A stretch of 64,000 nucleotides of DNA from Peribacillus simplex. Lineage in GTDB: Bacteria; Bacillota; Bacilli; Bacillales; DSM-1321. The stretch's first letter is position 1. The number at the start of each line of letters is the position of its first letter. The translations under genes and the position numbers were made by a program. This document shows positions 1 through 64,000 of this stretch, one piece after another. The notes under the pieces were generated by a model, which saw only the letters and a program-made list of their open reading frames with translations, was not told the DNA's origin and made no database searches. The stretch spans positions 248,001-312,000 of the forward strand of contig NZ_FTMX01000005.1 in NCBI RefSeq assembly GCF_900156045.1, read 5' to 3'.

Positions 1-618
1 GGCATTTCGTTTTTTTCCTCTTCCGCCTTCACTGGGTATACTTGATCCGTATGATTTTCTGGTGGTCGGCCGTTCTATGTCTGCTGTTTCATTCGCTTTA
101 TGCAATTGCTGATTCTCTGGTAGTTGGGTTGTTCTTTCTAAATCGCTTGTATCTTCTCCCATTCCTTTCAGGAAAGTCATCAGAAAAGTCATGGCTTGTT
201 TTACTTCTTGGTCATTCAAGGAACGCAGCAACGTTAGATAGCTTGGCTTTTCAGGCGTTTTATCAGCTTCGGCCACACGGGCAATCCCTGAATTGACTTT
301 GAGGATAAGCGGTTCAAGCTGCTGAACATTAAGTGTTCCTAAAGTGCCGAGTATGAGAAGGAGATTTTTTAGCGTATTTGCCGTTTCAGGGGTGTCTGCT
401 GTCTTGACCAAAATGTTCAGCACTTTGTCCCCTTCCTTCAATAAACTGTTAACCATTGATAATATCCCACGATCCTGCATGCCTTTCATAACTTCAAACG
501 TTTCTTTAATCACTTCTTTATTTTCCAAAAGGGTACGTTCTATATCCTCGAGTTCAATTCTTTTTCTTTCTTCATCGCTTAAGTTGATTCGATTGATCAA
601 TTTTGTCGCTTTAGCCAC
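1..618 (-). CDS. DUF1641 family protein, 3' end outside window
   Basis: Partner protein of the cytosolic formate dehydrogenase, comparable to YjgD/YrhD next to YjgC/YrhE in Bacillus subtilis; the family's molecular role is not settled. The frame is open from a GTG start at 618 to the window edge (206 codons). A GGAGGAGAGG ribosome site lies directly upstream. The start overlaps the end of the formate dehydrogenase gene by 8 bases, which points to translational coupling. The protein begins [17 protein letters not shown], has a helical, Leu-rich middle ([14 protein letters not shown]), then the DUF1641-like stretch around [11 protein letters not shown] and a polar tail. The stop codon is not in the window, so full length is unknown. 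Confidence 0.8.
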
Positions 619-3574
619 GGTTCCTCTCCTCCTTTTTGATTTTCAAGAGGTCACCAGGGAATATATAATCTTCACGGGCCCATTTTTTTTGTACTTGAAC
701 ACCTATCTGTGGTTGTGGATTACCATTACGATGGTTGATGCTCGGCAATGGATTATCTCCTTTGACCCTGAGCACTTCCATTTTTGCCTGAACTTCCTTA
801 TAGGCAGGGGTATCAGTATCTTTATCAGAATGACTGCTTGTCAATTGGTTGATTGCCCCGTCACCTGAATCGTTCATTGGCAGATAAACCTCTTTACCTT
901 TTACACGATCTGTAACCAGGCATTGCACTTTTGCATTTCCATATGGTGAAGTAAGCCGAACAAGCGTGCCATCCTCAAGCCCTCTATCTTTTGCCAATTC
1001 CCGGGATACCTCAAGGAAAACTTTTGGAGTTTTGGAAGTGATGCCTTTTGATTTATAAGTCATGTTTCCTTCGTGGAAATGCTCCAACAGTCGGCCATTA
1101 TTCACATGGATATCAAACTCATCCCCAAAGTCAATCGGTTTGGTCCATTCGACTGGAAATAACCTTGCTTTTCCATCAGGGAAAGGAAAAGCTTCCATGA
1201 ATAAAAGCGGCGTATCTTTACCATCTGGTGCCACTGGCCATTGAAGACTTTTATAACCTTCCAAGCGTTCATAACTTACTCCAGCATATAATGGTGATAG
1301 TTTAGCTGCTTCGTCCATGATTTCACTTGGGTGCTCATAATTCCAACCTGCTCCTAACGAATTAGCTACATTCATAATGATTTGCCAATCAGGTTTAGAG
1401 TCACCCAATGGTTCAAAGACTTGATAAAGACGTTGAATACGGCGTTCGGTATTCGTGAAAGTACCTTCTTTTTCAAAGCTTGGGCTTGCAGGGAGGACGA
1501 CATCCGCGAATTCTGCCGTTCTAGATAAGAAGATATCTTGTACCACAAAGAACTCCAGTTTTTCAAATGCTTCATGAACATGATTAATATTGGAATCGAC
1601 CAGCCCCATATCTTCACCTTTTAAGTACATTGCTTTGATTGTACCTGCATGAATCCCTTCGACCATTTCATGATTATTAAGGCCAGGGTTTTCAGGTATT
1701 TTGGCACCCCAGATGTTTTCATATTTTGTGCGTACGTTTTTGTCCGTTACTTTTTCGTAGCCTGGCAAGCGATCCGGCATACTGCCAAAGTCGCTGGCTC
1801 CTTGGACATTGTTATGTCCGCGTAAAGGATAAGTACCTGTTCCATGTTTACCGTAGTTGCCTGTTATGAGCAATAAATTGGAAATTGCAGTACTCGTATC
1901 GCTTCCTCCGCCATGCTGGGTAATGCCCATGGCCCAAAGAGTTGCGACGCTCCCCGCTTCATGAATGGCCTCTGCAAGCGTAATTAAATCTTCTTTAGCT
2001 ATCCCTGTTACTTTTTCTGCATATTCCATTGTGTAAGGTTCTAAAGTCTTGATGTATTCCTCCATCCCATTTACACGTTTTTTGATGAAGCCTTTATCTG
2101 TCCAACCTTTGTCGACGATATATTTAGTCACGGCCGACAGCCATATGATATCCGTTCCCGGAGCAGGTTGGATGAAGAGGTCGGAACGTTCAGCCATTTC
2201 ATGCTTTCTGATGTCGGCCACAATCAGCTTCTGTTTCCCCAGTTTTTGGGAACGTTTGATCCTGGTAGCCAAAACCGGGTGGGATTCGGATGTATTCGAG
2301 CCTATGATCAATACAAGTTCGGACTTTTCGATATCCTTTATGCCCCCTGTATCCCCGCCATATCCAACCGTTCTGAATAGTCCCAAAGTCGCCGGTGTCT
2401 GACAATACCGGGAACAGTTATCCACATTATTGGTGCCAATGATTCCCCTTGCCAGCTTTTGCATTAAATAGGACTCTTCATTGGTGCATTTGGAAGACGT
2501 TATGAAAGCCATCGAATCCGGTCCGTGATACTCTTTGATTTCGGTGAATTTACGGGAAATCAATTCAAGGGCTTCATCCCATTCAGCTTCCCTGAACGCA
2601 TCTCCTTCTCTAATTAAAGGTTTTGTGAGTCTTTCTTCACTATTCACGAAATCCCATCCGAATTTCCCTTTTACACAAGTCGAAATTCCATTTGCAGGTG
2701 CCTCCACTTGCGGTTCGATTTTTAGGATTTTACGATCTTTGGTCCAAACGTCAAAGCTGCATCCTACCCCACAGTATGTACAAACCGTTTTCGTCTTCTT
2801 GATCCTTGCATCCCTCATGGCTGATTCCATATCTGAAATCGCTAAAATCGAACCATATCCCGTTTCAACATTTTTCGTGATTTCTATCATGGGTCGAAGA
2901 GTTTGTTTAGCAATGCCTGTTAAAAATCCAGCTTCCCCTTCCATTCCTTTTTCCATCATTGCATTACACGGACAAACTGTGGAACAGTGTCCACATGACA
3001 CACATGATGATTCGTTGATTGGAACATTATTATCCCAAATGACACGTGGGCGTTTAGCTTCCCAATCAATTGTCAATGTTTCAGTGACCTGTACATCTTG
3101 ACAAGCTTCAACACAACGGCCGCAAAGGATGCATTGATCCGGATCATATCGATAAAATGGATTCGACCGATCCACTTCATATGGTTTTTGATCAAAAGGA
3201 ACACTTTGATGGTTTACCTTCATTTCCTTAACAGTATTGTGTATTTCACAAGTGCCGTTATTATAATCGCATACCGTACAATAAAGCTCATGGTTATACA
3301 ATATTTTGTCCATCGCTATGACCTGTACTTCTTTTACATCTGGTGCAACTGTATCGATTACATCCCCATCCTTGACTTTGGTGGAACAAGACCTTACAAG
3401 TTCTCCATTAACGCTCACTAAACATGTATCACATGTTTCGATAGGACCTAGGCTAGGATGGTAACAAACATTCGGAACTTCAATCGAGCTATCCGTCAGC
3501 ATTTGTAAAATTGTTTGATTACCTTCCAGGCTGGCCTCGGCACCATTGATTTTTATCTGTACTTTCTCTGGCAA
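611..3574 (-). CDS. fdhF: Formate dehydrogenase alpha subunit (YjgC/YrhE type)
   Basis: Molybdopterin oxidoreductase that oxidises formate to CO2 in the cytosol; 987 residues. In order I see an N-terminal 2Fe-2S ferredoxin domain (Cys37, 48, 51, 63), a His/Cys 4Fe-4S motif near residues 95-109, two 4Fe-4S ferredoxin motifs (Cys148-158 and Cys191-201), the 4Fe-4S motif of the catalytic domain (Cys265, 268, 272, 300), then the MGD-binding domains. The metal-ligand position is Cys391 in NCSRYCQTP, so this is the Cys and not the selenocysteine form, and Gln392 stands where many formate dehydrogenases have His. As I recall, the Bacillus YjgC group shares this. The start is TTG with a GAGGGGAG ribosome site. 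No beta or gamma subunit is nearby, and the DUF1641 gene is the only visible partner. No signal peptide, so it should be cytoplasmic. Confidence 0.95.
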
Positions 3575-3709
3575 AATAATCGCTCCCCTCTAAAAAAACG
3601 ATAAAATTCATCATTAAGTATTTTCTACCCCCGCACATTTTTTCTCAAACTTGCGAAAGAAAATAATGGAAGACTTCATTTGAGCAATAATTTCATATCA
3701 GAAAATGAA

Positions 3710-3753
3710 ATAAAGTCAAAGTGAGACATAGTTTTCACTCACTTCGACTTTAT
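3710..3753 (-). terminator. Terminator after pullulanase gene
   Basis: A 16-bp inverted repeat with one mismatch (ATAAAGTC AAAGTGAG against CTCACTTC GACTTTAT) just past the pullulanase stop codon. It separates that gene from the formate dehydrogenase operon. Confidence 0.7.
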
Positions 3754-3755
3754 TA

Positions 3756-5699
3756 TCATTGGTTTGAGTATGTTTTCAGTACAAACGAACTTAAAGGGGC
3801 AACGGTAATCTGACTCCCTTTAACCCTTTCTATTTCTTCCAGGCCCGCCCGCTGACCATCCACTAAAACGGACCAATCACCTTCGTGGGGAAGAGAAATG
3901 GTTATCCCGTCCCAATTTGCATTATGAATCACGGCAATTTTGTAATCCTTATGTTTTAAAGTAAATGCAACCACATTTGGCGGAGCATCAATGAATTGTA
4001 AATGCTCCTCAATTTCTTCGGGTGTGCTTAACCTAAAAACAGAATGATTTTTCCTGAGCGAAATTAGTCCTTTCATATACTCCACTTCCCGATCAAACTC
4101 CGCTCTCCTTTTCCAATCCAGCCGGTTAATCCAATCGGAAGATTGATAGCTATTTTCATCCCCATCCTTCGTGCGCATGAACTCTTGTCCAGCATGTATC
4201 ATTGGAATTCCCTGTGACAGTAAGACGACGGCCGAGGCTAATTTATGCATCTGCTTCCGTACTTGTTTCGTCGCATCTGGATTAGTGATAAGAAGCTTAT
4301 CCCATAAAGTATAATTATCATGTGCTTCAACATAATTTATCACTTGATCTGGTCTTTGATATGTTGCTATATCTTCATCATATTTCAAACCACCAGCGAT
4401 GCCCTTTTTTATAATATCTTCCATTCCCGGTTTGCCATTCACGAATCCTTTATCATGTTCATTCATTACAAACCCTTTTAAACCATCACGAATCGCATCG
4501 TTAAAGTGAGCGATTCCAGGCATTTTAAAAGCATTCTTTTGATTTGCTTTCAGCTCTTGGGCCAGTGGGGTATCCATATCCCAGCCTTCTCCCAAAACAA
4601 TGAGGGTCGGATCAATTTCTGCCAGTACCTTTTTCACCTCATTCATCGTTTCCACATCATGAATTCCCATTAAATCGAAACGAAAACCGTCAAGGTTAAA
4701 TTCCTTCGCCCAATAGGTTACGGATTCAACGATGAATTTTCGCATCATTTTACGTTCAGACGCGGTATCATTTCCTACACCAGTTCCATTAGATAAGGAG
4801 CCGTCAGCGTTATAGCGAAAAAAGTAAGTGGGAACGAGTTTATGGAAGTTTGAGTCCTCCACTGTATAAACGTGATTATATACAACATCCATGATTACTC
4901 GTAGACCGTGATCGTGTAAACCTTGAATCATTTCCTTTAACTCCCGGATCCTGACTTTTGGTTGATACGGATCAGTCGAATAAGAGCCCTCGGGAGCGTT
5001 ATAATTCTGTGGATCATATCCCCAGTTATATTGTGGTTCATTCAATTTCGTTTCATTGACTGTAGCAAAATCGAATATCGGGATAAACTGAACATGGGTA
5101 ACACCTAGATCTTTAATATGATCAAGACCCGTTTTCACTCCTTCTGGACCTTTGGTGCCGGCTTCAATTACTCCTAAGAATTTACCTTTAAGATGGATTC
5201 CGCTTTCAGGATGAATCGACAAATCCCGTGTATGCAATTCATAAATGACTATGTCCTCAGCTTTTTCGAGTGGTGGTTTATTCCGAGTCCACCTTTCAGG
5301 ATCCGTATCATTTAAATCTATCACGACTCCTTTATTACCATTAACGGTAACTGCACGAACATAGGGATCGACGGCTTCACTCCAGGTTTCTCCCACTCTC
5401 ACTTTATATGTATAAATCAAACCATCCTGATCTCCGTTCAGCTCAATGGTCCAGGTCCCCTTCTCCGAACGAAGCATCGGAATCTCCATTCCATCTGTAT
5501 CATCCCAATGTTTAAAAGTGACTAGCTTAGCTTCAGATGCAAGTGGTGCCCATAATCGGAATGCTGTTTTATCTTTTAGATAGGAATTTCCTAAATCTTT
5601 TCCTTCATAGAAATATAGTTCATCCAATTCCGCCGGGTTTACTGGATTAATATTTGCAATCGGCAGAGATTCCAACTGATTTTCCGCTTCATTATCCAT
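3756..5699 (-). CDS. pulA: Type I pullulanase
   Basis: GH13 debranching enzyme that hydrolyses alpha-1,6 bonds in pullulan and branched glucans; 647 residues, no signal peptide, so probably intracellular. A CBM48-like domain covers roughly residues 28-130 (KTAFRLWAPLASEAKLV). The (beta/alpha)8 barrel carries the pullulanase signature YNWGYDP (residues 224-230). The expected catalytic residues are the nucleophile Asp342 (GFRFDLMGIHD), the acid/base Glu371 (LGEGWD) and Asp461 (VEAHDN). It is shorter than B. subtilis AmyX because the N-terminal extension is missing. The ATG at 5699 has no good ribosome site at normal distance (a GAAGAGG sits about 20 bases upstream), so expression may be low or the start may be non-standard. 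Monocistronic with its own terminator. Confidence 0.93.
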   Translation of the reverse strand: MDNEAENQLESLPIANINPVNPAELDELYFYEGKDLGNSYLKDKTAFRLWAPLASEAKLVTFKHWDDTDGMEIPMLRSEKGTWTIELNGDQDGLIYTYKVRVGETWSEAVDPYVRAVTVNGNKGVVIDLNDTDPERWTRNKPPLEKAEDIVIYELHTRDLSIHPESGIHLKGKFLGVIEAGTKGPEGVKTGLDHIKDLGVTHVQFIPIFDFATVNETKLNEPQYNWGYDPQNYNAPEGSYSTDPYQPKVRIRELKEMIQGLHDHGLRVIMDVVYNHVYTVEDSNFHKLVPTYFFRYNADGSLSNGTGVGNDTASERKMMRKFIVESVTYWAKEFNLDGFRFDLMGIHDVETMNEVKKVLAEIDPTLIVLGEGWDMDTPLAQELKANQKNAFKMPGIAHFNDAIRDGLKGFVMNEHDKGFVNGKPGMEDIIKKGIAGGLKYDEDIATYQRPDQVINYVEAHDNYTLWDKLLITNPDATKQVRKQMHKLASAVVLLSQGIPMIHAGQEFMRTKDGDENSYQSSDWINRLDWKRRAEFDREVEYMKGLISLRKNHSVFRLSTPEEIEEHLQFIDAPPNVVAFTLKHKDYKIAVIHNANWDGITISLPHEGDWSVLVDGQRAGLEEIERVKGSQITVAPLSSFVLKTYSNQ

Positions 5700-5966
5700 T
5701 GGTTTTCGATTATTTTTATTTTCCTCTTCAAAATAAGAAAGTGAATCTTTAATAGGTCATTCCTCCATTGAAATTCCCATTTTAGAACAGGAATTATTAA
5801 TATTTATAATCATGAGCGAATCTTCCCTCATGTTATGATTCCACAGGCGTTTCCCATCAAAACATTCGATCGGCAAATTATGTCGAAAATTCAGAAATCT
5901 ATATTTAATAATCGAAAGCTATAGGTCAATTAGCTGAACCTTACCTATCATGTTATAAAAATAAAA
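5700..5966. other. Intergenic region without recognised gene
   Basis: AT-rich gap between the pullulanase start and the MITE-like element. It presumably holds the pullulanase promoter, but no convincing -35/-10 pair or open frame stands out. Confidence 0.5.
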
Positions 5967-6185
5967 GGCTGTTTTCGCATACTTTGTTGCTATTTACCAA
6001 GTAAAGCCGTGTGGTTGATTTCCCCTCCAGATGCTCGCTTTCCACGGGGCGGGCGGTGAGCCTCCTCGGCGTGAACGCCTGTGGGGTCTCACCTGTCCCG
6101 CTGCTCCCGCAGGAGTCTCGCACTTCCGCTCCAATCAACCTTAAATCGTTTCGTTTTAAAAACAACAATCTTTACGAAAAGAGCC
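5967..6185 (+). mobile_element. MITE-like 219-bp element, copy 1
   Basis: Noncoding element bounded by imperfect terminal inverted repeats: left end GGCTGTTTTCGCATA, right end (complement) GGCTCTTTTCGTAAA. It contains a GC-rich core with further inverted repeats, for example GGTTGATT near both core ends. The same element, equally long and about 97% identical by eye, lies in the opposite orientation at 21145-21363. An 8-bp AAATAAAA occurs directly on both sides of this copy and may be a target-site duplication, although the flanks are low complexity. There is no transposase inside, so movement would need one acting in trans. Open frames across it on both strands are chance frames. Confidence 0.75.
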
Positions 6186-6187
6186 AA

Positions 6188-6232
6188 ATAAAAAAATGCC
6201 TCCATAACAGTTTTACGGTCTTGGAGGCATTT
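6188..6232 (-). terminator. clpE terminator
   Basis: Stem of 10 bp (AAATGCCTCC / GGAGGCATTT) followed on the minus strand by a run of T, directly after the clpE stop codon. Confidence 0.85.
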
Positions 6233-6242
6233 CTAGTACTCT

Positions 6243-8372
6243 TTATGGTGTTTTAATAATTTTCACAGAGGTATCCTCAACAATTGCAGTGAAGTTCTTA
6301 ACTTCAGGCTGCTCAAAGATAAAGTCAGTGATGCCATCTTCGAGCTGTTCTTGAATAACACGGCGGAGCGGTCTCGCACCGAAAGCTGGGTGATACCCGA
6401 GTTCAATTAGCCTTTGTTTCGCTTCATTAGTTACATGTAAAGATAAACCATTGGCAGCAAGTGTTTCGTCTAGCTCGTGAATCATGATATCAACGATTTG
6501 CAGAAGGTCTTCCTTCTTCAATGCCGAGAATTCAATGATGCTATCGAATCGGTTCAAGAATTCCGGTTTGAAGAAACTGCCTAAAGATTGTAGGATTGAA
6601 GCCTCTTCCACAGCTGAACTTGTACCGAATCCCATTACTTTTTGTTTCTCACCTACACCAGCGTTACTCGTCATGATGATTACGGTATCTTTAAAAGTAA
6701 CAGTCCGCCCTTGACTATCGGTTAAGCGGCCATCTTCCATGATTTGCAGGAACATATGCAATACATCCGGATGTGCCTTTTCGATTTCATCCAATAAGAT
6801 GATACTGTAAGGCTTGCGGCGAACTTTTTCCGTCAATTGTCCAGCTTCCTCATGCCCTACATACCCAGGAGGAGAACCGATTAATTTAGAAACACTGTGT
6901 TTCTCCATGAATTCACTCATGTCAAGACGAATCATCGCTTCCTTGTCACCGAACAATTCCTCAGCAAGAGTTTTCGCTAATTCGGTTTTACCTACTCCTG
7001 TCGGACCAACGAAAAGGAAAGAACCAGTAGGACGATTTTTGGATTTTAACCCGGCACGACTTCTTCGAACGGCCTTGGAAACCTTTTTGACAGCCTCTTC
7101 CTGCCCGATTACTTTTTTCATCAGTTCCTCTTGGAGATGAACCATTCTTTCTTGCTCATCTTCTTGGAGCTTACCTACAGGTATACCCGTCTTTTGTTCG
7201 ATGATATTTTGAATGTCTTCAACGGTAACGGTTGGCTTAATTGCATCTTCCCCATCCTGCAAGGAATTTTCCAGTTTTTCTTCTTCATCACGAAGAAGGG
7301 CAGCTTTTTCATATGCTTCTTCTTTTAAGGCCATTTCCTTTTCTTTATAAATTTGTGACAGACGCTCTTTGATGTTTTCCACCTGTACGTCTTCGATGGT
7401 CAAATTCAATTTGGAACCAGCTTCATCCATTAAGTCTATTGCCTTATCAGGCAGGAATCGGTCTTGAATGTAGCGGTTCGAGAGTTCAACAGCCGCTTTT
7501 AGGGCTTCCTCACTATATGTTACACCATGATAAGATTCATAACTATCTTTTAAACCATGTAAGATGACCAATGCCTCAGCTGTTGTCGGCTCATTAACGT
7601 GTACAGGCTGGAAGCGTCTTTCAAGGGCACCGTCTTTTTCAATTTTCCTATATTCGGATAAAGTTGTTGCTCCGACAAGCTGAAGCTCGCCGCGTGCAAG
7701 TGCAGGCTTCAAGATATTTCCTGCATCCATTGATCCTTCGGCTGAACCCGCTCCCACAAGTTGATGAATTTCATCGATGAATAAAATGACATTTTTTCTT
7801 TCCTGCAATTCGCTGATCAATGACTTCATTCGTTCTTCGAATTGCCCTCTAATTCCAGTATTCGAAACTAGGGACGCTACATCAAGCATATATACAAGCT
7901 TATTACGTAATTTAACAGGCACTGAACCTTCAACAATCGCTAAAGCAAGTCCTTCGGCAATAGCTGTTTTACCGACACCAGGTTCACCGATTAAAACGGG
8001 ATTATTTTTATTGCGTCTATTTAGAACTTCAATGACGCGTTTGATTTCTTCATTTCTTCCGATAACCGGATCGATAAGTCCTGCTTTAGCAGCATCGGTC
8101 AAATTGCGGCCATACTCCTCAAGCAATCCTCCGTCCTCGCCATGTTCAGCCGAATCCGGTTTTGGTACATCATTATAATTAAATGGATTGAATGAATTTG
8201 GAAATCCATTATATTGGAATTTCCCTGTATCCATTCCTCCCATTGCTGCTCCAAGTTTGTTTCGCTCTTCTTTATAACAAGTGGAGCACAGTTTCACATC
8301 ATGCTCCTGACCATTCATATTTAGGTGAACTTGAATATTCGCTTGGTTTACATGGCATTTTTCACAAAGCAT
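6243..8372 (-). CDS. clpE: ATP-dependent Clp protease ATPase subunit ClpE
   Basis: HSP100 AAA+ unfoldase that partners ClpP in disposal of misfolded proteins; 709 residues. The N-terminal zinc finger that distinguishes ClpE from ClpC is present (Cys3, Cys6, Cys29, Cys32). The first AAA+ module has a Walker A at about residues 129-137 (GEPGVGKTA). A UVR-like helical linker follows ([16 protein letters not shown]), and the second AAA+ module has GPTGVGKTE and [11 protein letters not shown]. The C-terminal ClpB-D2-like domain ends near residue 700. The ATG is preceded by AGGAGGAGT. Upstream lie two CtsR heptamer pairs overlapping a sigma-A promoter, as expected for the CtsR regulon. The gene is monocistronic, and no mcsA, mcsB or ctsR is nearby. 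Confidence 0.97.
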
Positions 8373-8412
8373 GTAGTACTCCTCCTTTTAAAAAATGAAT
8401 TTACAATAAATC

Positions 8413-8468
8413 TTTGACCTTCTTTGACTTTCTGACTTTATTATACATTGACCTTCTTTGACTTTCAA
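8413..8468 (-). promoter_or_regulatory. clpE promoter with two CtsR boxes
   Basis: On the minus strand a sigma-A promoter reads TTGAAA (8468-8463), 17-bp spacer, TATAAT (8445-8440). One CtsR repeat lies in the spacer at 8447-8463 (plus strand ATTGACCTTCTTTGACT). A second, TTTGACCTTCTTTGACT, lies just downstream at 8413-8429. Both are the known tandem GGTCAAA heptamer with a 3-bp gap. Occupancy would block RNA polymerase until heat stress inactivates CtsR. Confidence 0.9.
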
Positions 8469-8756
8469 TAAATTTGTCTAGGAATTTTTTTGCAATAAAA
8501 AAGAGATTCCTTCGATTTGGTTTGCTAAGCATATTAAACTATCCTTTTTCAGTCAAATAAAAAGATTCTATGTATGCCAAATTGGTACATTCAGATATTA
8601 TTGATTACCCACTTCAGGATAACCATAACCTAATCTATTAACAAAACATCAACTCTGCCTTTTTCAGGTCTAATCATAGTCTTGTCCATATTCCTCATCC
8701 ACTCTTATTTTCAAAAATAAGGCTATGTTAAATCCTGATGTGATTTTTACGATAAG

Positions 8757-8780
8757 AAAACCGCCTCGTTGAAGAGGCGG
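8757..8780 (-). terminator. Intrinsic terminator with downstream-gene motif (element A)
   Basis: Stem CCGCCTC / GAGGCGG followed on the minus strand by TTTTCTT. Just upstream on that strand (8795-8809) is ACTAACGGGTAC, a motif that recurs next to hairpins at 30434-30484 and 36537-36594. It would end transcription coming from the VOC gene region. Confidence 0.7.
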
Positions 8781-8794
8781 CTTATTGAGCTATC

Positions 8795-9062
8795 GTACCC
8801 GTTAGTTGAGTCCCTTTAATTTGGTTTTGCATTGATTTCCGTTAAAGTTCATGCATCACGAAGTCCCACCGAGTTAAGGCAGCTTGCTGCCGGCCGCGAT
8901 GTGGTTAGTCGGTGCGGATGTGTCCCGGCAATTACTTCCTCGTTCCTTGTTTCCGGGACCGAGGGTCGCCTAGACCCGGAGCGTGAATGCGATGTTTATA
9001 TGATGCACCCAACTTCTTCGAGATACTTTCACACCGCTTTTCTGTTTCTATTTTTACTCTAG
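8795..9062 (-). other. GC-rich structured noncoding block
   Basis: This stretch is clearly richer in G+C than its surroundings and full of short perfect stems: GCAGC/GCTGC, GTCCCGG/CCGGGAC and GGGTC/GACCC. It lies between the VOC stop codon and an intrinsic terminator on the minus strand, so it may be a structured 3' UTR or a small RNA. A 76-codon frame on the plus strand has no family resemblance and no ribosome site. I do not recognise an RNA family. Confidence 0.4.
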
Positions 9063-9100
9063 TAATGTATATTTCAGTTAAGTCTTCTTTTAAACGTCAC

Positions 9101-9553
9101 TTATTTATTACCGAGTTGTTCCGCCAAACCGATTAGAAGTCCTTCATTTCCACGAATGTAGCAGAGCCGATATGAGTTCTCGTACTGAACCACTTCGCCA
9201 ACGAGCTGAGCACCATACTTAGTGAGTCTGGATACCATTTCGTCAATGTCTTCAACGGTGAACATGATGCGTAGATAACCGAGGGCATTTACAGGAGCAG
9301 TTCGGTGATCTGATATAGTAGGTGGGGTGAGAAATCGCGAAAGTTCAAGTCGGCTGTGGCCATCTGGGGTAACCATCATAGCAATCTCTACACACTGTGA
9401 ACCCAGCCCGGTTACGCGACCAGCCCATTCACCTTCGACGGTAGCTCGCCCTTCGAGCTTCAAGCCAATCTCCTCGAAAAAAGAGATTGCGTCATCAAGG
9501 GATTCTACAACGATGCCAACATTGTCCATTCTAAGTAATTTGTTTTTTGCCAT
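9101..9553 (-). CDS. VOC (glyoxalase/bleomycin resistance) family protein
   Basis: 150-residue metalloenzyme-fold protein of the vicinal oxygen chelate superfamily. It has two beta-alpha-beta-beta-beta halves: residues 7-60 (NVGIVVESLDDAISFFEEIG) and 92-145 (LGYLRIMFTVEDIDEMVSRL). Candidate metal ligands include the early Asp/Asn position, Glu56-type and late Glu/His positions, but I cannot define them safely. Such proteins act as lyases, isomerases, dioxygenases or antibiotic-binding proteins, and the substrate cannot be read from sequence. The ATG is preceded by AAGGAGATAA. Single gene; the structured block at 8795-9062 follows it. Confidence 0.85.
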   Translation of the reverse strand: MAKNKLLRMDNVGIVVESLDDAISFFEEIGLKLEGRATVEGEWAGRVTGLGSQCVEIAMMVTPDGHSRLELSRFLTPPTISDHRTAPVNALGYLRIMFTVEDIDEMVSRLTKYGAQLVGEVVQYENSYRLCYIRGNEGLLIGLAEQLGNK

Positions 9554-9698
9554 AGTTTTATCTCCTTATGTGTACAAATTTATTACCTGATCATCTTCAT
9601 ATTTATTCTATCAAGAATTACTAATTCCTTCCAAACGATAAACATCTTGTCACAGTTCATGATAACAAAGAATACCTGCTTTAATTACATATAAAATC

Positions 9699-9736
9699 AA
9701 AAAGGTTTCGGAATGAAACCATTCCGAAACCTTTTT
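9699..9736. terminator. Strong bidirectional terminator
   Basis: Perfect stem AAAAAGGTTTCGGAAT / ATTCCGAAACCTTTTT with a short loop, flanked by A and T runs on either strand. It sits between the VOC gene and the NlpC/P60 gene. Confidence 0.85.
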
Positions 9737-9748
9737 GTCTGCAAACTG

Positions 9749-9771
9749 AAAGAGACTTCATTAAGTCTCTT
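9749..9771 (-). terminator. Small hairpin after NlpC/P60 gene
   Basis: Stem AGAGACTT / AAGTCTCT lies about 30 bases past the stop codon of the 9803-10246 gene. It probably acts with the stronger hairpin just downstream. Confidence 0.5.
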
Positions 9772-9802
9772 GGTTTTTTATATTATGGTTGATTTTCTTC
9801 TA

Positions 9803-10246
9803 TTATATACGTTTCGCACCAATATACTTTGGTTTCCAATAACTATTATTGGTTTTAGCGTATGAAACTCCTTTAGATGATGATGAGTGTATGAACTCAT
9901 TATTTCCTATGTATATGGCCACATGTGTAGGTTTTTTCGCTTTATTTGGTGCAAAAAACATTAAGTCACCTTTTTGCAGGCTTTTAACTTTCTTTCCTTT
10001 TTTATATATGTCAGCAGCGGTTCTTGGTAAATTCTTACCAGCCTTTTGATATGAATACTTCACTAAACCGGAGCAATCAAAACCTGAAGAAGACATGCCA
10101 CCCATTTTATATTTTGTACCTAATTCACTTTTAGCCACCTTAATCGCTTTTGTATGATATGAAGCAGCTTCCGCTTGGTCCCCAGCAAAGGATGCGGTAA
10201 CAAGCATGATAGCCAATGACAATCCGACGACAATTTTCTTAAACAA
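9803..10246 (-). CDS. Secreted NlpC/P60 peptidoglycan endopeptidase
   Basis: Cell-wall hydrolase predicted to cut the peptide stem of peptidoglycan, usually gamma-D-Glu to diaminopimelate; 147 residues. Residues 1-27 form a Sec signal peptide (positively charged start, hydrophobic core, AEA cleavage site). The rest is a bare NlpC/P60 domain with catalytic Cys58 (FDCSG), His108 (HVAIYIG) and third residue His120 (FIHSSS). There are no LysM or SH3 binding modules, so wall targeting is not obvious. The start is TTG preceded by GGGGG ten bases upstream. A longer relative with a peptidoglycan-binding domain lies at 29567-30250, and the two share the C-terminal ending GAKR. Confidence 0.9.
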   Translation of the reverse strand: MFKKIVVGLSLAIMLVTASFAGDQAEAASYHTKAIKVAKSELGTKYKMGGMSSSGFDCSGLVKYSYQKAGKNLPRTAADIYKKGKKVKSLQKGDLMFFAPNKAKKPTHVAIYIGNNEFIHSSSSKGVSYAKTNNSYWKPKYIGAKRI

Positions 10247-10451
10247 ATTATTTTACCCCCTGATGTGATTTGCTAAACTTAATATACTAGAAAAGGCATA
10301 TCACTTGCATCACAGGATCTTTACAAATATGTTACTTTTAGTAGATTTAGGAAGAATGACCATATAAAACATAAAAAAAAGTCGAATCGGGTGTCCCTTC
10401 TATTTAAAGTTATTTTACCTCATAGAAAAAACAGCGGTAAGAAAACCACTG

Positions 10452-11078
10452 TCAAAATTCTTTAGAGAAAAATGGAAGGAATAACTTTACCCCACGTTTA
10501 TTAAAAGGTAAACATTTCAAATCTGCAATTAAATGACTTATGTATCCTAATAAACAAGTAGTGAAAATTCCGTCAATCCCCATAAAGGCTTCGAATTGAT
10601 GGGCAATGATGCCAAAGAAAGCGATACCTGCAATCGAATGTGTATAACTTCTATGTGGTGTAAAGGATGCTAGGATAATATAAACGCCTAACAGCCACAG
10701 CCAGCTTTCCTGCAAAGATAAACCGCCGCCTAAAACCGCTAATCCAGTCAAGGTCAGCATATGCCTTTGTCTGATGAAAGATGAAATGATGATGATTCCG
10801 ATTCCTGCCCCTACACCGATCCATTTTTCCGTTTCAGAGCTTACCAAAAGACTATAAATGATCATTAGTATTCCAATCGTTTGTGCTATCGTTCGAATAA
10901 ACTTATGTGAAAAAGTAATCCTATTACTTAACTTCCCATCAATATCCATATCGGGCATAAGGCCTGAAACTCCCCCAATGCCAACCAAGAATAAAGTGGT
11001 GGTTGGATCTGTTTGAAGTGTGTTTGCCGTCAAGAATCCAACTGCTGCCCCTAATGCCATGTGTGCTGTACCGTTCAC
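10452..11078 (-). CDS. YdjM-like membrane metal-dependent hydrolase (DUF457)
   Basis: 208-residue polytopic membrane protein of the YdjM/YfhP family, annotated as membrane-bound metal-dependent hydrolases, with function mostly unknown. It starts MNGTAHMALGAAVGF and has the conserved acidic PDMDID motif near residue 43, a central HRSYTHS motif near residue 143 and the HLIAD motif near residue 187. These His/Asp clusters are the presumed metal site. Five or more hydrophobic segments are visible. The start is GTG with AGGAGAGAG upstream. E. coli ydjM is LexA controlled, and here a LexA-like box lies 47 bases upstream, so damage control is plausible. Monocistronic. Confidence 0.85.
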   Translation of the reverse strand: MNGTAHMALGAAVGFLTANTLQTDPTTTLFLVGIGGVSGLMPDMDIDGKLSNRITFSHKFIRTIAQTIGILMIIYSLLVSSETEKWIGVGAGIGIIIISSFIRQRHMLTLTGLAVLGGGLSLQESWLWLLGVYIILASFTPHRSYTHSIAGIAFFGIIAHQFEAFMGIDGIFTTCLLGYISHLIADLKCLPFNKRGVKLFLPFFSKEF

Positions 11079-11124
11079 TGTCTCTCTCCTGTCCCACTAA
11101 GAAGTAATCTCTGTTCCCAAGAAA

Positions 11125-11138
11125 CGAATGTTTGTTCG
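11125..11138. promoter_or_regulatory. LexA (DinR)-like box
   Basis: CGAATGTTTGTTCG matches the Bacillus LexA consensus CGAAC-N4-GTTCG in all outer positions except one half-site base (T for C). It lies upstream of the YdjM-like gene, a known LexA target family in other bacteria. Confidence 0.5.
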
Positions 11139-11374
11139 AATCCCTGTATTCTAACTATACAATATTTTTGGGGGAATTTCTTTATTTTTTATAAAAAAGC
11201 CATAGTAATCAATAATTTGTGCTTATAAATCCCTCATTCTAAATTAAAATCAATTCTTCTAGAAAGTCTTTAATTGCTTTTTTTAGGTAATTTTCACCGC
11301 AAAATATTTTTCTGTAAATTGTAGTTTTTCATGAAATTTTATCCAAAATATGAATATACTAATCTATAAGGGGA

Positions 11375-11557
11375 GTGATTCAGATAGCTTTTTTAAACGC
11401 CTTCAATAATTTTAAAAACGGGAAAAAGTCCAAGAAAATAAAAAACATGGATTTTCGGGAACAACACGTAAAGAAATCGTCTGAGCTCATTGGTAATAAT
11501 GTAATTGTCCAAAATATAATAAACAATCACCTTTCCAAAAAAAATAACCACTTGTAG
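11375..11557 (+). CDS. Possible 60-residue basic protein
   Basis: Small open frame beginning with GTG and encoding a Lys/Asn-rich peptide (FNNFKNGKKSKKIKN, then a helical stretch to the end). An AAGGGGA sits immediately upstream, too close to the GTG for a normal start, so initiation is doubtful. An intrinsic terminator follows at once on the same strand, which favours a real short transcript. No family recognised. It could equally be a small RNA. Confidence 0.3.
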   Translation: MIQIAFLNAFNNFKNGKKSKKIKNMDFREQHVKKSSELIGNNVIVQNIINNHLSKKNNHL

Positions 11558-11569
11558 GGTGGTTTTTTT
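11545..11569 (+). terminator. Terminator after small plus-strand ORF
   Basis: Stem AACCAC / GTGGTT followed by a run of seven T on the plus strand. Its 3' edge touches the end of the convergent membrane-protein gene. Confidence 0.6.
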
Positions 11570-12479
11570 AATTATTATGGGAAAACGTTTCATTCTTTTC
11601 CAGCTTCTCACTTGCATCGTATATATAGTGATACTGTAAATAGTAATCGTATATGACGTTTTGCAGGATCTTAAGCAGTGATTTATCGAATGTATCGAAT
11701 TCAGTTTGGTAACTATTTAAGACAGTGACAAATTTCCCTTCCATGTTTTCGAAATAATGGATAAGAAAGTTCTTGTAATATTCACTATCACTATTGCTTT
11801 TATTCGTAATGCATGGATCGCCGGTTTGAATGGATTTATCAAGCATCGCTTTGATGGATTTAGGCAGCTTTGCTTTTTTGAACTGGTTCAGGGTATAGAT
11901 ATCATAGGTAAATGAAAGTCCTAATTGATCGGAATAAAAATCTACGGCACAATCCAATGTATAGATTAAGGGGGTTTTAAAGTCCTTGCTATTGGCAATT
12001 TCCTCTGATATCTCCAATTGATATTCCTCAGATGTTAAATACGCAGCAAATTTCATTTTTGAACTGCTCATGCTGAATACCTCATAAACGGCTGCATCTT
12101 GTTTTTCAATTTCAATTTCGATATTAAAAAATTTAAAGTGTTTTAAACGGTAAAAAGCAATCGGTGCTAATAGGAAAAGCAATATCCAAACAAGGTAAAG
12201 AAATAAAGTGTTAAAGATGATTTGATAAAATTCAGACGTAACGATCGGTTCGATGATTAACGATATCAATGTATGTTCAAAGCCCTGAGAAATAGGGGAA
12301 TTTGTGGCAGGATCAATGGCCTCCTCAGGCTTTTTCAAAGTTTGGATACCTAAATGAGCCATTGCAACTAGTGTATAAACAAAAATTAAAATTGTCCCAA
12401 TCACATAAAATTTTGGCATGAATCCTATAATCCTGTCGAAAACAGAAATTCGCTTATCTTTCTGCTCCTCTATAGCCAA
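11568..12479 (-). CDS. Two-span membrane protein of unknown function
   Basis: I chose the TTG at 12479 because AAAAGGAG lies nine bases upstream; a longer frame from 12572 has no ribosome site. The product is about 303 residues. A short polar N-terminus is followed by a membrane segment (YVIGTILIFVYTLVAM) and, after a loop, a second (LYLVWILLFLLAPIAF). A roughly 190-residue polar, acidic C-terminal part without cysteine clusters or recognisable motifs would face the cytosol if both ends are inside. I do not recognise a family. The neighbours are unrelated, and the gene has no visible partner. Confidence 0.65.
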   Translation of the reverse strand: MAIEEQKDKRISVFDRIIGFMPKFYVIGTILIFVYTLVAMAHLGIQTLKKPEEAIDPATNSPISQGFEHTLISLIIEPIVTSEFYQIIFNTLFLYLVWILLFLLAPIAFYRLKHFKFFNIEIEIEKQDAAVYEVFSMSSSKMKFAAYLTSEEYQLEISEEIANSKDFKTPLIYTLDCAVDFYSDQLGLSFTYDIYTLNQFKKAKLPKSIKAMLDKSIQTGDPCITNKSNSDSEYYKNFLIHYFENMEGKFVTVLNSYQTEFDTFDKSLLKILQNVIYDYYLQYHYIYDASEKLEKNETFSHNN

Positions 12480-12721
12480 TGTGGTTGCTCCTTTTAAGAT
12501 TATTAATATCAGGAAAAGTCTACAGGGATTAGAACTTCCTGGAGACTGCCTATTTAATTTATATGTTTGCAATTATGTGAAAATACGTAAAATTCGCATA
12601 ATGATTGACATATTCCAAAATACTTTCGACGTTTTCATTAAAATTAAAAATATTTCGTCGTTAAAAATGCCCAACCTCTTCATTGAAAATGAAAGGATGA
12701 GCAAAAGTTTTGGTGATATAT

Positions 12722-13612
12722 TTAGGACGGCCCCTTTATCGCAAATTCTTCGACCTTCCTTAAAAACAACTCCATGGCTTTCGAGGCTTCGAGGTCCAAT
12801 TTTTTCACGATCGAAAAAGGTCTTATAATGGGTTCATTTTTCAAATGAAAGGTTTTCAATTCATTGGACTTCAGTTCTTTTTGTACAGTCAATCGTGATA
12901 ACAGGGCAATGCCAAGCCCAGCCATCACCGCTTCTTTCACTCCTTGGATACTTGTGAAAATAAAGGTTTTCTTTATATTTAACTCCAGGCTGCTCAGCAG
13001 TTTATCGGAATATGTACGGGTTCCCGATCCTTGCTCCCTAAGCACCCATGTTTGGTTTTGGAGCAATGTGCCCTCGATGAGATCCATCTGTGAAAGTGGA
13101 TGAACCGGGGGGACGACGACAATCATCTCATCATTCATGAATGGTCTGACATCAATATCTTTATAATCCGTTTCACCTTCAATCAAGCCTATATCAAGCT
13201 TATTCGAACGTATTCCTTGTATGACTTCATTAGAATTCGAGATGATGATTTGTATGTCCACCATCGGGTATTGAGCCGCAAATTCCGCTAAAACTTTTGG
13301 AAGGTAGTATTCCCCTATCGTGAAGCTTGCACCTATTTTCATCGATCCGCTAACCACGTTATTAAATTCATTAATTTCTCTTATTGCTGTCTCATAATGA
13401 TCAAGCATTTGCTTAGCATGTCTATACAAAATTTTTCCTGGCTCTGTTATTTGTACTTGTTTGGGAGAACGATAAATTAATTTCGTTCCTAACTCATTTT
13501 CCAGATTTCTTATGTGAAGACTGACTCCTGGCTGCGACAAGTTCAGAATGTCCCCTGCTCTTGAAAAGTTTTTCTGTTCGATTACGGTGACGAATACTTT
13601 TAACGGATCCAT
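12722..13612 (-). CDS. LysR-type transcriptional regulator (YeiE/CysL-like)
   Basis: 296 residues. The winged helix-turn-helix occupies residues 1-60 (FVTVIEQKNFSRAGDILNLSQPGVSLHIRNLE), followed by the helical linker and a two-lobed effector-binding domain (residues 90-290). It is divergent from the YeiH-type transporter, 125 bases apart, the classic layout in which a LysR protein controls the neighbour and itself. In E. coli the same pairing is YeiE/YeiH, and in B. subtilis the relative CysL controls sulfite reductase. A sulfur-related effector is therefore possible but not shown. The start is ATG with GGGAGGT upstream. Confidence 0.88.
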   Translation of the reverse strand: MDPLKVFVTVIEQKNFSRAGDILNLSQPGVSLHIRNLENELGTKLIYRSPKQVQITEPGKILYRHAKQMLDHYETAIREINEFNNVVSGSMKIGASFTIGEYYLPKVLAEFAAQYPMVDIQIIISNSNEVIQGIRSNKLDIGLIEGETDYKDIDVRPFMNDEMIVVVPPVHPLSQMDLIEGTLLQNQTWVLREQGSGTRTYSDKLLSSLELNIKKTFIFTSIQGVKEAVMAGLGIALLSRLTVQKELKSNELKTFHLKNEPIIRPFSIVKKLDLEASKAMELFLRKVEEFAIKGPS

Positions 13613-13737
13613 GGTTACCTCCCTTATTTACCTATGTGTTTCATTTTATCATAAGTAAAAGTAATCTTTGAAATAGCAAAAATATATTTCACTTATTTTT
13701 AATTTAGATTTAAAGTTAAGGCATCAACAAAGATGGA

Positions 13738-14772
13738 GTGATCACACTGGAACAAACAAACGTCGAAACTAAAAAACTTGGATTTACAAAAGGAATAGCA
13801 TTGACTTTGCTAATTGCCATTGCTGCAAAATACTTAGCAGAGCTTCCATTCCTTCATATAATGGGACAGTTAGTCATTGCGATACTGATTGGTGTTGTTT
13901 GGAAAGCGATCATTGGCGTCCCAGCTTACACCGTTGCAGGGACAAATTATTCAAGTAAAGTCCTTTTGAGGATGGGCATTATCTTATTGGGAATGCGCCT
14001 GAACCTAAAGGATATATTTAATGCCGGTCCGAAAACATTTGCAGTGGGTGCCATTTGTCTTGTATTTGCTATATTGGTAGTTTATGGATTTACCCGTCTT
14101 TTTAAAGTTGAGAAAAAGCTAGGCATATTGACAGCTTGCGGAACGGGAATTTGTGGAGCTGCTGCCATCCTGGCAATTTCCTCCCAAATAAAAGCAAAAG
14201 AAAAAGATACAGCAATAGCCGTAGCGACGGTTGCTGTTTTGGGTACAACCTTCACTTTCGGTTATACAATCCTATATCCATTATTGGAGTTATCCGATCA
14301 TGGATATGGTATATTCTCGGGAGCGACACTCCATGAAATCGCTCACGTGATCGCTGCAGCGGCGCCAGGGGGAAATGAGGCAGTCGACTTGGCAGTCGTG
14401 GTCAAATTGACCAGGGTGGCCCTGCTCATTCCCGTTGCCATTTTAATCGGTTTCATCATGAATTGGAAAGATCGATCAAGAGATAACGGAAAGAAATTTA
14501 CCTGGAAGTCCATTCAAATACCTTGGTTTATTTTTGGATTTTTGTTAATGAGTGCCCTCTATTCTACTGGTGCAGTTCCTGAACCCATAGCCGATAAAAT
14601 TGTTATGCTTTCCTATATCCTCATGGCTATGTCCATGGCAGGACTAGGATTGAATATTGACCTCGTAACCTTTAGAAAATATGGCGGTAAACCTTTTATA
14701 GCTGGACTGATCGGCTCTATATTATTGACTTGTCTCGGGTATGTATTAGTTCAGGTTTTCCATTTAAATTAA
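13738..14772 (+). CDS. yeiH: YeiH family (UPF0324) putative sulfate exporter
   Basis: 344-residue integral membrane protein with about nine to ten hydrophobic segments. Family motifs visible are GTNYSSKVLLRMGIILLGMRLN near residues 62-83, CGTGICGAAAI near residue 135 and HEIAHVIAAA near residue 200. The family is annotated as putative sulfate exporter, and the transported species is not firmly established. A GTG at 13738 fits the frame, but GGAG overlaps that codon; a CTG nine bases downstream would have ideal spacing, so the exact start is open. It is divergent from the LysR regulator and shares a bidirectional terminator with speD. Confidence 0.85.
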   Translation: MITLEQTNVETKKLGFTKGIALTLLIAIAAKYLAELPFLHIMGQLVIAILIGVVWKAIIGVPAYTVAGTNYSSKVLLRMGIILLGMRLNLKDIFNAGPKTFAVGAICLVFAILVVYGFTRLFKVEKKLGILTACGTGICGAAAILAISSQIKAKEKDTAIAVATVAVLGTTFTFGYTILYPLLELSDHGYGIFSGATLHEIAHVIAAAAPGGNEAVDLAVVVKLTRVALLIPVAILIGFIMNWKDRSRDNGKKFTWKSIQIPWFIFGFLLMSALYSTGAVPEPIADKIVMLSYILMAMSMAGLGLNIDLVTFRKYGGKPFIAGLIGSILLTCLGYVLVQVFHLN

Positions 14773-14783
14773 CTTTTCAATTA

Positions 14784-14819
14784 AAACAAGCATCCCTTAA
14801 TCGGCATGCTTGTTTTTTT
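14784..14819. terminator. Bidirectional terminator between yeiH and speD
   Basis: Stem ACAAGCAT / ATGCTTGT with T runs on both strands. The last codons of speD lie inside the hairpin. Confidence 0.8.
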
Positions 14820-15633
14820 CTATCGGATGTGGAACATTGGCACCGTAAAAAATTTCATCCATCTCCGTTCGAAGCCTTTCTATAATTTCTTGCCTTTCCT
14901 CTTTATTCAGCTTTTCCTCTGTATAGCCGAATAGGTAATTATTAATTTCGAATCTTTTCAGCTTACATTTTGTATGGAATATATTTTCCTGGTATACATT
15001 CACATCTATCATGTCATATAAACCCTTCACTTCATCAGGAATATAGTTTTGAATGGAATTAATATCGTGATCAATGAACAATTTCCGCCCATCTTTATCT
15101 CTTGTAAAGCCTCTTACTCGGTAATCGATCGTGATAATGTCGGTATCGAAGGAATGAATGAGATAATTAAGGGCTTTAAGAGGTGATATTTCCCCACAAG
15201 TAGAGACGTCGATATCGGCCCTGAATGTGCTAATGCCTTCATTTGGATGGAATTCAGGGTATGTATGTACGGTAATATGGCTTTTATCGAGTTGCATGAC
15301 CACATTATCAGGTAAAGGTCCTGGTGATTCTTCATAAGTTCCCGTAGGTACTTCTACGACAGGACCTTCCGAAACAAGAATGGTTACACTTGCGCCTTGA
15401 GGGACATAATCCTGTTTGGCCGTATTTAAAACATGTGCTCCAATTAAATCAGAAACATTGTGCAAGATCTTCGAAAGCCGCTCTGCATTATATTGTTCAT
15501 CGATATAATCCAGGTAGGCCTCTCTCTCTTCCCTCGTTTTTGTGTAACAAATATCATACATATTAAAGCTTAAAGATTTCGTAAGATTATTAAAGCCATG
15601 AAGTTCAATACGCTGCTCCGGTGTAAGTTTCAT
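14797..15633 (-). CDS. speD: S-adenosylmethionine decarboxylase proenzyme
   Basis: Makes decarboxylated S-adenosylmethionine, the aminopropyl donor for spermidine. At 278 residues this is the long, E. coli-type enzyme and not the roughly 125-residue B. subtilis SpeH type. Strongly conserved blocks are [13 protein letters not shown] near the N-terminus, the self-cleavage site [13 protein letters not shown] (between Lys117 and Ser118, giving the pyruvoyl serine) and [17 protein letters not shown] with the processing Cys. The ATG follows AAGGGGAATC. No speE is adjacent. Single gene with its 3' end inside a shared terminator. Confidence 0.95.
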
Positions 15634-15756
15634 GATTGATTCCCCTTATATTTTTTTACGACTACCCTTATAGTTACCCTTTTTCTGAAATAAAAAACTA
15701 AGTCTGCCAGTCTGGGCTTCCGACTTCTCATCGGTAATTGTCATTTCTGGCCATGG

Positions 15757-15790
15757 AAAAGCCATTGCATTAACATGCAATGGCTTTTTT
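15757..15790 (-). terminator. opuC operon terminator
   Basis: Perfect stem AAAAGCCATTGCAT / ATGCAATGGCTTTT with a short loop directly after the opuCD stop codon. Confidence 0.88.
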
Positions 15791-15793
15791 GGT

Positions 15794-16456
15794 TTAGGCA
15801 GTATGAATTTTTTTCTTTTTTATCGGTGAAAGAATTCGTTCCAGCCAGCCGAGTATAAGATCTGAGAGAATGGCCATCAATGCCGTCGGAATAGCTCCTG
15901 CAAGTATGATTGCCGTCCCATTTGAAGCATTCGTTCCCCTGACAATGATATCCCCCAGTCCGCCTGCGCCTACGAATGTACCGACCGCGGTTACTCCAAT
16001 GGCAACGACAAGCGCTGTACGTAAGCCAGCCATGATGACAGACAGAGATAATGGCAGTTCGACCATTCTTAGTAACTGGAGCTTAGTCATCCCCATTGCC
16101 TTGCCAGATTCTAAATAAGCATGATCTATACTTGTAATTCCGACATAAGTGTTCCTCAAGATTGGCAGTAAGGAATATAAAAACAATGATAAGATAACCG
16201 TATTTGTTCCTAACCCCATTACTAGCATCAGGAGAGCGAGCATAGCCAATGCTGGTGTGGTTTGTATGACATTCGTTATCGAAAAAACCCAATTGCTCAA
16301 TTTCTTTTGTTTCGCGATGAAAATGCCTATCGGGATGGCTACAATTGCTGCAAATAAAACTCCATAGGCGGACATTAAAAAGTGACGATAAAATTCAGTT
16401 AGTACATACATCCAATTTTGGGAATAATAAGTTCCCAGCTGTTGCAAGGTTTCCAT
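15794..16456 (-). CDS. opuCD: Osmoprotectant ABC transporter permease OpuCD
   Basis: 220-residue permease of the glycine betaine/carnitine/choline importer. About six membrane spans and the ABC permease EAA-type loop are visible (LESGKAMGMTKLQLLRMVELPLSLSVIMAG near residues 115-145). It is last in the four-gene operon, with the ATG behind GGGAGGTG 17 bases after opuCC. It pairs with OpuCB to form the membrane channel energised by OpuCA. Confidence 0.93.
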   Translation of the reverse strand: METLQQLGTYYSQNWMYVLTEFYRHFLMSAYGVLFAAIVAIPIGIFIAKQKKLSNWVFSITNVIQTTPALAMLALLMLVMGLGTNTVILSLFLYSLLPILRNTYVGITSIDHAYLESGKAMGMTKLQLLRMVELPLSLSVIMAGLRTALVVAIGVTAVGTFVGAGGLGDIIVRGTNASNGTAIILAGAIPTALMAILSDLILGWLERILSPIKKKKIHTA

Positions 16457-16473
16457 TAGTGTGCACCTCCCAT

Positions 16474-18056
<1,583 letters not shown>

Positions 18057-18068
18057 CTCATTCACCTC

Positions 18069-19223
18069 CTAAATCATTTCTGCCATTTCTTCCATTTGAT
18101 CTTCTTCTTCTCCCCATATGCTGTCATATACGATGTCCACCAATGTAGCCCTAGTTACGATTCCGACCAAATGTTTATTGTGGTCAACTACCGGCACGTA
18201 TTTGAACCCTCTTTTTAAAATCTTCTGAACGGAATCGCGGATTAAAGTATCCTGTTTCACTGAATAGACTTCAGTATTGATGACTTCACTGATAAATTTA
18301 GCCTTTTTTCGATATTCACTGATCGTTTCAACGTCCACGAACCCTTTCAACACATTTTGCTCATCGACCACAAGTAGAGAATCTACCCTTTTCTCGCGCA
18401 TGATCGTAATAGCATCTGTAAGGGATTTTTCCTCTGTAATGGATATTGGATTTCGACTCATGATTTGTTCAACCAACTCAACATTCGGTCTTGTTTGAAG
18501 CAGGCGATCTTTGCCGATGAATTCTTCCACAAACTCATTGGCTGGGTTTCTGAGGATTTCATCCGGTGTTCCCACTTGGACGATTTCACCAGCTTTTAAG
18601 ATGACGATCCTGTCGGCTAGCTTAATGGCTTCATCCATATCATGGGTAACAAAAACGATTGTTTTATCAAGTGTGCGCTGTAAATTTTTAAATTCCTCCT
18701 GAAGGGCATCGCGGGTGATCGGATCTAGTGCGCCAAAAGGTTCATCCATTAAAATGAGTGGAGGATTGGAAGCAAGTGCTCTGAGAACGCCTATCCTTTG
18801 TTGCTGCCCGCCGCTCAATTCGTAAGGATACCTTTCCAGGTATTCAGGTCCCATATCGACAAGCTGAAGCAATTCCAATGCGCGTTCCTTTTTCTTCTGT
18901 TCACTCCATTTAAGAAGTTTTGGAACGAGGGTGATATTTTCAAGAATCGTCATGTGAGGGAAAAGTCCGATCTGCTGGATAACGTACCCGATCTGTCTTC
19001 TTAGCTCGACTGGATCTTTATCCATGATGTTGTCACCATTAATAAGTATCTTGCCTTCCGACGGTTCGATAAGACGGTTAATCATTTTCATAGTCGTTGT
19101 CTTACCGCATCCACTCGGACCAATAAAGCAAATGAATTCCCCTTTTTTAATATCCAATGATATATTTTTTACAGCTTTCTTTCCTCCCTTATAGATTTTC
19201 GATACATTTTCGATCTTTAACAT
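18069..19223 (-). CDS. opuCA: Osmoprotectant ABC transporter ATP-binding protein OpuCA
   Basis: ATPase of the OpuC importer, about 384 residues. The start is ATG 19223, preceded by GGAGGTGCTTGTT; upstream in-frame codons lack a ribosome site. The ABC domain has Walker A GPSGCGKTT (residues 35-43), signature LSGGQQQR (137-144) and Walker B LILMDEP (156-162). Two CBS domains follow (roughly 250-375), which in this family sense ionic strength. It is the first gene of the opuCA-CB-CC-CD operon. A sigma-B-type promoter precedes it. No OpcR/GbsR-type repressor is adjacent. Confidence 0.95.
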   Translation of the reverse strand: MLKIENVSKIYKGGKKAVKNISLDIKKGEFICFIGPSGCGKTTTMKMINRLIEPSEGKILINGDNIMDKDPVELRRQIGYVIQQIGLFPHMTILENITLVPKLLKWSEQKKKERALELLQLVDMGPEYLERYPYELSGGQQQRIGVLRALASNPPLILMDEPFGALDPITRDALQEEFKNLQRTLDKTIVFVTHDMDEAIKLADRIVILKAGEIVQVGTPDEILRNPANEFVEEFIGKDRLLQTRPNVELVEQIMSRNPISITEEKSLTDAITIMREKRVDSLLVVDEQNVLKGFVDVETISEYRKKAKFISEVINTEVYSVKQDTLIRDSVQKILKRGFKYVPVVDHNKHLVGIVTRATLVDIVYDSIWGEEEDQMEEMAEMI

Positions 19224-19297
19224 AACAAGCACCTCCATCATTCGCATACAATTACAAATTTTACAAATATATTAATTTTTCATTTGCACAGTCTTTA

Positions 19298-19323
19298 GTA
19301 CCCATAAAGCAAACTGTATAAAC
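19298..19323 (-). promoter_or_regulatory. Putative sigma-B promoter of the opuC operon
   Basis: On the minus strand GTTTAT (19323-19318), a 14-bp spacer and GGGTAC (19303-19298) match the sigma-B consensus GTTTAA-N12-15-GGGTAT at ten of twelve positions. The -10 ends about 75 bases before the opuCA start. In Listeria opuC is known to be sigma-B dependent. Confidence 0.6.
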
Positions 19324-19360
19324 CTTTTAGTTCGTTGGAATTATATTGAATAAATGGGAT

Positions 19361-19393
19361 AAAAAAACTACCTCATTTTAAAGTGAGGTAGTT
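19361..19393 (-). terminator. Terminator after acyl-CoA dehydrogenase gene
   Basis: Stem AACTACCTCA / TGAGGTAGTT followed on the minus strand by seven T, 27 bases past the stop codon. Confidence 0.85.
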
Positions 19394-19419
19394 GCATGAT
19401 TTAAAAAACTAAAGTTGAA

Positions 19420-20595
19420 TTAAAACCCAATATTTTTAGCAATCAGGGTTTTTACGGTTTCGTCTGTCCCTGTAAAGAATTTTGTCAAAGGAATGTCCCG
19501 GTGACGCCGGGCAATTTTATCGTCACCCATATTTCCGTAGCCATCATGTAATTGCATGCACTTATCGGATATTCGCTTAGACATCTCCGTTATCCAATAT
19601 TTAGCCATCGATACTTCAGCTATGATTTTCTCCCCAGTCATATGTTTAAGAATCAACCCATCAACAAACGTTCTTCCCAGATGAATATCTGTCGCTATTT
19701 CAGCAATGGTAAACTGTGCATTTTTCAATTTACTTATTTTCTTATCAAATGCTTTTCGTCCTCTTATAAAATTCATCGTTAATTGAAGCATATCTTTCGC
19801 TGCCATTAAAGACCCGATTGCACACATTAGTCTTTCCTGCTGCAGTTTTTGCATGATATAAGAAAGACCCTTCCCTTCCTCCCCAATGAGGTTGCCAACA
19901 GGAACTGAAGCATCATCGAAAAATAGTTCGGCTGTGTCTGGGCATCCTTGTCCTGTTTTACCAAGCTTTCTTCCCCGTGAAATTCCTGGCGTATCTTTAT
20001 CAATAATCAGCAAACTGATTCCGTTTTGGGAAGGAACTGTATTAGGATCCGTTTTGCATGCCACTATCATGAAGTCGGCTTTAAAGCCATTTGTGACAAA
20101 TGTTTTGGCTCCATTGAGTATATAATACCCATCTTTCTTGATCGCTGTGGTTTGAATATCCCCTAATTCCGAACCCATTCCCGGCTCTGTCAATGCAAAG
20201 GCTGAAATCAATTCACCTGTAATGAACTTTGGTAAATATCTTTGTTTCTGATCTCTTGTTCCGAATGAGGCAATATAAGGGGCTATAACATCAGAATGAA
20301 TGGATATTCCTCTTAACACTGATCCAACCAATTCCAATTCCTCTGCCAGCACAACTGAATAGCCAAAATCTGCTCCTATTCCACCGAATTCCACATCAAG
20401 CCATGGACATAAAAATCCATTATCTCCAATCTTTTTCCAAAATGAGCGAGGTATCCCCCCCTCCTTGTCCCATTGATCATAAAAGGGGACAGCCTCCTTG
20501 GCGAGAAATTCACAAATTGATTGTTTAAATAATAAGTGTTCTTCCTTTAGGAAGGAACGAGAATCATCCTTATTGATTGCCATCGTGCTAACCAT
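19420..20595 (-). CDS. Acyl-CoA dehydrogenase family protein
   Basis: FAD-dependent flavoenzyme, 391 residues, that introduces an alpha-beta double bond into an acyl-CoA. Family features are the N-terminal helical domain (FLAKEAVPFYDQWDKEGGIP), the substrate/FAD loop ALTEPGMGSELGDIQT near residues 134-149, and the C-terminal helical bundle with QLHDGYGNMGDDKIARRHRD, where IHGGYG is usual. Length is typical. The acyl chain specificity cannot be told. It stands alone, without thiolase or electron-transfer flavoprotein genes, so it may serve a specialised degradation route. ATG 20595 has GGAGG eight bases upstream. Confidence 0.88.
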   Translation of the reverse strand: MVSTMAINKDDSRSFLKEEHLLFKQSICEFLAKEAVPFYDQWDKEGGIPRSFWKKIGDNGFLCPWLDVEFGGIGADFGYSVVLAEELELVGSVLRGISIHSDVIAPYIASFGTRDQKQRYLPKFITGELISAFALTEPGMGSELGDIQTTAIKKDGYYILNGAKTFVTNGFKADFMIVACKTDPNTVPSQNGISLLIIDKDTPGISRGRKLGKTGQGCPDTAELFFDDASVPVGNLIGEEGKGLSYIMQKLQQERLMCAIGSLMAAKDMLQLTMNFIRGRKAFDKKISKLKNAQFTIAEIATDIHLGRTFVDGLILKHMTGEKIIAEVSMAKYWITEMSKRISDKCMQLHDGYGNMGDDKIARRHRDIPLTKFFTGTDETVKTLIAKNIGF

Positions 20596-21002
20596 ATGTT
20601 AAACCTCCATTCTCTAACGATTTGGACTTATAATCCACTAACATGATCAAGTTAAATACCTCGATGTAAACGGTTACAAAAACAAATATTATTCTTTTAA
20701 AATGACCCACAATATTCTTGTTCAACAAAAGTATTGAATTCCCTTTTAATTATCTATTTTTTACCATTACAAATCTTGGTTACTTATTACTTAACTGCTT
20801 TGAATATGGGTTTATCATATATTCTGTCGAGGTTATTTTTGAAATATATTTTGTATTAATTTAACAAAAATTCCTTTTTAATTGCATATTAAAATGGGGC
20901 TTTAACAGAGGCTGTTAAAACAATAAACCAACTGAAAGGATGTCAATATCTTTGTTTGTTCTTCTTTGCTTATCAACCAGTTCCCCTGTCCCTTCCGATC
21001 GT
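20596..21002. other. Intergenic decay region
   Basis: About 400 AT-rich bases upstream of the acyl-CoA dehydrogenase. The promoter of that gene should be here. I see no credible gene. Confidence 0.4.
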
Positions 21003-21119
21003 GTTATACGATATCTAAGTCCCAACCAACCTCCAACATTTTTTTACAAGCAGGGGGCGGACAGTTTCTTCACGAAATCATGTCGCACGCACCCGTACGA
21101 CCCGTCCTGGCTACTGCTA
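21003..21119. repeat. Degenerate repeat, copy E
   Basis: Shares with 36413-36516 the ordered blocks GTTATACGA, ATCTAAGTCCCA, GGACAGTTT, CTTCACG, CACGCACCCGTA and CTGGCTA, separated by small insertions and deletions. Neither copy has a long frame. Origin unknown; I suspect decayed copies of one mobile or structured element. Confidence 0.55.
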
Positions 21120-21144
21120 TATATTAGAATTTATTTTTTAAAAA

Positions 21145-21363
21145 GGCTCTTTTCGTAAAGATTGTTGTTTTTAAAATGAAACGATTTAAGGTTGATTGAA
21201 GCGGAAGTGCGAGACTCCTGCGGGAGCAGCGGGACAGGTGAGACCCCACAGGCGTTTACGCCGAGGAGGCTCACCGCCCGCCCCGCGGAAAGCGAGCATC
21301 TGGAGGGGAAATCAACCACACCGCTTTACTTGGTAAATAGCAACAAAGTATGCGAAAACAGCC
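21145..21363 (-). mobile_element. MITE-like 219-bp element, copy 2
   Basis: Inverted copy of the element at 5967-6185, the same 219-bp length, with the same terminal repeats (GGCTCTTTTCGTAAA at the left, complement GGCTGTTTTCGCATA at the right) and the same GC-rich core. Only a few substitutions separate the copies, so spread or gene conversion is recent compared with the surrounding decay. I see no clear target duplication here. Confidence 0.75.
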
Positions 21364-21462
21364 TTTATTTAAGAATCCCACATTATTTCCATTCGTTTAT
21401 ATTGAAGCTTGGAATCTATGTAAAAACAGGAGCGAAAGTATATAACCTACTTTACATAAAGC

Positions 21463-21504
21463 AAAAAATACTCTGGAGAATATCTCATCCCAGAGTATTT
21501 TTTT
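21463..21504. terminator. Hairpin downstream of HU pseudogene
   Basis: Stem AAATACTCTGG / CCAGAGTATTT with A and T runs on both sides. It could end transcription from either strand. Confidence 0.65.
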
Positions 21505-21518
21505 ACGATATAATACTT

Positions 21519-21773
21519 TTTCATTTAACCGCTTCTTTTCCTTATCCGGTTTAAAAGCAGTAAACTTCGGAAGCAGCAATTAGTTTTTCTTCCCCTGTAT
21601 GCGGGTTTCTAGTTCGAGCTGCTCGGACGTACACCTCAAATATACCAAATCTAATCAAATTAGAACTCATAAAAGTAATGGACTCGAGATCTTCTACACG
21701 ATCATTGGCTTCAGAAAGCTTACAAAGTACGTTTTCACCATGAACTTTGTTATGGCCTTGCACAATTTCTGTG
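21519..21773 (-). pseudogene. Decayed HU-family DNA-binding protein gene
   Basis: The minus strand encodes IRFGIFEVYVRAARTRNPHTGEE, clearly the HU signature (IGFGNFEVRERAAR-GRNPQTGEE). A frameshift follows and the frame continues as TAFKPDKEKKRLNE, matching the HU end (PAFKPGKALKDAV). The N-terminal third is poorly conserved and no normal start or ribosome site is visible. The gene is therefore broken in at least one place and has lost the Pro-rich arm spacing. A functional HU copy must exist elsewhere in the genome. Confidence 0.75.
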
Positions 21774-21832
21774 GGCCAACCGCTATATACCTTCGCCTTC
21801 TATAATGTTTATTCTCTATTCCTTCACAAATT

Positions 21833-22060
21833 TTAATCTTGGATTTTTCCACTAATGACAACACACTTCCCACTTGAAGGTTTCTTTATCATCCTTCCAT
21901 TCTTGATGTATACAGTGTAAGTATTATTGACTTTAGCATCTAATCTTGCTAAATCTCCCATTCTTGCTATGATATTTTTGACAGCTTCCCTCTTCAGATT
22001 ATCCATGACTTTCTTTTTCCATTGTTCCCGATTATTTTTTTGCTTATTTTCATCAACCAT
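21833..22060 (-). CDS. Small basic hypothetical protein (75 residues)
   Basis: ATG 22060 is preceded by AAAAAGGATGGGATCC. The product is Lys/Arg-rich in its first half (NNREQWKKKVMDNLKREAVKNIIARMGDLARL) and ends in a short beta-like part (YTVYIKNGRMIKKPSSGKCVVISGKI). No family is known to me. A clearly homologous but broken copy lies at 31668-31860, which shows that the ancestral coding sequence was duplicated and that this reading frame is the conserved one. There is no signal peptide or membrane segment. Confidence 0.6.
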   Translation of the reverse strand: MVDENKQKNNREQWKKKVMDNLKREAVKNIIARMGDLARLDAKVNNTYTVYIKNGRMIKKPSSGKCVVISGKIQD

Positions 22061-22874
22061 CAGGATCCCATCCTTTTTGTTTGATTTATGTCTTCTCCGA
22101 TATTAGTGTATTATATTTTTATCATCTTGTTACCTTTATGCTTTTCCTAATTGGGTTCTTTTTTTATTTTATAACGTAACAGGTAAGTGAAAAGGATATT
22201 AATAAAATGGCTCACGCTAGTGATAGCAAAAAAAGAACGCACATAAAAACAGGATGCAACTGAATGTTGCACCCTGTCTGAAAAAGGGGTTTGCTTCATT
22301 TCGAATCAGCATAAATTCTCTGCGATAAACACCTCATCTACATTAGAGTAAATACCGGTATCTGACTAGAGTTTACCATCCAAAGCAACCATCCCCTATA
22401 TCTTAAAAGTTTTATCAACTTTCAAAGTATAATCGACAATTATTGAATGAGTTTTCTGCTTTTACGTGCAAGCGAACCATCTCCTTGCTCGAAACGATTT
22501 TTATGAAGCTTCCAGTAGTTAAGTTAAACGTCTTTAACTGACACCTCATTTACTATATGATATGAACCATACGTAAATCACTAGCCCCTTCTTCTTTATT
22601 TATTATGACCATCTGCTGGCAAAATATAATTGGTTGTTTATGGATATCAACAATTGTTTAAATCAAGTTATTCATTGTTGTTTAAGTACAAATCATTTGC
22701 AATCTCAACACAGATAAAATCTACACTAAGTTCGACGTTCTCCTTGGAAAGAGCGGAAATGCAAAAATAAAAAGGCCGGCAGTCGTTAGCTTTCACCGAC
22801 TTTCTGCACCACCTTGCATTCTTACTGCATAATTAATAAAGTAACGACAAAGCATTATGAAGACTTCATTTGAA
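22061..22874. other. Long intergenic region with two hairpins
   Basis: About 800 AT-rich bases with no convincing gene. A hairpin with stem TGCAAC/GTTGCA lies at 22243-22283. Another imperfect stem (GTCGG...CGAC with GCAG/TGC arms, then T runs on the minus strand) at 22775-22812 probably ends the nucleotidase operon. Confidence 0.4.
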
Positions 22875-23888
22875 TTATTGCGCATTCAACTCTGAACGAT
22901 ATTCGTCTATAATTGCTTGTATCTCTGAATCGGCTCGGACATTTGTGACGTCGTAGAGGAATCCATCGGATTCGGCCAACGTCATTTTCCCGTCAACAAC
23001 TTCAAAGGTCAAATCCAGGCGGCCCAAATAATGTTCTTGTTCTCCGCCGGCTTGAGTAATTGGCACCATCACCTCTCCATTGAATTCGTATTCGGGCGTT
23101 TCGATGACCTTATGTGTATCTGCGCCGATTACCGCTGAAACTCCTGGAACCTGAGCCAAGTTGTGGTCTTCAGTGTTCCCGGCATGCGAAAGGACAATAT
23201 TAATGTCGGACTTTTCACTCACTTCAGGAAGCAACTCATTCAACGCTTCTACCGGTTCAATGAAATCGAGGTCAGCAACATCATTCCAACCGCGAATTTC
23301 CGGCTTCATCGAAGTAAGGCCGATCATGCCGACTTTAACACCATTGAAAGTAAAACTCTTCCAAGGTTTGACATTCTGAATGTACTTTCCTGTTTCCCTG
23401 TCAATGACATTACCAGTAAGGATGGGGAAATTCACGTTGCGGTGGTAATTCTTTAACTGTTCATAACGGCTTTCCTGTGTGCCCTCTCCGGCAGGGTAAA
23501 CGCGGAAGTCGTTGTTTCCGAGAACCATTGCATCATAGTCCAAAGCTTTCAAAAGAGACGTCTCCAACTCTCCTTGCCCCGCTTGAAACTCGCCTCGCAG
23601 GAAGACATCCCCGCCATCGACGAGAAGCAGATTCTCCTCTTCATTGCGCACATTTTCAATGATGGTGGCATACTTCGCAATAGAATTTTGATGAATGGTT
23701 CCATCAACCAGCGTGACGATGTCATCCAAATGGCCATGAAAGTCATTCGTCTGGAGAATGGTGAGTTCAAACTTCTCCCCCTCCTTGAGCTTTTCCTCCG
23801 CATCTGCTGTTACGGGCATTCCGACAAAAGCAGCAGCCATCGTCAGCGAAAAGCAGCCCGTCAATAACTTCATTCCCATTTTATTCAT
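22875..23888 (-). CDS. Secreted metallophosphoesterase, 5'-nucleotidase type
   Basis: About 337 residues from ATG 23888 (GGAGG seven bases upstream). Residues 1-30 look like a Sec signal peptide ending near TADAEE. The rest is the calcineurin-like catalytic domain of the 5'-nucleotidase/UshA/YfkN family: TNDFHGHL (metal ligands), VDGGDVF, GNNDF (usually GNHEFD, so one His is replaced), VLSHAGNTEDH and GADTHK. The C-terminal substrate-binding domain of full UshA-type enzymes is absent. It probably releases phosphate from nucleotides or other phosphoesters outside the cell. It is third in a run phoX-tatA-nucleotidase on the minus strand, consistent with phosphate scavenging. Confidence 0.85.
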   Translation of the reverse strand: MNKMGMKLLTGCFSLTMAAAFVGMPVTADAEEKLKEGEKFELTILQTNDFHGHLDDIVTLVDGTIHQNSIAKYATIIENVRNEEENLLLVDGGDVFLRGEFQAGQGELETSLLKALDYDAMVLGNNDFRVYPAGEGTQESRYEQLKNYHRNVNFPILTGNVIDRETGKYIQNVKPWKSFTFNGVKVGMIGLTSMKPEIRGWNDVADLDFIEPVEALNELLPEVSEKSDINIVLSHAGNTEDHNLAQVPGVSAVIGADTHKVIETPEYEFNGEVMVPITQAGGEQEHYLGRLDLTFEVVDGKMTLAESDGFLYDVTNVRADSEIQAIIDEYRSELNAQ

Positions 23889-23936
23889 CCTATTTCCTCC
23901 AAGCAATTACTCTATTAAATTGTAAACACAAGTTAT

Positions 23937-24146
23937 TTAGTTTCCAGTCTTTTCGGTTTTATCAAGAGCGACAAGTTTAGTTTTTTCTTCTTTGTCATTG
24001 CTGATCAAGTCATTTGTTGCTTTTTTTAATTCATTTAAAGTTTTCCCGAAAGCGCTTCCGATTTCCGGTAATTTAGAAGGACCAAAAATGATTAACGCAA
24101 TGACTAGAATGAGAATTAGGCCAGGAATGCCGATGCTAGATAACAA
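23937..24146 (-). CDS. tatA: TatA/E family twin-arginine translocase subunit
   Basis: 69 residues: one N-terminal membrane helix ([22 protein letters not shown]), the conserved FGP hinge, an amphipathic helix ([17 protein letters not shown]) and a charged tail. It forms the protein-conducting assembly of the Tat system. The start is TTG with AGGAGG eight bases upstream. It lies between phoX, whose product carries a twin-arginine signal, and the nucleotidase gene, so it is likely dedicated to PhoX export in the way TatAd serves PhoD in B. subtilis. No tatC is present in the window. Confidence 0.93.
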
Positions 24147-24203
24147 TCTTCTTACCTCCTAAACCATGATGGTTTGTTCATACTCAAAAAATGAGATGAT
24201 TAC

Positions 24204-25649
24204 TTATAAAATTGGCATACCATGGCGCTCTAGAGCAGCTGCTTCCAATAAAGGCATACCTTGTTCATCTGCAAATGCAGTAAGTTTATCCGAAACAACA
24301 GGGGCAAGACTTGCTGGAGGCAGAGCATGGTTCATAGCTCGTCTGCGGGTAGAATTTCTGCGTGCAAATGGTCCCCAAATCGCAAAGGTGATACCAGGTG
24401 TTTGCATATTTACAAAAAAAGTATTTCCATCCGGAGAAAATGTAGGGCCTGCAAATTCAGAACCGTTCATCATATTTTCAGCAAAAGTATAAATATTTCC
24501 TTCAGGAGTCAATCCGACAATACGATCATTACCGCCTCCATCTTCGGCGATCCATAGATCTCCCCAAGGAGTGATTGTAATGTTATCTGGAGCTTCTAAA
24601 TCATTTTTATCCGTAGACTCATAGAATAGTTCTAAGGTGTTTGTCGCTGGCGTGTAGCGATAAACACGGCCAAGGCGTGCTGAACCTGCACTTGTATCAT
24701 CGAACCATAAAGTACCTTCAGAAAAATAAGCCCCTTCTAAGCGGCTAAACTGAATACAGCCTTTTTCCTTAGCGTCTTGCTGTGCGATTTCAGGATTTAA
24801 TTTTTTCCAGACGATCCCGAATTTTTGTCTAGTACTAAATTGACTTGCAGCTGCAGCCGGTAATTCATCAATCGCTGCTGCCTCAAGTGTACCGCCATTT
24901 TGCAGAGAACCTAGTTTTTGACTACGGTCATGTGGTGTAAAACGATACAAGAAGCTTGGACTTGCATCTTCCGTTAAATACCAAATCCCTGTTGAAGGGT
25001 CAACATGCCCAGCTTCATGGGAGAAATAACCCATATCACGGATTGGTGTTCTTGACATTTCGTTTTCAGGATCAAGCGGATTTACTTCAAATACAAAGCC
25101 ATGTCCCATATCACGAGTTTCCTCCATTGTTAACCAGGTACCCCAAGTCGTAGCTCCACCCGCACAGTTACGGATTGTACCTGAACTTGATACATACTGA
25201 TCAATGACTTTATTATTTTGTCCCACGATTAATGTGGTTGTGCCGCCCGCAGCACCAGCGCTCCAAGGTTTTTTTCCATTTACAGGGTAATCAGAATTTG
25301 TCCCATTTTCATGGTTTCTTACAAGAATGGTTGTACCCTTCTCCCCTTTATAGGCAGCCATTCCATCGTGAGCAGAAGGAACAAGGTCACCATTAGGCAT
25401 GATATCACCAGTTCTTGAAAGCATTTTGTAATGAAATCCCCTTGGCAGATCCAGAACTCCATTTGGATCCTTTACTAGCGGGCCATATCCACCAAATCCG
25501 CTTGTTGGATTGCTAGATTCCACTGCAAATCCTTTTGTAGATCCCGCAAGAGACAATACCCCAGTTGAACCAAGTGTTAATGCTAAAGTGCTCATTCCAC
25601 CAACTTTTAAGAAATTACGTCTGTTTAAACCGCTATTGCTAGATATCAT
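24204..25649 (-). CDS. phoX: PhoX-family (DUF839) Tat-exported phosphatase
   Basis: About 481 residues from ATG 25649 (GGAGG eight bases upstream); the upstream frame lacks a ribosome site. The twin-arginine signal LNRRNFLKV (Arg10-Arg11) is followed by a hydrophobic stretch. The body matches PhoX/DUF839 proteins: LPRGFHYKMLSRTGD, the HDGMAAY and NHEN motifs, TTWGTWLTMEETRD, SHEAGHVDP and the DNITITPWGDLWIAEDG beta-propeller block. PhoX enzymes are calcium- and iron-dependent alkaline phosphatases folded before export, which explains the adjacent tatA. A Pho-type operator candidate lies upstream. Confidence 0.9.
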   Translation of the reverse strand: MISSNSGLNRRNFLKVGGMSTLALTLGSTGVLSLAGSTKGFAVESSNPTSGFGGYGPLVKDPNGVLDLPRGFHYKMLSRTGDIMPNGDLVPSAHDGMAAYKGEKGTTILVRNHENGTNSDYPVNGKKPWSAGAAGGTTTLIVGQNNKVIDQYVSSSGTIRNCAGGATTWGTWLTMEETRDMGHGFVFEVNPLDPENEMSRTPIRDMGYFSHEAGHVDPSTGIWYLTEDASPSFLYRFTPHDRSQKLGSLQNGGTLEAAAIDELPAAAASQFSTRQKFGIVWKKLNPEIAQQDAKEKGCIQFSRLEGAYFSEGTLWFDDTSAGSARLGRVYRYTPATNTLELFYESTDKNDLEAPDNITITPWGDLWIAEDGGGNDRIVGLTPEGNIYTFAENMMNGSEFAGPTFSPDGNTFFVNMQTPGITFAIWGPFARRNSTRRRAMNHALPPASLAPVVSDKLTAFADEQGMPLLEAAALERHGMPIL

Positions 25650-25713
25650 TAACATTACCTCCAAAATTTTTTTGAGGGATGCTATATTCCTTATAGCAAA
25701 CTCTACCCTCAAA

Positions 25714-25744
25714 ATTAACAGACCTTTTTAAATGCTCTGTTAAT
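25714..25744 (-). promoter_or_regulatory. Operator upstream of phoX, possible PhoP box
   Basis: Perfect inverted repeat ATTAACAGA / TCTGTTAAT separated by 13 bases. On the minus strand TTAACA (25743-25738) and TTTAAA (25732-25727) are spaced 11 bases apart, as PhoP direct repeats (TTHACA-like) are. It lies about 65 bases before the phoX start. Confidence 0.5.
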
Positions 25745-25749
25745 CCCAT

Positions 25750-26498
25750 GTGATTTTATTCCTTCTTATGAAAAATAAGCTAAAAGTCACGGTTTACACA
25801 ATAAAATGGAGGTTATTACCATATTCGTAACATATATAAGGTGGAAATTGATGGTAGGAGCCCAAAGTGGAGAAAAAAACTAAGGATTTTGTCATAAAAA
25901 GATCGATGCCGATTATTAAAGCTTATTAATAGTTTGTAAATAATACACTATGCCAAACCTTGTTAACCCGCTTTTTTTACCCAAATATAGTAAGTTTTTG
26001 GAAAAAGGAATCGGTTAATGACATGCTTAATATTAGAACTTTTTTATTTACAATAATTGATTCTTTTCATTTCAATTTTCAAATCCACATTTTGTATGAA
26101 TATAGTGCTACAGTAGCACGCTACCTCCAGCTCAACATGGAGTTTTTTTCAATGTAAGTTAAGTAAAGTATCGTCATTTCGGATTAATGTCGGGATTGAA
26201 AAGCGAACTGTGAAACGATGTTTTAAAACGAAGCGCCAGGCTATAGAAACTAAAGGCAAGGATTATGACTGGAGAATACAGCAAGCCTTCGATTCAATTA
26301 AGGATTATATTCATAGTTGGCTGTACGAGATCCATAGGTTTGAGAAGATTACACAGGTAAATCAAAGGAGCCTACTGTAGAGTTTCCGATTCATATGAGC
26401 ACATATAGTTGATGTATTAAAAAACACCCCTGTCTTAATACGGTTGAATATCCCCCACCTGAGCAATAATTTAATACGAATTTAGCCTAAAAAAAGAG
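25750..26498. other. Intergenic region with an unassigned coding remnant
   Basis: Between 26172 and 26383 on the plus strand a frame without a start codon encodes a basic, Trp-containing helical stretch (KRCFKTKRQAIETKGKDYDW, then IQQAFDSIKDYIHSWLYEIHR). It looks like the remains of a gene but I cannot name it. The rest is AT-rich and shows nothing clear. Confidence 0.35.
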
Positions 26499-26568
26499 TT
26501 GACACGAAACTTGTACCTAACTTAAAGTATAGCTTATACAACAAAAAGTTTCCTTTAGGAAACTTTTT
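26499..26568 (+). promoter_or_regulatory. Promoter and MntR-like operator of the oxidase/ZIP operon
   Basis: TTGACA at 26499-26504 is followed after 18 bases by TAAAGT (26523-26528). Directly downstream, at 26543-26568, is a perfect 11-bp inverted repeat AAAAAGTTTCC / GGAAACTTTTT around TTTA, just before the ribosome site. The half-site AAGGAAACTT-like form resembles DtxR-family MntR operators of Bacillus. The hairpin could alternatively act as an attenuator. Confidence 0.5.
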
Positions 26569-26584
26569 AGAAGGGGGTCAAGTA

Positions 26585-27598
26585 ATGTCGGATGAGAAAA
26601 AGGTTTCCCGCAGAGATATTTTAAAGATGGGGACTGCTGGTGCGTTTGGAATAGCTGGATCTTATTACTTAAATAAAATGGCACAATTCCCAACTGTGGC
26701 TCAGGCATCGCCTCACAAGAATGGCAAACATTCCAGTCATGCAAATATGAATATGAGTGATCAAACCAAAACCACAGGTTATAAAATGGCAGAACGGCTC
26801 CTTACAGAGTTTGATTATGGAAAAGTTACTAAGCTGTCCAACGGACAAATACTCCGGGAATATGAAGTCGTGGCAATTGATAAAGAAATCGAAATTGCCA
26901 AAGGAATTAAATTTCCAGGCTGGACGTATAACGGAACAATACCAGGACCAACTTTTCGTTGTACCGAGGGTGACCTTTTGCGGTTTCACTTTATTAATGA
27001 GGGCAGCCACCCTCACTCTATCCATTTTCACGGAATCCATCCTCCAGAGATGGACGGTTTAACTTCCATTTATCCTGGACAAAAATTCACGTACGAATTT
27101 GAAGCGAAGCCATACGGATTACAAATTTACCATTGCCATGTACTCCCTCTAGCCCGTCATATCCATAAGGGATTATACGGTAATTTTATTATTGATCCAA
27201 AGAGGCCAAGAGAGCCGGCATTAGAGTTAAACATGGTTATGAATGGCTTTGATTTGGATTTAGACGGCGAAAACGAGTTTTATACGGTGAATGGCTATGC
27301 CTTCGCATTTATGAATCACCCTATTAAAATCAAAAAAGATCAACTCGTAAGGATCTATCTAAGTAATTTAACAGAATTCGACTTATTAAATTCGTTTCAT
27401 TTGCATGCGAATTACTTTACGTATTATCCAACCGGGAGAAACGATAACCCCTCTCAGTTCACAGATACCATCATGCAATGTCAGGGAGAACGTGGAATTA
27501 TTGAAGTTCGGTTTCCATACAAGGGAACATATATGTTTCATGCCCATGTAAGTGAATTTGCTGAGTTAGGCTGGATGGGATTCTTTGAGGTCGAGTAA
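26585..27598 (+). CDS. Tat-exported two-domain multicopper oxidase
   Basis: 337 residues. The N-terminus has a twin-arginine signal (SRRDILK, Arg9-Arg10) and a hydrophobic stretch, then a His/Met-rich linker (ASPHKNGKHSSHANMNM). Two cupredoxin domains follow. Copper ligands visible are His147 and His149 (HSIHFHG), the type 1 set around His183-Cys184 and His185 (YHCHVLPLARHIH), His272/His274 (FHLHANYF) and His319/His321 (MFHAHVSEF). This two-domain laccase or nitrite-reductase-like layout is smaller than CotA. Substrate unknown; metal oxidation is an idea suggested by the downstream ZIP transporter and the MntR-like operator. Confidence 0.85.
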   Translation: MSDEKKVSRRDILKMGTAGAFGIAGSYYLNKMAQFPTVAQASPHKNGKHSSHANMNMSDQTKTTGYKMAERLLTEFDYGKVTKLSNGQILREYEVVAIDKEIEIAKGIKFPGWTYNGTIPGPTFRCTEGDLLRFHFINEGSHPHSIHFHGIHPPEMDGLTSIYPGQKFTYEFEAKPYGLQIYHCHVLPLARHIHKGLYGNFIIDPKRPREPALELNMVMNGFDLDLDGENEFYTVNGYAFAFMNHPIKIKKDQLVRIYLSNLTEFDLLNSFHLHANYFTYYPTGRNDNPSQFTDTIMQCQGERGIIEVRFPYKGTYMFHAHVSEFAELGWMGFFEVE

Positions 27599-27613
27599 AA
27601 AAGGAGGGATAAT

Positions 27614-28783
27614 ATGAAGGGCAAATGGTTAATTTCTGTTTTAATACCGTTAGTATTACTTATAGGGGTGCTAGGATGGGTGCTGAAGAATGGAGCAGGT
27701 GTAGAAAAAGATCCTGCAGCACCGATTGAAGTCTTGAATATTGAACGCATCAAGGTAACTAAAATCGGTTTCGAATTATTTGTCAGTAATACCGGACCCG
27801 AACCCTTAACGATTTCTCAAGTGATGGTTAATGATTCAGTGTGGAATTTCAATGTCGCTCCCCAAGCAAAACTTGAACGATTTGATGAGGGAAAGGTGAC
27901 CATCTCTTACCCATGGGTGGAAGGTGATCCACATACCATTAAGTTAATCACAGAGAATGGGATTATCTCGGAAGGTGAAGTGGCAGCTGCCACACTCACT
28001 CCAGAAACCACCTGGAGCAACTTTCTTAATTACGGCTTAATCGGATTTTACGTTGGTATTGTCCCGATTACATTGGGGCTGTTGTGGTATCCCTTTATGA
28101 AACGCTTCTCCCGAAAGTTTATAAATGGGATTCTTGCCCTTACCGTTGGGCTCCTTTTATTCTTATTTGTTGGAACTCTGGCTGATGGGTTTGAAATTGG
28201 TGCAGAAGCACCTTCTGTCTTTCAGGGAAATATGGTTGTCATTATTGCGGCTTCCTTAACGTTCTTATTATTGATCGGATTTGACCAATATCAACAAAGA
28301 AAACAAGAAAAGAAAGGATATTCTCCTTTTGGTCTGGCTTTGTTGATGGCTACCGGAATAGGGCTTCATAACTTTGGAGAAGGTTTGGCAATTGGTTCTT
28401 CCTTTGCACTAGGTGAAGCTGCTTTAGGAACCTTTTTAATTATCGGGTTTACCCTGCACAACATTACGGAAGGGATTGGAATCGCTGCTCCTTTATTAAA
28501 GACCACACCTCGATTTAGAGACTTTTTATTACTGGGAGTTATCGCAGGGGCACCCGCCATTGCAGGTACTTGGGTTGGCGGATTCATCTTCTCACCAATT
28601 TGGGGGGCTTTGTTCCTTGGTATTGGTGCAGGGGCAATTCTTCAAGTAATTTATGTAATAACGAAAATGCTCATTGAAGATCATAGAAAACATAATGAAG
28701 CATCTGTTTCATGGTTAAACCTTTCGGGATTCGCTATTGGACTATTAATCATGTACTTTACTGCATTTTTTGTGAAATTTTAA
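27614..28783 (+). CDS. ZIP family metal transporter with N-terminal extracytoplasmic domain
   Basis: 389 residues. The first helix (VLIPLVLLIGVLGWVL) is followed by about 120 residues of beta-rich sequence without cofactors, then seven or so membrane spans. The ZIP signatures HNFGEGLAIG and HNITEGIGIA (metal-binding His/Asn/Glu) are intact. ZIP proteins move Zn, Fe or Mn into the cytosol. The beta-rich N-terminal part is unusual for a bacterial ZIP and may sit outside the membrane. The ATG is 15 bases after the oxidase stop with AAGGAGGGA, so the two are co-transcribed and probably act on the same metal. Confidence 0.85.
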   Translation: MKGKWLISVLIPLVLLIGVLGWVLKNGAGVEKDPAAPIEVLNIERIKVTKIGFELFVSNTGPEPLTISQVMVNDSVWNFNVAPQAKLERFDEGKVTISYPWVEGDPHTIKLITENGIISEGEVAAATLTPETTWSNFLNYGLIGFYVGIVPITLGLLWYPFMKRFSRKFINGILALTVGLLLFLFVGTLADGFEIGAEAPSVFQGNMVVIIAASLTFLLLIGFDQYQQRKQEKKGYSPFGLALLMATGIGLHNFGEGLAIGSSFALGEAALGTFLIIGFTLHNITEGIGIAAPLLKTTPRFRDFLLLGVIAGAPAIAGTWVGGFIFSPIWGALFLGIGAGAILQVIYVITKMLIEDHRKHNEASVSWLNLSGFAIGLLIMYFTAFFVKF

Positions 28784-29087
28784 GACATTCTTTAATCTTG
28801 TTGGGACGCATAAACAATTCGAACTTGGAAGAGCTGTGGGTATAATTTTGAAGAGGAAAGAAAGGTAAAGAAAAGTAATAAATTAGAGTTAGAAAGGGCA
28901 TAAAATATAAGTAGAGCAATCTTAAAATTATGTAGCGAACCGAACTATCGAACAAATATCAACGGTAAACGGTAATTAAAATAAATCCTAACTTGATTAG
29001 AAAATGGATTCAAACGACTTTATTTACTGAGGTTATTCTAAAAATGAGCTAAAGGAATTACAAAATTTATTTACTTGGGGGAACATT
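28784..29087. other. Intergenic region before second tatA
   Basis: About 300 AT-rich bases. I see no gene or clear terminator, so read-through from the ZIP gene into tatA is possible. Confidence 0.4.
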
Positions 29088-29309
29088 ATGTTTCAAAGTA
29101 TAGGTATACCAGGTTTAATTTTAATACTTGTCATTGCCTTGATAATTTTTGGACCTAAAAAGCTGCCGGAAATCGGTAGAGCCTTTGGACGTACTTTAAC
29201 TGAATTCAAGAGTGCTACCAAGGGACTAGTAAATGATGAAGATAAGGCAGAAGGGGAAAATCCTGAGTTAACGACTGAAAAGAAGCAGGATAAATCAACA
29301 GTTTCATAA
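29088..29309 (+). CDS. tatA: Second TatA/E family translocase subunit
   Basis: 73 residues, starting ATG after GGGGGAAC. The same layout as the first copy ([29 protein letters not shown], then a charged tail), and the membrane helix is identical to it. It follows the Tat-dependent multicopper oxidase and ZIP genes on the same strand, as the other copy follows phoX, so each Tat substrate locus has its own TatA. No TatC is in the window, and both presumably share one encoded elsewhere. A terminator follows. Confidence 0.93.
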
Positions 29310-29320
29310 GTATTGGGTAG

Positions 29321-29341
29321 ACGAGGCAACTCGTCTTTTTA
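29321..29341 (+). terminator. Terminator of second tatA
   Basis: Stem GACGAG / CTCGTC followed by TTTTTATTTTT, 12 bases after the stop codon. Confidence 0.8.
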
Positions 29342-29524
29342 TTTTTCATTTTAACAGGATACGTCCACCCATGTTATTGAACATTTGGAGGAACTTGGAC
29401 CACGTTACTTGATTCATAGTATGGATTTGTGGGGTTTGATGCTAGCATTCTTATTTGATTGATAAAGATATAGATCACATAGGACTTCTCAGTATCGTAA
29501 CCTATTGGTAGAACAATTTAAAAA

Positions 29525-29555
29525 AGAAAAGCCAGTCTCTAATAAAAGAACTGGC
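29525..29555 (-). terminator. Terminator after second NlpC/P60 gene
   Basis: Stem GCCAGT / ACTGGC with a T-rich tail on the minus strand, directly after the stop codon. Confidence 0.7.
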
Positions 29556-29566
29556 AACTTTCTCTA

Positions 29567-30250
29567 TTACATTCTTTTTGCTCCTAAGTATCTTTTCTTC
29601 CAATAACTATTATCCATAGAGGTAATGCTTACACCATTTGATGATGAGCTGTGTATGAATTGATTACCCCCGATATAAATACCAGCATGTGAGGCACCAG
29701 ATTTATAGGTTTCGTAAAAGACCAAATCTCCAGCTTGTAGTTTGGAAACCTTTGTCCCCTTTTTATAAATTTCAGATACCGTTCTTGGTAAAGTGACATC
29801 TGCACCTTTTTCAAAAACGTATTTTAGGAATCCGCTACAATCAAAACCTTTTGGTGTAGTTCCCCCCCATACATACCGTACCCTCAAATGCTTTTTTGCT
29901 TCTTTCACTATCGCAGAAGATTTATTGCTTGCTTTATTCACATTAGCTCCGTTGGATGTCTGCTTTTTTACACCCAATGCTTTATATGTATTCGGACCTA
30001 CAATACCATCAGCTTTTAAGCCTTTATTTTTTTGGAACTTTACAACTGCACTTTTAGTAACCGTCCCAAAATATGTAGTTGTATTCTTACTCTTGAAATA
30101 TTCTTTTTTCTTTAATACCTCTTGTAATTGTTTTACTTCGGTATGGGTCATTCCACTTTTTAACGTACGATCGCCCAATGCAGCATTACTAACCAACGGA
30201 TTTGATAGTAACAATCCTGACACTACAAAAGATGCTATAATTTTTTTCAT
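29567..30250 (-). CDS. Secreted peptidoglycan-binding NlpC/P60 endopeptidase
   Basis: 227 residues. A Sec signal peptide (residues 1-23, VSNA cleavage site) is followed by a PG_binding_1 domain (about 30-95: LKSGMTHTEVKQLQEVLKK, FGTVTKSAVVKFQKNKGL, DGIVGPNTYKALG). A Ser/Asn-rich linker leads to the NlpC/P60 domain with catalytic Cys138 (FDCSG), His188 (HAGIYIG) and His200 (FIHSSS). It is predicted to cleave stem peptides during wall turnover. It resembles the smaller enzyme at 9803-10246 with a binding module added. ATG start with GGGGGAGA upstream. Confidence 0.92.
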   Translation of the reverse strand: MKKIIASFVVSGLLLSNPLVSNAALGDRTLKSGMTHTEVKQLQEVLKKKEYFKSKNTTTYFGTVTKSAVVKFQKNKGLKADGIVGPNTYKALGVKKQTSNGANVNKASNKSSAIVKEAKKHLRVRYVWGGTTPKGFDCSGFLKYVFEKGADVTLPRTVSEIYKKGTKVSKLQAGDLVFYETYKSGASHAGIYIGGNQFIHSSSSNGVSITSMDNSYWKKRYLGAKRM

Positions 30251-30433
30251 TTTCTCCCCCGATAAAATCCTTTTTATTTGATTTTATCAGCTTTAAGTGA
30301 CAAACATATTTACCTAATTTTACATTATGATTACAAATTCATGCATAAAGTGTGCAAAAAATACAAAATATCTAAAATAACCCTAATATTCTTTTTTTCT
30401 TATTTTGAATTTGATTATTAATTATTCTTTTAA

Positions 30434-30484
30434 AAGGCCGCCAAATGGCAGCCTTATTATGTCGCAAACGCACCCGTTAGTTGC
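30434..30484 (-). repeat. Terminator-linked motif, element B
   Basis: On the minus strand ACTAACGGGTGCG, then 13 bases, then a 10-bp stem with one mismatch (AAGGCTGCCA / TGGCGGCCTT) and T runs. It follows the stop codon of the decayed membrane-protein gene upstream. It has the same arrangement as at 8757-8809 and 36537-36594. Confidence 0.55.
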
Positions 30485-30522
30485 TTAAAACCTATAAACT
30501 ATGTAATAAAAAAGGATAACCC

Positions 30523-30885
30523 TTATGGTCTGTACCCGTATCCAAACCCGAATAAAAAAGTAATAAATAAAAAAATGGCAGTTGATGGAATGAAAATAAT
30601 AACAACCAATCCTTTAGCTGTTTTGCTTTGTACACTTCTATACCATTTGTAATAAATAAGCAGGAGAATTACTGCCAAAGTCTAGAAAAATATCCAACCA
30701 TTGTATCAATCCACATCTGGTACATGAAGGATAAAGATATAAGAAATTACAGAATAATAGCTACTATTGTAGTTTTATCCACCAAAATAAAAACCTATTG
30801 GAAATTACTATTAAAAAGATAATTGCCAGCATCACGAACAAACCTGTGTATCCCAAAACAAGAATCCATAAAAAAATGTTTAAAG
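30523..30885 (-). pseudogene. Frameshifted small membrane protein gene
   Basis: Successive minus-strand frames encode hydrophobic segments that read like one protein: a first part with LVLGYTGLFVMLAIIFLIV, then MYQMWIDTMVGYFSRL, then LAVILLLIYYKWYRSVQSK and AIFLFITFLFGFGYGYRP to a stop. At least two frame changes and an internal stop break it. About four membrane spans, family unknown. The 3' end is followed by element B. Confidence 0.5.
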
Positions 30886-30956
30886 GTGCCCGCTACGGAG
30901 ACACTATGTTTGTTGATAAAGGTTAAATTTTTAAACTAATTTTAGGTAACGACAAA

Positions 30957-31023
30957 GAGAGGGTACCCCCAAGGAAGTGACCTCACTATTTTGTAGGGCT
31001 CTGACCCTATGGGATAGCCTCTC
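30957..31023. other. Long imperfect hairpin, candidate structured RNA or terminator
   Basis: GAGAGGGTACCC at the left pairs with GGGATAGCCTCTC at the right with small bulges, and AGGG/CCCT and AGG/CCT pairs lie inside. It sits 15 bases past the stop codon of the small minus-strand gene at 31038, so it may be that gene's 3' structure. Confidence 0.35.
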
Positions 31024-31037
31024 ATTCTTAAGCAGTT

Positions 31038-31169
31038 TTACTTGGTTTCAGATTCATTTTTGCCCATGCCCTCAGCTAATTGATCAAATGATTTAACCTT
31101 ACCATGTGGATTCTGCGATTGTTTACGATCTTTCCATTGGCGTTCTTCTTGTCGCTTAGATTGAGTCAT
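31038..31169 (-). CDS. 43-residue conserved small protein (DUF6254-like)
   Basis: Short gene starting at ATG 31169 with AAAGGAGC nine bases upstream. The product begins MTQSKRQEERQWKDRKQSQ and continues NPHGKVKSFDQLAEGMG. I recall the same RQ-E-W-RKQ-QNPHGKVKSF pattern in small uncharacterised Bacillus proteins annotated DUF6254, but I cannot check this here. Highly hydrophilic, no membrane segment. It lies beside a likely spore protein gene on the same strand. Confidence 0.65.
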   Translation of the reverse strand: MTQSKRQEERQWKDRKQSQNPHGKVKSFDQLAEGMGKNESETK

Positions 31170-31280
31170 CTAAATAAGCTCCTTTATATAAAGTTCAGTA
31201 AACCATTAGAAGCATGCCTCCACCCTTTGTACTCGGGGGCAGTCATCACTTATCATGAGTTCGAGTCTGGCAAGTATTAA

Positions 31281-31463
31281 TTAATGCATGCCTTTCCACT
31301 CACCTTGATTTTTAGATGCTTTTTCTTTTTTTGCTTTATTTTTATGTGCTTGATTAGCGTTTGCACTGCCAAATTCTTGAGAGAATTCTGAATCCGTTTT
31401 GCTTGAATTGAATCCTTGTTTGTTCTTTTGGTCTGCATCATTTTTCTTTGTTCGTTTTGCCAT
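31281..31463 (-). CDS. Probable gamma-type small acid-soluble spore protein
   Basis: 60 residues, ATG with AAGGAGGGGTA upstream. Extremely hydrophilic, no Cys or Trp except one late Trp, rich in Lys, Asn, Gln, Ala. The middle, TDSEFSQEFGSANANQAHKNK, resembles the gamma-SASP repeat (YGTEFATETNVQAVK-type) with a possible GPR protease site at the EFSQEF element. Gamma SASPs are amino-acid stores of the spore that do not bind DNA. It has only one repeat and an unusual Lys-rich tail, so assignment to another small spore protein class remains open. Confidence 0.55.
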   Translation of the reverse strand: MAKRTKKNDADQKNKQGFNSSKTDSEFSQEFGSANANQAHKNKAKKEKASKNQGEWKGMH

Positions 31464-31667
31464 GGATACCCCTCCTTCTTATCTTTAGTATGAGATCAGA
31501 AAGAAGAAATATACCCCGAATTAATACCGATAGTAACATGAACCTTTCATGTAATTCGGGTAAAAAACAAAGTGAATAATAAGTACCGGTTCGGTTATTT
31601 TATAAGATACATACCTACAATGTTGCCGTTTTTAAATGGTGTTTGAAATTTACTTAACACCAGAATT

Positions 31668-31860
31668 TCTTGACTTTGATTTTTCCATTATTGACAACAC
31701 ACTTCCCATTTATATGTTGCTTTCCATCCTTCCCTCCTTGATGTTTAAAGTGTAATTATGATTGACTTTAGCATCTAATCTTGCTAAGTCTCCCGTTTTT
31801 GCCATGATATTTTTGACAGCTTCCCTCTTTAGATTATCCTTAACTTTTCCCATTGTTCCC
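31668..31860 (-). pseudogene. Broken copy of the 75-residue protein gene
   Basis: Matches the gene at 21833-22060 over nearly its whole length at the DNA level (for example the shared segments for AVKNIIA-MGDLARLDAKVN), but small deletions in the Lys-rich start and in the IKKPSSGK region break the frame. There is no ribosome site in front. Confidence 0.75.
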
Positions 31861-32102
31861 GTTTGATTTTTGCTTATTTTCATTGTTTTTCCTTATTTAT
31901 CCTTTCGGGATTATTTTTGGTTCAATAACAAAAAAGGTTACGATAAAAAAAAATGAATGATTCAGGCACAAGCTATTTAGCAAGAAATAATAAACGATAA
32001 CTAAGCAAGGGTTTTCCACATAAATATTTTTTTATGATATGATAGTTAAATTGTTTATCTACCATGTGACACATTTACATTCATCTAAGAAAAGAGGTAT
32101 TT
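31861..32102. other. Intergenic region upstream of MFS gene
   Basis: AT-rich, with no gene seen. The promoter for the plus-strand transporter should lie here, but no -35/-10 pair is convincing. Confidence 0.4.
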
Positions 32103-33293
32103 ATGCACGACACAGAATTATCCAAGCGACATTGGTTACTCATCTTAACACTTACTTTATTAACATTTGTTCTCGGGACAAGCGAATTTGTTATCATCGG
32201 GATCTTAACCGATATTTCCTCGAGTCTCCATATTACAAATGCAAAAGCAGGTACACTCGTTTCTGCGTTTGCGATTACGTTTGCCATTGCGACACCACTC
32301 GTGATGTCGGCAACAAGCCATTTTCCAAAACGTAAATGGATGTTGTTTTTGATCGGATCGTTCATCATCCTGAATGCTTTGTGCGTAATTTCGACGAGCT
32401 ACATCATGCTCCTTGCTCTTCGGATGATGACTGCGATCGTAACAGGCGTTTTAATTTCGCTTGCCATGATTGTTGCAAGCGAAACCATGCCAATCGCAAA
32501 ACGTGGACTTGCTATATCATTCGTTTTTGGTGGTTTTACTCTTGCAAATGTAATTGGAGTACCAATAGGCACTGTCATCGCTGATTGGTACAACTGGAAT
32601 GCAACCTTCCTGTTAACGACTTTTCTCGGTGGAATTGCGTTTTTGGCATCTTTCTTCATTTTACCTACTATGCACAGTACATTTCGCAGTTCAATGCGTG
32701 AGCAATTTTCTTTGTTAATACATCCACGAATCTTGATGGCTTTTTTCATCCCATCTTTTGGATTTGGAGCAACATATGCCGTTTATACGTATCTTGTTCC
32801 GATCCTGAAAGGAATGGAAGCACCAAGTAGTTCAATCAGTTTGATCTTGTTTGGCTACGGATTCATTTCCATTTTCAGCAACATTCTTGCTGGTAAAATT
32901 GCCAGCCACAATGCTATCGGACGCCTCCGGTTTGTTTTTCTCGTTCAAGCAATTGTTCTGGTCAGTTTATATTGGACCACAGATAATTTAATCTTTGGAT
33001 TGGTTAATATTAGTTTAATGTCATTAATGGCTATCCTTTTAACTACATCTACCCAACTTTATTTGATAGATCTTGCCGGCATTTATCAACCAAAAGCTAC
33101 AGGACTAGCTGCTTCACTGATGCCAGTAGCAAGCAATGTCGGTATCGCCTTTGGTTCCGCATTAGGCGGAGTTGTTTACCATCAGGGAAATTTGATGAAT
33201 GTTACATTAGTAGGTGGTTTGGTTGCTATCTTTGCAAGTCTTCTAACTTTCCTAAGTCATCGCTTAGACCAAAAACAAAAGAAACTAGCATAA
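32103..33293 (+). CDS. MFS transporter, DHA1 (AraJ/YdhP-like) family
   Basis: 396-residue major facilitator with 12 predicted membrane spans. The DHA1 start pattern LTFVLGTSEFVIIGILTDIS, the second-loop region (SATSHFPKRKWMLF) and the motif C-like stretch FVFGGFTLANVIGVPIGTVI near residues 140-160 place it with drug or sugar efflux proteins of the AraJ/YdhP/CmlA type. The substrate cannot be told. ATG preceded by AAAGAGGT. Terminator at 33611. Confidence 0.9.
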   Translation: MHDTELSKRHWLLILTLTLLTFVLGTSEFVIIGILTDISSSLHITNAKAGTLVSAFAITFAIATPLVMSATSHFPKRKWMLFLIGSFIILNALCVISTSYIMLLALRMMTAIVTGVLISLAMIVASETMPIAKRGLAISFVFGGFTLANVIGVPIGTVIADWYNWNATFLLTTFLGGIAFLASFFILPTMHSTFRSSMREQFSLLIHPRILMAFFIPSFGFGATYAVYTYLVPILKGMEAPSSSISLILFGYGFISIFSNILAGKIASHNAIGRLRFVFLVQAIVLVSLYWTTDNLIFGLVNISLMSLMAILLTTSTQLYLIDLAGIYQPKATGLAASLMPVASNVGIAFGSALGGVVYHQGNLMNVTLVGGLVAIFASLLTFLSHRLDQKQKKLA

Positions 33294-33467
33294 GTGAGAA
33301 GCTATGAGCGCCTTGATATGCATCCTCTTGTACCTGCAATTGCAAACGAGAAGTGTTATTGTGGCTTTGAAACAATGTGGTATCAAATTAATACAAGAAA
33401 TCTTGATAACGGAACAAAAATGGAAAGAGCATGTTTTGAAAAAAGATTGGTCAAAACATGCGCTTAA
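33294..33467 (+). CDS. 57-residue ORF directly after the MFS stop
   Basis: The GTG at 33294 follows the MFS stop codon without a gap and in the same frame. The product MRSYERLDMHPLVPAIANEK continues CYCGFETMWYQINTRNLDNG and ends RLVKTCA. Its residue composition is that of a folded protein, with three Cys and two aromatic clusters, but I recognise no family and there is no ribosome site. It may be the remnant of a larger gene or a short co-translated peptide. A competing 102-codon frame at 33304 looks less protein-like. Confidence 0.3.
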   Translation: MRSYERLDMHPLVPAIANEKCYCGFETMWYQINTRNLDNGTKMERACFEKRLVKTCA

Positions 33468-33610
33468 CCATATTCAATTGAATGATACTGTTATAAAAAA
33501 GTTTAATCATTTTCCATACTTCTTACAGGACCAACCAGCTAATGGGTTGTCAAAATCTTTCTCTAAAATTTCATTTTCCGTTTGGTCTACTTTTTTGGTC
33601 CATGCCCAAT

Positions 33611-33641
33611 AACCCTCCAAAACTTTTTGGCAGGGTTTTTT
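33611..33641 (+). terminator. Terminator downstream of MFS gene
   Basis: Stem AACCCT / AGGGTT (extended by GCC/GG-type pairs) followed by TTTTTT on the plus strand. Confidence 0.75.
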
Positions 33642-33871
33642 CGGAACGTTTTTTCTTTTTAATAATACGTAAATCCAATTAGGCAACGATTGAACGTTGG
33701 CAGGTTTTCCATCGTTTTTTTCTTATCATATTATTCTATTAGAATTAATTCCCTAATCGCAACCCGCTTAATATTAGATCATCCTCTTATACGCAAGATG
33801 TTAAAAACTAAGTAATTATTCACTGTCAACTTTGTCCACAACCGCAATAACCCAGGGTTTTCTGAACACGA

Positions 33872-34645
33872 TTATTGACTATTGAATCTTTCTTGGTTTA
33901 TATTCATACCTTCATAACATCTTTTTTGATAAGAGCAGCTTTTGCAAACTGTTAAGGAATCCGTTTTCAAATACTTATTGCGTTCTTGTAAAAGTTTCTT
34001 GATTATGTTGAGGTATTCCAATCCATCCGAAACATCATTCATGTTCGGAATATACGTTTCCGTTTTACCTTCCATAAGCGAGTATATCTCTATTCTTTCC
34101 GGTAGCTGACCAAATGCCTTTTCACAAAATACCGAAATCATATTATTAAATAATAGGTTCATTTCTTCATGTGTATCAACTAAATACTTCTTTATGATGA
34201 ATGAGTTGCTTGACCATTCTGCAACTTCGAAAGTTAAGGAAAGTTCGGTTCCCAACTCCTCAATATTAATGTTAAACTTTTCATATAAAAATAAAGGTGG
34301 ATATTCAATTTTTGTAGTAGTTAAAAATTGGAGTAAATGATCTGTTATATTAGCAAGAGCCATATAATAATGATTCTTTGACTCAAACTGACGTACATCA
34401 ATGGCACTCCAATGATCATCTATGAACTCCATAACTTTCTTTGTCGTCTTATTTATTGGAGGAAGTTTATAATAACGACTTACAACTTGTTTAACCACAA
34501 ATTGAACCATTTTCCTCCAATCCAATTGAGATGTGATTTTTCCTTCTATATGAAGAAAGTAAAATTGATAAGGACATCTTATAAAATCTTGTAGATGGTA
34601 ATCAGTTAAAGTAGCAATGGAAATCCGATGTTCCTTACCCATCAT
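33872..34645 (-). CDS. YkuO-like protein with RecB-type Cys motifs
   Basis: About 257 residues (ATG 34645, AGAGGTGATGGGA upstream). The N-terminal motif LTDYHLQDFIRCPYQFYF and the C-terminal CKSCSYQKRC are the paired Cys signatures of PD-(D/E)XK proteins of the AddB/Cas4 type, where they hold a 4Fe-4S cluster. However, the central catalytic block (usually G-x-x-D-R-D and D-Y-K) is not obvious in LSLTFEVAEWSSNSFIIKKY, so it may be non-catalytic. It lies 32 bases after a flavodoxin gene under a Fur box, as ykuO does in the B. subtilis ykuNOP operon. A role in low-iron redox metabolism is inferred. Confidence 0.6.
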   Translation of the reverse strand: MMGKEHRISIATLTDYHLQDFIRCPYQFYFLHIEGKITSQLDWRKMVQFVVKQVVSRYYKLPPINKTTKKVMEFIDDHWSAIDVRQFESKNHYYMALANITDHLLQFLTTTKIEYPPLFLYEKFNINIEELGTELSLTFEVAEWSSNSFIIKKYLVDTHEEMNLLFNNMISVFCEKAFGQLPERIEIYSLMEGKTETYIPNMNDVSDGLEYLNIIKKLLQERNKYLKTDSLTVCKSCSYQKRCYEGMNINQERFNSQ

Positions 34646-34677
34646 TCCCATCACCTCTCTTTCCCCATAAAATTTCT

Positions 34678-35145
34678 CTAATTCTTAATCGAAGGGACAA
34701 AACTTTTCTTTATAAAATCCCCCCCAAAATTTTGGCAGTTTTTGATATCCTCATCATCTGGGGTTAATTCTACTTTTAACCCTTCTAGGACGATAACAGC
34801 ACCCTTTTCCCTTAATTTTTCGTTCAAAATATCTACGGCTGCACCATATTGTGTGTAAGAAGAATCGCAGGAACCAAACACCGCAGCTTTTTTTCCTGTC
34901 AGATCAATATGATCCAATTCCTCATAAAAGTCTAAATAATCATCCGGTAATTCTCCGTCTCCCCACGTATATGCACCTAATAAGATACCATCGTAATCTC
35001 CAAGTATAGACGCTTCAGGACCATCCATTATATCTATCTTTTCAATATTCACATCACTGATTTCCGTGATTCCTTCTGCAATGGCATTGGCCATTTCTTC
35101 TGTATTTCCACTCATACTGGCAAAAATTATAATGATTTTAGACAT
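34678..35145 (-). CDS. Flavodoxin, Fur regulated (YkuN/YkuP-like)
   Basis: FMN electron carrier that replaces ferredoxin under iron limitation; about 155 residues. The start is ATG 35145, behind GAAAGGGAA; an apparent longer frame runs through the Fur operator and is not used. The FMN phosphate loop FASMSGNTEEMA is at residues 7-18, the WGDGELPDD loop near residue 60 and SCDSSYTQYGAA near residue 92 bind the isoalloxazine. In B. subtilis the orthologous flavodoxins serve fatty-acid desaturation and P450 BioI. First gene of the operon with the YkuO-like gene. Confidence 0.92.
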   Translation of the reverse strand: MSKIIIIFASMSGNTEEMANAIAEGITEISDVNIEKIDIMDGPEASILGDYDGILLGAYTWGDGELPDDYLDFYEELDHIDLTGKKAAVFGSCDSSYTQYGAAVDILNEKLREKGAVIVLEGLKVELTPDDEDIKNCQNFGGDFIKKSFVPSIKN

Positions 35146-35165
35146 GATAAATTCCCTTTCAACAA

Positions 35166-35180
35166 TGATAATTATTATCA
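35166..35180 (-). promoter_or_regulatory. Perfect Fur box
   Basis: TGATAATTATTATCA is an exact 7-1-7 Bacillus Fur site, 20 bases before the flavodoxin start codon. It predicts iron repression of the flavodoxin/YkuO-like operon. Confidence 0.92.
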
Positions 35181-35499
35181 ATTATTTATAAAAATTTTTT
35201 AATTAGTGCGTTATCACCTTTAATTAAAATTTGGTACATCGAATCCCTGAACCTAATGATCTCCTATTTACTTTACCTACATCGAGCATGAGCTCACACC
35301 ACAGTAGGGCATGACATTTAAAAATCAACTTCTAACACCTGATACAATTATTTCTTGATATAGCAACACGAATCACATTGAAAAAATATTATAGATAGAT
35401 ACTCACCTTCCTTTTTGTTGAAGTGTCCATTTTGAAAGAAACCGCTTCTTGAACGATTCTCTGCTTTTATTTTATATGTTCATGAAAATGCCCTGTTCT
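35181..35499. other. Intergenic region, no gene seen
   Basis: About 320 AT-rich bases between the Fur box and the end of the IDEAL-domain gene. No open frame with a ribosome site. The flavodoxin promoter should be here. Confidence 0.4.
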
Positions 35500-35898
35500 T
35501 TAAAAAGCATGTACATTTCCAGAATCCATTTTATTCTTTATTTTTTGTACGTTGCTCAGTTCATCAGCAAATGAAAGAAATGACTCCCTATCATGTGCAT
35601 CGAGTGCTTCGTTTACTTTAAAGCTCAAATGGTTAATTTTTAGGTTCAAATCCAAAATGGAGCAAATGCTACCATTGGTATACAGTTCCTCAATATCTTC
35701 TACATGCATAAAAAACTGAAACTCATTGTTGACAACTATTAAAGAGTGCCATCCTAGGCAATCAACGTACTTCCGTTCGTTTGTAATTGTCCAAACATCA
35801 CCTTGAAGAAACTCAATTATATGTTGGTGCTTTTGCCCAGGACAGCAGCAGCTTACTTGATGCTGAAATGATTCCAATATTACAAAATTTTTATTCAT
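35500..35898 (-). CDS. IDEAL-domain protein, probably iron regulated
   Basis: About 132 residues from ATG 35898, with GGGAGGAAC upstream. The first part has a Cys/His-rich patch (HQVSCCCPGQKHQH) that could bind a metal, then a YpiB-like middle. The C-terminal segment LNHLSFKVNEALDAHDRESF is of the IDEAL type (I-N-ALD-x-D-R-x-F), a short helical motif found in Bacillus adaptor proteins. The function is not known to me. The double Fur box and promoter at 36080-36136 point toward this gene. Confidence 0.6.
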   Translation of the reverse strand: MNKNFVILESFQHQVSCCCPGQKHQHIIEFLQGDVWTITNERKYVDCLGWHSLIVVNNEFQFFMHVEDIEELYTNGSICSILDLNLKINHLSFKVNEALDAHDRESFLSFADELSNVQKIKNKMDSGNVHAF

Positions 35899-35921
35899 AG
35901 GTGTTCCTCCCTCACTCACAT

Positions 35922-36032
35922 TCAGTTTTTAAATTCTTCTTCAATCTTAGCTCTTTGTTTGTCAGAGTTACCGTCAATTCTAATAAGTTTGACTAATTTT
36001 TTAATTTTTCTTCCTGGTCCAAAACTGTATAT
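35922..36032 (-). CDS. Possible small basic protein without standard start
   Basis: Between an upstream TGA and the stop at 35922 the minus strand encodes YSFGPGRKIKKLVKLIRIDG and then NSDKQRAKIEEEFKN, a plausible basic helical peptide, but the frame has no ATG, GTG or TTG. It sits between the Fur-controlled promoter and the IDEAL gene. It could be a broken gene, one that uses ATT or ATA, or a relic. B. subtilis has small basic Fur-regulated Fbp proteins, but I see no direct similarity. Confidence 0.25.
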   Translation of the reverse strand: MYSFGPGRKIKKLVKLIRIDGNSDKQRAKIEEEFKN

Positions 36033-36079
36033 TCAATATTGTCGCATTTTAATATCGAAATTCTTTTTGCAGAACTAAT

Positions 36080-36136
36080 TGAAAATGATTATCAATTTCA
36101 TTTAGTATTTTATATGATAATGATTATCACTGTCAA
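36080..36136 (-). promoter_or_regulatory. Sigma-A promoter with two Fur boxes
   Basis: Exact Fur box TGATAATGATTATCA at 36115-36129 and a 14/15 match, TGAAAATGATTATCA, at 36080-36094. On the minus strand TTGACA (36136-36131) and TATAAA follow with a spacer of about 16 bases, the perfect box filling the spacer. This predicts tight iron repression of the genes at 35500-36032. Confidence 0.85.
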
Positions 36137-36234
36137 TCCGTTTTCGCCAACTTTTCATATTTTTGTTTTGATGCCTCGGAAAAATAGATGCCCAATTACT
36201 GCTGCCAAGCACATTTTAAGTATTATATAAGTTT

Positions 36235-36372
36235 TTAACATTCGCCCGATTTGTTAGGAAAGAACTCAATCATGCTTTCTGCTAGTCTACTTTCTCCAGC
36301 TATATATCCCCCCTCGAAAATAGGATATTCCTTTAGCAACAATAAAGAAAACTTCCAATTTTCCTCCTCTAC
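36235..36372 (-). pseudogene. Gene remnant of unknown family
   Basis: Open minus-strand frame without a start codon, encoding VEEENWKFSLLLLKEYPIFE then GGYIAGESRLAESMIEFFPNKSGEC. Composition looks like the C-terminal end of a real protein. No family assigned. Confidence 0.3.
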
Positions 36373-36412
36373 TTACTAACCATATACCTCCATGCAGTGT
36401 CATAGCTTGCTT

Positions 36413-36516
36413 GTTATACGAATCTAAGTCCCAGCCAGCCCCAAACAAATTTCGGACGGACAGTTTACTTCACGGGATTAACTCCCACGCACCCGTAAGT
36501 GCTACTCTGGCTAATG
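36413..36516. repeat. Degenerate repeat, copy D
   Basis: Same ordered blocks as the copy at 21003-21119 (GTTATACGA, ATCTAAGTCCCA, CGGACAGTTT, CTTCACG, CACGCACCCGTA, CTGGCTA) with indels between them. Confidence 0.55.
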
Positions 36517-36536
36517 ATAAAAAATTTCTATTAAAA

Positions 36537-36594
36537 AAGGTCAACCAGTTGTTTTACTGGTCGACCTTAGAAGACGAAAGTACCCGTCAGTTCC
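36537..36594 (-). terminator. Terminator-linked motif, element C
   Basis: On the minus strand AACTGACGGGTAC lies six bases after the stop codon of the broken secreted-protein gene, followed after 11 bases by a hairpin (AAGGTCGACCAGT / ACTGGTTGACCTT) and six T. Same layout as elements A and B. Confidence 0.65.
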
Positions 36595-36598
36595 ATAG

Positions 36599-37050
36599 CT
36601 ACTTACAGTGTTTGATATTACTTCTTAATATAGTGGGTCCCAATTTTTTAGTTTTTGAATTAGAAAGACGCACCTGCACTTCTACATTTTCCATTTTCGC
36701 TGTAATTTCATCAAATCTTCCAGCCCAAGTTGGACTATCTTTTTCTGGAGAAGGATAAAGCCTGAAACGCCAACTAATTTCGTCTGTTATAAAGCAAAAC
36801 CTTCATAGCTATCGTAATTCCCATAAGTAGATGGTTCTGGAAGGTGTACACCAAGAATACTTACATTAGTTCGTGCAAAACTTGGTGGGCGTAACTGCAC
36901 TTTATAAACCAATGCTATTCCCTTTGAATTTGTAAGCTTTTTATCAATTGGTTCCAATACCATACTACAAGGCATAGTTGTTGCATTTGTTTGAATGGGA
37001 GAAATGACAAAAGTAAAGATAATAAATATGCCCAAAATAATTTTTTTCAT
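36599..37050 (-). pseudogene. Frameshifted secreted protein gene
   Basis: Starts at ATG 37050 (AGAGGTGTTGGT upstream) with a clear Sec signal peptide (MKKIILGIFIIFTFVISPIQ, cleavage near TNA). The frame stops at 36787 after NYDSYEGFAL, but the next frame continues at once with ITDEISWRFRLYPSPEKDSP and runs through WAGRFDEITAKMENVEVQVR to a stop at 36599. The original product would be about 150 residues, a small exported protein with one Cys in TTMPCSMVLEP. A single +1 shift breaks it, so a real mutation or a sequencing error are both possible. Confidence 0.7.
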
Positions 37051-37263
37051 ACCAACACCTCTTATAATTATTTTGGTTATTTTACCCTCAATATGATCTA
37101 AATATAGATAGTCCTTATTCAAGTAACCTGCCTCTCTAGTTGCATAAGAAAAGGAGCTGCTGAACAGCTCCTGGTAATAAAGTAAAGCACCTTTTTTTGT
37201 TACATTAACATAAATATCCACTTGAAACTCACCTAAAAGAATTAAAGGTCAGGTGATATGAAT

Positions 37264-37650
37264 TCAACCAAGCATAACATAATCCCCTACTTTAATTTGA
37301 TTCTTTTCAAACCATCCAAGATTCACTTCAATTGCATAATGATATGATATTTCTGGATCATAAATAGGGCATATATCTTTTATACAAGGCTCCATATCAA
37401 GTATTTTTAGAATTTCCCCAGCTGAGTCAAGAAAAGCAATAGATAAAGGAATTAATGTGTTTTTCATCCAAAAACCACCATATATTTCTTCTGAAAACAC
37501 AAATAACATCCCTTCATTTTCAGGTAATTTCCTAACAAACATTAAGCCCTTATCTCTTTTTCTTTGAGTATCTGCAACTTGAACGGTTAATCTAGTTTCC
37601 TTGTTTCCATTAAGTATTTTTATCATTTTTCTTTTTATTATATTTTTCAT
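37264..37650 (-). CDS. DUF192 family protein
   Basis: About 128 residues, ATG 37650 with GAAGGTGA upstream. DUF192 hallmarks are present: DTQRKRDKGLMFVRKLPENEGMLFVF, the GGFWMKNTLIPLSIAFLD block and a C-terminal YAIEVNLGWFEKNQIKVGD. DUF192 is a small beta-rich domain found in bacteria and archaea without a firm biochemical role. Most members carry a signal peptide, and this one has only a basic N-terminus, so its location is uncertain. Single gene. Confidence 0.88.
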   Translation of the reverse strand: MKNIIKRKMIKILNGNKETRLTVQVADTQRKRDKGLMFVRKLPENEGMLFVFSEEIYGGFWMKNTLIPLSIAFLDSAGEILKILDMEPCIKDICPIYDPEISYHYAIEVNLGWFEKNQIKVGDYVMLG

Positions 37651-37884
37651 GTTCACTCACCTTCGAATATTATTATAAACAGGAAAGAATTTTAGTTCTT
37701 TTAAAAAAAGTTCATAAGATTGAAAGTTTCTTTTTTCGAAAAAACGACTATTCCCTAATAATAAAAAGGAAGAAAATTGGAGATAAAACGAATGAACTAA
37801 GCACCTTTTCACTTCTTATACTTATTCTATGATTTTATATTTAATACGCTGTTTTCAATAATCACAGCAACAATATAAAAGCAC
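37651..37884. other. Intergenic region
   Basis: AT-rich; no gene recognised. Confidence 0.35.
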
Positions 37885-38075
37885 AGGCGTGGTTTTGGAA
37901 ACCTTTCTTGAACTTAATTAAAGCTTGTGAAATGAAATTTTTAGTTGTTAACGCACAGCATATGAAAGCTGCCCCTGATCGAAATCGACGAGAATTGCAT
38001 GAGCTTGTGCCATCGCGGAAGTTTGAAGAACGAGCTAAACAACATAATTAAATTAAAAAGGTGCTTGACCAAATA
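37885..38075 (+). pseudogene. IS110-family transposase remnant
   Basis: Plus-strand fragments read GVVLETFLELIKACEMKFLV, then VNAQHMKAAP, then DRNRRELHELVPSRKFEERA and IKKVLDQ. These match the order of IS110 transposases (LLVNAQHIKAVPGRK..., RQLRELVRYRKSLIEERAR..., IQKVLE) with the stretch between the second and third block deleted and at least one frameshift. No ends recognised. Confidence 0.6.
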
Positions 38076-38685
38076 TCAAGTTAGGCTCTGTTGAGGGTCA
38101 AAAGAGCAATCAGCATCGCCACTAGGTAAGAAACTTTAGTAATTTCGGCAAGTCTCCAGGAAGGAAATAGTTCGGGGTACGCTATAAAGAATATATCTTT
38201 ATGACATTACTAAGCAATAGTTAAATATGGGGTTGTTCTTTTGTTTGAATGTCGATTTATGTATTATGTTAGATGTTCTAGTTTTATGTTTTATGACTTC
38301 TTCTTTAAAGGTTCTTTTTTATTTGACTTTTCTCATCGGGAATGGCCTCTCCAAGAGTGCAAATAAGGTCCCTTTTAAAAACCCTCCCCATTTAGCACCT
38401 TTCATAAGGCCCATCCTAGGGCCTGTACAACTGTACTACGTAACGTCATACGGTATCAGCAAGGCTACTATATAGGGGGGGTTGGAGAATTGGATTGGAA
38501 TAATATATTATATGCTCAATATTCCAATTAGTGTAAAAAGTAATAAATATCAGCATCAGCCCATTAGAACCTACCACGCACACCCTCATACCCATGGTGG
38601 AAAAAGGACCCTATTCAACTCCGTAAGTCCTAAGGACGAAAGGCCGTGTGCTAGATTTAGAAAACAGTACTATCTAATGATAGAC
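38076..38685. other. Noncoding region with an AT-rich inverted repeat
   Basis: No credible gene. TTGGAATA / TATTCCAA forms an inverted repeat at 38492-38525. Open frames of 76-82 codons on the plus strand have no ribosome site and no family resemblance. Confidence 0.4.
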
Positions 38686-38736
38686 AAAAAAGGGTCCGCA
38701 TTCATTATGTAAAGAAATGCGGACCCTAGTTTTTTT
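38686..38736. terminator. Strong terminator downstream of pgcA
   Basis: Perfect 12-bp stem AGGGTCCGCATT / AATGCGGACCCT with A and T runs on both sides. Confidence 0.88.
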
Positions 38737-38764
38737 AGAAGATCCTCTGAATGAGAGTCCTTCT

Positions 38765-40495
38765 TTAAATCATTTTATTGATACTTCTCATAAAGTCTTT
38801 CATAACGGTGGATAATTTCCCTTTCGCTTCCTTCATCGAGCTTCCTTGAACACCGAAATAAAATTTAATTTTAGGTTCTGTTCCGGAAGGTCGTAAACAT
38901 ACCCAGGTGCCATCTTCAAGAAAATATTTTAATACGTTCGATTTTGGGAGCTTGATGGCCTCTTCCCTATTTGACGCAAACATGTATTTTTTCCTGCTGA
39001 GATAATCCTCTTGAACCACTACTTGATGACCAGAGATTTGATCTGGTGGATTTTCACGGAATTCATTGAGAATCGCATCAATTTGTCTGGCACCTTCAAT
39101 TCCTTTTAAAGTCAGCGATTGCAAATCTTCCAAGTAATATCCATATTTTTCGAAAACTTTCATTAAACCTTCGTACATCGTTTTGCCTTGCTTTTTGTAA
39201 TAGGCACAGACTTCCACTGCCAGAATGGTAGCCTGTATGGCATCCTTATCTCGAGCAAAATCTTTGATTAGATATCCATAGCTTTCTTCATAGCCAAACA
39301 GGAAAGAATGTTCTCCACTTCTGTGGTATTCATTGATTTTTTCAGCAATGAACTTAAATCCAGTTAAAACATCTACGGTCTTTAAACCATTTTGCTCAGA
39401 AATCGCCCTTCCTATTTCTGAGGTCACGATGGTTTTTAATACGACTCCATTTTCAGCAAGAGTCCCTTTCTTTTGTTTTTGTGAAATTAAATAATCCAAA
39501 AAGAGAGCGCCTGTTTGGTTGCCTGTTAATACGACATAATCTCCAGCATTATTTTTCACGCTAATTCCGAGCCTATCCGAATCCGGATCAGTGGCAATTA
39601 ACAAATCAGCGTCGACGCGGTTACCAAGCTCAATGGCCAATTCAAAAGCAGCATGTTCCTCTGGATTAGGGACTTTAACGGTAGGAAAGTTAGCATCGGG
39701 CTTTTCCTGTTCTTTAACAAAATGGACATTTCGATATCCTAGATCATGCAAAGCACGTTTTACCGATTTATTGGCTGTACCATGAAGCGGTGTAAATACG
39801 AGCTTTACATCGATTTCATCTGCTAACTTTGGATTTTCCGGAATAGTGAGCAATTGCTCATTATAAGCAGTATCCAGCTCCTCCCCGATGATTTGAATGA
39901 GTCCTCTGTCCTTTAGGATTTCTTCTTCTTCAACTACAAGGGAAAGCTCACTTTCAATCGCGTTCACGTAATTAATGACTTGATCCGCCGCTTCAGGAGG
40001 TAGCTGTGCCCCGTCTGATCCGTACACTTTATACCCATTATATTCAGGCGGATTATGGCTTGCTGTAATGACGATACCGGCAAATGCATCCAGCTTACGT
40101 ACGGAAAAAGAGAGCTGTGGGGTAGGTCGTAATTCATCAAATAGATAAGCTTTAATTCCCTTTGTTGCCAAAGTCTTGGCTGCTTCCAATGCAAATTCGG
40201 GAGACTTATGTCTGGAATCGTAAGCAATTACGACTCCTCTGGATTTTGCCTCGTTTCCAAACGATTGAATATACTCAGCAAGTCCTACAGTCGCTTTTCG
40301 CACGGTATAAATGTTCATCCTATTCGTACCTGGACCAATTTCCCCTCGCATACCACCCGTCCCAAATTCCAAATTTTTATAAAAGGCGTCTTCAAGTGCT
40401 ATTTCATCATCCTTCATTTCTTCAAGCAATAAACGCATTTCATGATTTAAATTAGGGTAACTCGTCCAATTATTATACATATATTCCCAACCCAA
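38765..40495 (-). CDS. pgcA: Alpha-phosphoglucomutase
   Basis: Interconverts glucose-6-phosphate and glucose-1-phosphate, feeding UDP-glucose synthesis; 576 residues, very close to B. subtilis PgcA. Landmarks are [11 protein letters not shown] near residue 44, the phosphoserine site TASHNPP (Ser146), the Mg site DPDSDRLG near residue 300, the sugar-binding GYEESYG near residue 410 and the C-terminal phosphate loop RPSGTEPK. The TTG at 40495 fits, because AAGGAG is upstream and the N-terminal [10 protein letters not shown] aligns with the family start; an ATG five codons in lacks a ribosome site. It stands at the edge of the glycosyltransferase and sugar-nucleotide region. Confidence 0.95.
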
Positions 40496-40797
40496 CAGAA
40501 TACAGCTCCTTCCAGTTTTGCTTTATTTGGCTTTTCTTTACTCTTTGATCTTAGAACGCATTTTAGGCGATCAATTGAGTATGGAATCTAACGTTCCTAA
40601 GGCATCCATTACGATATCATTTTTAGCTTCCTTTAGTACTTCTTTGTAACGTGTTGTAGAATCGCCAAATGTCCTCCCTCCAAAGTTTTTGATTACGAAT
40701 TATCCATATTCCCAACCAATACTTTGGAAAGAGCATCATTTATTCTTCATTACTTCTTTTTTAGAAGAGTGAAAATACGGCTGGTTTTGAAAAAATT

Positions 40798-41140
40798 CAG
40801 TTGCGAAATCTAGAATAATTACAAATCACTTTTATGATATCGGGGTCCATATCTTTAGCTGATTGATTGGAAATAATTGGACGGCACTTTCTTCTATACC
40901 ATCAGGTTTTATGGTTCCTTCGATAATTTCATTAAAAAGCGTTAACAGAATAGAATTGATCAATAAAATAGTTTAAGCCTTTTAAAACTTTTACAAATTG
41001 TAATCCACCAATCGTTAAACCTGTTAATGATTCTCCTTACTCCATAAGTCCCATCTGATTAATTATAAATACTTTTGCCCGTATTTAAATGACTTGCATT
41101 TTCCCACAAGCTTCGTAAATTCATCAATATACCCCGTGAC
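40798..41140 (-). pseudogene. Decayed Nudix hydrolase gene
   Basis: Minus-strand fragments match the intact Nudix gene at 54309: TGYIDEFTKLVGK (intact GYIEDLRALVG) and EGTIKPDGIEESAVQLFPIN with DMDPDIIKVI (intact SGDLKPDDIEIQKVQFFKWS). The Nudix box itself is lost, with stops and frameshifts throughout. It lies just after the glycosyltransferase gene at 41215, whereas the intact Nudix lies just before the related glycosyltransferase at 54782, so a gene pair was duplicated. Confidence 0.65.
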
Positions 41141-41214
41141 ACTCCCTATATATAATAACTACTGGGTACCCAGCTTGTTTTTTCGTAACTGTTTTTAAGT
41201 TTTCCTTACTTGAT

Positions 41215-42804
41215 TTATTTTTTCTTTTCCTTTTTCTTTTCCTTTTTCTTTTCCTTTTTCGTTTTCTTTTCTTTTTCTGTTTTCGTTTTCTTTTCTTTTT
41301 CTGTTTTCGTTTCCGTTTCCGTTTCCGTTTCCGTTTTCGTTTTCGTTTCCTTTTTCTTTTCTTTTACTGTTTTCGTTTTCGTTTCCGTTTCCTTTTTCGT
41401 TTTCTTTTCGTTTTCCGTTTCCTTTTTCGTTTTCTTTTCGTTTTCCGCTTTCTTTTCTGTTTCAGTTTCCGTTTCCGTTTCCGCTTTCTTTTCCGTTTTC
41501 TTTTCCGTTTTCTTTTTCTTTTTCTTTTTCGTTTCCTTTTCGTTTTCTGCTTTCTTTTCCTTTTCCTTTTCGTTTTCCGCTTTCTTTTCCGTTTTCTTTT
41601 CTGTTTCAGTTTCCGTTTTCTTTTCTGTTTCAGTTTCAGTTTCCGTTTCCGTTTTCTTTTCTGTCTCAGTTTCCGTTTCCGTTTTCTTTTCTGTCTCAGT
41701 TTCCGTTTCCGTTTCCGCTTTCTTTTCCGTTTTCGTTGTATTAACAAGAGAATATAATCTTTGTTGCTCCATAATTTGTTTATTGATATCAAATTTTTCT
41801 TCAATGACTTTCCGTGCTCTTTCCGTAAAGTCGTTCCAAACCTCTGGATGTTCTAAAAAGAATTGTATGCCTTTCGCTAACTCAATATCATTTTTTTCGG
41901 GAGCTAGGTATCCTGTTTTCAGGTGTTCAATTAATTCAGGGATTCCCGCATGTTGGGTGGAAACGACAGGTAAACCGCTAGCCATTGCTTCTTTTAAGGC
42001 ATTAGGAATGCCTTCGATATCACCGCTTTTAGCAGTCTGACTTGCAAGGCAAAAGATATGAGCTTTTTTCAATTCATTTGAAACTTGTTTTGAATTCATA
42101 GCTCCTCTAAGAATCACAGCATCTTTAAGATTAAATTCTGTAATGATCGATTTAATTTTATTCTCATCTTCACCTGCTCCAATAATATGCAGTCTAGCAT
42201 TCGGATATTGTGTATAAATCCTTTTAAATGCTTTTATGAGAGTAACAAATCCTTTTTTGTCTACAAGTCTACCTACAGATAATATTCTTATTTCGCCTTC
42301 TTTAGGTAGTGTGGGGGTAGAATAGGCGAAAAGATCTAATTCGATACCACCATATAACACATGAATTTTATCGTCCGGAATTCCTAAACTTCTTAATCCT
42401 TGTGCAAGATATTCGCAAACAGGAAAAAATTGTGCACCATGTTTAATTAATGATGAATATCGCTGAGCATTTTTTTTAAAAATTTCTGGTCTGTCAGAAC
42501 CATCGCGCCCTCTAATGCTAACCATCAATGGGATATTATATTTTTCACATACAGGCAAAATATCTTGTCCGTGTTTTCCATGATGAGCATGAATGGCTAT
42601 GACCTCTTGTTCTTTGAAGAAATTTTCTAGATCTTTAATCTTGTTTATATTATAGTAGTTTTCAAAGGGGAATTCTGTATGGATGGTATTGTCGAATGGG
42701 CCGATTACAATGGAGCGATAGCTACTTATTTTTACGATTTGATTATATATAAAACGTTGGTGTGTTTTAATATTTTCACTTACAAAATAAGCAATGGTTT
42801 TCAT
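41215..42804 (-). CDS. GT4 glycosyltransferase with Glu/Thr/Lys repeat tail
   Basis: 529 residues. Residues 1-354 form a GT-B, family 4 glycosyltransferase: HAHHGKHGQDILP, IRGRDGS, FFPVCEYLAQGL, VLYGGIELDLF, the nucleotide-binding LSVGRLVDKKGF and the E-x7-E region EGIPNALKEAMASGLPVV. It is closely related to the tail-less enzyme at 54782. From residue 355 to the end, about 175 residues are almost only Thr, Glu, Lys, Ala and Asn in TE, EKK and AENEK units. The DNA is a run of GTTTCC/GTTTTC-type hexamers (on the plus strand), so the length can change in steps that keep the frame. The start overlaps the preceding gene by four bases. The acceptor is unknown. Confidence 0.88.
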   Translation of the reverse strand: MKTIAYFVSENIKTHQRFIYNQIVKISSYRSIVIGPFDNTIHTEFPFENYYNINKIKDLENFFKEQEVIAIHAHHGKHGQDILPVCEKYNIPLMVSIRGRDGSDRPEIFKKNAQRYSSLIKHGAQFFPVCEYLAQGLRSLGIPDDKIHVLYGGIELDLFAYSTPTLPKEGEIRILSVGRLVDKKGFVTLIKAFKRIYTQYPNARLHIIGAGEDENKIKSIITEFNLKDAVILRGAMNSKQVSNELKKAHIFCLASQTAKSGDIEGIPNALKEAMASGLPVVSTQHAGIPELIEHLKTGYLAPEKNDIELAKGIQFFLEHPEVWNDFTERARKVIEEKFDINKQIMEQQRLYSLVNTTKTEKKAETETETETEKKTETETETEKKTETETETETEKKTETETEKKTEKKAENEKEKEKKAENEKETKKKKKKKTEKKTEKKAETETETETEKKAENEKKTKKETENEKKTKKETETKTKTVKEKKKETKTKTETETETETKTEKEKKTKTEKEKKTKKEKKKEKKKEKKK

Positions 42805-43139
42805 CCTGCCTCAGTTCCTTTTACAAGAAATTCATATTTACTCTTCTCGCGTTCTTCTAAAACTAATAGTTCTTGATAATTGCCTAATTTTTTAATTTTT
42901 CCTTGTTCTCCACTTTGCTTCACTTGCTTGTGATATTCATGAGGGAACATGGAATCTGCTTTATAAATGTCTTTGTATGGTAGTTCTTCAGAACAAACTA
43001 TAAAATAGTTTTCATATAGGGGATTTAATTTGTATAGAGGATTATTTGTAGCATTACGTGAAAGGGACGTCATGAGAAAATCTGAAAAATTATACTCCTT
43101 AACAACTTCCAATTGTGTTTTCATATTTTCAGGGTTCAA
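42801..43139 (-). CDS. Hypothetical protein coupled to GT4 gene
   Basis: 112 residues, TTG start with AAAAGGAG seven bases upstream. Hydrophilic, with the patches PLYKLNPLYENYFIVC and FPHEYHKQVKQSGEQGKIKK. Its last four bases overlap the start of the glycosyltransferase, so the two are translated together. No family recognised and no signal or membrane segment. The tight coupling suggests a partner or acceptor-side role for the transferase. Confidence 0.6.
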   Translation of the reverse strand: MNPENMKTQLEVVKEYNFSDFLMTSLSRNATNNPLYKLNPLYENYFIVCSEELPYKDIYKADSMFPHEYHKQVKQSGEQGKIKKLGNYQELLVLEEREKSKYEFLVKGTEAG

Positions 43140-43251
43140 ATTACTTTCTCCTTTTATTAACTTACAAATTTTTAATTAATCTTTTTGTTTGCACGTAATT
43201 TACCCTTCTCTTTTTATTTGATCAAGAATTTTTACTCATTATATTTTTATT

Positions 43252-43440
43252 TATATTGTACTGTTCTGCCATGCACTCCAAATCTACTAATATCGAATCT
43301 GTCTCCATTTATCGTTTTCACATAGACATTTTCTAATTTTCAGCATTTCATTAATGGCATTCGTTAATTGGCCTTTCATATCAACTCCAGGATTATTTTT
43401 TGATCTTCCTGTCACTAAAATCCCACTTAGCAAAAATTCA
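43252..43440 (-). pseudogene. Frameshifted small gene remnant
   Basis: Two overlapping minus-strand frames read GILVTGRSKNNPGVDMKGQL plus TNAINEMLKI, then after a shift ENVYVKTINGDRFDISRFGV plus HGRTVQYK to a stop. Together they look like one short protein. Family unknown. Confidence 0.4.
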
Positions 43441-43455
43441 CTGCTTCTTTTTTCC

Positions 43456-44460
43456 TTATTTATTGTATTTATTGTACCAACTTACAAAATGAGTTAAACC
43501 TTCTTCTATTGTTGTTGAAGGGTAGAAACCCACATCAGCATGCAAATCGGCAATATCTGCATATGTCTCCTTAACATCTCCAGGTTGCATCGGTAAGAAT
43601 TCTATTTTGGCCTTTTTTCCAATTAGTTTCTCTAGTGTGTTAATGAAATCCATTAATTTTATGGGCTTATTATTACCGATATTATAAATTTTGTATGGGG
43701 CATAGCTTGAACTTGGATCAGGGTTAGCTCGATCCCATCCAGAATGATAGACCGGTGGTTTATCAAGTAATCGGATTATTCCTTCAACAATATCATCAAT
43801 ATAAGTAAAGTCTCTTCTCATATCTCCATTATTGAAAACCTTTATTGTTTTCTCTTCAATAATATTTTTAGTAAAAGAATAATAAGCCATATCTGGTCTC
43901 CCCCATGGACCATAAACCGTAAAGAAACGGAGTCCTGTGGTTGGAATATTATATAAATGACTATAAGTATGAGCCATTAATTCATTAGACTTTTTAGTGG
44001 CAGCATATAAACTTACTGGATGATCCACTGGGTCTTTGGTTGAGAAGGGGATATTTGTATTTGCTCCATATACAGAACTGGAGGATGCATAAATTAAGTG
44101 CTTTACATTATTTTGTCGGCAGACCTCTAAGATATTTAAAAACCCAACCAGGTTGGAATTAACATAAGAATCCGGATTTTCTATGCTATAACGTACTCCA
44201 GCCTGGGCTGCTAAGTTGATGACTATATCAATGGATCTGTCTTTAAATAATTGATTTAATTTTTCTTTATTAGTTAAATCCAATTTATGGAATTCGAAAT
44301 CAGGGTTTTCTTTTAATATCTTGAGTCGATTGTTTTTTAAAAAAACATCATAATATTCATTAATATTGTCTACTCCTATAACATTGATATCTAGGGTTAA
44401 CAAACGTTTTGTTAAATGGAAACCAATGAATCCTGCAGCACCTGTTACTAATATATTCAT
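43456..44460 (-). CDS. UDP-glucuronate 4-epimerase
   Basis: 334-residue extended short-chain dehydrogenase that converts UDP-glucuronate to UDP-galacturonate through a keto intermediate. NAD-binding TGAAGFIG at residues 6-13, catalytic Ser127-129 region (YASSSSVYG) and Tyr152-x3-Lys156 (YAATKKSNE). The DNINEYYDV loop after the second strand, the GLRFFTVYGPWGRPDMA block and MRRDFTYIDDIVEGI match the CapI/LspL type and differ from GalE. With Ugd and GtaB in the same region it completes a route from Glc-1-P to UDP-GalA. Monocistronic; the ATG has only a weak ribosome site (AAAGGATTGG). Confidence 0.88.
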   Translation of the reverse strand: MNILVTGAAGFIGFHLTKRLLTLDINVIGVDNINEYYDVFLKNNRLKILKENPDFEFHKLDLTNKEKLNQLFKDRSIDIVINLAAQAGVRYSIENPDSYVNSNLVGFLNILEVCRQNNVKHLIYASSSSVYGANTNIPFSTKDPVDHPVSLYAATKKSNELMAHTYSHLYNIPTTGLRFFTVYGPWGRPDMAYYSFTKNIIEEKTIKVFNNGDMRRDFTYIDDIVEGIIRLLDKPPVYHSGWDRANPDPSSSYAPYKIYNIGNNKPIKLMDFINTLEKLIGKKAKIEFLPMQPGDVKETYADIADLHADVGFYPSTTIEEGLTHFVSWYNKYNK

Positions 44461-44879
44461 AACATTAATTCCAATCCTTTCTATTACATTAGGATTTTGA
44501 CACCTTTCATGAACACTGTGTAAGCATTATTTATATATTTATACTTTCGACCCTTTACAGCAACAGAACAAAGTTCATTATGACGGATATAAAGAGGAAG
44601 CAAACTCAATATCTTCATTGGGGAGAGACTTACGTTTTATTCATAATTCACGAATGACATGATATCCTTTTTCGCTTAAGCCTTATGAGTATTCCACGCT
44701 TATACCCGCTGTGAACAAGCATTTACCGATGAAGATTAAGCTAAAACGATTGGTTACTATTGAAAGCAAAATCACCATTGGTTTTGATATGCTCCTTTTT
44801 TGTGATAACTAAACCTCAACAAAATAGCAGTAATACCTTTTTTCCCTTTTTTCGCTAGGTTCCAGTTACATGACTATGA
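44461..44879. other. Intergenic region with possible coding remnant
   Basis: A plus-strand frame at about 44690-44811 encodes YEYSTLIPAVNKHLPMKIKL and KRLVTIESKITIGFDMLLFC without a start codon. It reads like a protein fragment but I cannot name it. The rest shows nothing. Confidence 0.3.
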
Positions 44880-46061
44880 CTATACAAGCGTATTATCATT
44901 TTCAGTTAATGGGATTGGTGTTTTTGTCCATTCAGCATACGTACCAGGATCTAACGCCTTCACTTGTTCCAAAAAAGAATCTAAAAAATTCCTTTCTCGC
45001 AGGTCTTTAAATAACTCGAGAGGCCTTTTTTGTTCACGTGAAAACGAGTACACATGGTCGACTAATTTAAAACCATTCCTGGTAATGATAATATGCCGTA
45101 ATGGGGCATCAATTTGTTTGAAACCTGATTTTTCCATTGTTTTTAATATATAGAGTAATCGTCTTGTTATGTCCTCAGAAAGTACAGATTGTTTTTTTAG
45201 AAACGTATTTAAATCTGGTCCTAATAGATATTCCATTAAAATATAATTGGGTCCTGTTTCAAAGACTTTCGGGATAAAAGGCAAGTCTTGACTAGATAAA
45301 AGAACCATTTTTTCCTGATTTGCATGTTCAGTTTTCCCGTAAAGTTTAACGCATGCTTCTTCAGACACTCGATAAACAGCACCTTGATGCCCTTTTCCAA
45401 TGAGTGTTTGTGTTATAGCGCTATCCACTTTTACTCCATTACCTGACCCTCCTGAGAGGACGGGAATGTTTCTAAAATCCAAATTATTTTGATTGAAATA
45501 ATCCTCCCACTCATTGAAGGTGTCCGGTTCAAGCTTTTTCACTTGGGCTAAGAACGATTCCTTTAAAAGGATTATATTTAAATCCCTTAATAATTTTAAT
45601 GGTACGGGGTGCATCCTTTTAAAGGAATTTACATGGTCAATCACCTTAAGTTCCTCATTACCAACGACAAAAATATGACGTAGGGGGGCATCTATCATGG
45701 TGAATTTTGCTTGTTTTAATTCTTTTAATATATAGAGAAGTTTCTTTACTATGGAATCAGGGATATACGTACAATTTCTCAGATATTCTTTTAAGGTTGG
45801 CGCATTAAAATATTCCATGACTATATAGTTTGGTCCTGTTTCATACACCAATGGCATAAAGGGTAGATGTTTTCCAGCTATAAGAGCTTCTTCCTCCATT
45901 TCCGCTTGTACGGGGTCTGAATAGATTTTTACACATTTATCTTCTGAAAGTTTAAATACTGCACCTTGAGCCCCCATTCCAATCAGCGAATAGGTAGTGG
46001 GATTGTGAATTTCCAAAGATTTTTCACCTTTGGTTACAGTAATGTTTTTAAAATCCTCCAT
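44880..46061 (-). CDS. Tandem kinase-like protein (two kinase-fold units)
   Basis: 393 residues made of two homologous units, about 1-195 and 210-385. Each has a glycine-rich loop (LIGMGAQGAVFKL; LIGKGHQGAVYRV), a VAIK-like Lys (CVKIY with Lys45; CVKLY), a hinge (YIVMEYF; YILMEYL) and an IDAPLRH - IDH/VDH pair standing where kinases have HRD and DFG. The usual Asn after HRD is replaced. Similar single-unit proteins in Bacillus are annotated as putative serine/threonine kinases (YrzF-like); spore coat CotS proteins have a related fold. The start ATG overlaps the end of the upstream glycosyltransferase by 14 bases, behind GGAGGAG, so it is translationally coupled. Confidence 0.75.
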   Translation of the reverse strand: MEDFKNITVTKGEKSLEIHNPTTYSLIGMGAQGAVFKLSEDKCVKIYSDPVQAEMEEEALIAGKHLPFMPLVYETGPNYIVMEYFNAPTLKEYLRNCTYIPDSIVKKLLYILKELKQAKFTMIDAPLRHIFVVGNEELKVIDHVNSFKRMHPVPLKLLRDLNIILLKESFLAQVKKLEPDTFNEWEDYFNQNNLDFRNIPVLSGGSGNGVKVDSAITQTLIGKGHQGAVYRVSEEACVKLYGKTEHANQEKMVLLSSQDLPFIPKVFETGPNYILMEYLLGPDLNTFLKKQSVLSEDITRRLLYILKTMEKSGFKQIDAPLRHIIITRNGFKLVDHVYSFSREQKRPLELFKDLRERNFLDSFLEQVKALDPGTYAEWTKTPIPLTENDNTLV

Positions 46062-47784
46062 GATCTCCTCCTAACTGCTCATCTATGGACTTATGTTGAA
46101 AATGTTGAATTTTATTAAGGACTTTTTTGACTTTTTCTGCTTTTTGAGCCTTTTTGTCATTTTTACGAGATGCAATTTTTTCATCATTACCTTTAGTCTT
46201 ATGTTGAATTTTAGACTTTTTGTCATTTTTATTAGATGCTACAAGTTCATCTTTGACTTTATCTTTAGTCTGCTGTTGCAGCTGTTGCAGCTGTTGTAGC
46301 TGTTGGAGCTGCTGGAGCTGTGGAAGTTCTTGAAGCTGTTGAAGTTGTTGTAGCTGCTGTAACTGTTGTAGCTGTTGCAGCTGTTGCAGCTGTTGTAGCT
46401 GCTGGAGTTGCTGTAGTTGCTGTAGCTGCTGTAGCTGTGGAAGCTGTTGCAGCTGTTGCAGCTGTTGCAGCTGTTGCAGCTGTTGCAGCTGTTGCAGTTG
46501 TTGCAGCTGTGGAAGCTCTTGAAACTCTGGAAGCTCTTGAAACTCTGGAAGCTCTGGAAACTGCTGTAGCTGTTGCATATAAATAAGGGCTTTTCTGGCT
46601 ATTTCGACTTTTTTTCTAGGAGCAATTGTTTCGCCATTATTACCTTGCTGTTGAGGCTGTGGAGTCTCCTTAAAGGTTTTTTTATCCATTTGGCGAGGTG
46701 TTACTGAATATTGTTTACCTACTTTATAAGGGGCTACAAGTTCATCATAAAATTCAGCTTGTTGTTGAAGCTGATGGATGAGGTTAAAGTTTTGTTCGAC
46801 TTTTTGACGAGCCGCTATTGTATATGTTTCCCATGTCTCTCTATTAGTTAGCATGATTTCAAGAGCATCTGCCAGTTCATCTACGTTGTTTTCTTGTACT
46901 AAAACACCCTCTTTGTTATTGGTTATTAATTCAGGGATGCCGGCATGATTGGTCGAAATCACTGGTACTCCAATCGCCATAGCTTCTTTTAATGTATTAG
47001 GTATTCCTTCTACATCTCCATCGGCAGATTCTAAGCTCGCGGCACAGAATATATCCGCATTGGTCAATTGTTCTCGAACTTGATCTTTAGGGAGATGATT
47101 CAATAAACGAAAAGAGTCTCCTAAATTAAGTTGATTTGCCAATGATATGAGATATTCTTCAAGTTCCCCCCTTCCGATAATCGTCAGGGTTGCATTTGGA
47201 AATTTACCTTTGATTTTTTGAAATGCTTGCATTAAGACATGATGTCCTTTTTTTTCCACCAACCTACCGATGGATAAAATGTTTTGAGAGTCCCCTTTAT
47301 GTGGAGTCCGGTAATTGAATTCGTTAAGGTCAACGCCCCCATAGAGCACTCTAATTTTTTCTGAAGGACACCCCCAAGCAATTAACCTATCTGCTAAATA
47401 CTGACAAACTGGAAAAAAACACTCACCTTGATCAAATAGCCTTTTCATGTTATCCAGATAGCCAATGGGCTGATTAGCTAGGGTTGCATCCCTGCCTCTT
47501 ATACTTGTAACCAACGGAAGGTTTGTTTCCTCTTTAAAAGGAAGCAATAACATCCCTAATTGACCATGGTGAGCATGTAAGAGGGAGATATTATTTTTTT
47601 TCACATATTCTTTTGGTGAGAAAATTTCATTGAGATAATGAACTTTCTCATTCAAAAGGGAAAGATCTATCATATACTTTGGTTGTCGTACCATATGGAT
47701 ATAATCATAATTAGGAACTTCTCGAATCTGTGAGATATATTGGGTCGGGTCGACTCTTAAATTCAAATGCATAACTGTGTGCAA
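46048..47784 (-). CDS. GT4 glycosyltransferase with Leu-Gln-Gln repeat tail
   Basis: 578 residues. Residues 1-350 are a family 4 glycosyltransferase (LLHAHHGQLGML, IRGRDAT, FFPVCQYLADRL, VLYGGVDLNEF, LSIGRLVEKKGH, EGIPNTLKEAMAIGVPVIST). After a Gln-rich linker, about residues 395-505 are Leu-Gln-Gln repeats with a few Pro, Glu and Phe, encoded by CTG-CAA-CAG 9-mers. The end, about 70 residues, is basic (KNDKKSKIQHK, KVKKVLNKIQHF). The tail would form a long amphipathic coiled coil. The TTG at 47784 has AAAGGAG upstream. It is followed by the coupled tandem kinase-like gene. A CATAATATA -10-like site upstream hints at sporulation expression. Confidence 0.85.
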   Translation of the reverse strand: MHTVMHLNLRVDPTQYISQIREVPNYDYIHMVRQPKYMIDLSLLNEKVHYLNEIFSPKEYVKKNNISLLHAHHGQLGMLLLPFKEETNLPLVTSIRGRDATLANQPIGYLDNMKRLFDQGECFFPVCQYLADRLIAWGCPSEKIRVLYGGVDLNEFNYRTPHKGDSQNILSIGRLVEKKGHHVLMQAFQKIKGKFPNATLTIIGRGELEEYLISLANQLNLGDSFRLLNHLPKDQVREQLTNADIFCAASLESADGDVEGIPNTLKEAMAIGVPVISTNHAGIPELITNNKEGVLVQENNVDELADALEIMLTNRETWETYTIAARQKVEQNFNLIHQLQQQAEFYDELVAPYKVGKQYSVTPRQMDKKTFKETPQPQQQGNNGETIAPRKKVEIARKALIYMQQLQQFPELPEFQELPEFQELPQLQQLQQLQQLQQLQQLQQLQQLPQLQQLQQLQQLQQLQQLQQLQQLQQLQQLQQLQQLQELPQLQQLQQLQQLQQLQQQTKDKVKDELVASNKNDKKSKIQHKTKGNDEKIASRKNDKKAQKAEKVKKVLNKIQHFQHKSIDEQLGGDHGGF

Positions 47785-48007
47785 ATAAATGATCTCCTTT
47801 CATGCATAGTAAGCAAATTTCCTGGACCTTTTCAAGTATATTATGCAGGACTCTTTAGGTACGCATGGACTAATAACATACAGTAAAGCTAAATGGCAGA
47901 GAGTATGCGTTTGCCTAATACAAAGGGGGGATTGAAGTAAATGCCATGACACAAGATTATTTGCAATCAATGGATCGATGAAGCTCTTTCTTCCATTTAA
48001 AGAAATA
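47785..48007. other. Intergenic region with sporulation-like -10 element
   Basis: On the minus strand CATAATATA (near 47840) fits the late mother-cell -10 pattern CATA-N3-TA. An AC pair lies 13 bases further upstream. No gene seen. Confidence 0.3.
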
Positions 48008-48040
48008 TAAAAAAGCACCCAAGAACTATCAAGGGTGCTG
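48008..48040 (-). terminator. Terminator of the gtaB-ugd operon
   Basis: Stem AGCACCC / GGGTGCT followed by TTTTTTATA on the minus strand. Confidence 0.85.
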
Positions 48041-48117
48041 CATTGCCAGTTTGAACCTAATTTATGTCTTTAATGAATCATGTTCGGGTTAATGGAGTGT
48101 TAGAAAATGTTTTCGCT

Positions 48118-49446
48118 TTATGTCATGCCAATAACAATTGCCGGTCTTCCTATTGGATAATATTCAATTTTCTTGCACGCTTTGATTCGATCTTCTTCAA
48201 GACAATTTCTGCCATCAAAAACAATCGGTTGTCTCATTGTATTCATCAATGTCTCTAGGTCTAAATGTTTAAACTCATTCCATTCGGTAACAATAAATAC
48301 AGCATCCGCATCCACTGCCGCTTCGCGAACTGAGCTGGCAAATCTGATTGTATCCCCTAATATCTTCTTCGCATTATCTATTGCCACCGGATCGTAAGCT
48401 ACCACTTCTGCACCAAGTTTGGTTAATGAACGCGCAATTTTGATGGATGGAGCTTCCCTCATATCGTCTGTCTCTGGCTTGAAAGCAAGACCAAGCATTG
48501 CAACCTTTTTCCCTTTTAAATCCCCCATACGATTTATCGCTTTCGTTACAAGGAGTTGCTGCTGAAAATCATTAATCGCTACTGTTTCTTTTAACAGGGA
48601 AAAATGTACTCCATGTAACTTGGCAGTATGGAGCAACGCTTTAACATCCTTCGGAAAACAAGATCCACCATAACCAATACCGGGCTGTAAAAAAGCTTCT
48701 CCAATCCTTTTATCTTTTCCCATTCCCTTTGCTACATCTTTAACATCTGCACCTACTACTCCGCATAAATTGGCAACTTCATTGATAAAGCTAATCTTAG
48801 TCGCCAAAAAGGCATTAGAAGCATACTTAATCATTTCCGCACTTCTAATACTTGTTAGTATAAATGGTACATTTAACGGACGATACATTTCTTGTACATT
48901 CTTAGCCGCCTCATTATTTTCAGAACCGATGATGATTCTATCTGCCTTCATCGTATCCATAACGGCTGATCCTTGCCTTAAAAATTCAGGATTTGAAACC
49001 ATATTAAAGGTGACCCTTTCGTTACAAAGGTCTTCCATGATTTTTTTAATAAAATCATTCGTACCAACTGGCACAGTACTCTTTATAACGACTACTGAAC
49101 TCTGCACTAGGTTCGCGGCAATATCCTTCGCGGCTTGCACAATATACGATAAATCTGCTTCCCCATCCTCCTTTTGCGGTGTACCTACGGCAATGATGAT
49201 AATCTCGGCACCATTCAGTGCCTCTCGATGAGATGTTGTAAACAGCAGTCTGCCCGCTGCGGCATTTTGAGCAAGCAAATTCTCCAGACCCGGTTCATAT
49301 ATTGGAGAAATCCCTTGACGTAAACTTTTTATTTTCTGTTCATCTGTATCAATACAAATGACACTATGCCCTATTTCGGACAAACAAACACCAGTGGACA
49401 GCCCGACATAACCTGTACCCAAAACGGCTATTTTCATATTATTCAT
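48118..49446 (-). CDS. ugd: UDP-glucose 6-dehydrogenase
   Basis: Oxidises UDP-glucose to UDP-glucuronate with two NAD; 442 residues. N-terminal Rossmann GTGYVGLSTGV (residues 10-20), central dimerisation helix region (SAEMIKYASNAFLATKISFINE) and the catalytic Cys263 in GYGGSCFPKD. Strong match to TuaD/YwqF-type enzymes. It overlaps the end of gtaB by eight bases (a second ATG three codons in is also possible), so the two enzymes are made together. Product goes to the epimerase at 43456 and probably to the local glycosyltransferases. Confidence 0.95.
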   Translation of the reverse strand: MNNMKIAVLGTGYVGLSTGVCLSEIGHSVICIDTDEQKIKSLRQGISPIYEPGLENLLAQNAAAGRLLFTTSHREALNGAEIIIIAVGTPQKEDGEADLSYIVQAAKDIAANLVQSSVVVIKSTVPVGTNDFIKKIMEDLCNERVTFNMVSNPEFLRQGSAVMDTMKADRIIIGSENNEAAKNVQEMYRPLNVPFILTSIRSAEMIKYASNAFLATKISFINEVANLCGVVGADVKDVAKGMGKDKRIGEAFLQPGIGYGGSCFPKDVKALLHTAKLHGVHFSLLKETVAINDFQQQLLVTKAINRMGDLKGKKVAMLGLAFKPETDDMREAPSIKIARSLTKLGAEVVAYDPVAIDNAKKILGDTIRFASSVREAAVDADAVFIVTEWNEFKHLDLETLMNTMRQPIVFDGRNCLEEDRIKACKKIEYYPIGRPAIVIGMT

Positions 49447-50344
49447 GCTCTCTCTTTATAATCTGAAGGTTTTCTTTCTTATTTACATCCCTTAAATAGG
49501 AAAGTACCTCGTCTCTTATATCATCCCTGCGCAAAGCAAAGTCTATTGTTGCCTTAATGAATCCAACTTTATCACCAATATCATATCGGTTTCCCTCAAA
49601 GTTATATGCTAATACTGCCTGCTGCTTATTTAGCTCATTTATGGCATCAGTAAGTTGTAATTCATTACCATGTCCAACCGGAAGCTTTGATAATGTTTCA
49701 AAAATCTCGGGTCTAAAAACATAACGTCCCATTATCGCGTATCTGGAAGGAGCCTCTTCCCTTTTCGGTTTTTCCACCAAAGAATCGATATGAAAAAGGT
49801 TAGGCTCAATCATTGTCCCTTTTGGCTTAATAATTCCATATTTACTGACATCATTTTCCGGTACATTCTGAACTGCTACGACGGAACTGTTACAATACTC
49901 AAAAACACTGATGATTTGTCTCAGACAGGGTGTTTTAGACATAACGATGTCATCCCCTAACAAAACAGCAAAAGGTTCATTTCCAATGAAGCTTTTAGCA
50001 CAGAGAATTGCGTGTCCTAGCCCCATCGGTTCCTTTTGGCGGACATAATAGATATTTGCCAAACTTGATATTTTCTGAACTTCCTCTAAAATATCCAGCT
50101 GATTTTTTCTTAAAAGTGCATCTTCCAACTCATAGGATTTATCAAAATGATCCTCTATTGATCTTTTGCCTCTACCGATTATGATAATAATTTCCTCTAT
50201 ACCAGAAGCTACTGCTTCTTCAACAATATACTGAATCGTTGGTTTATCAACAATCGGCAGCATTTCTTTAGCCTGAGCTTTTGTTGCAGGCAAAAATCGG
50301 GTCCCAAGGCCTGCGGCCGGAATAATGGCCTTTCGGATTTTCAT
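49439..50344 (-). CDS. gtaB: UTP-glucose-1-phosphate uridylyltransferase
   Basis: Makes UDP-glucose from Glc-1-P and UTP; about 301 residues from ATG 50344 (AAAGGGAGG six bases upstream). The nucleotidyltransferase start AAGLGTRFLPATKAQAKEMLP, the VDKPTIQYIVEEA block, GLGHAILCAKSF and GDDIV metal site are all present, as is the sugar-binding VEKPKREEAPS. It takes the PgcA product and feeds Ugd. First gene of the two-gene operon. Confidence 0.95.
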   Translation of the reverse strand: MKIRKAIIPAAGLGTRFLPATKAQAKEMLPIVDKPTIQYIVEEAVASGIEEIIIIIGRGKRSIEDHFDKSYELEDALLRKNQLDILEEVQKISSLANIYYVRQKEPMGLGHAILCAKSFIGNEPFAVLLGDDIVMSKTPCLRQIISVFEYCNSSVVAVQNVPENDVSKYGIIKPKGTMIEPNLFHIDSLVEKPKREEAPSRYAIMGRYVFRPEIFETLSKLPVGHGNELQLTDAINELNKQQAVLAYNFEGNRYDIGDKVGFIKATIDFALRRDDIRDEVLSYLRDVNKKENLQIIKREHE

Positions 50345-51269
50345 AAGCTGCCTCCCTTTGTCATTCATTAATCCTTTATATGCATTAGGACAACTTCCGG
50401 TCTAGTTAGTAGCCCAATTAGTCCTTTTTTATTTAACGGGGGCCAGTGGCTATACATACAAGAATCACAAACTGGATGTGGCTGGGCGTCGCAACCTGCA
50501 GGTTTGTGCCAAATTAAAAACTCCATTACACTTTTTATGCAATGGAGTTACCATGGTTTTGGTGTAATGGTCGATAATACGGTGTGGATAAACCACTGTG
50601 CGAGCTTTTTTGCGGCTTTGTAGCCAGTCGGTATCCTTTATTCTTTCTTTGAAAAACTCTAGCCGTCAGAAATGAGGGCAACAATTTCTTTGATTAATAT
50701 AATGGGGATTGCAAGTCCCTTTATTATGACTAATTTATAATGGGTTTTTATACCTTTATATCAAAATATATGATGGAATGCATTCATGATTTTGAGGGGG
50801 GGATTTTCACTGATAAATTCTTAATCTAATAGAAGACAATAAAAAGGGGAGGTTTATTCCCACCTCCATTTTTAATTGAATTGTTAACAGGCTTGATAAC
50901 TAAGAGTACGAAATATGATGAAATGGATATAGTTTAGGCATTTTATTAGCTTTCTCCTAAAGCAACAACTTTTATCATCCTTGGTAAGGGTTAAGGCAAC
51001 AATACTGATTCTCCGTACGTGAAGAGAAAAACTTGGCATATTGGATTCATTTCCAATGAATCAATCCGCAACATTTGCAATCCTCGGCAGGTCCAAATGG
51101 GCGCCATCGACGCGAAGGTTTCGAATTCTGCAGGAAAACACCCAACATCAACTACTTCGATATATTAAAGTTGGTTACTATACCCTTTTGAAGAGGCTCA
51201 AATAATTGGGGATGTACATTTGTCGGACAGGAGTGGGCAATACTGTGAATCCTGACATTGCTCCGACTA
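50345..51269. other. Long intergenic region with two hairpins
   Basis: No gene recognised. Hairpins at 50520-50551 (AACTCCATT / AATGGAGTT) and 50846-50872 (GGGAGGT / ACCTCC with flanking A and T runs) look like terminators without an obvious gene in front, another sign of gene loss. Confidence 0.45.
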
Positions 51270-51427
51270 ACCACACATTCGATCCTGCATCATACCCGAC
51301 CTTTTGTCACTCTACGCTACATAGATATTACCGAAGAAGAAACAAGCAATACACTAAAAACATTGGCGTTCTCATTAAAAAATGACGTATTCAAAACGTT
51401 CGTAAATGTTAAAGTAAGTTCTTAAAA
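51270..51427 (+). pseudogene. Tyrosine recombinase C-terminal remnant, copy 1
   Basis: Plus-strand frames encode ILHHTRPFVTLRYIDITEEE and SNTLKTLAFSLK, the end of a phage-type integrase (consensus LNHSS-TLRYIGI-EE), with the catalytic Tyr in LRYIDI. Everything upstream is scrambled. Very similar to copy 2 at 52811. Confidence 0.65.
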
Positions 51428-51588
51428 CTAGTTTATACTTTTACGAACAATAAAAATGGCTGTTCAGGAGAAAACGCCTCCGTTCCCAAACGTCTACTTT
51501 CATGAACAAAGATGCTTGAAAGATTACGTAAAGAAACCGTACCTTTTACAGTAGTATTGGGTGGCAAATATACTAGTTTTCAAATAAA

Positions 51589-51617
51589 AAAGAAGAGGCT
51601 TTCTCAGCCTCTTCTTC
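51589..51617 (-). terminator. Terminator of coiled-coil gene
   Basis: Stem AAGAAGAGGC / GCCTCTTCTT with a T-rich minus-strand tail, directly after the stop codon. Confidence 0.8.
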
Positions 51618-51618
51618 T

Positions 51619-52134
51619 TTATTCAGTTTCATCTTCATTTTTATTACTGCCACTGCTAGTTGCTATATACATTGCAATCTGCGCCTTTTTTTCTAAATCT
51701 AAATCAAGTGTATCGATTATGCTAAAAGGCGATTTTAATTGGAGGGGTTGTGGCTGTGAAATCTTCGTTATTTCATGTAAGATTTGATTCAAGGTTTGTT
51801 CCTGTTCTTTAATTAACTGATTCTGAAGTTGAATCTGAAGTTCCTTCTGTTGTTGTTCTTGGCTTTGGAGTTGGGCTTGAATATTCTCTAGTGGTTGTGA
51901 AATCTTCGTTATTTCGCGTAATATTTTATTTAAAGTCTCATCTTGTTGTTTAATTAATTGATTCTGAAGCTGAACCTGAAATTCCTTTTGTTGTTGTTCT
52001 TGGATTTGGAGTTGGGCTTGAATATTTTCTAATATATGGTTAAAGTCATCATGCTTTTTATCATCTTTCTGACCCTTCTTATATTTTTTCATTTCGTCTT
52101 TCTTGTATTTATCTTTTCGATCATTTTTACCCAT
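51619..52134 (-). CDS. Repeat-built coiled-coil protein
   Basis: 171 residues, ATG behind AAAAGGTGGGAACC. A Lys/Asp-rich start (KNDRKDKYKKDEMKKYKKGQ) leads into two copies of a unit of about 47 residues: LENIQAQLQ-QEQQQKE, QLQNQLIK-Q, TLN-IL-EITKISQP. The end, LDLDLEKKAQIAMYIATSSG, is less repetitive. Strong coiled-coil character, no signal peptide. No family recognised. It lies between two integrase remnants in a decayed stretch yet is intact with its own terminator, so it may be the surviving cargo. Its Gln-rich helix recalls the Leu-Gln-Gln tail of the nearby glycosyltransferase. Confidence 0.65.
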   Translation of the reverse strand: MGKNDRKDKYKKDEMKKYKKGQKDDKKHDDFNHILENIQAQLQIQEQQQKEFQVQLQNQLIKQQDETLNKILREITKISQPLENIQAQLQSQEQQQKELQIQLQNQLIKEQEQTLNQILHEITKISQPQPLQLKSPFSIIDTLDLDLEKKAQIAMYIATSSGSNKNEDETE

Positions 52135-52732
52135 TAGGTTCCCACCTTTTTCACTATTTATTGGTTATGGAAGCGCACTTGAATTTCATATTGTGTAAAG
52201 TAAAATTAAAACAAATTGAAGCTTCCCTGCCTCAGCATTGTTGCTGGGAGCTAAGTCTAATTCTACAAGAATAATGGAAGCCAAAAAGAACGGTACAGTC
52301 TTAGCAGTATGAATGGGAAACGGTTGGTTGAATATTAGTGGCTTTTGGAAAAAATGACCTCTCCTTTTTATTTAGGAATCCATTCATGAGTACTTTGTTA
52401 TTTTTCTTGACAGTGATCTTAAATAGGTAAACAACTATCACCATTCTTTCTATAGATATTCAACACACCTTTGAATGACTGAGCGTTTGTCATGTATGGA
52501 CGTTAAACTTATACCACCTTGCAAAAATAAATAAAAAAAAACTTAATAAAAGAAGCAATCGTTATCTGTTTGTAAAAATATAATTTTACGAATATTGTAA
52601 TTTGTTCTTAAACTGCAGTTTTATACGTCCGATAAAGGATATGGGACTTGACTACGGGTTGGGGACCTTCTTCTACTGACCACACCAAAGATCCCAAACC
52701 TTAAAGTAAAAATAATTCTCCGCGAATGCAAA
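52135..52732. other. Intergenic region, no gene seen
   Basis: About 600 AT-rich bases of decayed sequence. No open frame with a ribosome site. Confidence 0.4.
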
Positions 52733-52774
52733 ATGGAAGCTATTCGCGACATGTATATCGCGAATAGCTTCCAT
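52733..52774. repeat. Perfect 17-bp inverted repeat
   Basis: ATGGAAGCTATTCGCGA and its exact complement flank an 8-base loop. There is no T run on either side, so it is not a standard terminator. Confidence 0.8.
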
Positions 52775-52810
52775 GAGTTCCATGACTATATGAAAAACGT
52801 CTATAATCCT

Positions 52811-53110
52811 AACTTATTCCCATTTAAGAAAGGGACACCCCATTTTATCCTGCTCAGGCCTATCAGCAGTTAAATAAGGCCGTAGAGTTCGTTGGCGCGG
52901 AACATGTCGGCAACCATACCTTTCGGAAAAACGTTTGGCTATTGGTTTTACAAAGCCGCTAAGGATATTGTACCGCTGCCACAGATCCTGCATCATTCCC
53001 ATCCATTTGTCACTCTACGCTACATGGATATTATCGAAGAAGAAACAAGCAATATACTAAACATTTTAGCGTTTTCATTTTTAAAAAATAAAAATGCAGT
53101 ATTCAAAACG
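52811..53110 (+). pseudogene. Tyrosine recombinase C-terminal remnant, copy 2
   Basis: Frames on the plus strand join to LFPFKKGTPHF, AQAYQQLNKAVEFVGAEHVG, NHTFRKTFGYWFYKAAKDI, LPQILHHSHPFVTLRYMDI. This is the catalytic domain end of a Bacillus phage-type integrase, with Arg (HTFRKT), His (HHS) and Tyr (LRYMDI) still readable but with two frameshifts and no N-terminal part. Confidence 0.75.
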
Positions 53111-53425
53111 TTCGTACTTTTTCGAACGTTAACAATGGCTGTTCAGGAGAAACGCCTCCGTTCTCGACTTTGTACATTACGAACGGGAGTAACAAGGATA
53201 TACTGCGCAAATCGCAAATTTTAAAGTCTAAGAGAGTTTTATCCTAAAAGACAAACTCCTTTACGTTAAAGAATCGACTTTAATCTTTTAACTTTTCCTG
53301 CTTGTACAACTTAAATGGTTTTGTGATGAATTCATCATGAGTTTTTTTACCTATGCCATACTTGCACAGGTTAAAGCCTTTGCGGTAGGCACTTCCCCAT
53401 ATTGTCCTACTATCGGATAGGTCTC

Positions 53426-54022
53426 CTATATCGCATTGAAATCGATATTTTTCTGCCAGTCTTCATATGATTCAGGATCGATTTTCTTTGCTTGTTCCAG
53501 GAATATATCCAATAACCCCAATTTCTTTAAATCACGAAACATCTTCGGATTATATGGATCATTCATTGTGAGGCCATCTGAATGATCGATTGCTTTCAGC
53601 ACATTTCCCTTTGTTACAACAAAATGTCCGATTGAGGTCTTGATTCTACTAAATCCAACTCTCTTTAGTTCCTTTCGAATCATTATGATTTGTTCTGTAA
53701 ACGATTCGGGAATATCCTGCTTTCCTTTCAAATGATCTTTTAGATTGGGACCTTTTAAATACTCCATAATTACATAGTTTGGTCCGACTTCATATAACTT
53801 CGGAACAATATGAGTTTCCTTTGCTGCTTCAAGTGCTTTCCCCTCTTTAGTTGCTGCGTTGGGATTGACATAAATTTTCACGCAACGATCTTCATCAAGC
53901 TGAAAAACTGCACCTTGACTTCCTTCCCCAATTAGTTTTAATGTGGTTGGATTATGAATAATAAGTCCCTTTTTACCGTTCTTTTCTATTCTCTCAACCT
54001 TTATTGTTTTAAAATCATTCAT
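53426..54022 (-). CDS. Single-unit kinase-like protein, likely inactive
   Basis: About 198 residues from ATG 54022 (AGAGGTGAAG upstream). Homologous to each half of the tandem protein at 44880: LIGEGSQGAVFQL loop, CVKIY Lys, YVIMEYLKGPNLKDHL hinge and AIDHSDG. Where the tandem protein has IDAPLRH, this one has IKTSIGH, so the Asp in the catalytic-loop position is Lys. That suggests a pseudokinase or binding role. On the minus strand CATATCATA near 54068 resembles a late-sporulation -10. It is divergent from the Nudix/glycosyltransferase pair. Confidence 0.7.
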   Translation of the reverse strand: MNDFKTIKVERIEKNGKKGLIIHNPTTLKLIGEGSQGAVFQLDEDRCVKIYVNPNAATKEGKALEAAKETHIVPKLYEVGPNYVIMEYLKGPNLKDHLKGKQDIPESFTEQIIMIRKELKRVGFSRIKTSIGHFVVTKGNVLKAIDHSDGLTMNDPYNPKMFRDLKKLGLLDIFLEQAKKIDPESYEDWQKNIDFNAI

Positions 54023-54308
54023 CCAATCTTCACCTCTTTTCATCTTTTTTATAACCATAATTATGATATGTAATCATCGATTAGTTGCTTTAGGTTAATA
54101 ACACTTTTTCACAAAATTAAGACATACCCTCCCTAAAGGAAAGCTTTTCCCAGCATTTCTTCAGTGTCTTATGCTCATATACCTACAATAAAAAACTTCA
54201 CAAAAAACATACAAATATATGTACTTGTCCGTTTCAAGTACTTTCCACTTTGCATTTAATAAAAAAGAGGAATTACCAGAAAGAAAATGATCAGAAAGGA
54301 GACCTGGT

Positions 54309-54776
54309 ATGGGATACATTGAAGATTTACGTGCTCTCGTTGGGACCAGAGTTTTGATACTTACTGGTGTTACCGTTTTGGTTATCGATCAGAACAGCCG
54401 TTTTCTGATGGTACAATCCGATAAAATATGGAAATTGCCGGGCGGCTTTATCGAATTAGGAGAATCTGCGGAAGAGGCATGCAGACGTGAAATTTTGGAG
54501 GAAACCGGAATTAACATCGGTAACCTTCAATTAATTGGCGTCTTTTCAGGGAAGGACTATTTTACGAAGCTGCCTAATGGTGATCAATACTTTCCAGTCA
54601 ATATTGCTTACGTGACCGAAGATATACTCAGCGGAGATTTAAAACCTGATGATATAGAAATACAAAAGGTTCAATTTTTTAAATGGTCCTCCTTTCCGAA
54701 AGAATTAACTGAACGAGATCGACAAATATTTCAAAGTTTTATCGAAAACTTGATTTCAGAGGGAAGGAAGGGATAG
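54309..54776 (+). CDS. Nudix hydrolase
   Basis: 155 residues, ATG with AGAAAGGAGACC upstream. Complete Nudix box between Gly45 and Ile68 (GGFIELGESAEEACRREILE and ETGI), so hydrolysis of a nucleoside diphosphate linked to another moiety is expected. The N-terminal MGYIEDLRALVG and C-terminal half resemble YtkD/YvcI-type Bacillus proteins. It precedes a glycosyltransferase by only five bases, so it may act on the sugar nucleotide or its by-product. A dead relative at 40798-41140 sits beside the related transferase. Confidence 0.88.
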   Translation: MGYIEDLRALVGTRVLILTGVTVLVIDQNSRFLMVQSDKIWKLPGGFIELGESAEEACRREILEETGINIGNLQLIGVFSGKDYFTKLPNGDQYFPVNIAYVTEDILSGDLKPDDIEIQKVQFFKWSSFPKELTERDRQIFQSFIENLISEGRKG

Positions 54777-54781
54777 AAGAA

Positions 54782-55870
54782 GTGAAGACAATCGCTTTTT
54801 ACATTAGGGAACCTATTAAAATAAATCAAGGATTTATGTACAATCAGATCATTATGTTGGATCAATATCGGCCTATTGTAATAGGCCCTTACCCAAGTAG
54901 CGACAATGTTCAATATCAGTTTGAACATTATTTTAATTTGAATGAAATTCAAGACCTTGGAACCTTCCTTAAGGAGCAAAATGTCGTGGCGATTCACGCT
55001 CATCAAGGGAAACACTCCATTGATATTTTACCAACAGCTATAGAGTTTGATATTCCTTTGATTGTGCATTTTCGGGGACGTGATTCATCCACTCAAACAT
55101 ATAAGAGATTTCGCGAAAATGTCCTCCGATATCAAAATTTAGTAAAACATGGAGCTGGCTGTTTTGCCGTTTGCCATTTTCTTGCAGATGAGCTAAAAAA
55201 ATTAGGATTTAAAGACGATAAAATACATGTATTATATGGCGGTCTAGATTTAGATTTATACCCATATGTCCAACGTTCCCTACCTAAAGAAGGTGAAATC
55301 CGAATTTTGTCTGTAGCCAGGCTTGTCGAGAAAAAAGGATTTTTTACGCTTTTGAAGGCTTTTCAACGGATTCATCAGGAATACTCAAGAACGACACTGC
55401 ACATCATTGGGACAGGCAAAGATGAAGAGAAGCTAAGAGTTTTCATTGATGAAAACCAATTAAACGAACACGTTTTTCTTAGGGGACCAATGGATTCTAA
55501 CCAAATTTCTAAGGAATTAAGAGATTCCCATCTCTTTTGCCTTGCCAGTGAAACTGGCGAAGATGGCGATGTAGAAGGAATCCCAAATGCATTAAAAGAA
55601 GCCATGGCAAGCGGTTTGCCAGTCATCTCCACCTTTCATGGAGGGATCCCGGAATTGATTGAGCATAAAAAAACAGGATACCTTGTTCCTGAGAAAGATG
55701 ATATAAAATTGGCTCAAGGTATAAAATATTTCCTGAGTCATCCAAGAGTATGGAAGAGATATACCAGAAGTGCAAGACAGGTTATTGATGAAAATTTTGA
55801 TTTAAAAAAACAAATCATCGAACAACAAAGGCTATACAGCTTAATGGAAAAAAATAACGGAGCTAATTGA
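54782..55870 (+). CDS. GT4 glycosyltransferase without tail
   Basis: 362 residues, GTG start behind GGAAGGAAGGG in the end of the Nudix gene. Family 4 features: IHAHQGKHSIDILP, FRGRDSST, CFAVCHFLADELKKLG, VLYGGLDLDLY, LSVARLVEKKGF and the E-x7-E region EGIPNALKEAMASGLPVI. It is close to residues 1-354 of the transferase at 41215 but ends at NNGAN with no low-complexity tail, showing that the tails are later additions. A sugar donor from the local UDP-GlcA or UDP-GalA pool is plausible but not shown. Confidence 0.9.
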   Translation: MKTIAFYIREPIKINQGFMYNQIIMLDQYRPIVIGPYPSSDNVQYQFEHYFNLNEIQDLGTFLKEQNVVAIHAHQGKHSIDILPTAIEFDIPLIVHFRGRDSSTQTYKRFRENVLRYQNLVKHGAGCFAVCHFLADELKKLGFKDDKIHVLYGGLDLDLYPYVQRSLPKEGEIRILSVARLVEKKGFFTLLKAFQRIHQEYSRTTLHIIGTGKDEEKLRVFIDENQLNEHVFLRGPMDSNQISKELRDSHLFCLASETGEDGDVEGIPNALKEAMASGLPVISTFHGGIPELIEHKKTGYLVPEKDDIKLAQGIKYFLSHPRVWKRYTRSARQVIDENFDLKKQIIEQQRLYSLMEKNNGAN

Positions 55871-55909
55871 CATTGTCAAAGTAAATGATAATTTGGTCAG
55901 TAAATTAGC

Positions 55910-56400
55910 AATGTTACTTCCCTCCTTTTGTCCCCCTCGAACTTGTATATATCCCAGATGAATTCATAAAAAGCACTCCTAAATCACATTCCAAAAAAGA
56001 CAGATTCAGTTCAGAATGCCAATACACGAGATTGGACCATATGCATTTTCATTGTAGTTCATGACGGCGGCTATTTTGTCCATTTGATTACATGGAACAT
56101 GTTTGGGTGGATATCATTGGCCTGAAAAAACGCTTACCCAGAATCTAAAATATGATATCCCTTACCAAGAAACTAACCGATGGGGTTTCGCTATGCTAAA
56201 TGTAGAAGATTTTACATCATTTGTAGAAAAAATTGTGTCCCTTCCAAGCGAATTAACCATGAAGTTACGCAAACCATCCCTGTTGAGGGCGGGTTCCCGA
56301 AGGAGTAAAGTGAAGCGCTGTACAAATTTCTTTTAGAACAAAAGTTCATTTACCGAATCTAATAACCAATTTCATCGAACAATTCAAAAGCAATATGGTT
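55910..56400 (+). pseudogene. Decayed HipA-like kinase gene
   Basis: Fragments match the intact gene at 56466 in order: PLELVYIPDEFIKSTP (intact PFDLVYIPEEFIKKTP), then after large deletions HWPEKTL, ETNRWGFAMLNVEDFTSFVE and KIVSLPSELTMK, then FRTKVHLPNLI (intact LEQKIKLPDIV). Several frameshifts and stops. It is a tandem duplicate that died. Confidence 0.75.
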
Positions 56401-56465
56401 AATAAAAAAGACAAGGTAAAAAAGAAATTGAGCTAGACAAATATTTTTAAAGGAGACAAAGTGAT

Positions 56466-57254
56466 ATGACTAAATATCCAGTTCGATATGTACAAACATT
56501 AAGGGGCGGAACCGCACATGTCATTCTTTTCAGCGATGGTAAAGAATATGTCGTGAAGTGGTTCGATACTACGAAAGATAGAGAAAAAGAAGTGGTCAAT
56601 GAATATCTGGTCGGCAAATTGGCAGAGCTCCTTTCACTTCCCGTTATCCCGTTTGACCTTGTATATATACCGGAAGAATTCATCAAGAAAACACCTGAAT
56701 TACAATCCACTAAACACAACTATAATTCTGGATACCAATATGGCTGTGTTTATATTAAAAACAGTACAGTTTTCGAAAATGTTAGAGAGAATCTTCCCAC
56801 TAAGACGGATGTTAAAAATCGAGATATGCTAGCCGGTATAACGGTATTCGACCAATGGGTAAATAACTCTGATCGAGGTACGATGAATGTCATTTTGGAA
56901 AATCTCAGTGATGGTGGCTATTATGTCCATATGATTGATCATGGGAGAGTTTTTCCGGGACGTTACAAATGGTCAGCTCAAACGCTAAGTGAAACACCGG
57001 TATATAACTACCATTGGCCTTTTTATAAATGGGCCTTCTCTCTTCTCGATGATCACACAGAGCTAACATCATATATAGAAAAAATAGTGAAATTGCCGGA
57101 CGAATCGATCTATCAAGTGATTGAATCAATCCCTAAAGAGTGGAATGTGAGCACGAAGGATAGAGATGCGCTCTACAAGTTTCTTTTAGAACAGAAAATA
57201 AAATTGCCAGATATCGTTGATCGCATCATCCAACATCATAGCAAACCAAAATAA
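56466..57254 (+). CDS. HipA-like kinase family protein
   Basis: 262 residues, ATG with AAAGGAGAC upstream. The N-terminal lobe has GGTAHVILFSDGKEYVVKWF (phosphate loop and Lys). The C-terminal part carries FDQWVNNSDRGTMNVILEN, matching the HipA/PI3K-like catalytic D-R-x3-N motif, and MIDHGRVFPG as the metal-binding Asp. Such proteins form a group of stand-alone HipA-type kinases in Bacilli, and no HipB antitoxin is adjacent, so it need not be a toxin. It sits in the glycosyltransferase/kinase cluster next to its own dead copy. Confidence 0.78.
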   Translation: MTKYPVRYVQTLRGGTAHVILFSDGKEYVVKWFDTTKDREKEVVNEYLVGKLAELLSLPVIPFDLVYIPEEFIKKTPELQSTKHNYNSGYQYGCVYIKNSTVFENVRENLPTKTDVKNRDMLAGITVFDQWVNNSDRGTMNVILENLSDGGYYVHMIDHGRVFPGRYKWSAQTLSETPVYNYHWPFYKWAFSLLDDHTELTSYIEKIVKLPDESIYQVIESIPKEWNVSTKDRDALYKFLLEQKIKLPDIVDRIIQHHSKPK

Positions 57255-57273
57255 CGCTGGTTTTATCCACAGA

Positions 57274-57316
57274 AAAAAGTAACTCCTTATTAGCTTTAAA
57301 GGAGTTACTTTTTTTA
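57274..57316 (+). terminator. Terminator of HipA-like gene
   Basis: Perfect stem AAAGTAACTCCTT / AAGGAGTTACTTT followed by TTTT. Confidence 0.85.
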
Positions 57317-57751
57317 TCTATAAATCTTTCGATTCATACTTTTTTTCCTTTTTTTAAGTTTCTTGAACAGCTCATCTCGAAAGGAAATATCCTCCTTTTT
57401 TGCAAAGTCCTACTTTAATTGAAAAGAATGATAAAACTTGCACAAAAATATGTGTAAGTATGGTCATTTCATCTTTTTTACAAAAGGAAATAAATTCACA
57501 TATGGCTTTTGGTGAAAATACATACATGAATATCTATACAAAGATACTTGTGCATATTGTGAGTTTGCTATAGTAAAGCGCCAGGTCACCAGTAATTTTT
57601 ACTGGTCCACCTCATAATCGCAGCACTATTAATAAGAAATAAGAAACAGTTATATAACGAGGTTCATGGTATAATTAACATAGTAAAACGCTTACAGTAG
57701 CAGTTTAAACTAATTGTTCGGAAAATTCATTCTATTGGGAGTCGATGAAAG
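57317..57751. other. Intergenic region upstream of prolyl hydroxylase
   Basis: Contains an ACCAGTA / TACTGGT hairpin near 57578-57596 and TATAAT near 57670 that could be the -10 of the hydroxylase gene. No gene seen. Confidence 0.4.
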
Positions 57752-58396
57752 TTGACAGTGGAAACTAAAATAAGTAAAGAACAAACTATTTTTAATCATA
57801 TTGGAAATAAAATCAAAACGGAAGACCGAGAAATTAATGTAATTGCTAGATTAGATGAACCACTAATTGTAATATTAGGGAATGTTTTAAGTGACGAAGA
57901 ATGTGACGGACTTATCAAATTGTCAAAAGACAGAATGAATCGTTCCAAAATTGGAGTTATGCACGAAGTAAATGAGATAAGAACGAGCAGTAGTATGTTT
58001 TTTCAAGAAAATGAAAATGACATCATTACCAAAATTGAAAAAAGGATTTCAACAATCATGAATATACCCATTGAGCATGGAGATGGTATTCAAATTCTTA
58101 AATATACTCCTGGGCAAGAGTATAAAGCTCATTTTGATTTTTTTACATCCTCAAGTATAGCAGCAAAAAATAATAGAATTAGCACAATCATCATGTACTT
58201 AAATGATGTGGAGCATGGGGGGGAAACTTTTTTTCCTAAACTGAATTTTTCAGTGTCTCCGCGAAAGGGAATGGCTGTGTATTTCGAATATTTCTATAAC
58301 GACAAAAATCTAAACGAACTAACTTTACACGGTGGAGCGCCCGTTATCACTGGGGAAAAATGGGTTGCAACGCAATGGATGAGGAGACAAAAATAG
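57752..58396 (+). CDS. Prolyl 4-hydroxylase, 2-oxoglutarate/Fe(II) oxygenase
   Basis: 214 residues, very similar to the biochemically known Bacillus anthracis prolyl 4-hydroxylase. Iron ligands His127 and Asp129 (AHFDFF) and His193 (TLHGGAP), and the 2-oxoglutarate anchor Lys203 (GEKWVATQW) are present, as are MYLNDVEHGGETFFPKL and the PRKGMAVYFEY block. It hydroxylates Pro in peptides, and collagen-like exosporium proteins are the suspected substrates in the B. cereus group. No collagen-like gene is in the window. TTG start with GGGAG upstream. Monocistronic. Confidence 0.92.
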   Translation: MTVETKISKEQTIFNHIGNKIKTEDREINVIARLDEPLIVILGNVLSDEECDGLIKLSKDRMNRSKIGVMHEVNEIRTSSSMFFQENENDIITKIEKRISTIMNIPIEHGDGIQILKYTPGQEYKAHFDFFTSSSIAAKNNRISTIIMYLNDVEHGGETFFPKLNFSVSPRKGMAVYFEYFYNDKNLNELTLHGGAPVITGEKWVATQWMRRQK

Positions 58397-58444
58397 TCTG
58401 CAGCTTGATATTGTGTAAACCTTAGACTCTAAAGGCCTCAATTT

Positions 58445-58471
58445 TAGGTGCCTTAGTTCATTAGGCACCTA
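58445..58471. terminator. Terminator after prolyl hydroxylase
   Basis: Perfect stem TAGGTGCCT / AGGCACCTA with a T-containing tail. Confidence 0.75.
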
Positions 58472-58592
58472 TTTGTTATCAGGATTCTGTTTATTAAAAA
58501 AGTCCAAACGAAATTTGATAAAAAAAGGATGATCACTAGTCTAAATTAACACTGGTCGGTCTTTTTGAACTCCAATATTTAGAGCACACTAT

Positions 58593-59372
58593 TCATTTAC
58601 CCTTAGTACTTTTTCTAAAATTATCGTAATCGGTCTTAATGTAATGAAATACCTTTGCGTTGCCATTATGGTCTGGATGAGTTATTTTTAATAGCCCTTT
58701 ATATTCTGCCAATACTTCTTTATTGCTCGCCGTTTTAGAAAGCCCTAATTTTTCACTATAATCATTTGATTGAGTGGTGGACTCAATATTGTAATTGTTT
58801 CTGATATTTTCTTTTAATTTTATCAATTCATTACGTAATTCAATATTTTCTTTTAATAAATCCTTTGTTTCATTTTGTAATTCACTTTTCTCATTCTTTA
58901 GAATGGCAACTTCCTTTTTGAACATATCCCTCTGCTGAATCAATATTCTTTTTGCAGTCTCATGAAGTTCTTCAATACCTTCTATATGCTTATCTTGAGC
59001 TTGTATTTTTAATTTTAATCGGTGTATGATTTCGTCCTTATTTTGATCTATGATATCATTTATAGCCAGCTTTGAAGCTGGGTCATCGTTTATGTATCCA
59101 TTGTTCCTCTTTCCGTTTCCAGAATATTTAATCTTACCTTCGCGAAGCCAGCGACTAACAGTTTGTACACTATTACTTTCTGTTACTCCTGCATCTTTTA
59201 ACATTTCAAATGCTTGATCTGTACCATCCATTATGTATCCAGTTTTTCTATTCTTGTTTCCTCCCTCATATTTAATCCTACCTTCACGAAGCCAGCGTCT
59301 AACAGTTTGTATACTGCTACTTTCTGATACTCCTGCATCCTTTAACAGGTCGAAAGCTTGATCTGTGTTCAC
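58593..59372 (-). CDS. Double helix-turn-helix, coiled-coil, J-domain protein
   Basis: 259 residues, GTG start behind AAGGGGGAAC. Two near-identical DNA-binding-type repeats lie at residues 3-47 and 52-95 (DQAF-MLKDAGV-ES-S-QTV, RWLREG-IKY), of the MerR/Xis-like winged-helix kind. They are followed by a coiled coil of about 100 residues (110-200) and a C-terminal J domain (EKLGLSKTASNKEVLAEYKG, His-Pro-Asp at 232-234). The domain order suggests a DNA-bound co-chaperone that recruits DnaK to a nucleoprotein complex. No family name known to me. Monocistronic. Confidence 0.75.
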   Translation of the reverse strand: MNTDQAFDLLKDAGVSESSSIQTVRRWLREGRIKYEGGNKNRKTGYIMDGTDQAFEMLKDAGVTESNSVQTVSRWLREGKIKYSGNGKRNNGYINDDPASKLAINDIIDQNKDEIIHRLKLKIQAQDKHIEGIEELHETAKRILIQQRDMFKKEVAILKNEKSELQNETKDLLKENIELRNELIKLKENIRNNYNIESTTQSNDYSEKLGLSKTASNKEVLAEYKGLLKITHPDHNGNAKVFHYIKTDYDNFRKSTKGK

Positions 59373-59860
59373 ATTGTTCCCCCTTTCCCCTTATTCCGCA
59401 ATGTAATATTACCCGAATGATATTAGCCTATTAAAAGGAATATATTTTACAACGAATGCGACTAATTTGTATGTCAATGTTTTAAATAATAGCATAGCCA
59501 TTTTCTAAACAAAGAACAAATAGATGAAGAATATATGACGAATATCACAGAAAGATAACGATAAGGTATCAAAATTAAAAGTGTGAAACCAGAAATACAT
59601 TATCGGTAACTACTAAAATCATGATATCAATGGTGGAGTTCGGTTATTAAGAGCAATATATACTTTCTGATTGAATCCAGGATCATGGGAACTGAGAATG
59701 AACGCTACAATATACATAAACAGATGATATCACTGGCTATGCTACCGTGCGGGATGATCTTTGGCTGAATATGAACAGAAATAAGAATCATACCAATAAT
59801 CTTATAAAGAGTACCGCAAGCAAAACGGGGATTTACAGCGTATAGGAAATTCCGATATTA
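59373..59860. other. Intergenic region, no gene seen
   Basis: About 490 bases with stops in all frames and no clear signals. Confidence 0.4.
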
Positions 59861-59903
59861 AAAATCCCAATCTCTCATGGATATAAATGAGAAATTGGGA
59901 TTT
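59861..59903 (-). terminator. Terminator downstream of PhnB-like gene
   Basis: Stem AAATCCCAATCTCTCAT / ATGAGAAATTGGGATTT with one bulge and T-rich flanks. Confidence 0.75.
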
Positions 59904-59990
59904 ATTTATTCATCAATTACGATTTAAGTTGCAACTAAAAGACTCTAAAACAGCCGCTTTTCCATGTTGATATTATTTATCTTAAGAAAA

Positions 59991-60416
59991 TTATTGTTGA
60001 CCCTCTGTATAAACTTGGAAGGTTACTCCGAATTTATCTGTTACAATCCCATAAGCAGGGCTGAAAAAAGCTTCCTGCAGTGGCATTTTCACTTCTCCAC
60101 CTTGAGATAAAGTTTCAAAGATTCGTTTTGATTTTTCAATATCATTAATTGAAATACAGATCGTTACTTGATCTCCAGATTGACTGGTTTGACCTGGAAA
60201 CGTATCGGAAAACATGAGGTCCGTTTCCCCAACCTTTAACATTGCATGTGACACAAGATCCTTTGCTTCTTCTGGCAGAGGAAATTCTGGGTTTTCGGGC
60301 ATTTCCCCAAAAGTTTGATTAAAAACGACTTTTGCATCCAATGCTTTTTCGTAAAATTGGATCGCTTCCTTTGCATTTCCGTTCATCATTAAATATGGAG
60401 ATAATCGCATTGTCAT
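59991..60416 (-). CDS. PhnB-like VOC family protein
   Basis: 141 residues of the vicinal oxygen chelate fold, PhnB/3-demethylubiquinone methyltransferase-like subgroup: LSPYLMMNGNAKEAIQFYEK at the start, HAMLKVGETDLMFSD in the middle, and the ending SPAYGIVTDKFGVTFQVYTE. The subgroup is widespread and mostly uncharacterised. ATG with AAAAGGAGC upstream. Single gene. Confidence 0.88.
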   Translation of the reverse strand: MTMRLSPYLMMNGNAKEAIQFYEKALDAKVVFNQTFGEMPENPEFPLPEEAKDLVSHAMLKVGETDLMFSDTFPGQTSQSGDQVTICISINDIEKSKRIFETLSQGGEVKMPLQEAFFSPAYGIVTDKFGVTFQVYTEGQQ

Positions 60417-60762
60417 AATTAAATAGCTCCTTTTGCTTTGAGTTTTTTACAAACCTTGAGAAATTTCCAAGCTTCCTATTGAACCGGTCAGTGGCATTAA
60501 CCACTATACCATTATTACCCATGATTGTATTTTATAACAGGGAACGTGTGTTCGTCAACGGAATTTTACTGAAAACTATCATTTTTTTTGTGTTAACGGT
60601 TGAATTTTTCCAAAATGTTTGGTCCAGACTTGCAGTATGGTCATTTCGCAAAGTATTTTCGGATAATGCAGTCATGGAAAACTACTTTTGATTACCAAAA
60701 TCTGAATCGATTTATTATCGATTTTTCACCATGAAGGATTTCAACCAAGAACAAGGTGAAAA

Positions 60763-60802
60763 GAAAAAGGCATGACTCCAGTAGATTGCCGGTTTCATGC
60801 CT
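60763..60802 (-). terminator. Terminator of DoxX gene
   Basis: Stem AGGCATGA / TCATGCCT followed by TTTTTC on the minus strand, about 40 bases past the stop codon. Confidence 0.65.
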
Positions 60803-60840
60803 CAAGGCTGTTTAATTTTTTGGGATATCGTTTATTATAA

Positions 60841-61269
60841 TTAACTTGCTATCATTTCTGAATCTTGTCTTTTTTTATGGGTTGGCAATTTAGAGTCTAT
60901 AGATAGGAAACGGCTTCCATTCATTACTAGGTGAAGTGCAATCATCATAAGAACGAGATCCAGTTCGTACCCAGTACCTTCTCCATTCCCCATAAAACCT
61001 GCTGGAAATTTCACATAAACAATTGCTCCAGCCATGATGAAAACAAGGAGGGCAGAAATTATTCTTGTTCCAAGACCTATAATTAAGGCAATTCCTCCAA
61101 CCAATTCAATAATACCTACTACATAGGCCATAAATCCTGGAATCCCTATACTTTGAAACCATCCTGCAGTGTTTTCCAATCCGCCTTTGAATTTTGACAA
61201 ACCATGCATGAAAAATGAAATTCCCAACATAACTCTTAATAAAAAGGTACCGATTTCTTGTTTATTCAT
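60841..61269 (-). CDS. DoxX family membrane protein
   Basis: 142 residues, four membrane spans. The first is FLLRVMLGISFFMHGLSKFK, with the DoxX hallmark His-Gly-x2-K-F, followed by IPGFMAYVVGIIELVGGIAL and a third and fourth hydrophobic segment ending LHLVMNGSRFLSID. DoxX-like proteins occur in redox and stress systems, and the exact role here is unknown. ATG with AGGAGATG upstream. The promoter region carries the same operator type as the blaI-like gene, so it is probably under that repressor. Confidence 0.9.
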   Translation of the reverse strand: MNKQEIGTFLLRVMLGISFFMHGLSKFKGGLENTAGWFQSIGIPGFMAYVVGIIELVGGIALIIGLGTRIISALLVFIMAGAIVYVKFPAGFMGNGEGTGYELDLVLMMIALHLVMNGSRFLSIDSKLPTHKKRQDSEMIAS

Positions 61270-61290
61270 GACACATCTCCTTTTTTTATT

Positions 61291-61313
61291 TTACACTACA
61301 AAGTGTAGTGTAA
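61291..61313. promoter_or_regulatory. BlaI-type operator upstream of doxX
   Basis: Perfect inverted repeat TTACACTACA and TGTAGTGTAA around AAG. The core ACTACA-N3-TGTAGT is of the BlaI/MecI operator kind and recurs at 62622-62640. Confidence 0.82.
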
Positions 61314-61337
61314 TGTGGTAAAAAAATCAAGTGAAAG

Positions 61338-62192
61338 TCATCCGACAATCACTATAGTCATTCCCAGAAGTAAAACCAAAACATAAATAGAAACGAAAAT
61401 CGTGGCAGTTTCAGCCCTCAAAGGAATTGATTTATGGGGCTCAATTAATTGCTGAAGTCTATAGTTAACTGATTCATTGGAGAAGTGGACAAGGACTGGA
61501 GGGGATTTATCAGTGCAACCATGTTTAATTAACTTCAATAAAGCGGCACTTATGCCTAATTCAGTCCCCATTTTATTAATCGCATTTTCGTCGGCTGATA
61601 ATTCACTAATTATTTTGTAATTTTTATGACACCATTTTGTCAGTGGGACAAACCATAACCCATCTGAGATCAGCTGTAAAATAAAGATTACAAGCGGATC
61701 ATATTTTTTTTGGTGAAAGGCTTCATGCTCCACTACCGCTTCTAGTTCATCAAAGTCCAATAATCGAATTAAACCAGTACTGAACACAATGAAAGGCCGC
61801 CTGAAACCAAGCGTAAACGCAAGAGGCCGTTCAGCGTTCACAACTAAGATATCATTGTTTACCCGATTGAATGTTTCATTTATGGATCTTGTCATATCAA
61901 CGTTTTTTGAAAGAAAAAGCTTTTGTTTAAATCTTCTGGATAAGTAATATTGCTCTGCAATTTTGAATAATGTGCTCAATATACTATAGGATAATATTAT
62001 ACTGAGCAGGGTGACGACCACAAAGTAGTATACTGAATCTTCCTTGAATAAACTAAAACAAAATTTAAAAAAGTTGGCCTTAATATTCACACCAAAGAAG
62101 ATATGTACTAAAAACGCCCCCATTTGGCACCATACTACACAGGCAATTAATAGACTCAGGCTCATAACAAAATAAGACTTTCTCTTCCACAT
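61338..62192 (-). CDS. M56 (BlaR1/MecR1-type) membrane peptidase
   Basis: 284 residues with about four membrane spans around a zinc metallopeptidase domain. The HEAFH zinc motif is at 156-160 (VVEHEAFHQKKYDP), the third ligand region is SELSADENAINK near residue 190, and FTLGFRRPFIVFSTGL is typical. It lacks the extracellular beta-lactam sensor of full BlaR1 and ends in a last membrane helix, so the input signal is unknown. Its start shares one base with the blaI-like stop (TAATG). It is expected to trigger cleavage of the repressor. Confidence 0.88.
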   Translation of the reverse strand: MWKRKSYFVMSLSLLIACVVWCQMGAFLVHIFFGVNIKANFFKFCFSLFKEDSVYYFVVVTLLSIILSYSILSTLFKIAEQYYLSRRFKQKLFLSKNVDMTRSINETFNRVNNDILVVNAERPLAFTLGFRRPFIVFSTGLIRLLDFDELEAVVEHEAFHQKKYDPLVIFILQLISDGLWFVPLTKWCHKNYKIISELSADENAINKMGTELGISAALLKLIKHGCTDKSPPVLVHFSNESVNYRLQQLIEPHKSIPLRAETATIFVSIYVLVLLLGMTIVIVG

Positions 62193-62608
62193 TATAATTT
62201 ATCCTTTTTTAACGATTGGATTTTTTGTTCCAATTTTTCAATTAAACCTTGGTCAGCGTCTTTCATGGCATCCAGCATATGGCTTATGACCGCCCCGCCA
62301 AATTCATCCAGCAAATTCTCAGTCAGTTTCTTTGACTGCTCTTCCAAAAACTCCGCTTTGGACTGCACCGGGCGAAATAATGAAAGTCTCCCTTCAGACC
62401 TCTTTTCAAGAATTCCTTTTTCTACTAAACGATTCATGACGGTCATTACTGTGTTGAAATTGATAGGTTTATCTAGCTCCAATGATTGCTGAACCGATTT
62501 AATGCTCTGTTCATCTTTATCCCATAAATATTCCATGATATTAGCTTCCAATGGACCAAAGAAACGATTCAGTCCAACTTCATCATATTTAAAATTTTTA
62601 ATATTCAT
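62192..62608 (-). CDS. BlaI/MecI/CopY family repressor
   Basis: 138 residues. The N-terminal winged helix (LEANIMEYLWDKDEQSIKSV, FNTVMTVMNRLVEKGILEKR) matches BlaI, and the C-terminal dimerisation helices follow. It is a dimeric repressor removed by proteolysis when the membrane partner is activated. It has an operator of its own 14 bases upstream of the start and shares that operator type with doxX, so the regulon includes at least these three genes. No beta-lactamase gene is nearby. Confidence 0.92.
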   Translation of the reverse strand: MNIKNFKYDEVGLNRFFGPLEANIMEYLWDKDEQSIKSVQQSLELDKPINFNTVMTVMNRLVEKGILEKRSEGRLSLFRPVQSKAEFLEEQSKKLTENLLDEFGGAVISHMLDAMKDADQGLIEKLEQKIQSLKKDKL

Positions 62609-62621
62609 CTTTTACCACCTC

Positions 62622-62640
62622 CCACTACAAATTGTAGTGG
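62622..62640. promoter_or_regulatory. BlaI-type operator upstream of blaI-like gene
   Basis: CCACTACA and TGTAGTGG around AAT, the same core as at 61291-61313. It implies autoregulation. Confidence 0.82.
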
Positions 62641-62840
62641 AAATTCTTGTTACAATCAAGTTTCACCCGGAAGATTAGTTTCACGGATTTCTATAGATTG
62701 ACTTTTCAGGACCCTATGTCCTTGCTTTACCAAGTTCCTCTGGTTCTCCACCTCTATTACACTGCACTCCTTTTTTCAGTAGCAAATGTTCATCCGTTCC
62801 TTTTTCCTTATAAGCAGTGATCAAAATTTGTTGATAAAAT

Positions 62841-62868
62841 AAAAAAACGAGCCTATTGGAGGCTCGTT
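62841..62868 (-). terminator. Terminator of oxidoreductase gene
   Basis: Stem ACGAGCC / GGCTCGT followed by seven T on the minus strand, adjoining the stop codon. Confidence 0.85.
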
Positions 62869-63549
62869 TCACAGATAAATAGTTTCTCTTTGTGCAAGTT
62901 TCTCTATTTCATCCGAATTATAAAAATGATATCCTTTTGCCGTCTTTTGGGCCGCAGCGTACATTGCAGCAGCTACTTTGTTTGCTTCTATTGCACGATA
63001 AGGGCGTAAAGGGCCAACGAAGATATATTTAGCAAAAGTACTTATCAGCCCAGAAATCTTTTCACCTGCCCTGAATTCCTTGCGTTCTCCAAGAAGTAAG
63101 GACGGGCGGAATATATGTACAGTATTCAATTCCAAGTGTTGTAGTGTTACTTCTACATCGCCCTTAACACGACTGTAGAAAAACCTTGATTTGGAATTGG
63201 CTCCCATAGCTGTTATGACGAGTAATTTTTCAACATTCGCTGTCTTTGCCATTTTAGTTGCTTCGATAACATAGTCATAATCCACTTTGCGAAAAGCATC
63301 CTTCGATTTAGCCTTTTTGATCGTAGTACCCAAACAAATGAAAACATCGCTGACTTTGAACAAATCGGCATACTTGGATAATTTATCGAAATCCACTACA
63401 TGGCCTATGCACTTGGGATCAGTGAATTTCATTTCGCTTCTTGTCAGAAAATGGATTTCACTATAGATTTTGCTGTTGCTTAGCTCTTTAATCAACTTGG
63501 TGCCGACCAAACCTGTAGCCCCTAAAATCAATGCCGTCTTATTAGTCAT
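62869..63549 (-). CDS. NAD(P)-binding atypical SDR oxidoreductase
   Basis: 226 residues. Rossmann motif ILGATGLVGTKL at residues 8-19, then DVFICLGTTIKKAKSK and VEKLLVITAMGANSKSRFFY, the HTATIP2/YraN-like atypical short-chain dehydrogenase pattern, and a C-terminal FRPSLLLGERKEFR with LRPYRAIEANKVAAAM. It binds NAD(P); substrate and reaction are not known for most members. ATG with AAGGGAATC upstream. Monocistronic with its own terminator. Confidence 0.88.
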   Translation of the reverse strand: MTNKTALILGATGLVGTKLIKELSNSKIYSEIHFLTRSEMKFTDPKCIGHVVDFDKLSKYADLFKVSDVFICLGTTIKKAKSKDAFRKVDYDYVIEATKMAKTANVEKLLVITAMGANSKSRFFYSRVKGDVEVTLQHLELNTVHIFRPSLLLGERKEFRAGEKISGLISTFAKYIFVGPLRPYRAIEANKVAAAMYAAAQKTAKGYHFYNSDEIEKLAQRETIYL

Positions 63550-63622
63550 GATTCCCTTCTTTCTATAATTAGCAACTAAATATCAATCATATCCATTTTA
63601 ACTATAACCAAGCTTAATAGGA

Positions 63623-64000
63623 CTAAGATAAATGATTTACTTGATTGAAATCATCAATTATCCAAGAGTCGACTTCAAATCTAATCGTACTCAAACATGC
63701 ATTAAACAATCGCATTTCGTTGGATACGATTGACTCGTTTGACATCAAGCGTAAAATAAAATGAATGACGGCTCCATGTGCAACTAGTATAACTTTCTTA
63801 TCGGGATACTCCTTCTGAATTTCCTGGAGTCCATTCATCAGCCTGTTTCGTAAAGATTCTTGATTTTCTTGACCAGGATATTCTTTATTCACGAATGCTG
63901 ACTCCCTTTCAGCTGCTGTCATTCCTTCAGCGACGCCAAAATTCTTTTCAATGAATTCCATTTTTTCAATAACCGGGACTTCAATATAATGCGAAATGAT
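63623..64000 (-). CDS. Histidine phosphatase family protein, 5' end outside window
   Basis: Phosphoglycerate-mutase-like phosphatase. The frame stays open to the window edge (126 codons), so the ATG at 63961 is internal. Visible are EFIEKNFGVAEGMTAAERE, a region typical of the family after the first 60 residues, and the second catalytic His in VILVAHGAVIHFILR. The N-terminal RHG motif must lie beyond the edge. It could be a broad phosphatase or a cobalamin- or glycerate-type enzyme; this part cannot decide. Confidence 0.8.
   Translation of the reverse strand: MISHYIEVPVIEKMEFIEKNFGVAEGMTAAERESAFVNKEYPGQENQESLRNRLMNGLQEIQKEYPDKKVILVAHGAVIHFILRLMSNESIVSNEMRLFNACLSTIRFEVDSWIIDDFNQVNHLS

Follow-up and report, generated by a model that had tools for sequence, protein, structure and literature searches.

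The question raised by this locus is why a glycosyltransferase of an ordinary class should end in a long tail of lysine, glutamate, and threonine encoded by a hexamer array, and whether that tail serves the enzyme at all. The window analyzed here is a stretch of 64,000 nucleotides from Peribacillus simplex, and the gene, GT_A (41215..42804, minus strand), is an intact open reading frame of 529 amino acids. Its residues 1-355 match GT4 profiles, with PF00534 (E 2.3e-41, 141.6 bits) and PF13439 (E 8.3e-9, 36.1 bits) both over cut-off. E264 and E272 are invariant in 18 aligned sequences and form the E-x7-E motif of GT4 enzymes, and the core has dN/dS values of 0.16-0.36 against five relatives. 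The GT4 part ends in ...EQQRLYSLVN, after which the tail starts and runs for 174 codons (41218..41739) with a composition of K66, E53, T45, A5, N4, and V1. The original prediction of a GT4 enzyme with a hexamer-encoded Glu/Thr/Lys tail is thus borne out by the reading frame, both profiles, TRF, and this composition.

TRF places the array at 41220-41737 with scores of 389-453 and periods of 12, 30, and 66, each divisible by 6, the period-12 row stopping at 41734. Of 938 consecutive codon pairs in the 11 tails found in the genus, 683 show alternation of A and G at the third base, which reveals a hexamer register built on the unit (RAA)(AMG); the two free sites of this unit switch E/K and T/K. 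The expectation of a 6-bp unit therefore holds for the register but not for every unit, as units are not solely 6 bp and tail lengths in codons are odd as well as even. An open reading frame on the plus strand (41210-42040) spans the array, overlaps both the tail and the GT4 part of GT_A, and is treated as a by-product. No arrays with periods up to 12 and scores of at least 90 occur in 400 kb sampled at even spacing from a same-species genome, and the GT_A array is not a chance occurrence. The degenerate pattern (GAR AMN)4 GAR has three matches in the window's own genome, all within the GT_A tail, and its reversed form, used as a control, has two. A genome-wide repeat habit as the source of the tail is unsupported for short periods in the 400-kb sample.

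A genome search recovered GT_A orthologs, 84-100% identical over 355 amino acids, from 11 of 36 Peribacillus genomes, including P. frigoritolerans and P. muralis, and each of the 11 has a K/E/T tail in the same repeat frame. Two concerns are thereby settled: relatives within the genus that have the gene also have the tail, and an assembly artefact is excluded, as the arrays are present in one-contig genomes. Seven other genomes from the same family lacked an ortholog at the 84-100% level. Among 397 genomes drawn from across the order, with E 1e-90 or better as the homolog criterion, 17 outside the genus have homologs that are 50-69% identical and lie in open frames of 361-400 amino acids, and no K/E/T tail occurs at the C-termini of these 17 or of the named counterparts. 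The outgroup loci include Priestia abyssalis, Niallia, and Geobacillus. The 11 tail-bearing cores form one clade with support of 100/100 in a 38-row tree, for which a single tail gain, retained in all 11, would be the simplest reading. One record titled Peribacillus frigoritolerans F-D2 (L064) holds a tail-less glycosyltransferase of 53% identity; because its DNA for this gene is that of L083, from a genome placed in another family (f43), the title is taken to be wrong, and the record was left out of the genus count.

The original prediction that length would vary with the frame preserved is upheld by all 11 alleles. Tails measure 174 (G000), 153 (G020), 100, 52, 33, 47, 194, 39, 77, 19, and 61 residues, with no two equal, the shortest belonging to P. 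muralis (G013). G000 and G020 are one species, with cores 96% identical and pS of 0.05, and their tail DNA is 63 bp apart (522 versus 459 bp), aligning with 18 gaps of which eight are 6 or 12 bp; most pairs from different species share few or no 21-mers. Arginine plus glycine account for 10 of 949 tail residues in the K/E/T frame versus 11-48% of tail length in either alternative frame, and the homologous stop codon is kept in nine of 11 genomes despite 57-582 bp of array. In the remaining tails (G016 and G008) the frame shifts solely near the extreme 3′ end. No on/off frame switching was seen with at most two genomes per species, and a phase-variable contingency locus is unsupported, the frame being open in 11 of 11. 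Retention of frame and residue class argues for translation of the tail and for the importance of at least its general type, and the freedom of length and order suggests that it neither folds nor binds in a sequence-specific manner.

Lysine makes up 21-63%, glutamate 11-40%, and threonine 9-41% of individual tails, with Lys:Arg at 362:7 versus 1.72:1 in 257 open reading frames of the sample. The C-terminal half is more basic than the N-terminal half in all 11 tails, and in nine after the last 10 residues (five for the shortest tail) are dropped. Net charge is +13 over 174 residues in the window, and 0 and -1 in two genomes. All 11 are placed among disordered sequences by the charge-hydropathy boundary, in agreement with the charged, disordered tail that had been proposed, and on this compositional basis the tail is probably disordered. 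The G021 tail holds a non-repeat insert of ~26 residues.

One account of such turnover is a nearly neutral coding microsatellite, in which slippage of a purine-rich hexamer close to the gene end is unrestrained, the tail is idle, and the frame is kept solely because the Arg/Gly-rich tails of other frames harm the enzyme or the cell. The spread from 19 to 194 residues with no equal lengths, the scarcity of shared 21-mers, and the ability of P. muralis to manage with 19 residues all fit this account, as does the pattern within the unit, where variation falls on the two nonsynonymous sites (T/K and E/K) and third bases are homogenised. Nor does the origin of the array need a special cause, since a few tail-less relatives end in short basic stretches such as the ...SKKKGKSKK of L073. 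Against it, the tail has been lost in none of the 11 genomes, and both residue class and basic end are retained. Moreover, short-period arrays are absent from the 400-kb sample, yet a different coding array is present in the adjacent GT_B, which suggests a cause specific to the cluster. Neutral slippage ranks close behind the attachment role set out below and is almost as likely.

The cluster itself is of an ordinary type. A spore-surface context had been suggested for GT_A, and gene content (galU, ugd, an epimerase, and GT4s) supports it, making this a likely spore-surface polysaccharide cluster by analogy. In transcriptional order, all on the minus strand, it comprises a UTP-glucose-1-phosphate uridylyltransferase (galU, 49439..50368; TIGR01099 over cut-off), a UDP-glucose 6-dehydrogenase (ugd, 48118..49446; PF03721 E 1.2e-66, TIGR03026 over cut-off), a second GT4 enzyme (GT_B), a protein-kinase-like protein of two similar halves that overlaps the end of GT_B (44880..46061; weak Pkinase match below cut-off), an NAD-dependent epimerase that is YtcB-like by context (43456..44460; PF01370 E 8e-61), a kinase stump, GT_A, and a phosphoglucomutase (pgm, 38765..40495; PF02878, PF02879, PF02880). 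Ten of the 11 genomes with a tail conserve this order, some with a NUDIX-like gene between GT_A and pgm. In G021 (L042, L043), ~16 kb of other DNA separates the stump from the epimerase. Several cluster genes are broken in G008 (L045), possibly through sequencing errors, given that this genome is 87% complete. Another kinase-like protein lies at 53426-54058 (minus strand), the one with two halves at 44880..46061 being presumably YrzF-like; related pieces occur near the cluster in several genomes. A 2OG-Fe(II) oxygenase (57752-58396, plus strand; PF13640) is also found near the cluster, and in several relatives. A CATAATATA box at 47837-47845 (minus strand) sits ~61 bases 5′ of the GT_B start (60 in L048) and is unchanged in all 12 genomes compared; no -35 element at a suitable distance from it matches the sigma-K or sigma-E consensus.

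The closest known counterpart is the ytaA/cotS-cotSA-ytcABC-ytdA cluster of B. subtilis, which likewise combines at least two related GT4s with a UDP-glucose pyrophosphorylase, a UDP-glucose dehydrogenase, and an epimerase (PMC2860764). There CotS/CotI-family kinases accompany the GT4s cotSA and ytcC, and entry of CotSA into the spore requires CotS (PMC2860764). The outgroup loci resemble this arrangement in placing a CotS/CotI-like kinase directly 5′ of the glycosyltransferase, whereas in Peribacillus the glycosyltransferase is tailed, other kinase-like genes are present, and no full CotS/CotI kinase is adjacent.

What stands in that position is a 112-amino-acid open reading frame (42801..43139, minus strand) that overlaps the GT_A start at ATGA and corresponds by tblastn to the last ~91 residues of a spore kinase of CotS/CotI-like type (BSK) and lacks the first ~227. 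Against the Priestia abyssalis gene at the same place it is 51% identical over residues 228-318 of the latter (E 2e-23), and it has no Pfam or NCBIfam family match of its own. Full-length outgroup kinases match PF01636 (APH) over cut-off and TIGR02906 (spore_CotS; E 8e-27 and 2e-30) below the curated cut-off. The stump frame is open into the GT_A start in nine of 11 genomes and shifted in two (L038, L047). Its dN/dS is 0.27-1.48 against four relatives. When set beside the values of the GT_A core, epimerase, kinase-like gene, and ugd for these four, it is the higher one in 15 of 16 cases, and this elevation marks the stump as probably a relic, retained perhaps for translational coupling to GT_A. 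Among 14 tail-less loci of the Priestia, f24, and Geobacillus-type group, some of which are one genome counted twice, a full-length kinase lies 5′ of the glycosyltransferase in 12, Priestia abyssalis and Geobacillus among them, and is broken in two.

Among the genomes compared, tail gain and kinase truncation thus fall on one branch, and for that reason a takeover of attachment by the tail is proposed. GT_A would be a plausibly active GT4 enzyme belonging to a cluster for spore-surface polysaccharide, and in the Peribacillus lineage it would have gained a disordered tail, largely of Lys/Glu/Thr and with a more basic end. The hexamer array would continually rebuild this tail by slippage and unequal exchange, with selection retaining reading frame and residue class rather than length or order. 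The tail would recruit GT_A to the spore coat and retain it there by charge, perhaps with lysines serving as cross-linking sites, and would stand in for the CotS-type kinase partner truncated in the same lineage. This role of a lysine-rich coat-attachment module is put forward tentatively, as the leading account but with somewhat less than an even chance of being right. The scaffold and spacer roles envisaged originally are indistinguishable from sequence.

Several observations weigh against such a role. The takeover would rest on one coincidence, kinase loss with tail gain on a single branch, and lineages with neither adjacent kinase nor tail exist (the paralog GT_C, Niallia, f43, and the two loci with a broken kinase). 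The tail is as short as 19 residues in P. muralis and has net charges of 0 and -1 in two genomes, and GT_A is missing altogether from 25 of the 36 genus genomes, including G028, where most of the cluster is kept. A CotS over cut-off is encoded elsewhere in six of the 11 tail-bearing genomes, so the kinase partner is not lost from all of them; the window's own genome has a separate CotS-GT4 pair at another place. A consistent sporulation promoter was not found 5′ of the stump and GT_A. The spore-coat transglutaminase Tgl and CotH also occur in GT_A-less genomes.

GT_A is not the only repeat-bearing enzyme of the cluster. The original prediction contrasted it with a tail-less near relative, and GT_C (54782..55870, plus strand), a GT4 paralog whose identity to the GT_A core is 59%, is indeed tail-less; but this paralog is not the entire contrast, because GT_B (46048..47784, minus strand), overlooked in that prediction, has a repeat tail of its own. 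Within a conserved C-terminal extension that ends ...EQLGGDHGGF in the window copy, GT_B carries a variable (LQQ)n array (46272-46562, minus strand; 9-bp unit), and from its YDELVA-type motif to the stop it spans 146-285 residues in 11 unbroken copies, G028 included. A third repeat, of 141 bp, lies in a small Gln-rich protein (51619..52134, minus strand; TRF), with two copies in the window and three in L041, L045, L047, and L048. The cluster stands apart in having three dissimilar coding arrays within 11 kb, versus three places in the 400-kb sample, although the stretch had been chosen for having an array.

This pairing of lysine-rich and glutamine-rich tails invites the proposal that Tgl joins lysines of the GT_A tail to glutamines of the GT_B (LQQ)n array and of the 51619 protein, making both enzymes covalent parts of the coat. 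Tgl acts on Gln and Lys substrates pre-assembled in the coat, and its substrates GerQ, YeeK, and SafA are coat proteins joined through Lys-Gln bonds (PMC6490927); cross-linking of a glycosyltransferase here would be putative by comparison. With GT_A tails of 21-63% lysine and nearly no arginine, 15-93 glutamines in the GT_B extension of every tail-bearing genome except G008, where it is broken (10 of 11), and Tgl (PF20085) in all 11, a Lys-Gln weld would be possible. Tgl is not specific to tail-bearing genomes, however, being present in 20 of 25 without GT_A and in 31 of 36 overall; GT_A tail and GT_B extension lengths are uncorrelated (Spearman 0.29, p 0.39, n = 11, including the broken G008), and P. 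muralis is nearly without the LQQ array. Cross-linking is therefore unlikely. Equally doubtful is its boldest form, in which the two operon sugar transferases would double as coat proteins, their Lys and Gln tails continually rebuilt in-frame and welded by transglutaminase both mutually and onto the coat, replacing the ancestral kinase-dependent recruitment, with the repeat length of each strain setting the distance between enzyme and surface.

Two further roles draw on other features of the tail. The ugd and epimerase genes would be expected to yield an acidic (uronate) polysaccharide, and the basic end, seen in 11 of 11 tails, could bind this product and hold the enzyme to it; the modest net charge in many genomes makes this very improbable. 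The least likely role is modification of threonine, by glycosylation or by phosphorylation through a CotH-type kinase or the kinase-like neighbors, in the manner of CotG/ExsB repeats. Threonine as an acceptor was part of the original prediction, and it is poorly supported: although threonine reaches 41% and CotH is present in all 11 tail-bearing genomes, its share varies ~4.6-fold between tails (lysine 3, glutamate 3.8), is at most ~26% in seven of 11, and falls to 9% in G001, leaving nine threonines there and five in G013. CotH occurs in 26 of 36 genus genomes, GT_A-less ones among them. Beside CotH, and oriented divergently from it, the window's own genome encodes a CotG-like protein (L143:8751-9212, plus strand), and its RRTSRRRST repeats are unlike the K/E/T tails, which hold 7 arginines and 11 serines in 949 residues, making involvement of CotH less likely.

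Among spore-surface proteins, the collagen-like repeat of BclA is length polymorphic in frame and so recalls the GT_A tail as a coding repeat, but BclA is a structural filament of collagen triplets and not an enzyme tail. The coat proteins CotG, CotB, and ExsB offer predicted-disordered short repeats at the spore surface, and in the B. cereus group the repeats of ExsB carry phosphorylated threonine (PMC7821199); theirs are Ser/Lys/Arg (Thr) repeats in dedicated coat proteins, whereas that of GT_A is a K/E/T repeat on an enzyme. In the literature, as represented mainly by titles and the openings of abstracts, no description of a tail-bearing glycosyltransferase of this kind or in this setting was recognised.

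The tail is a real and unusual feature common to all GT_A orthologs recovered from the genus, attached to an enzyme of ordinary class in a cluster of ordinary type. The 11 alleles, with cores 84-100% identical to that of the window and tails of 19-194 residues, form a natural series suited to testing what disordered tails do on enzymes. They also offer a testable case of an enzyme that may have lost a partner protein and gained a disordered tail instead, and of coding microsatellites that would reshape a likely spore surface within one species.
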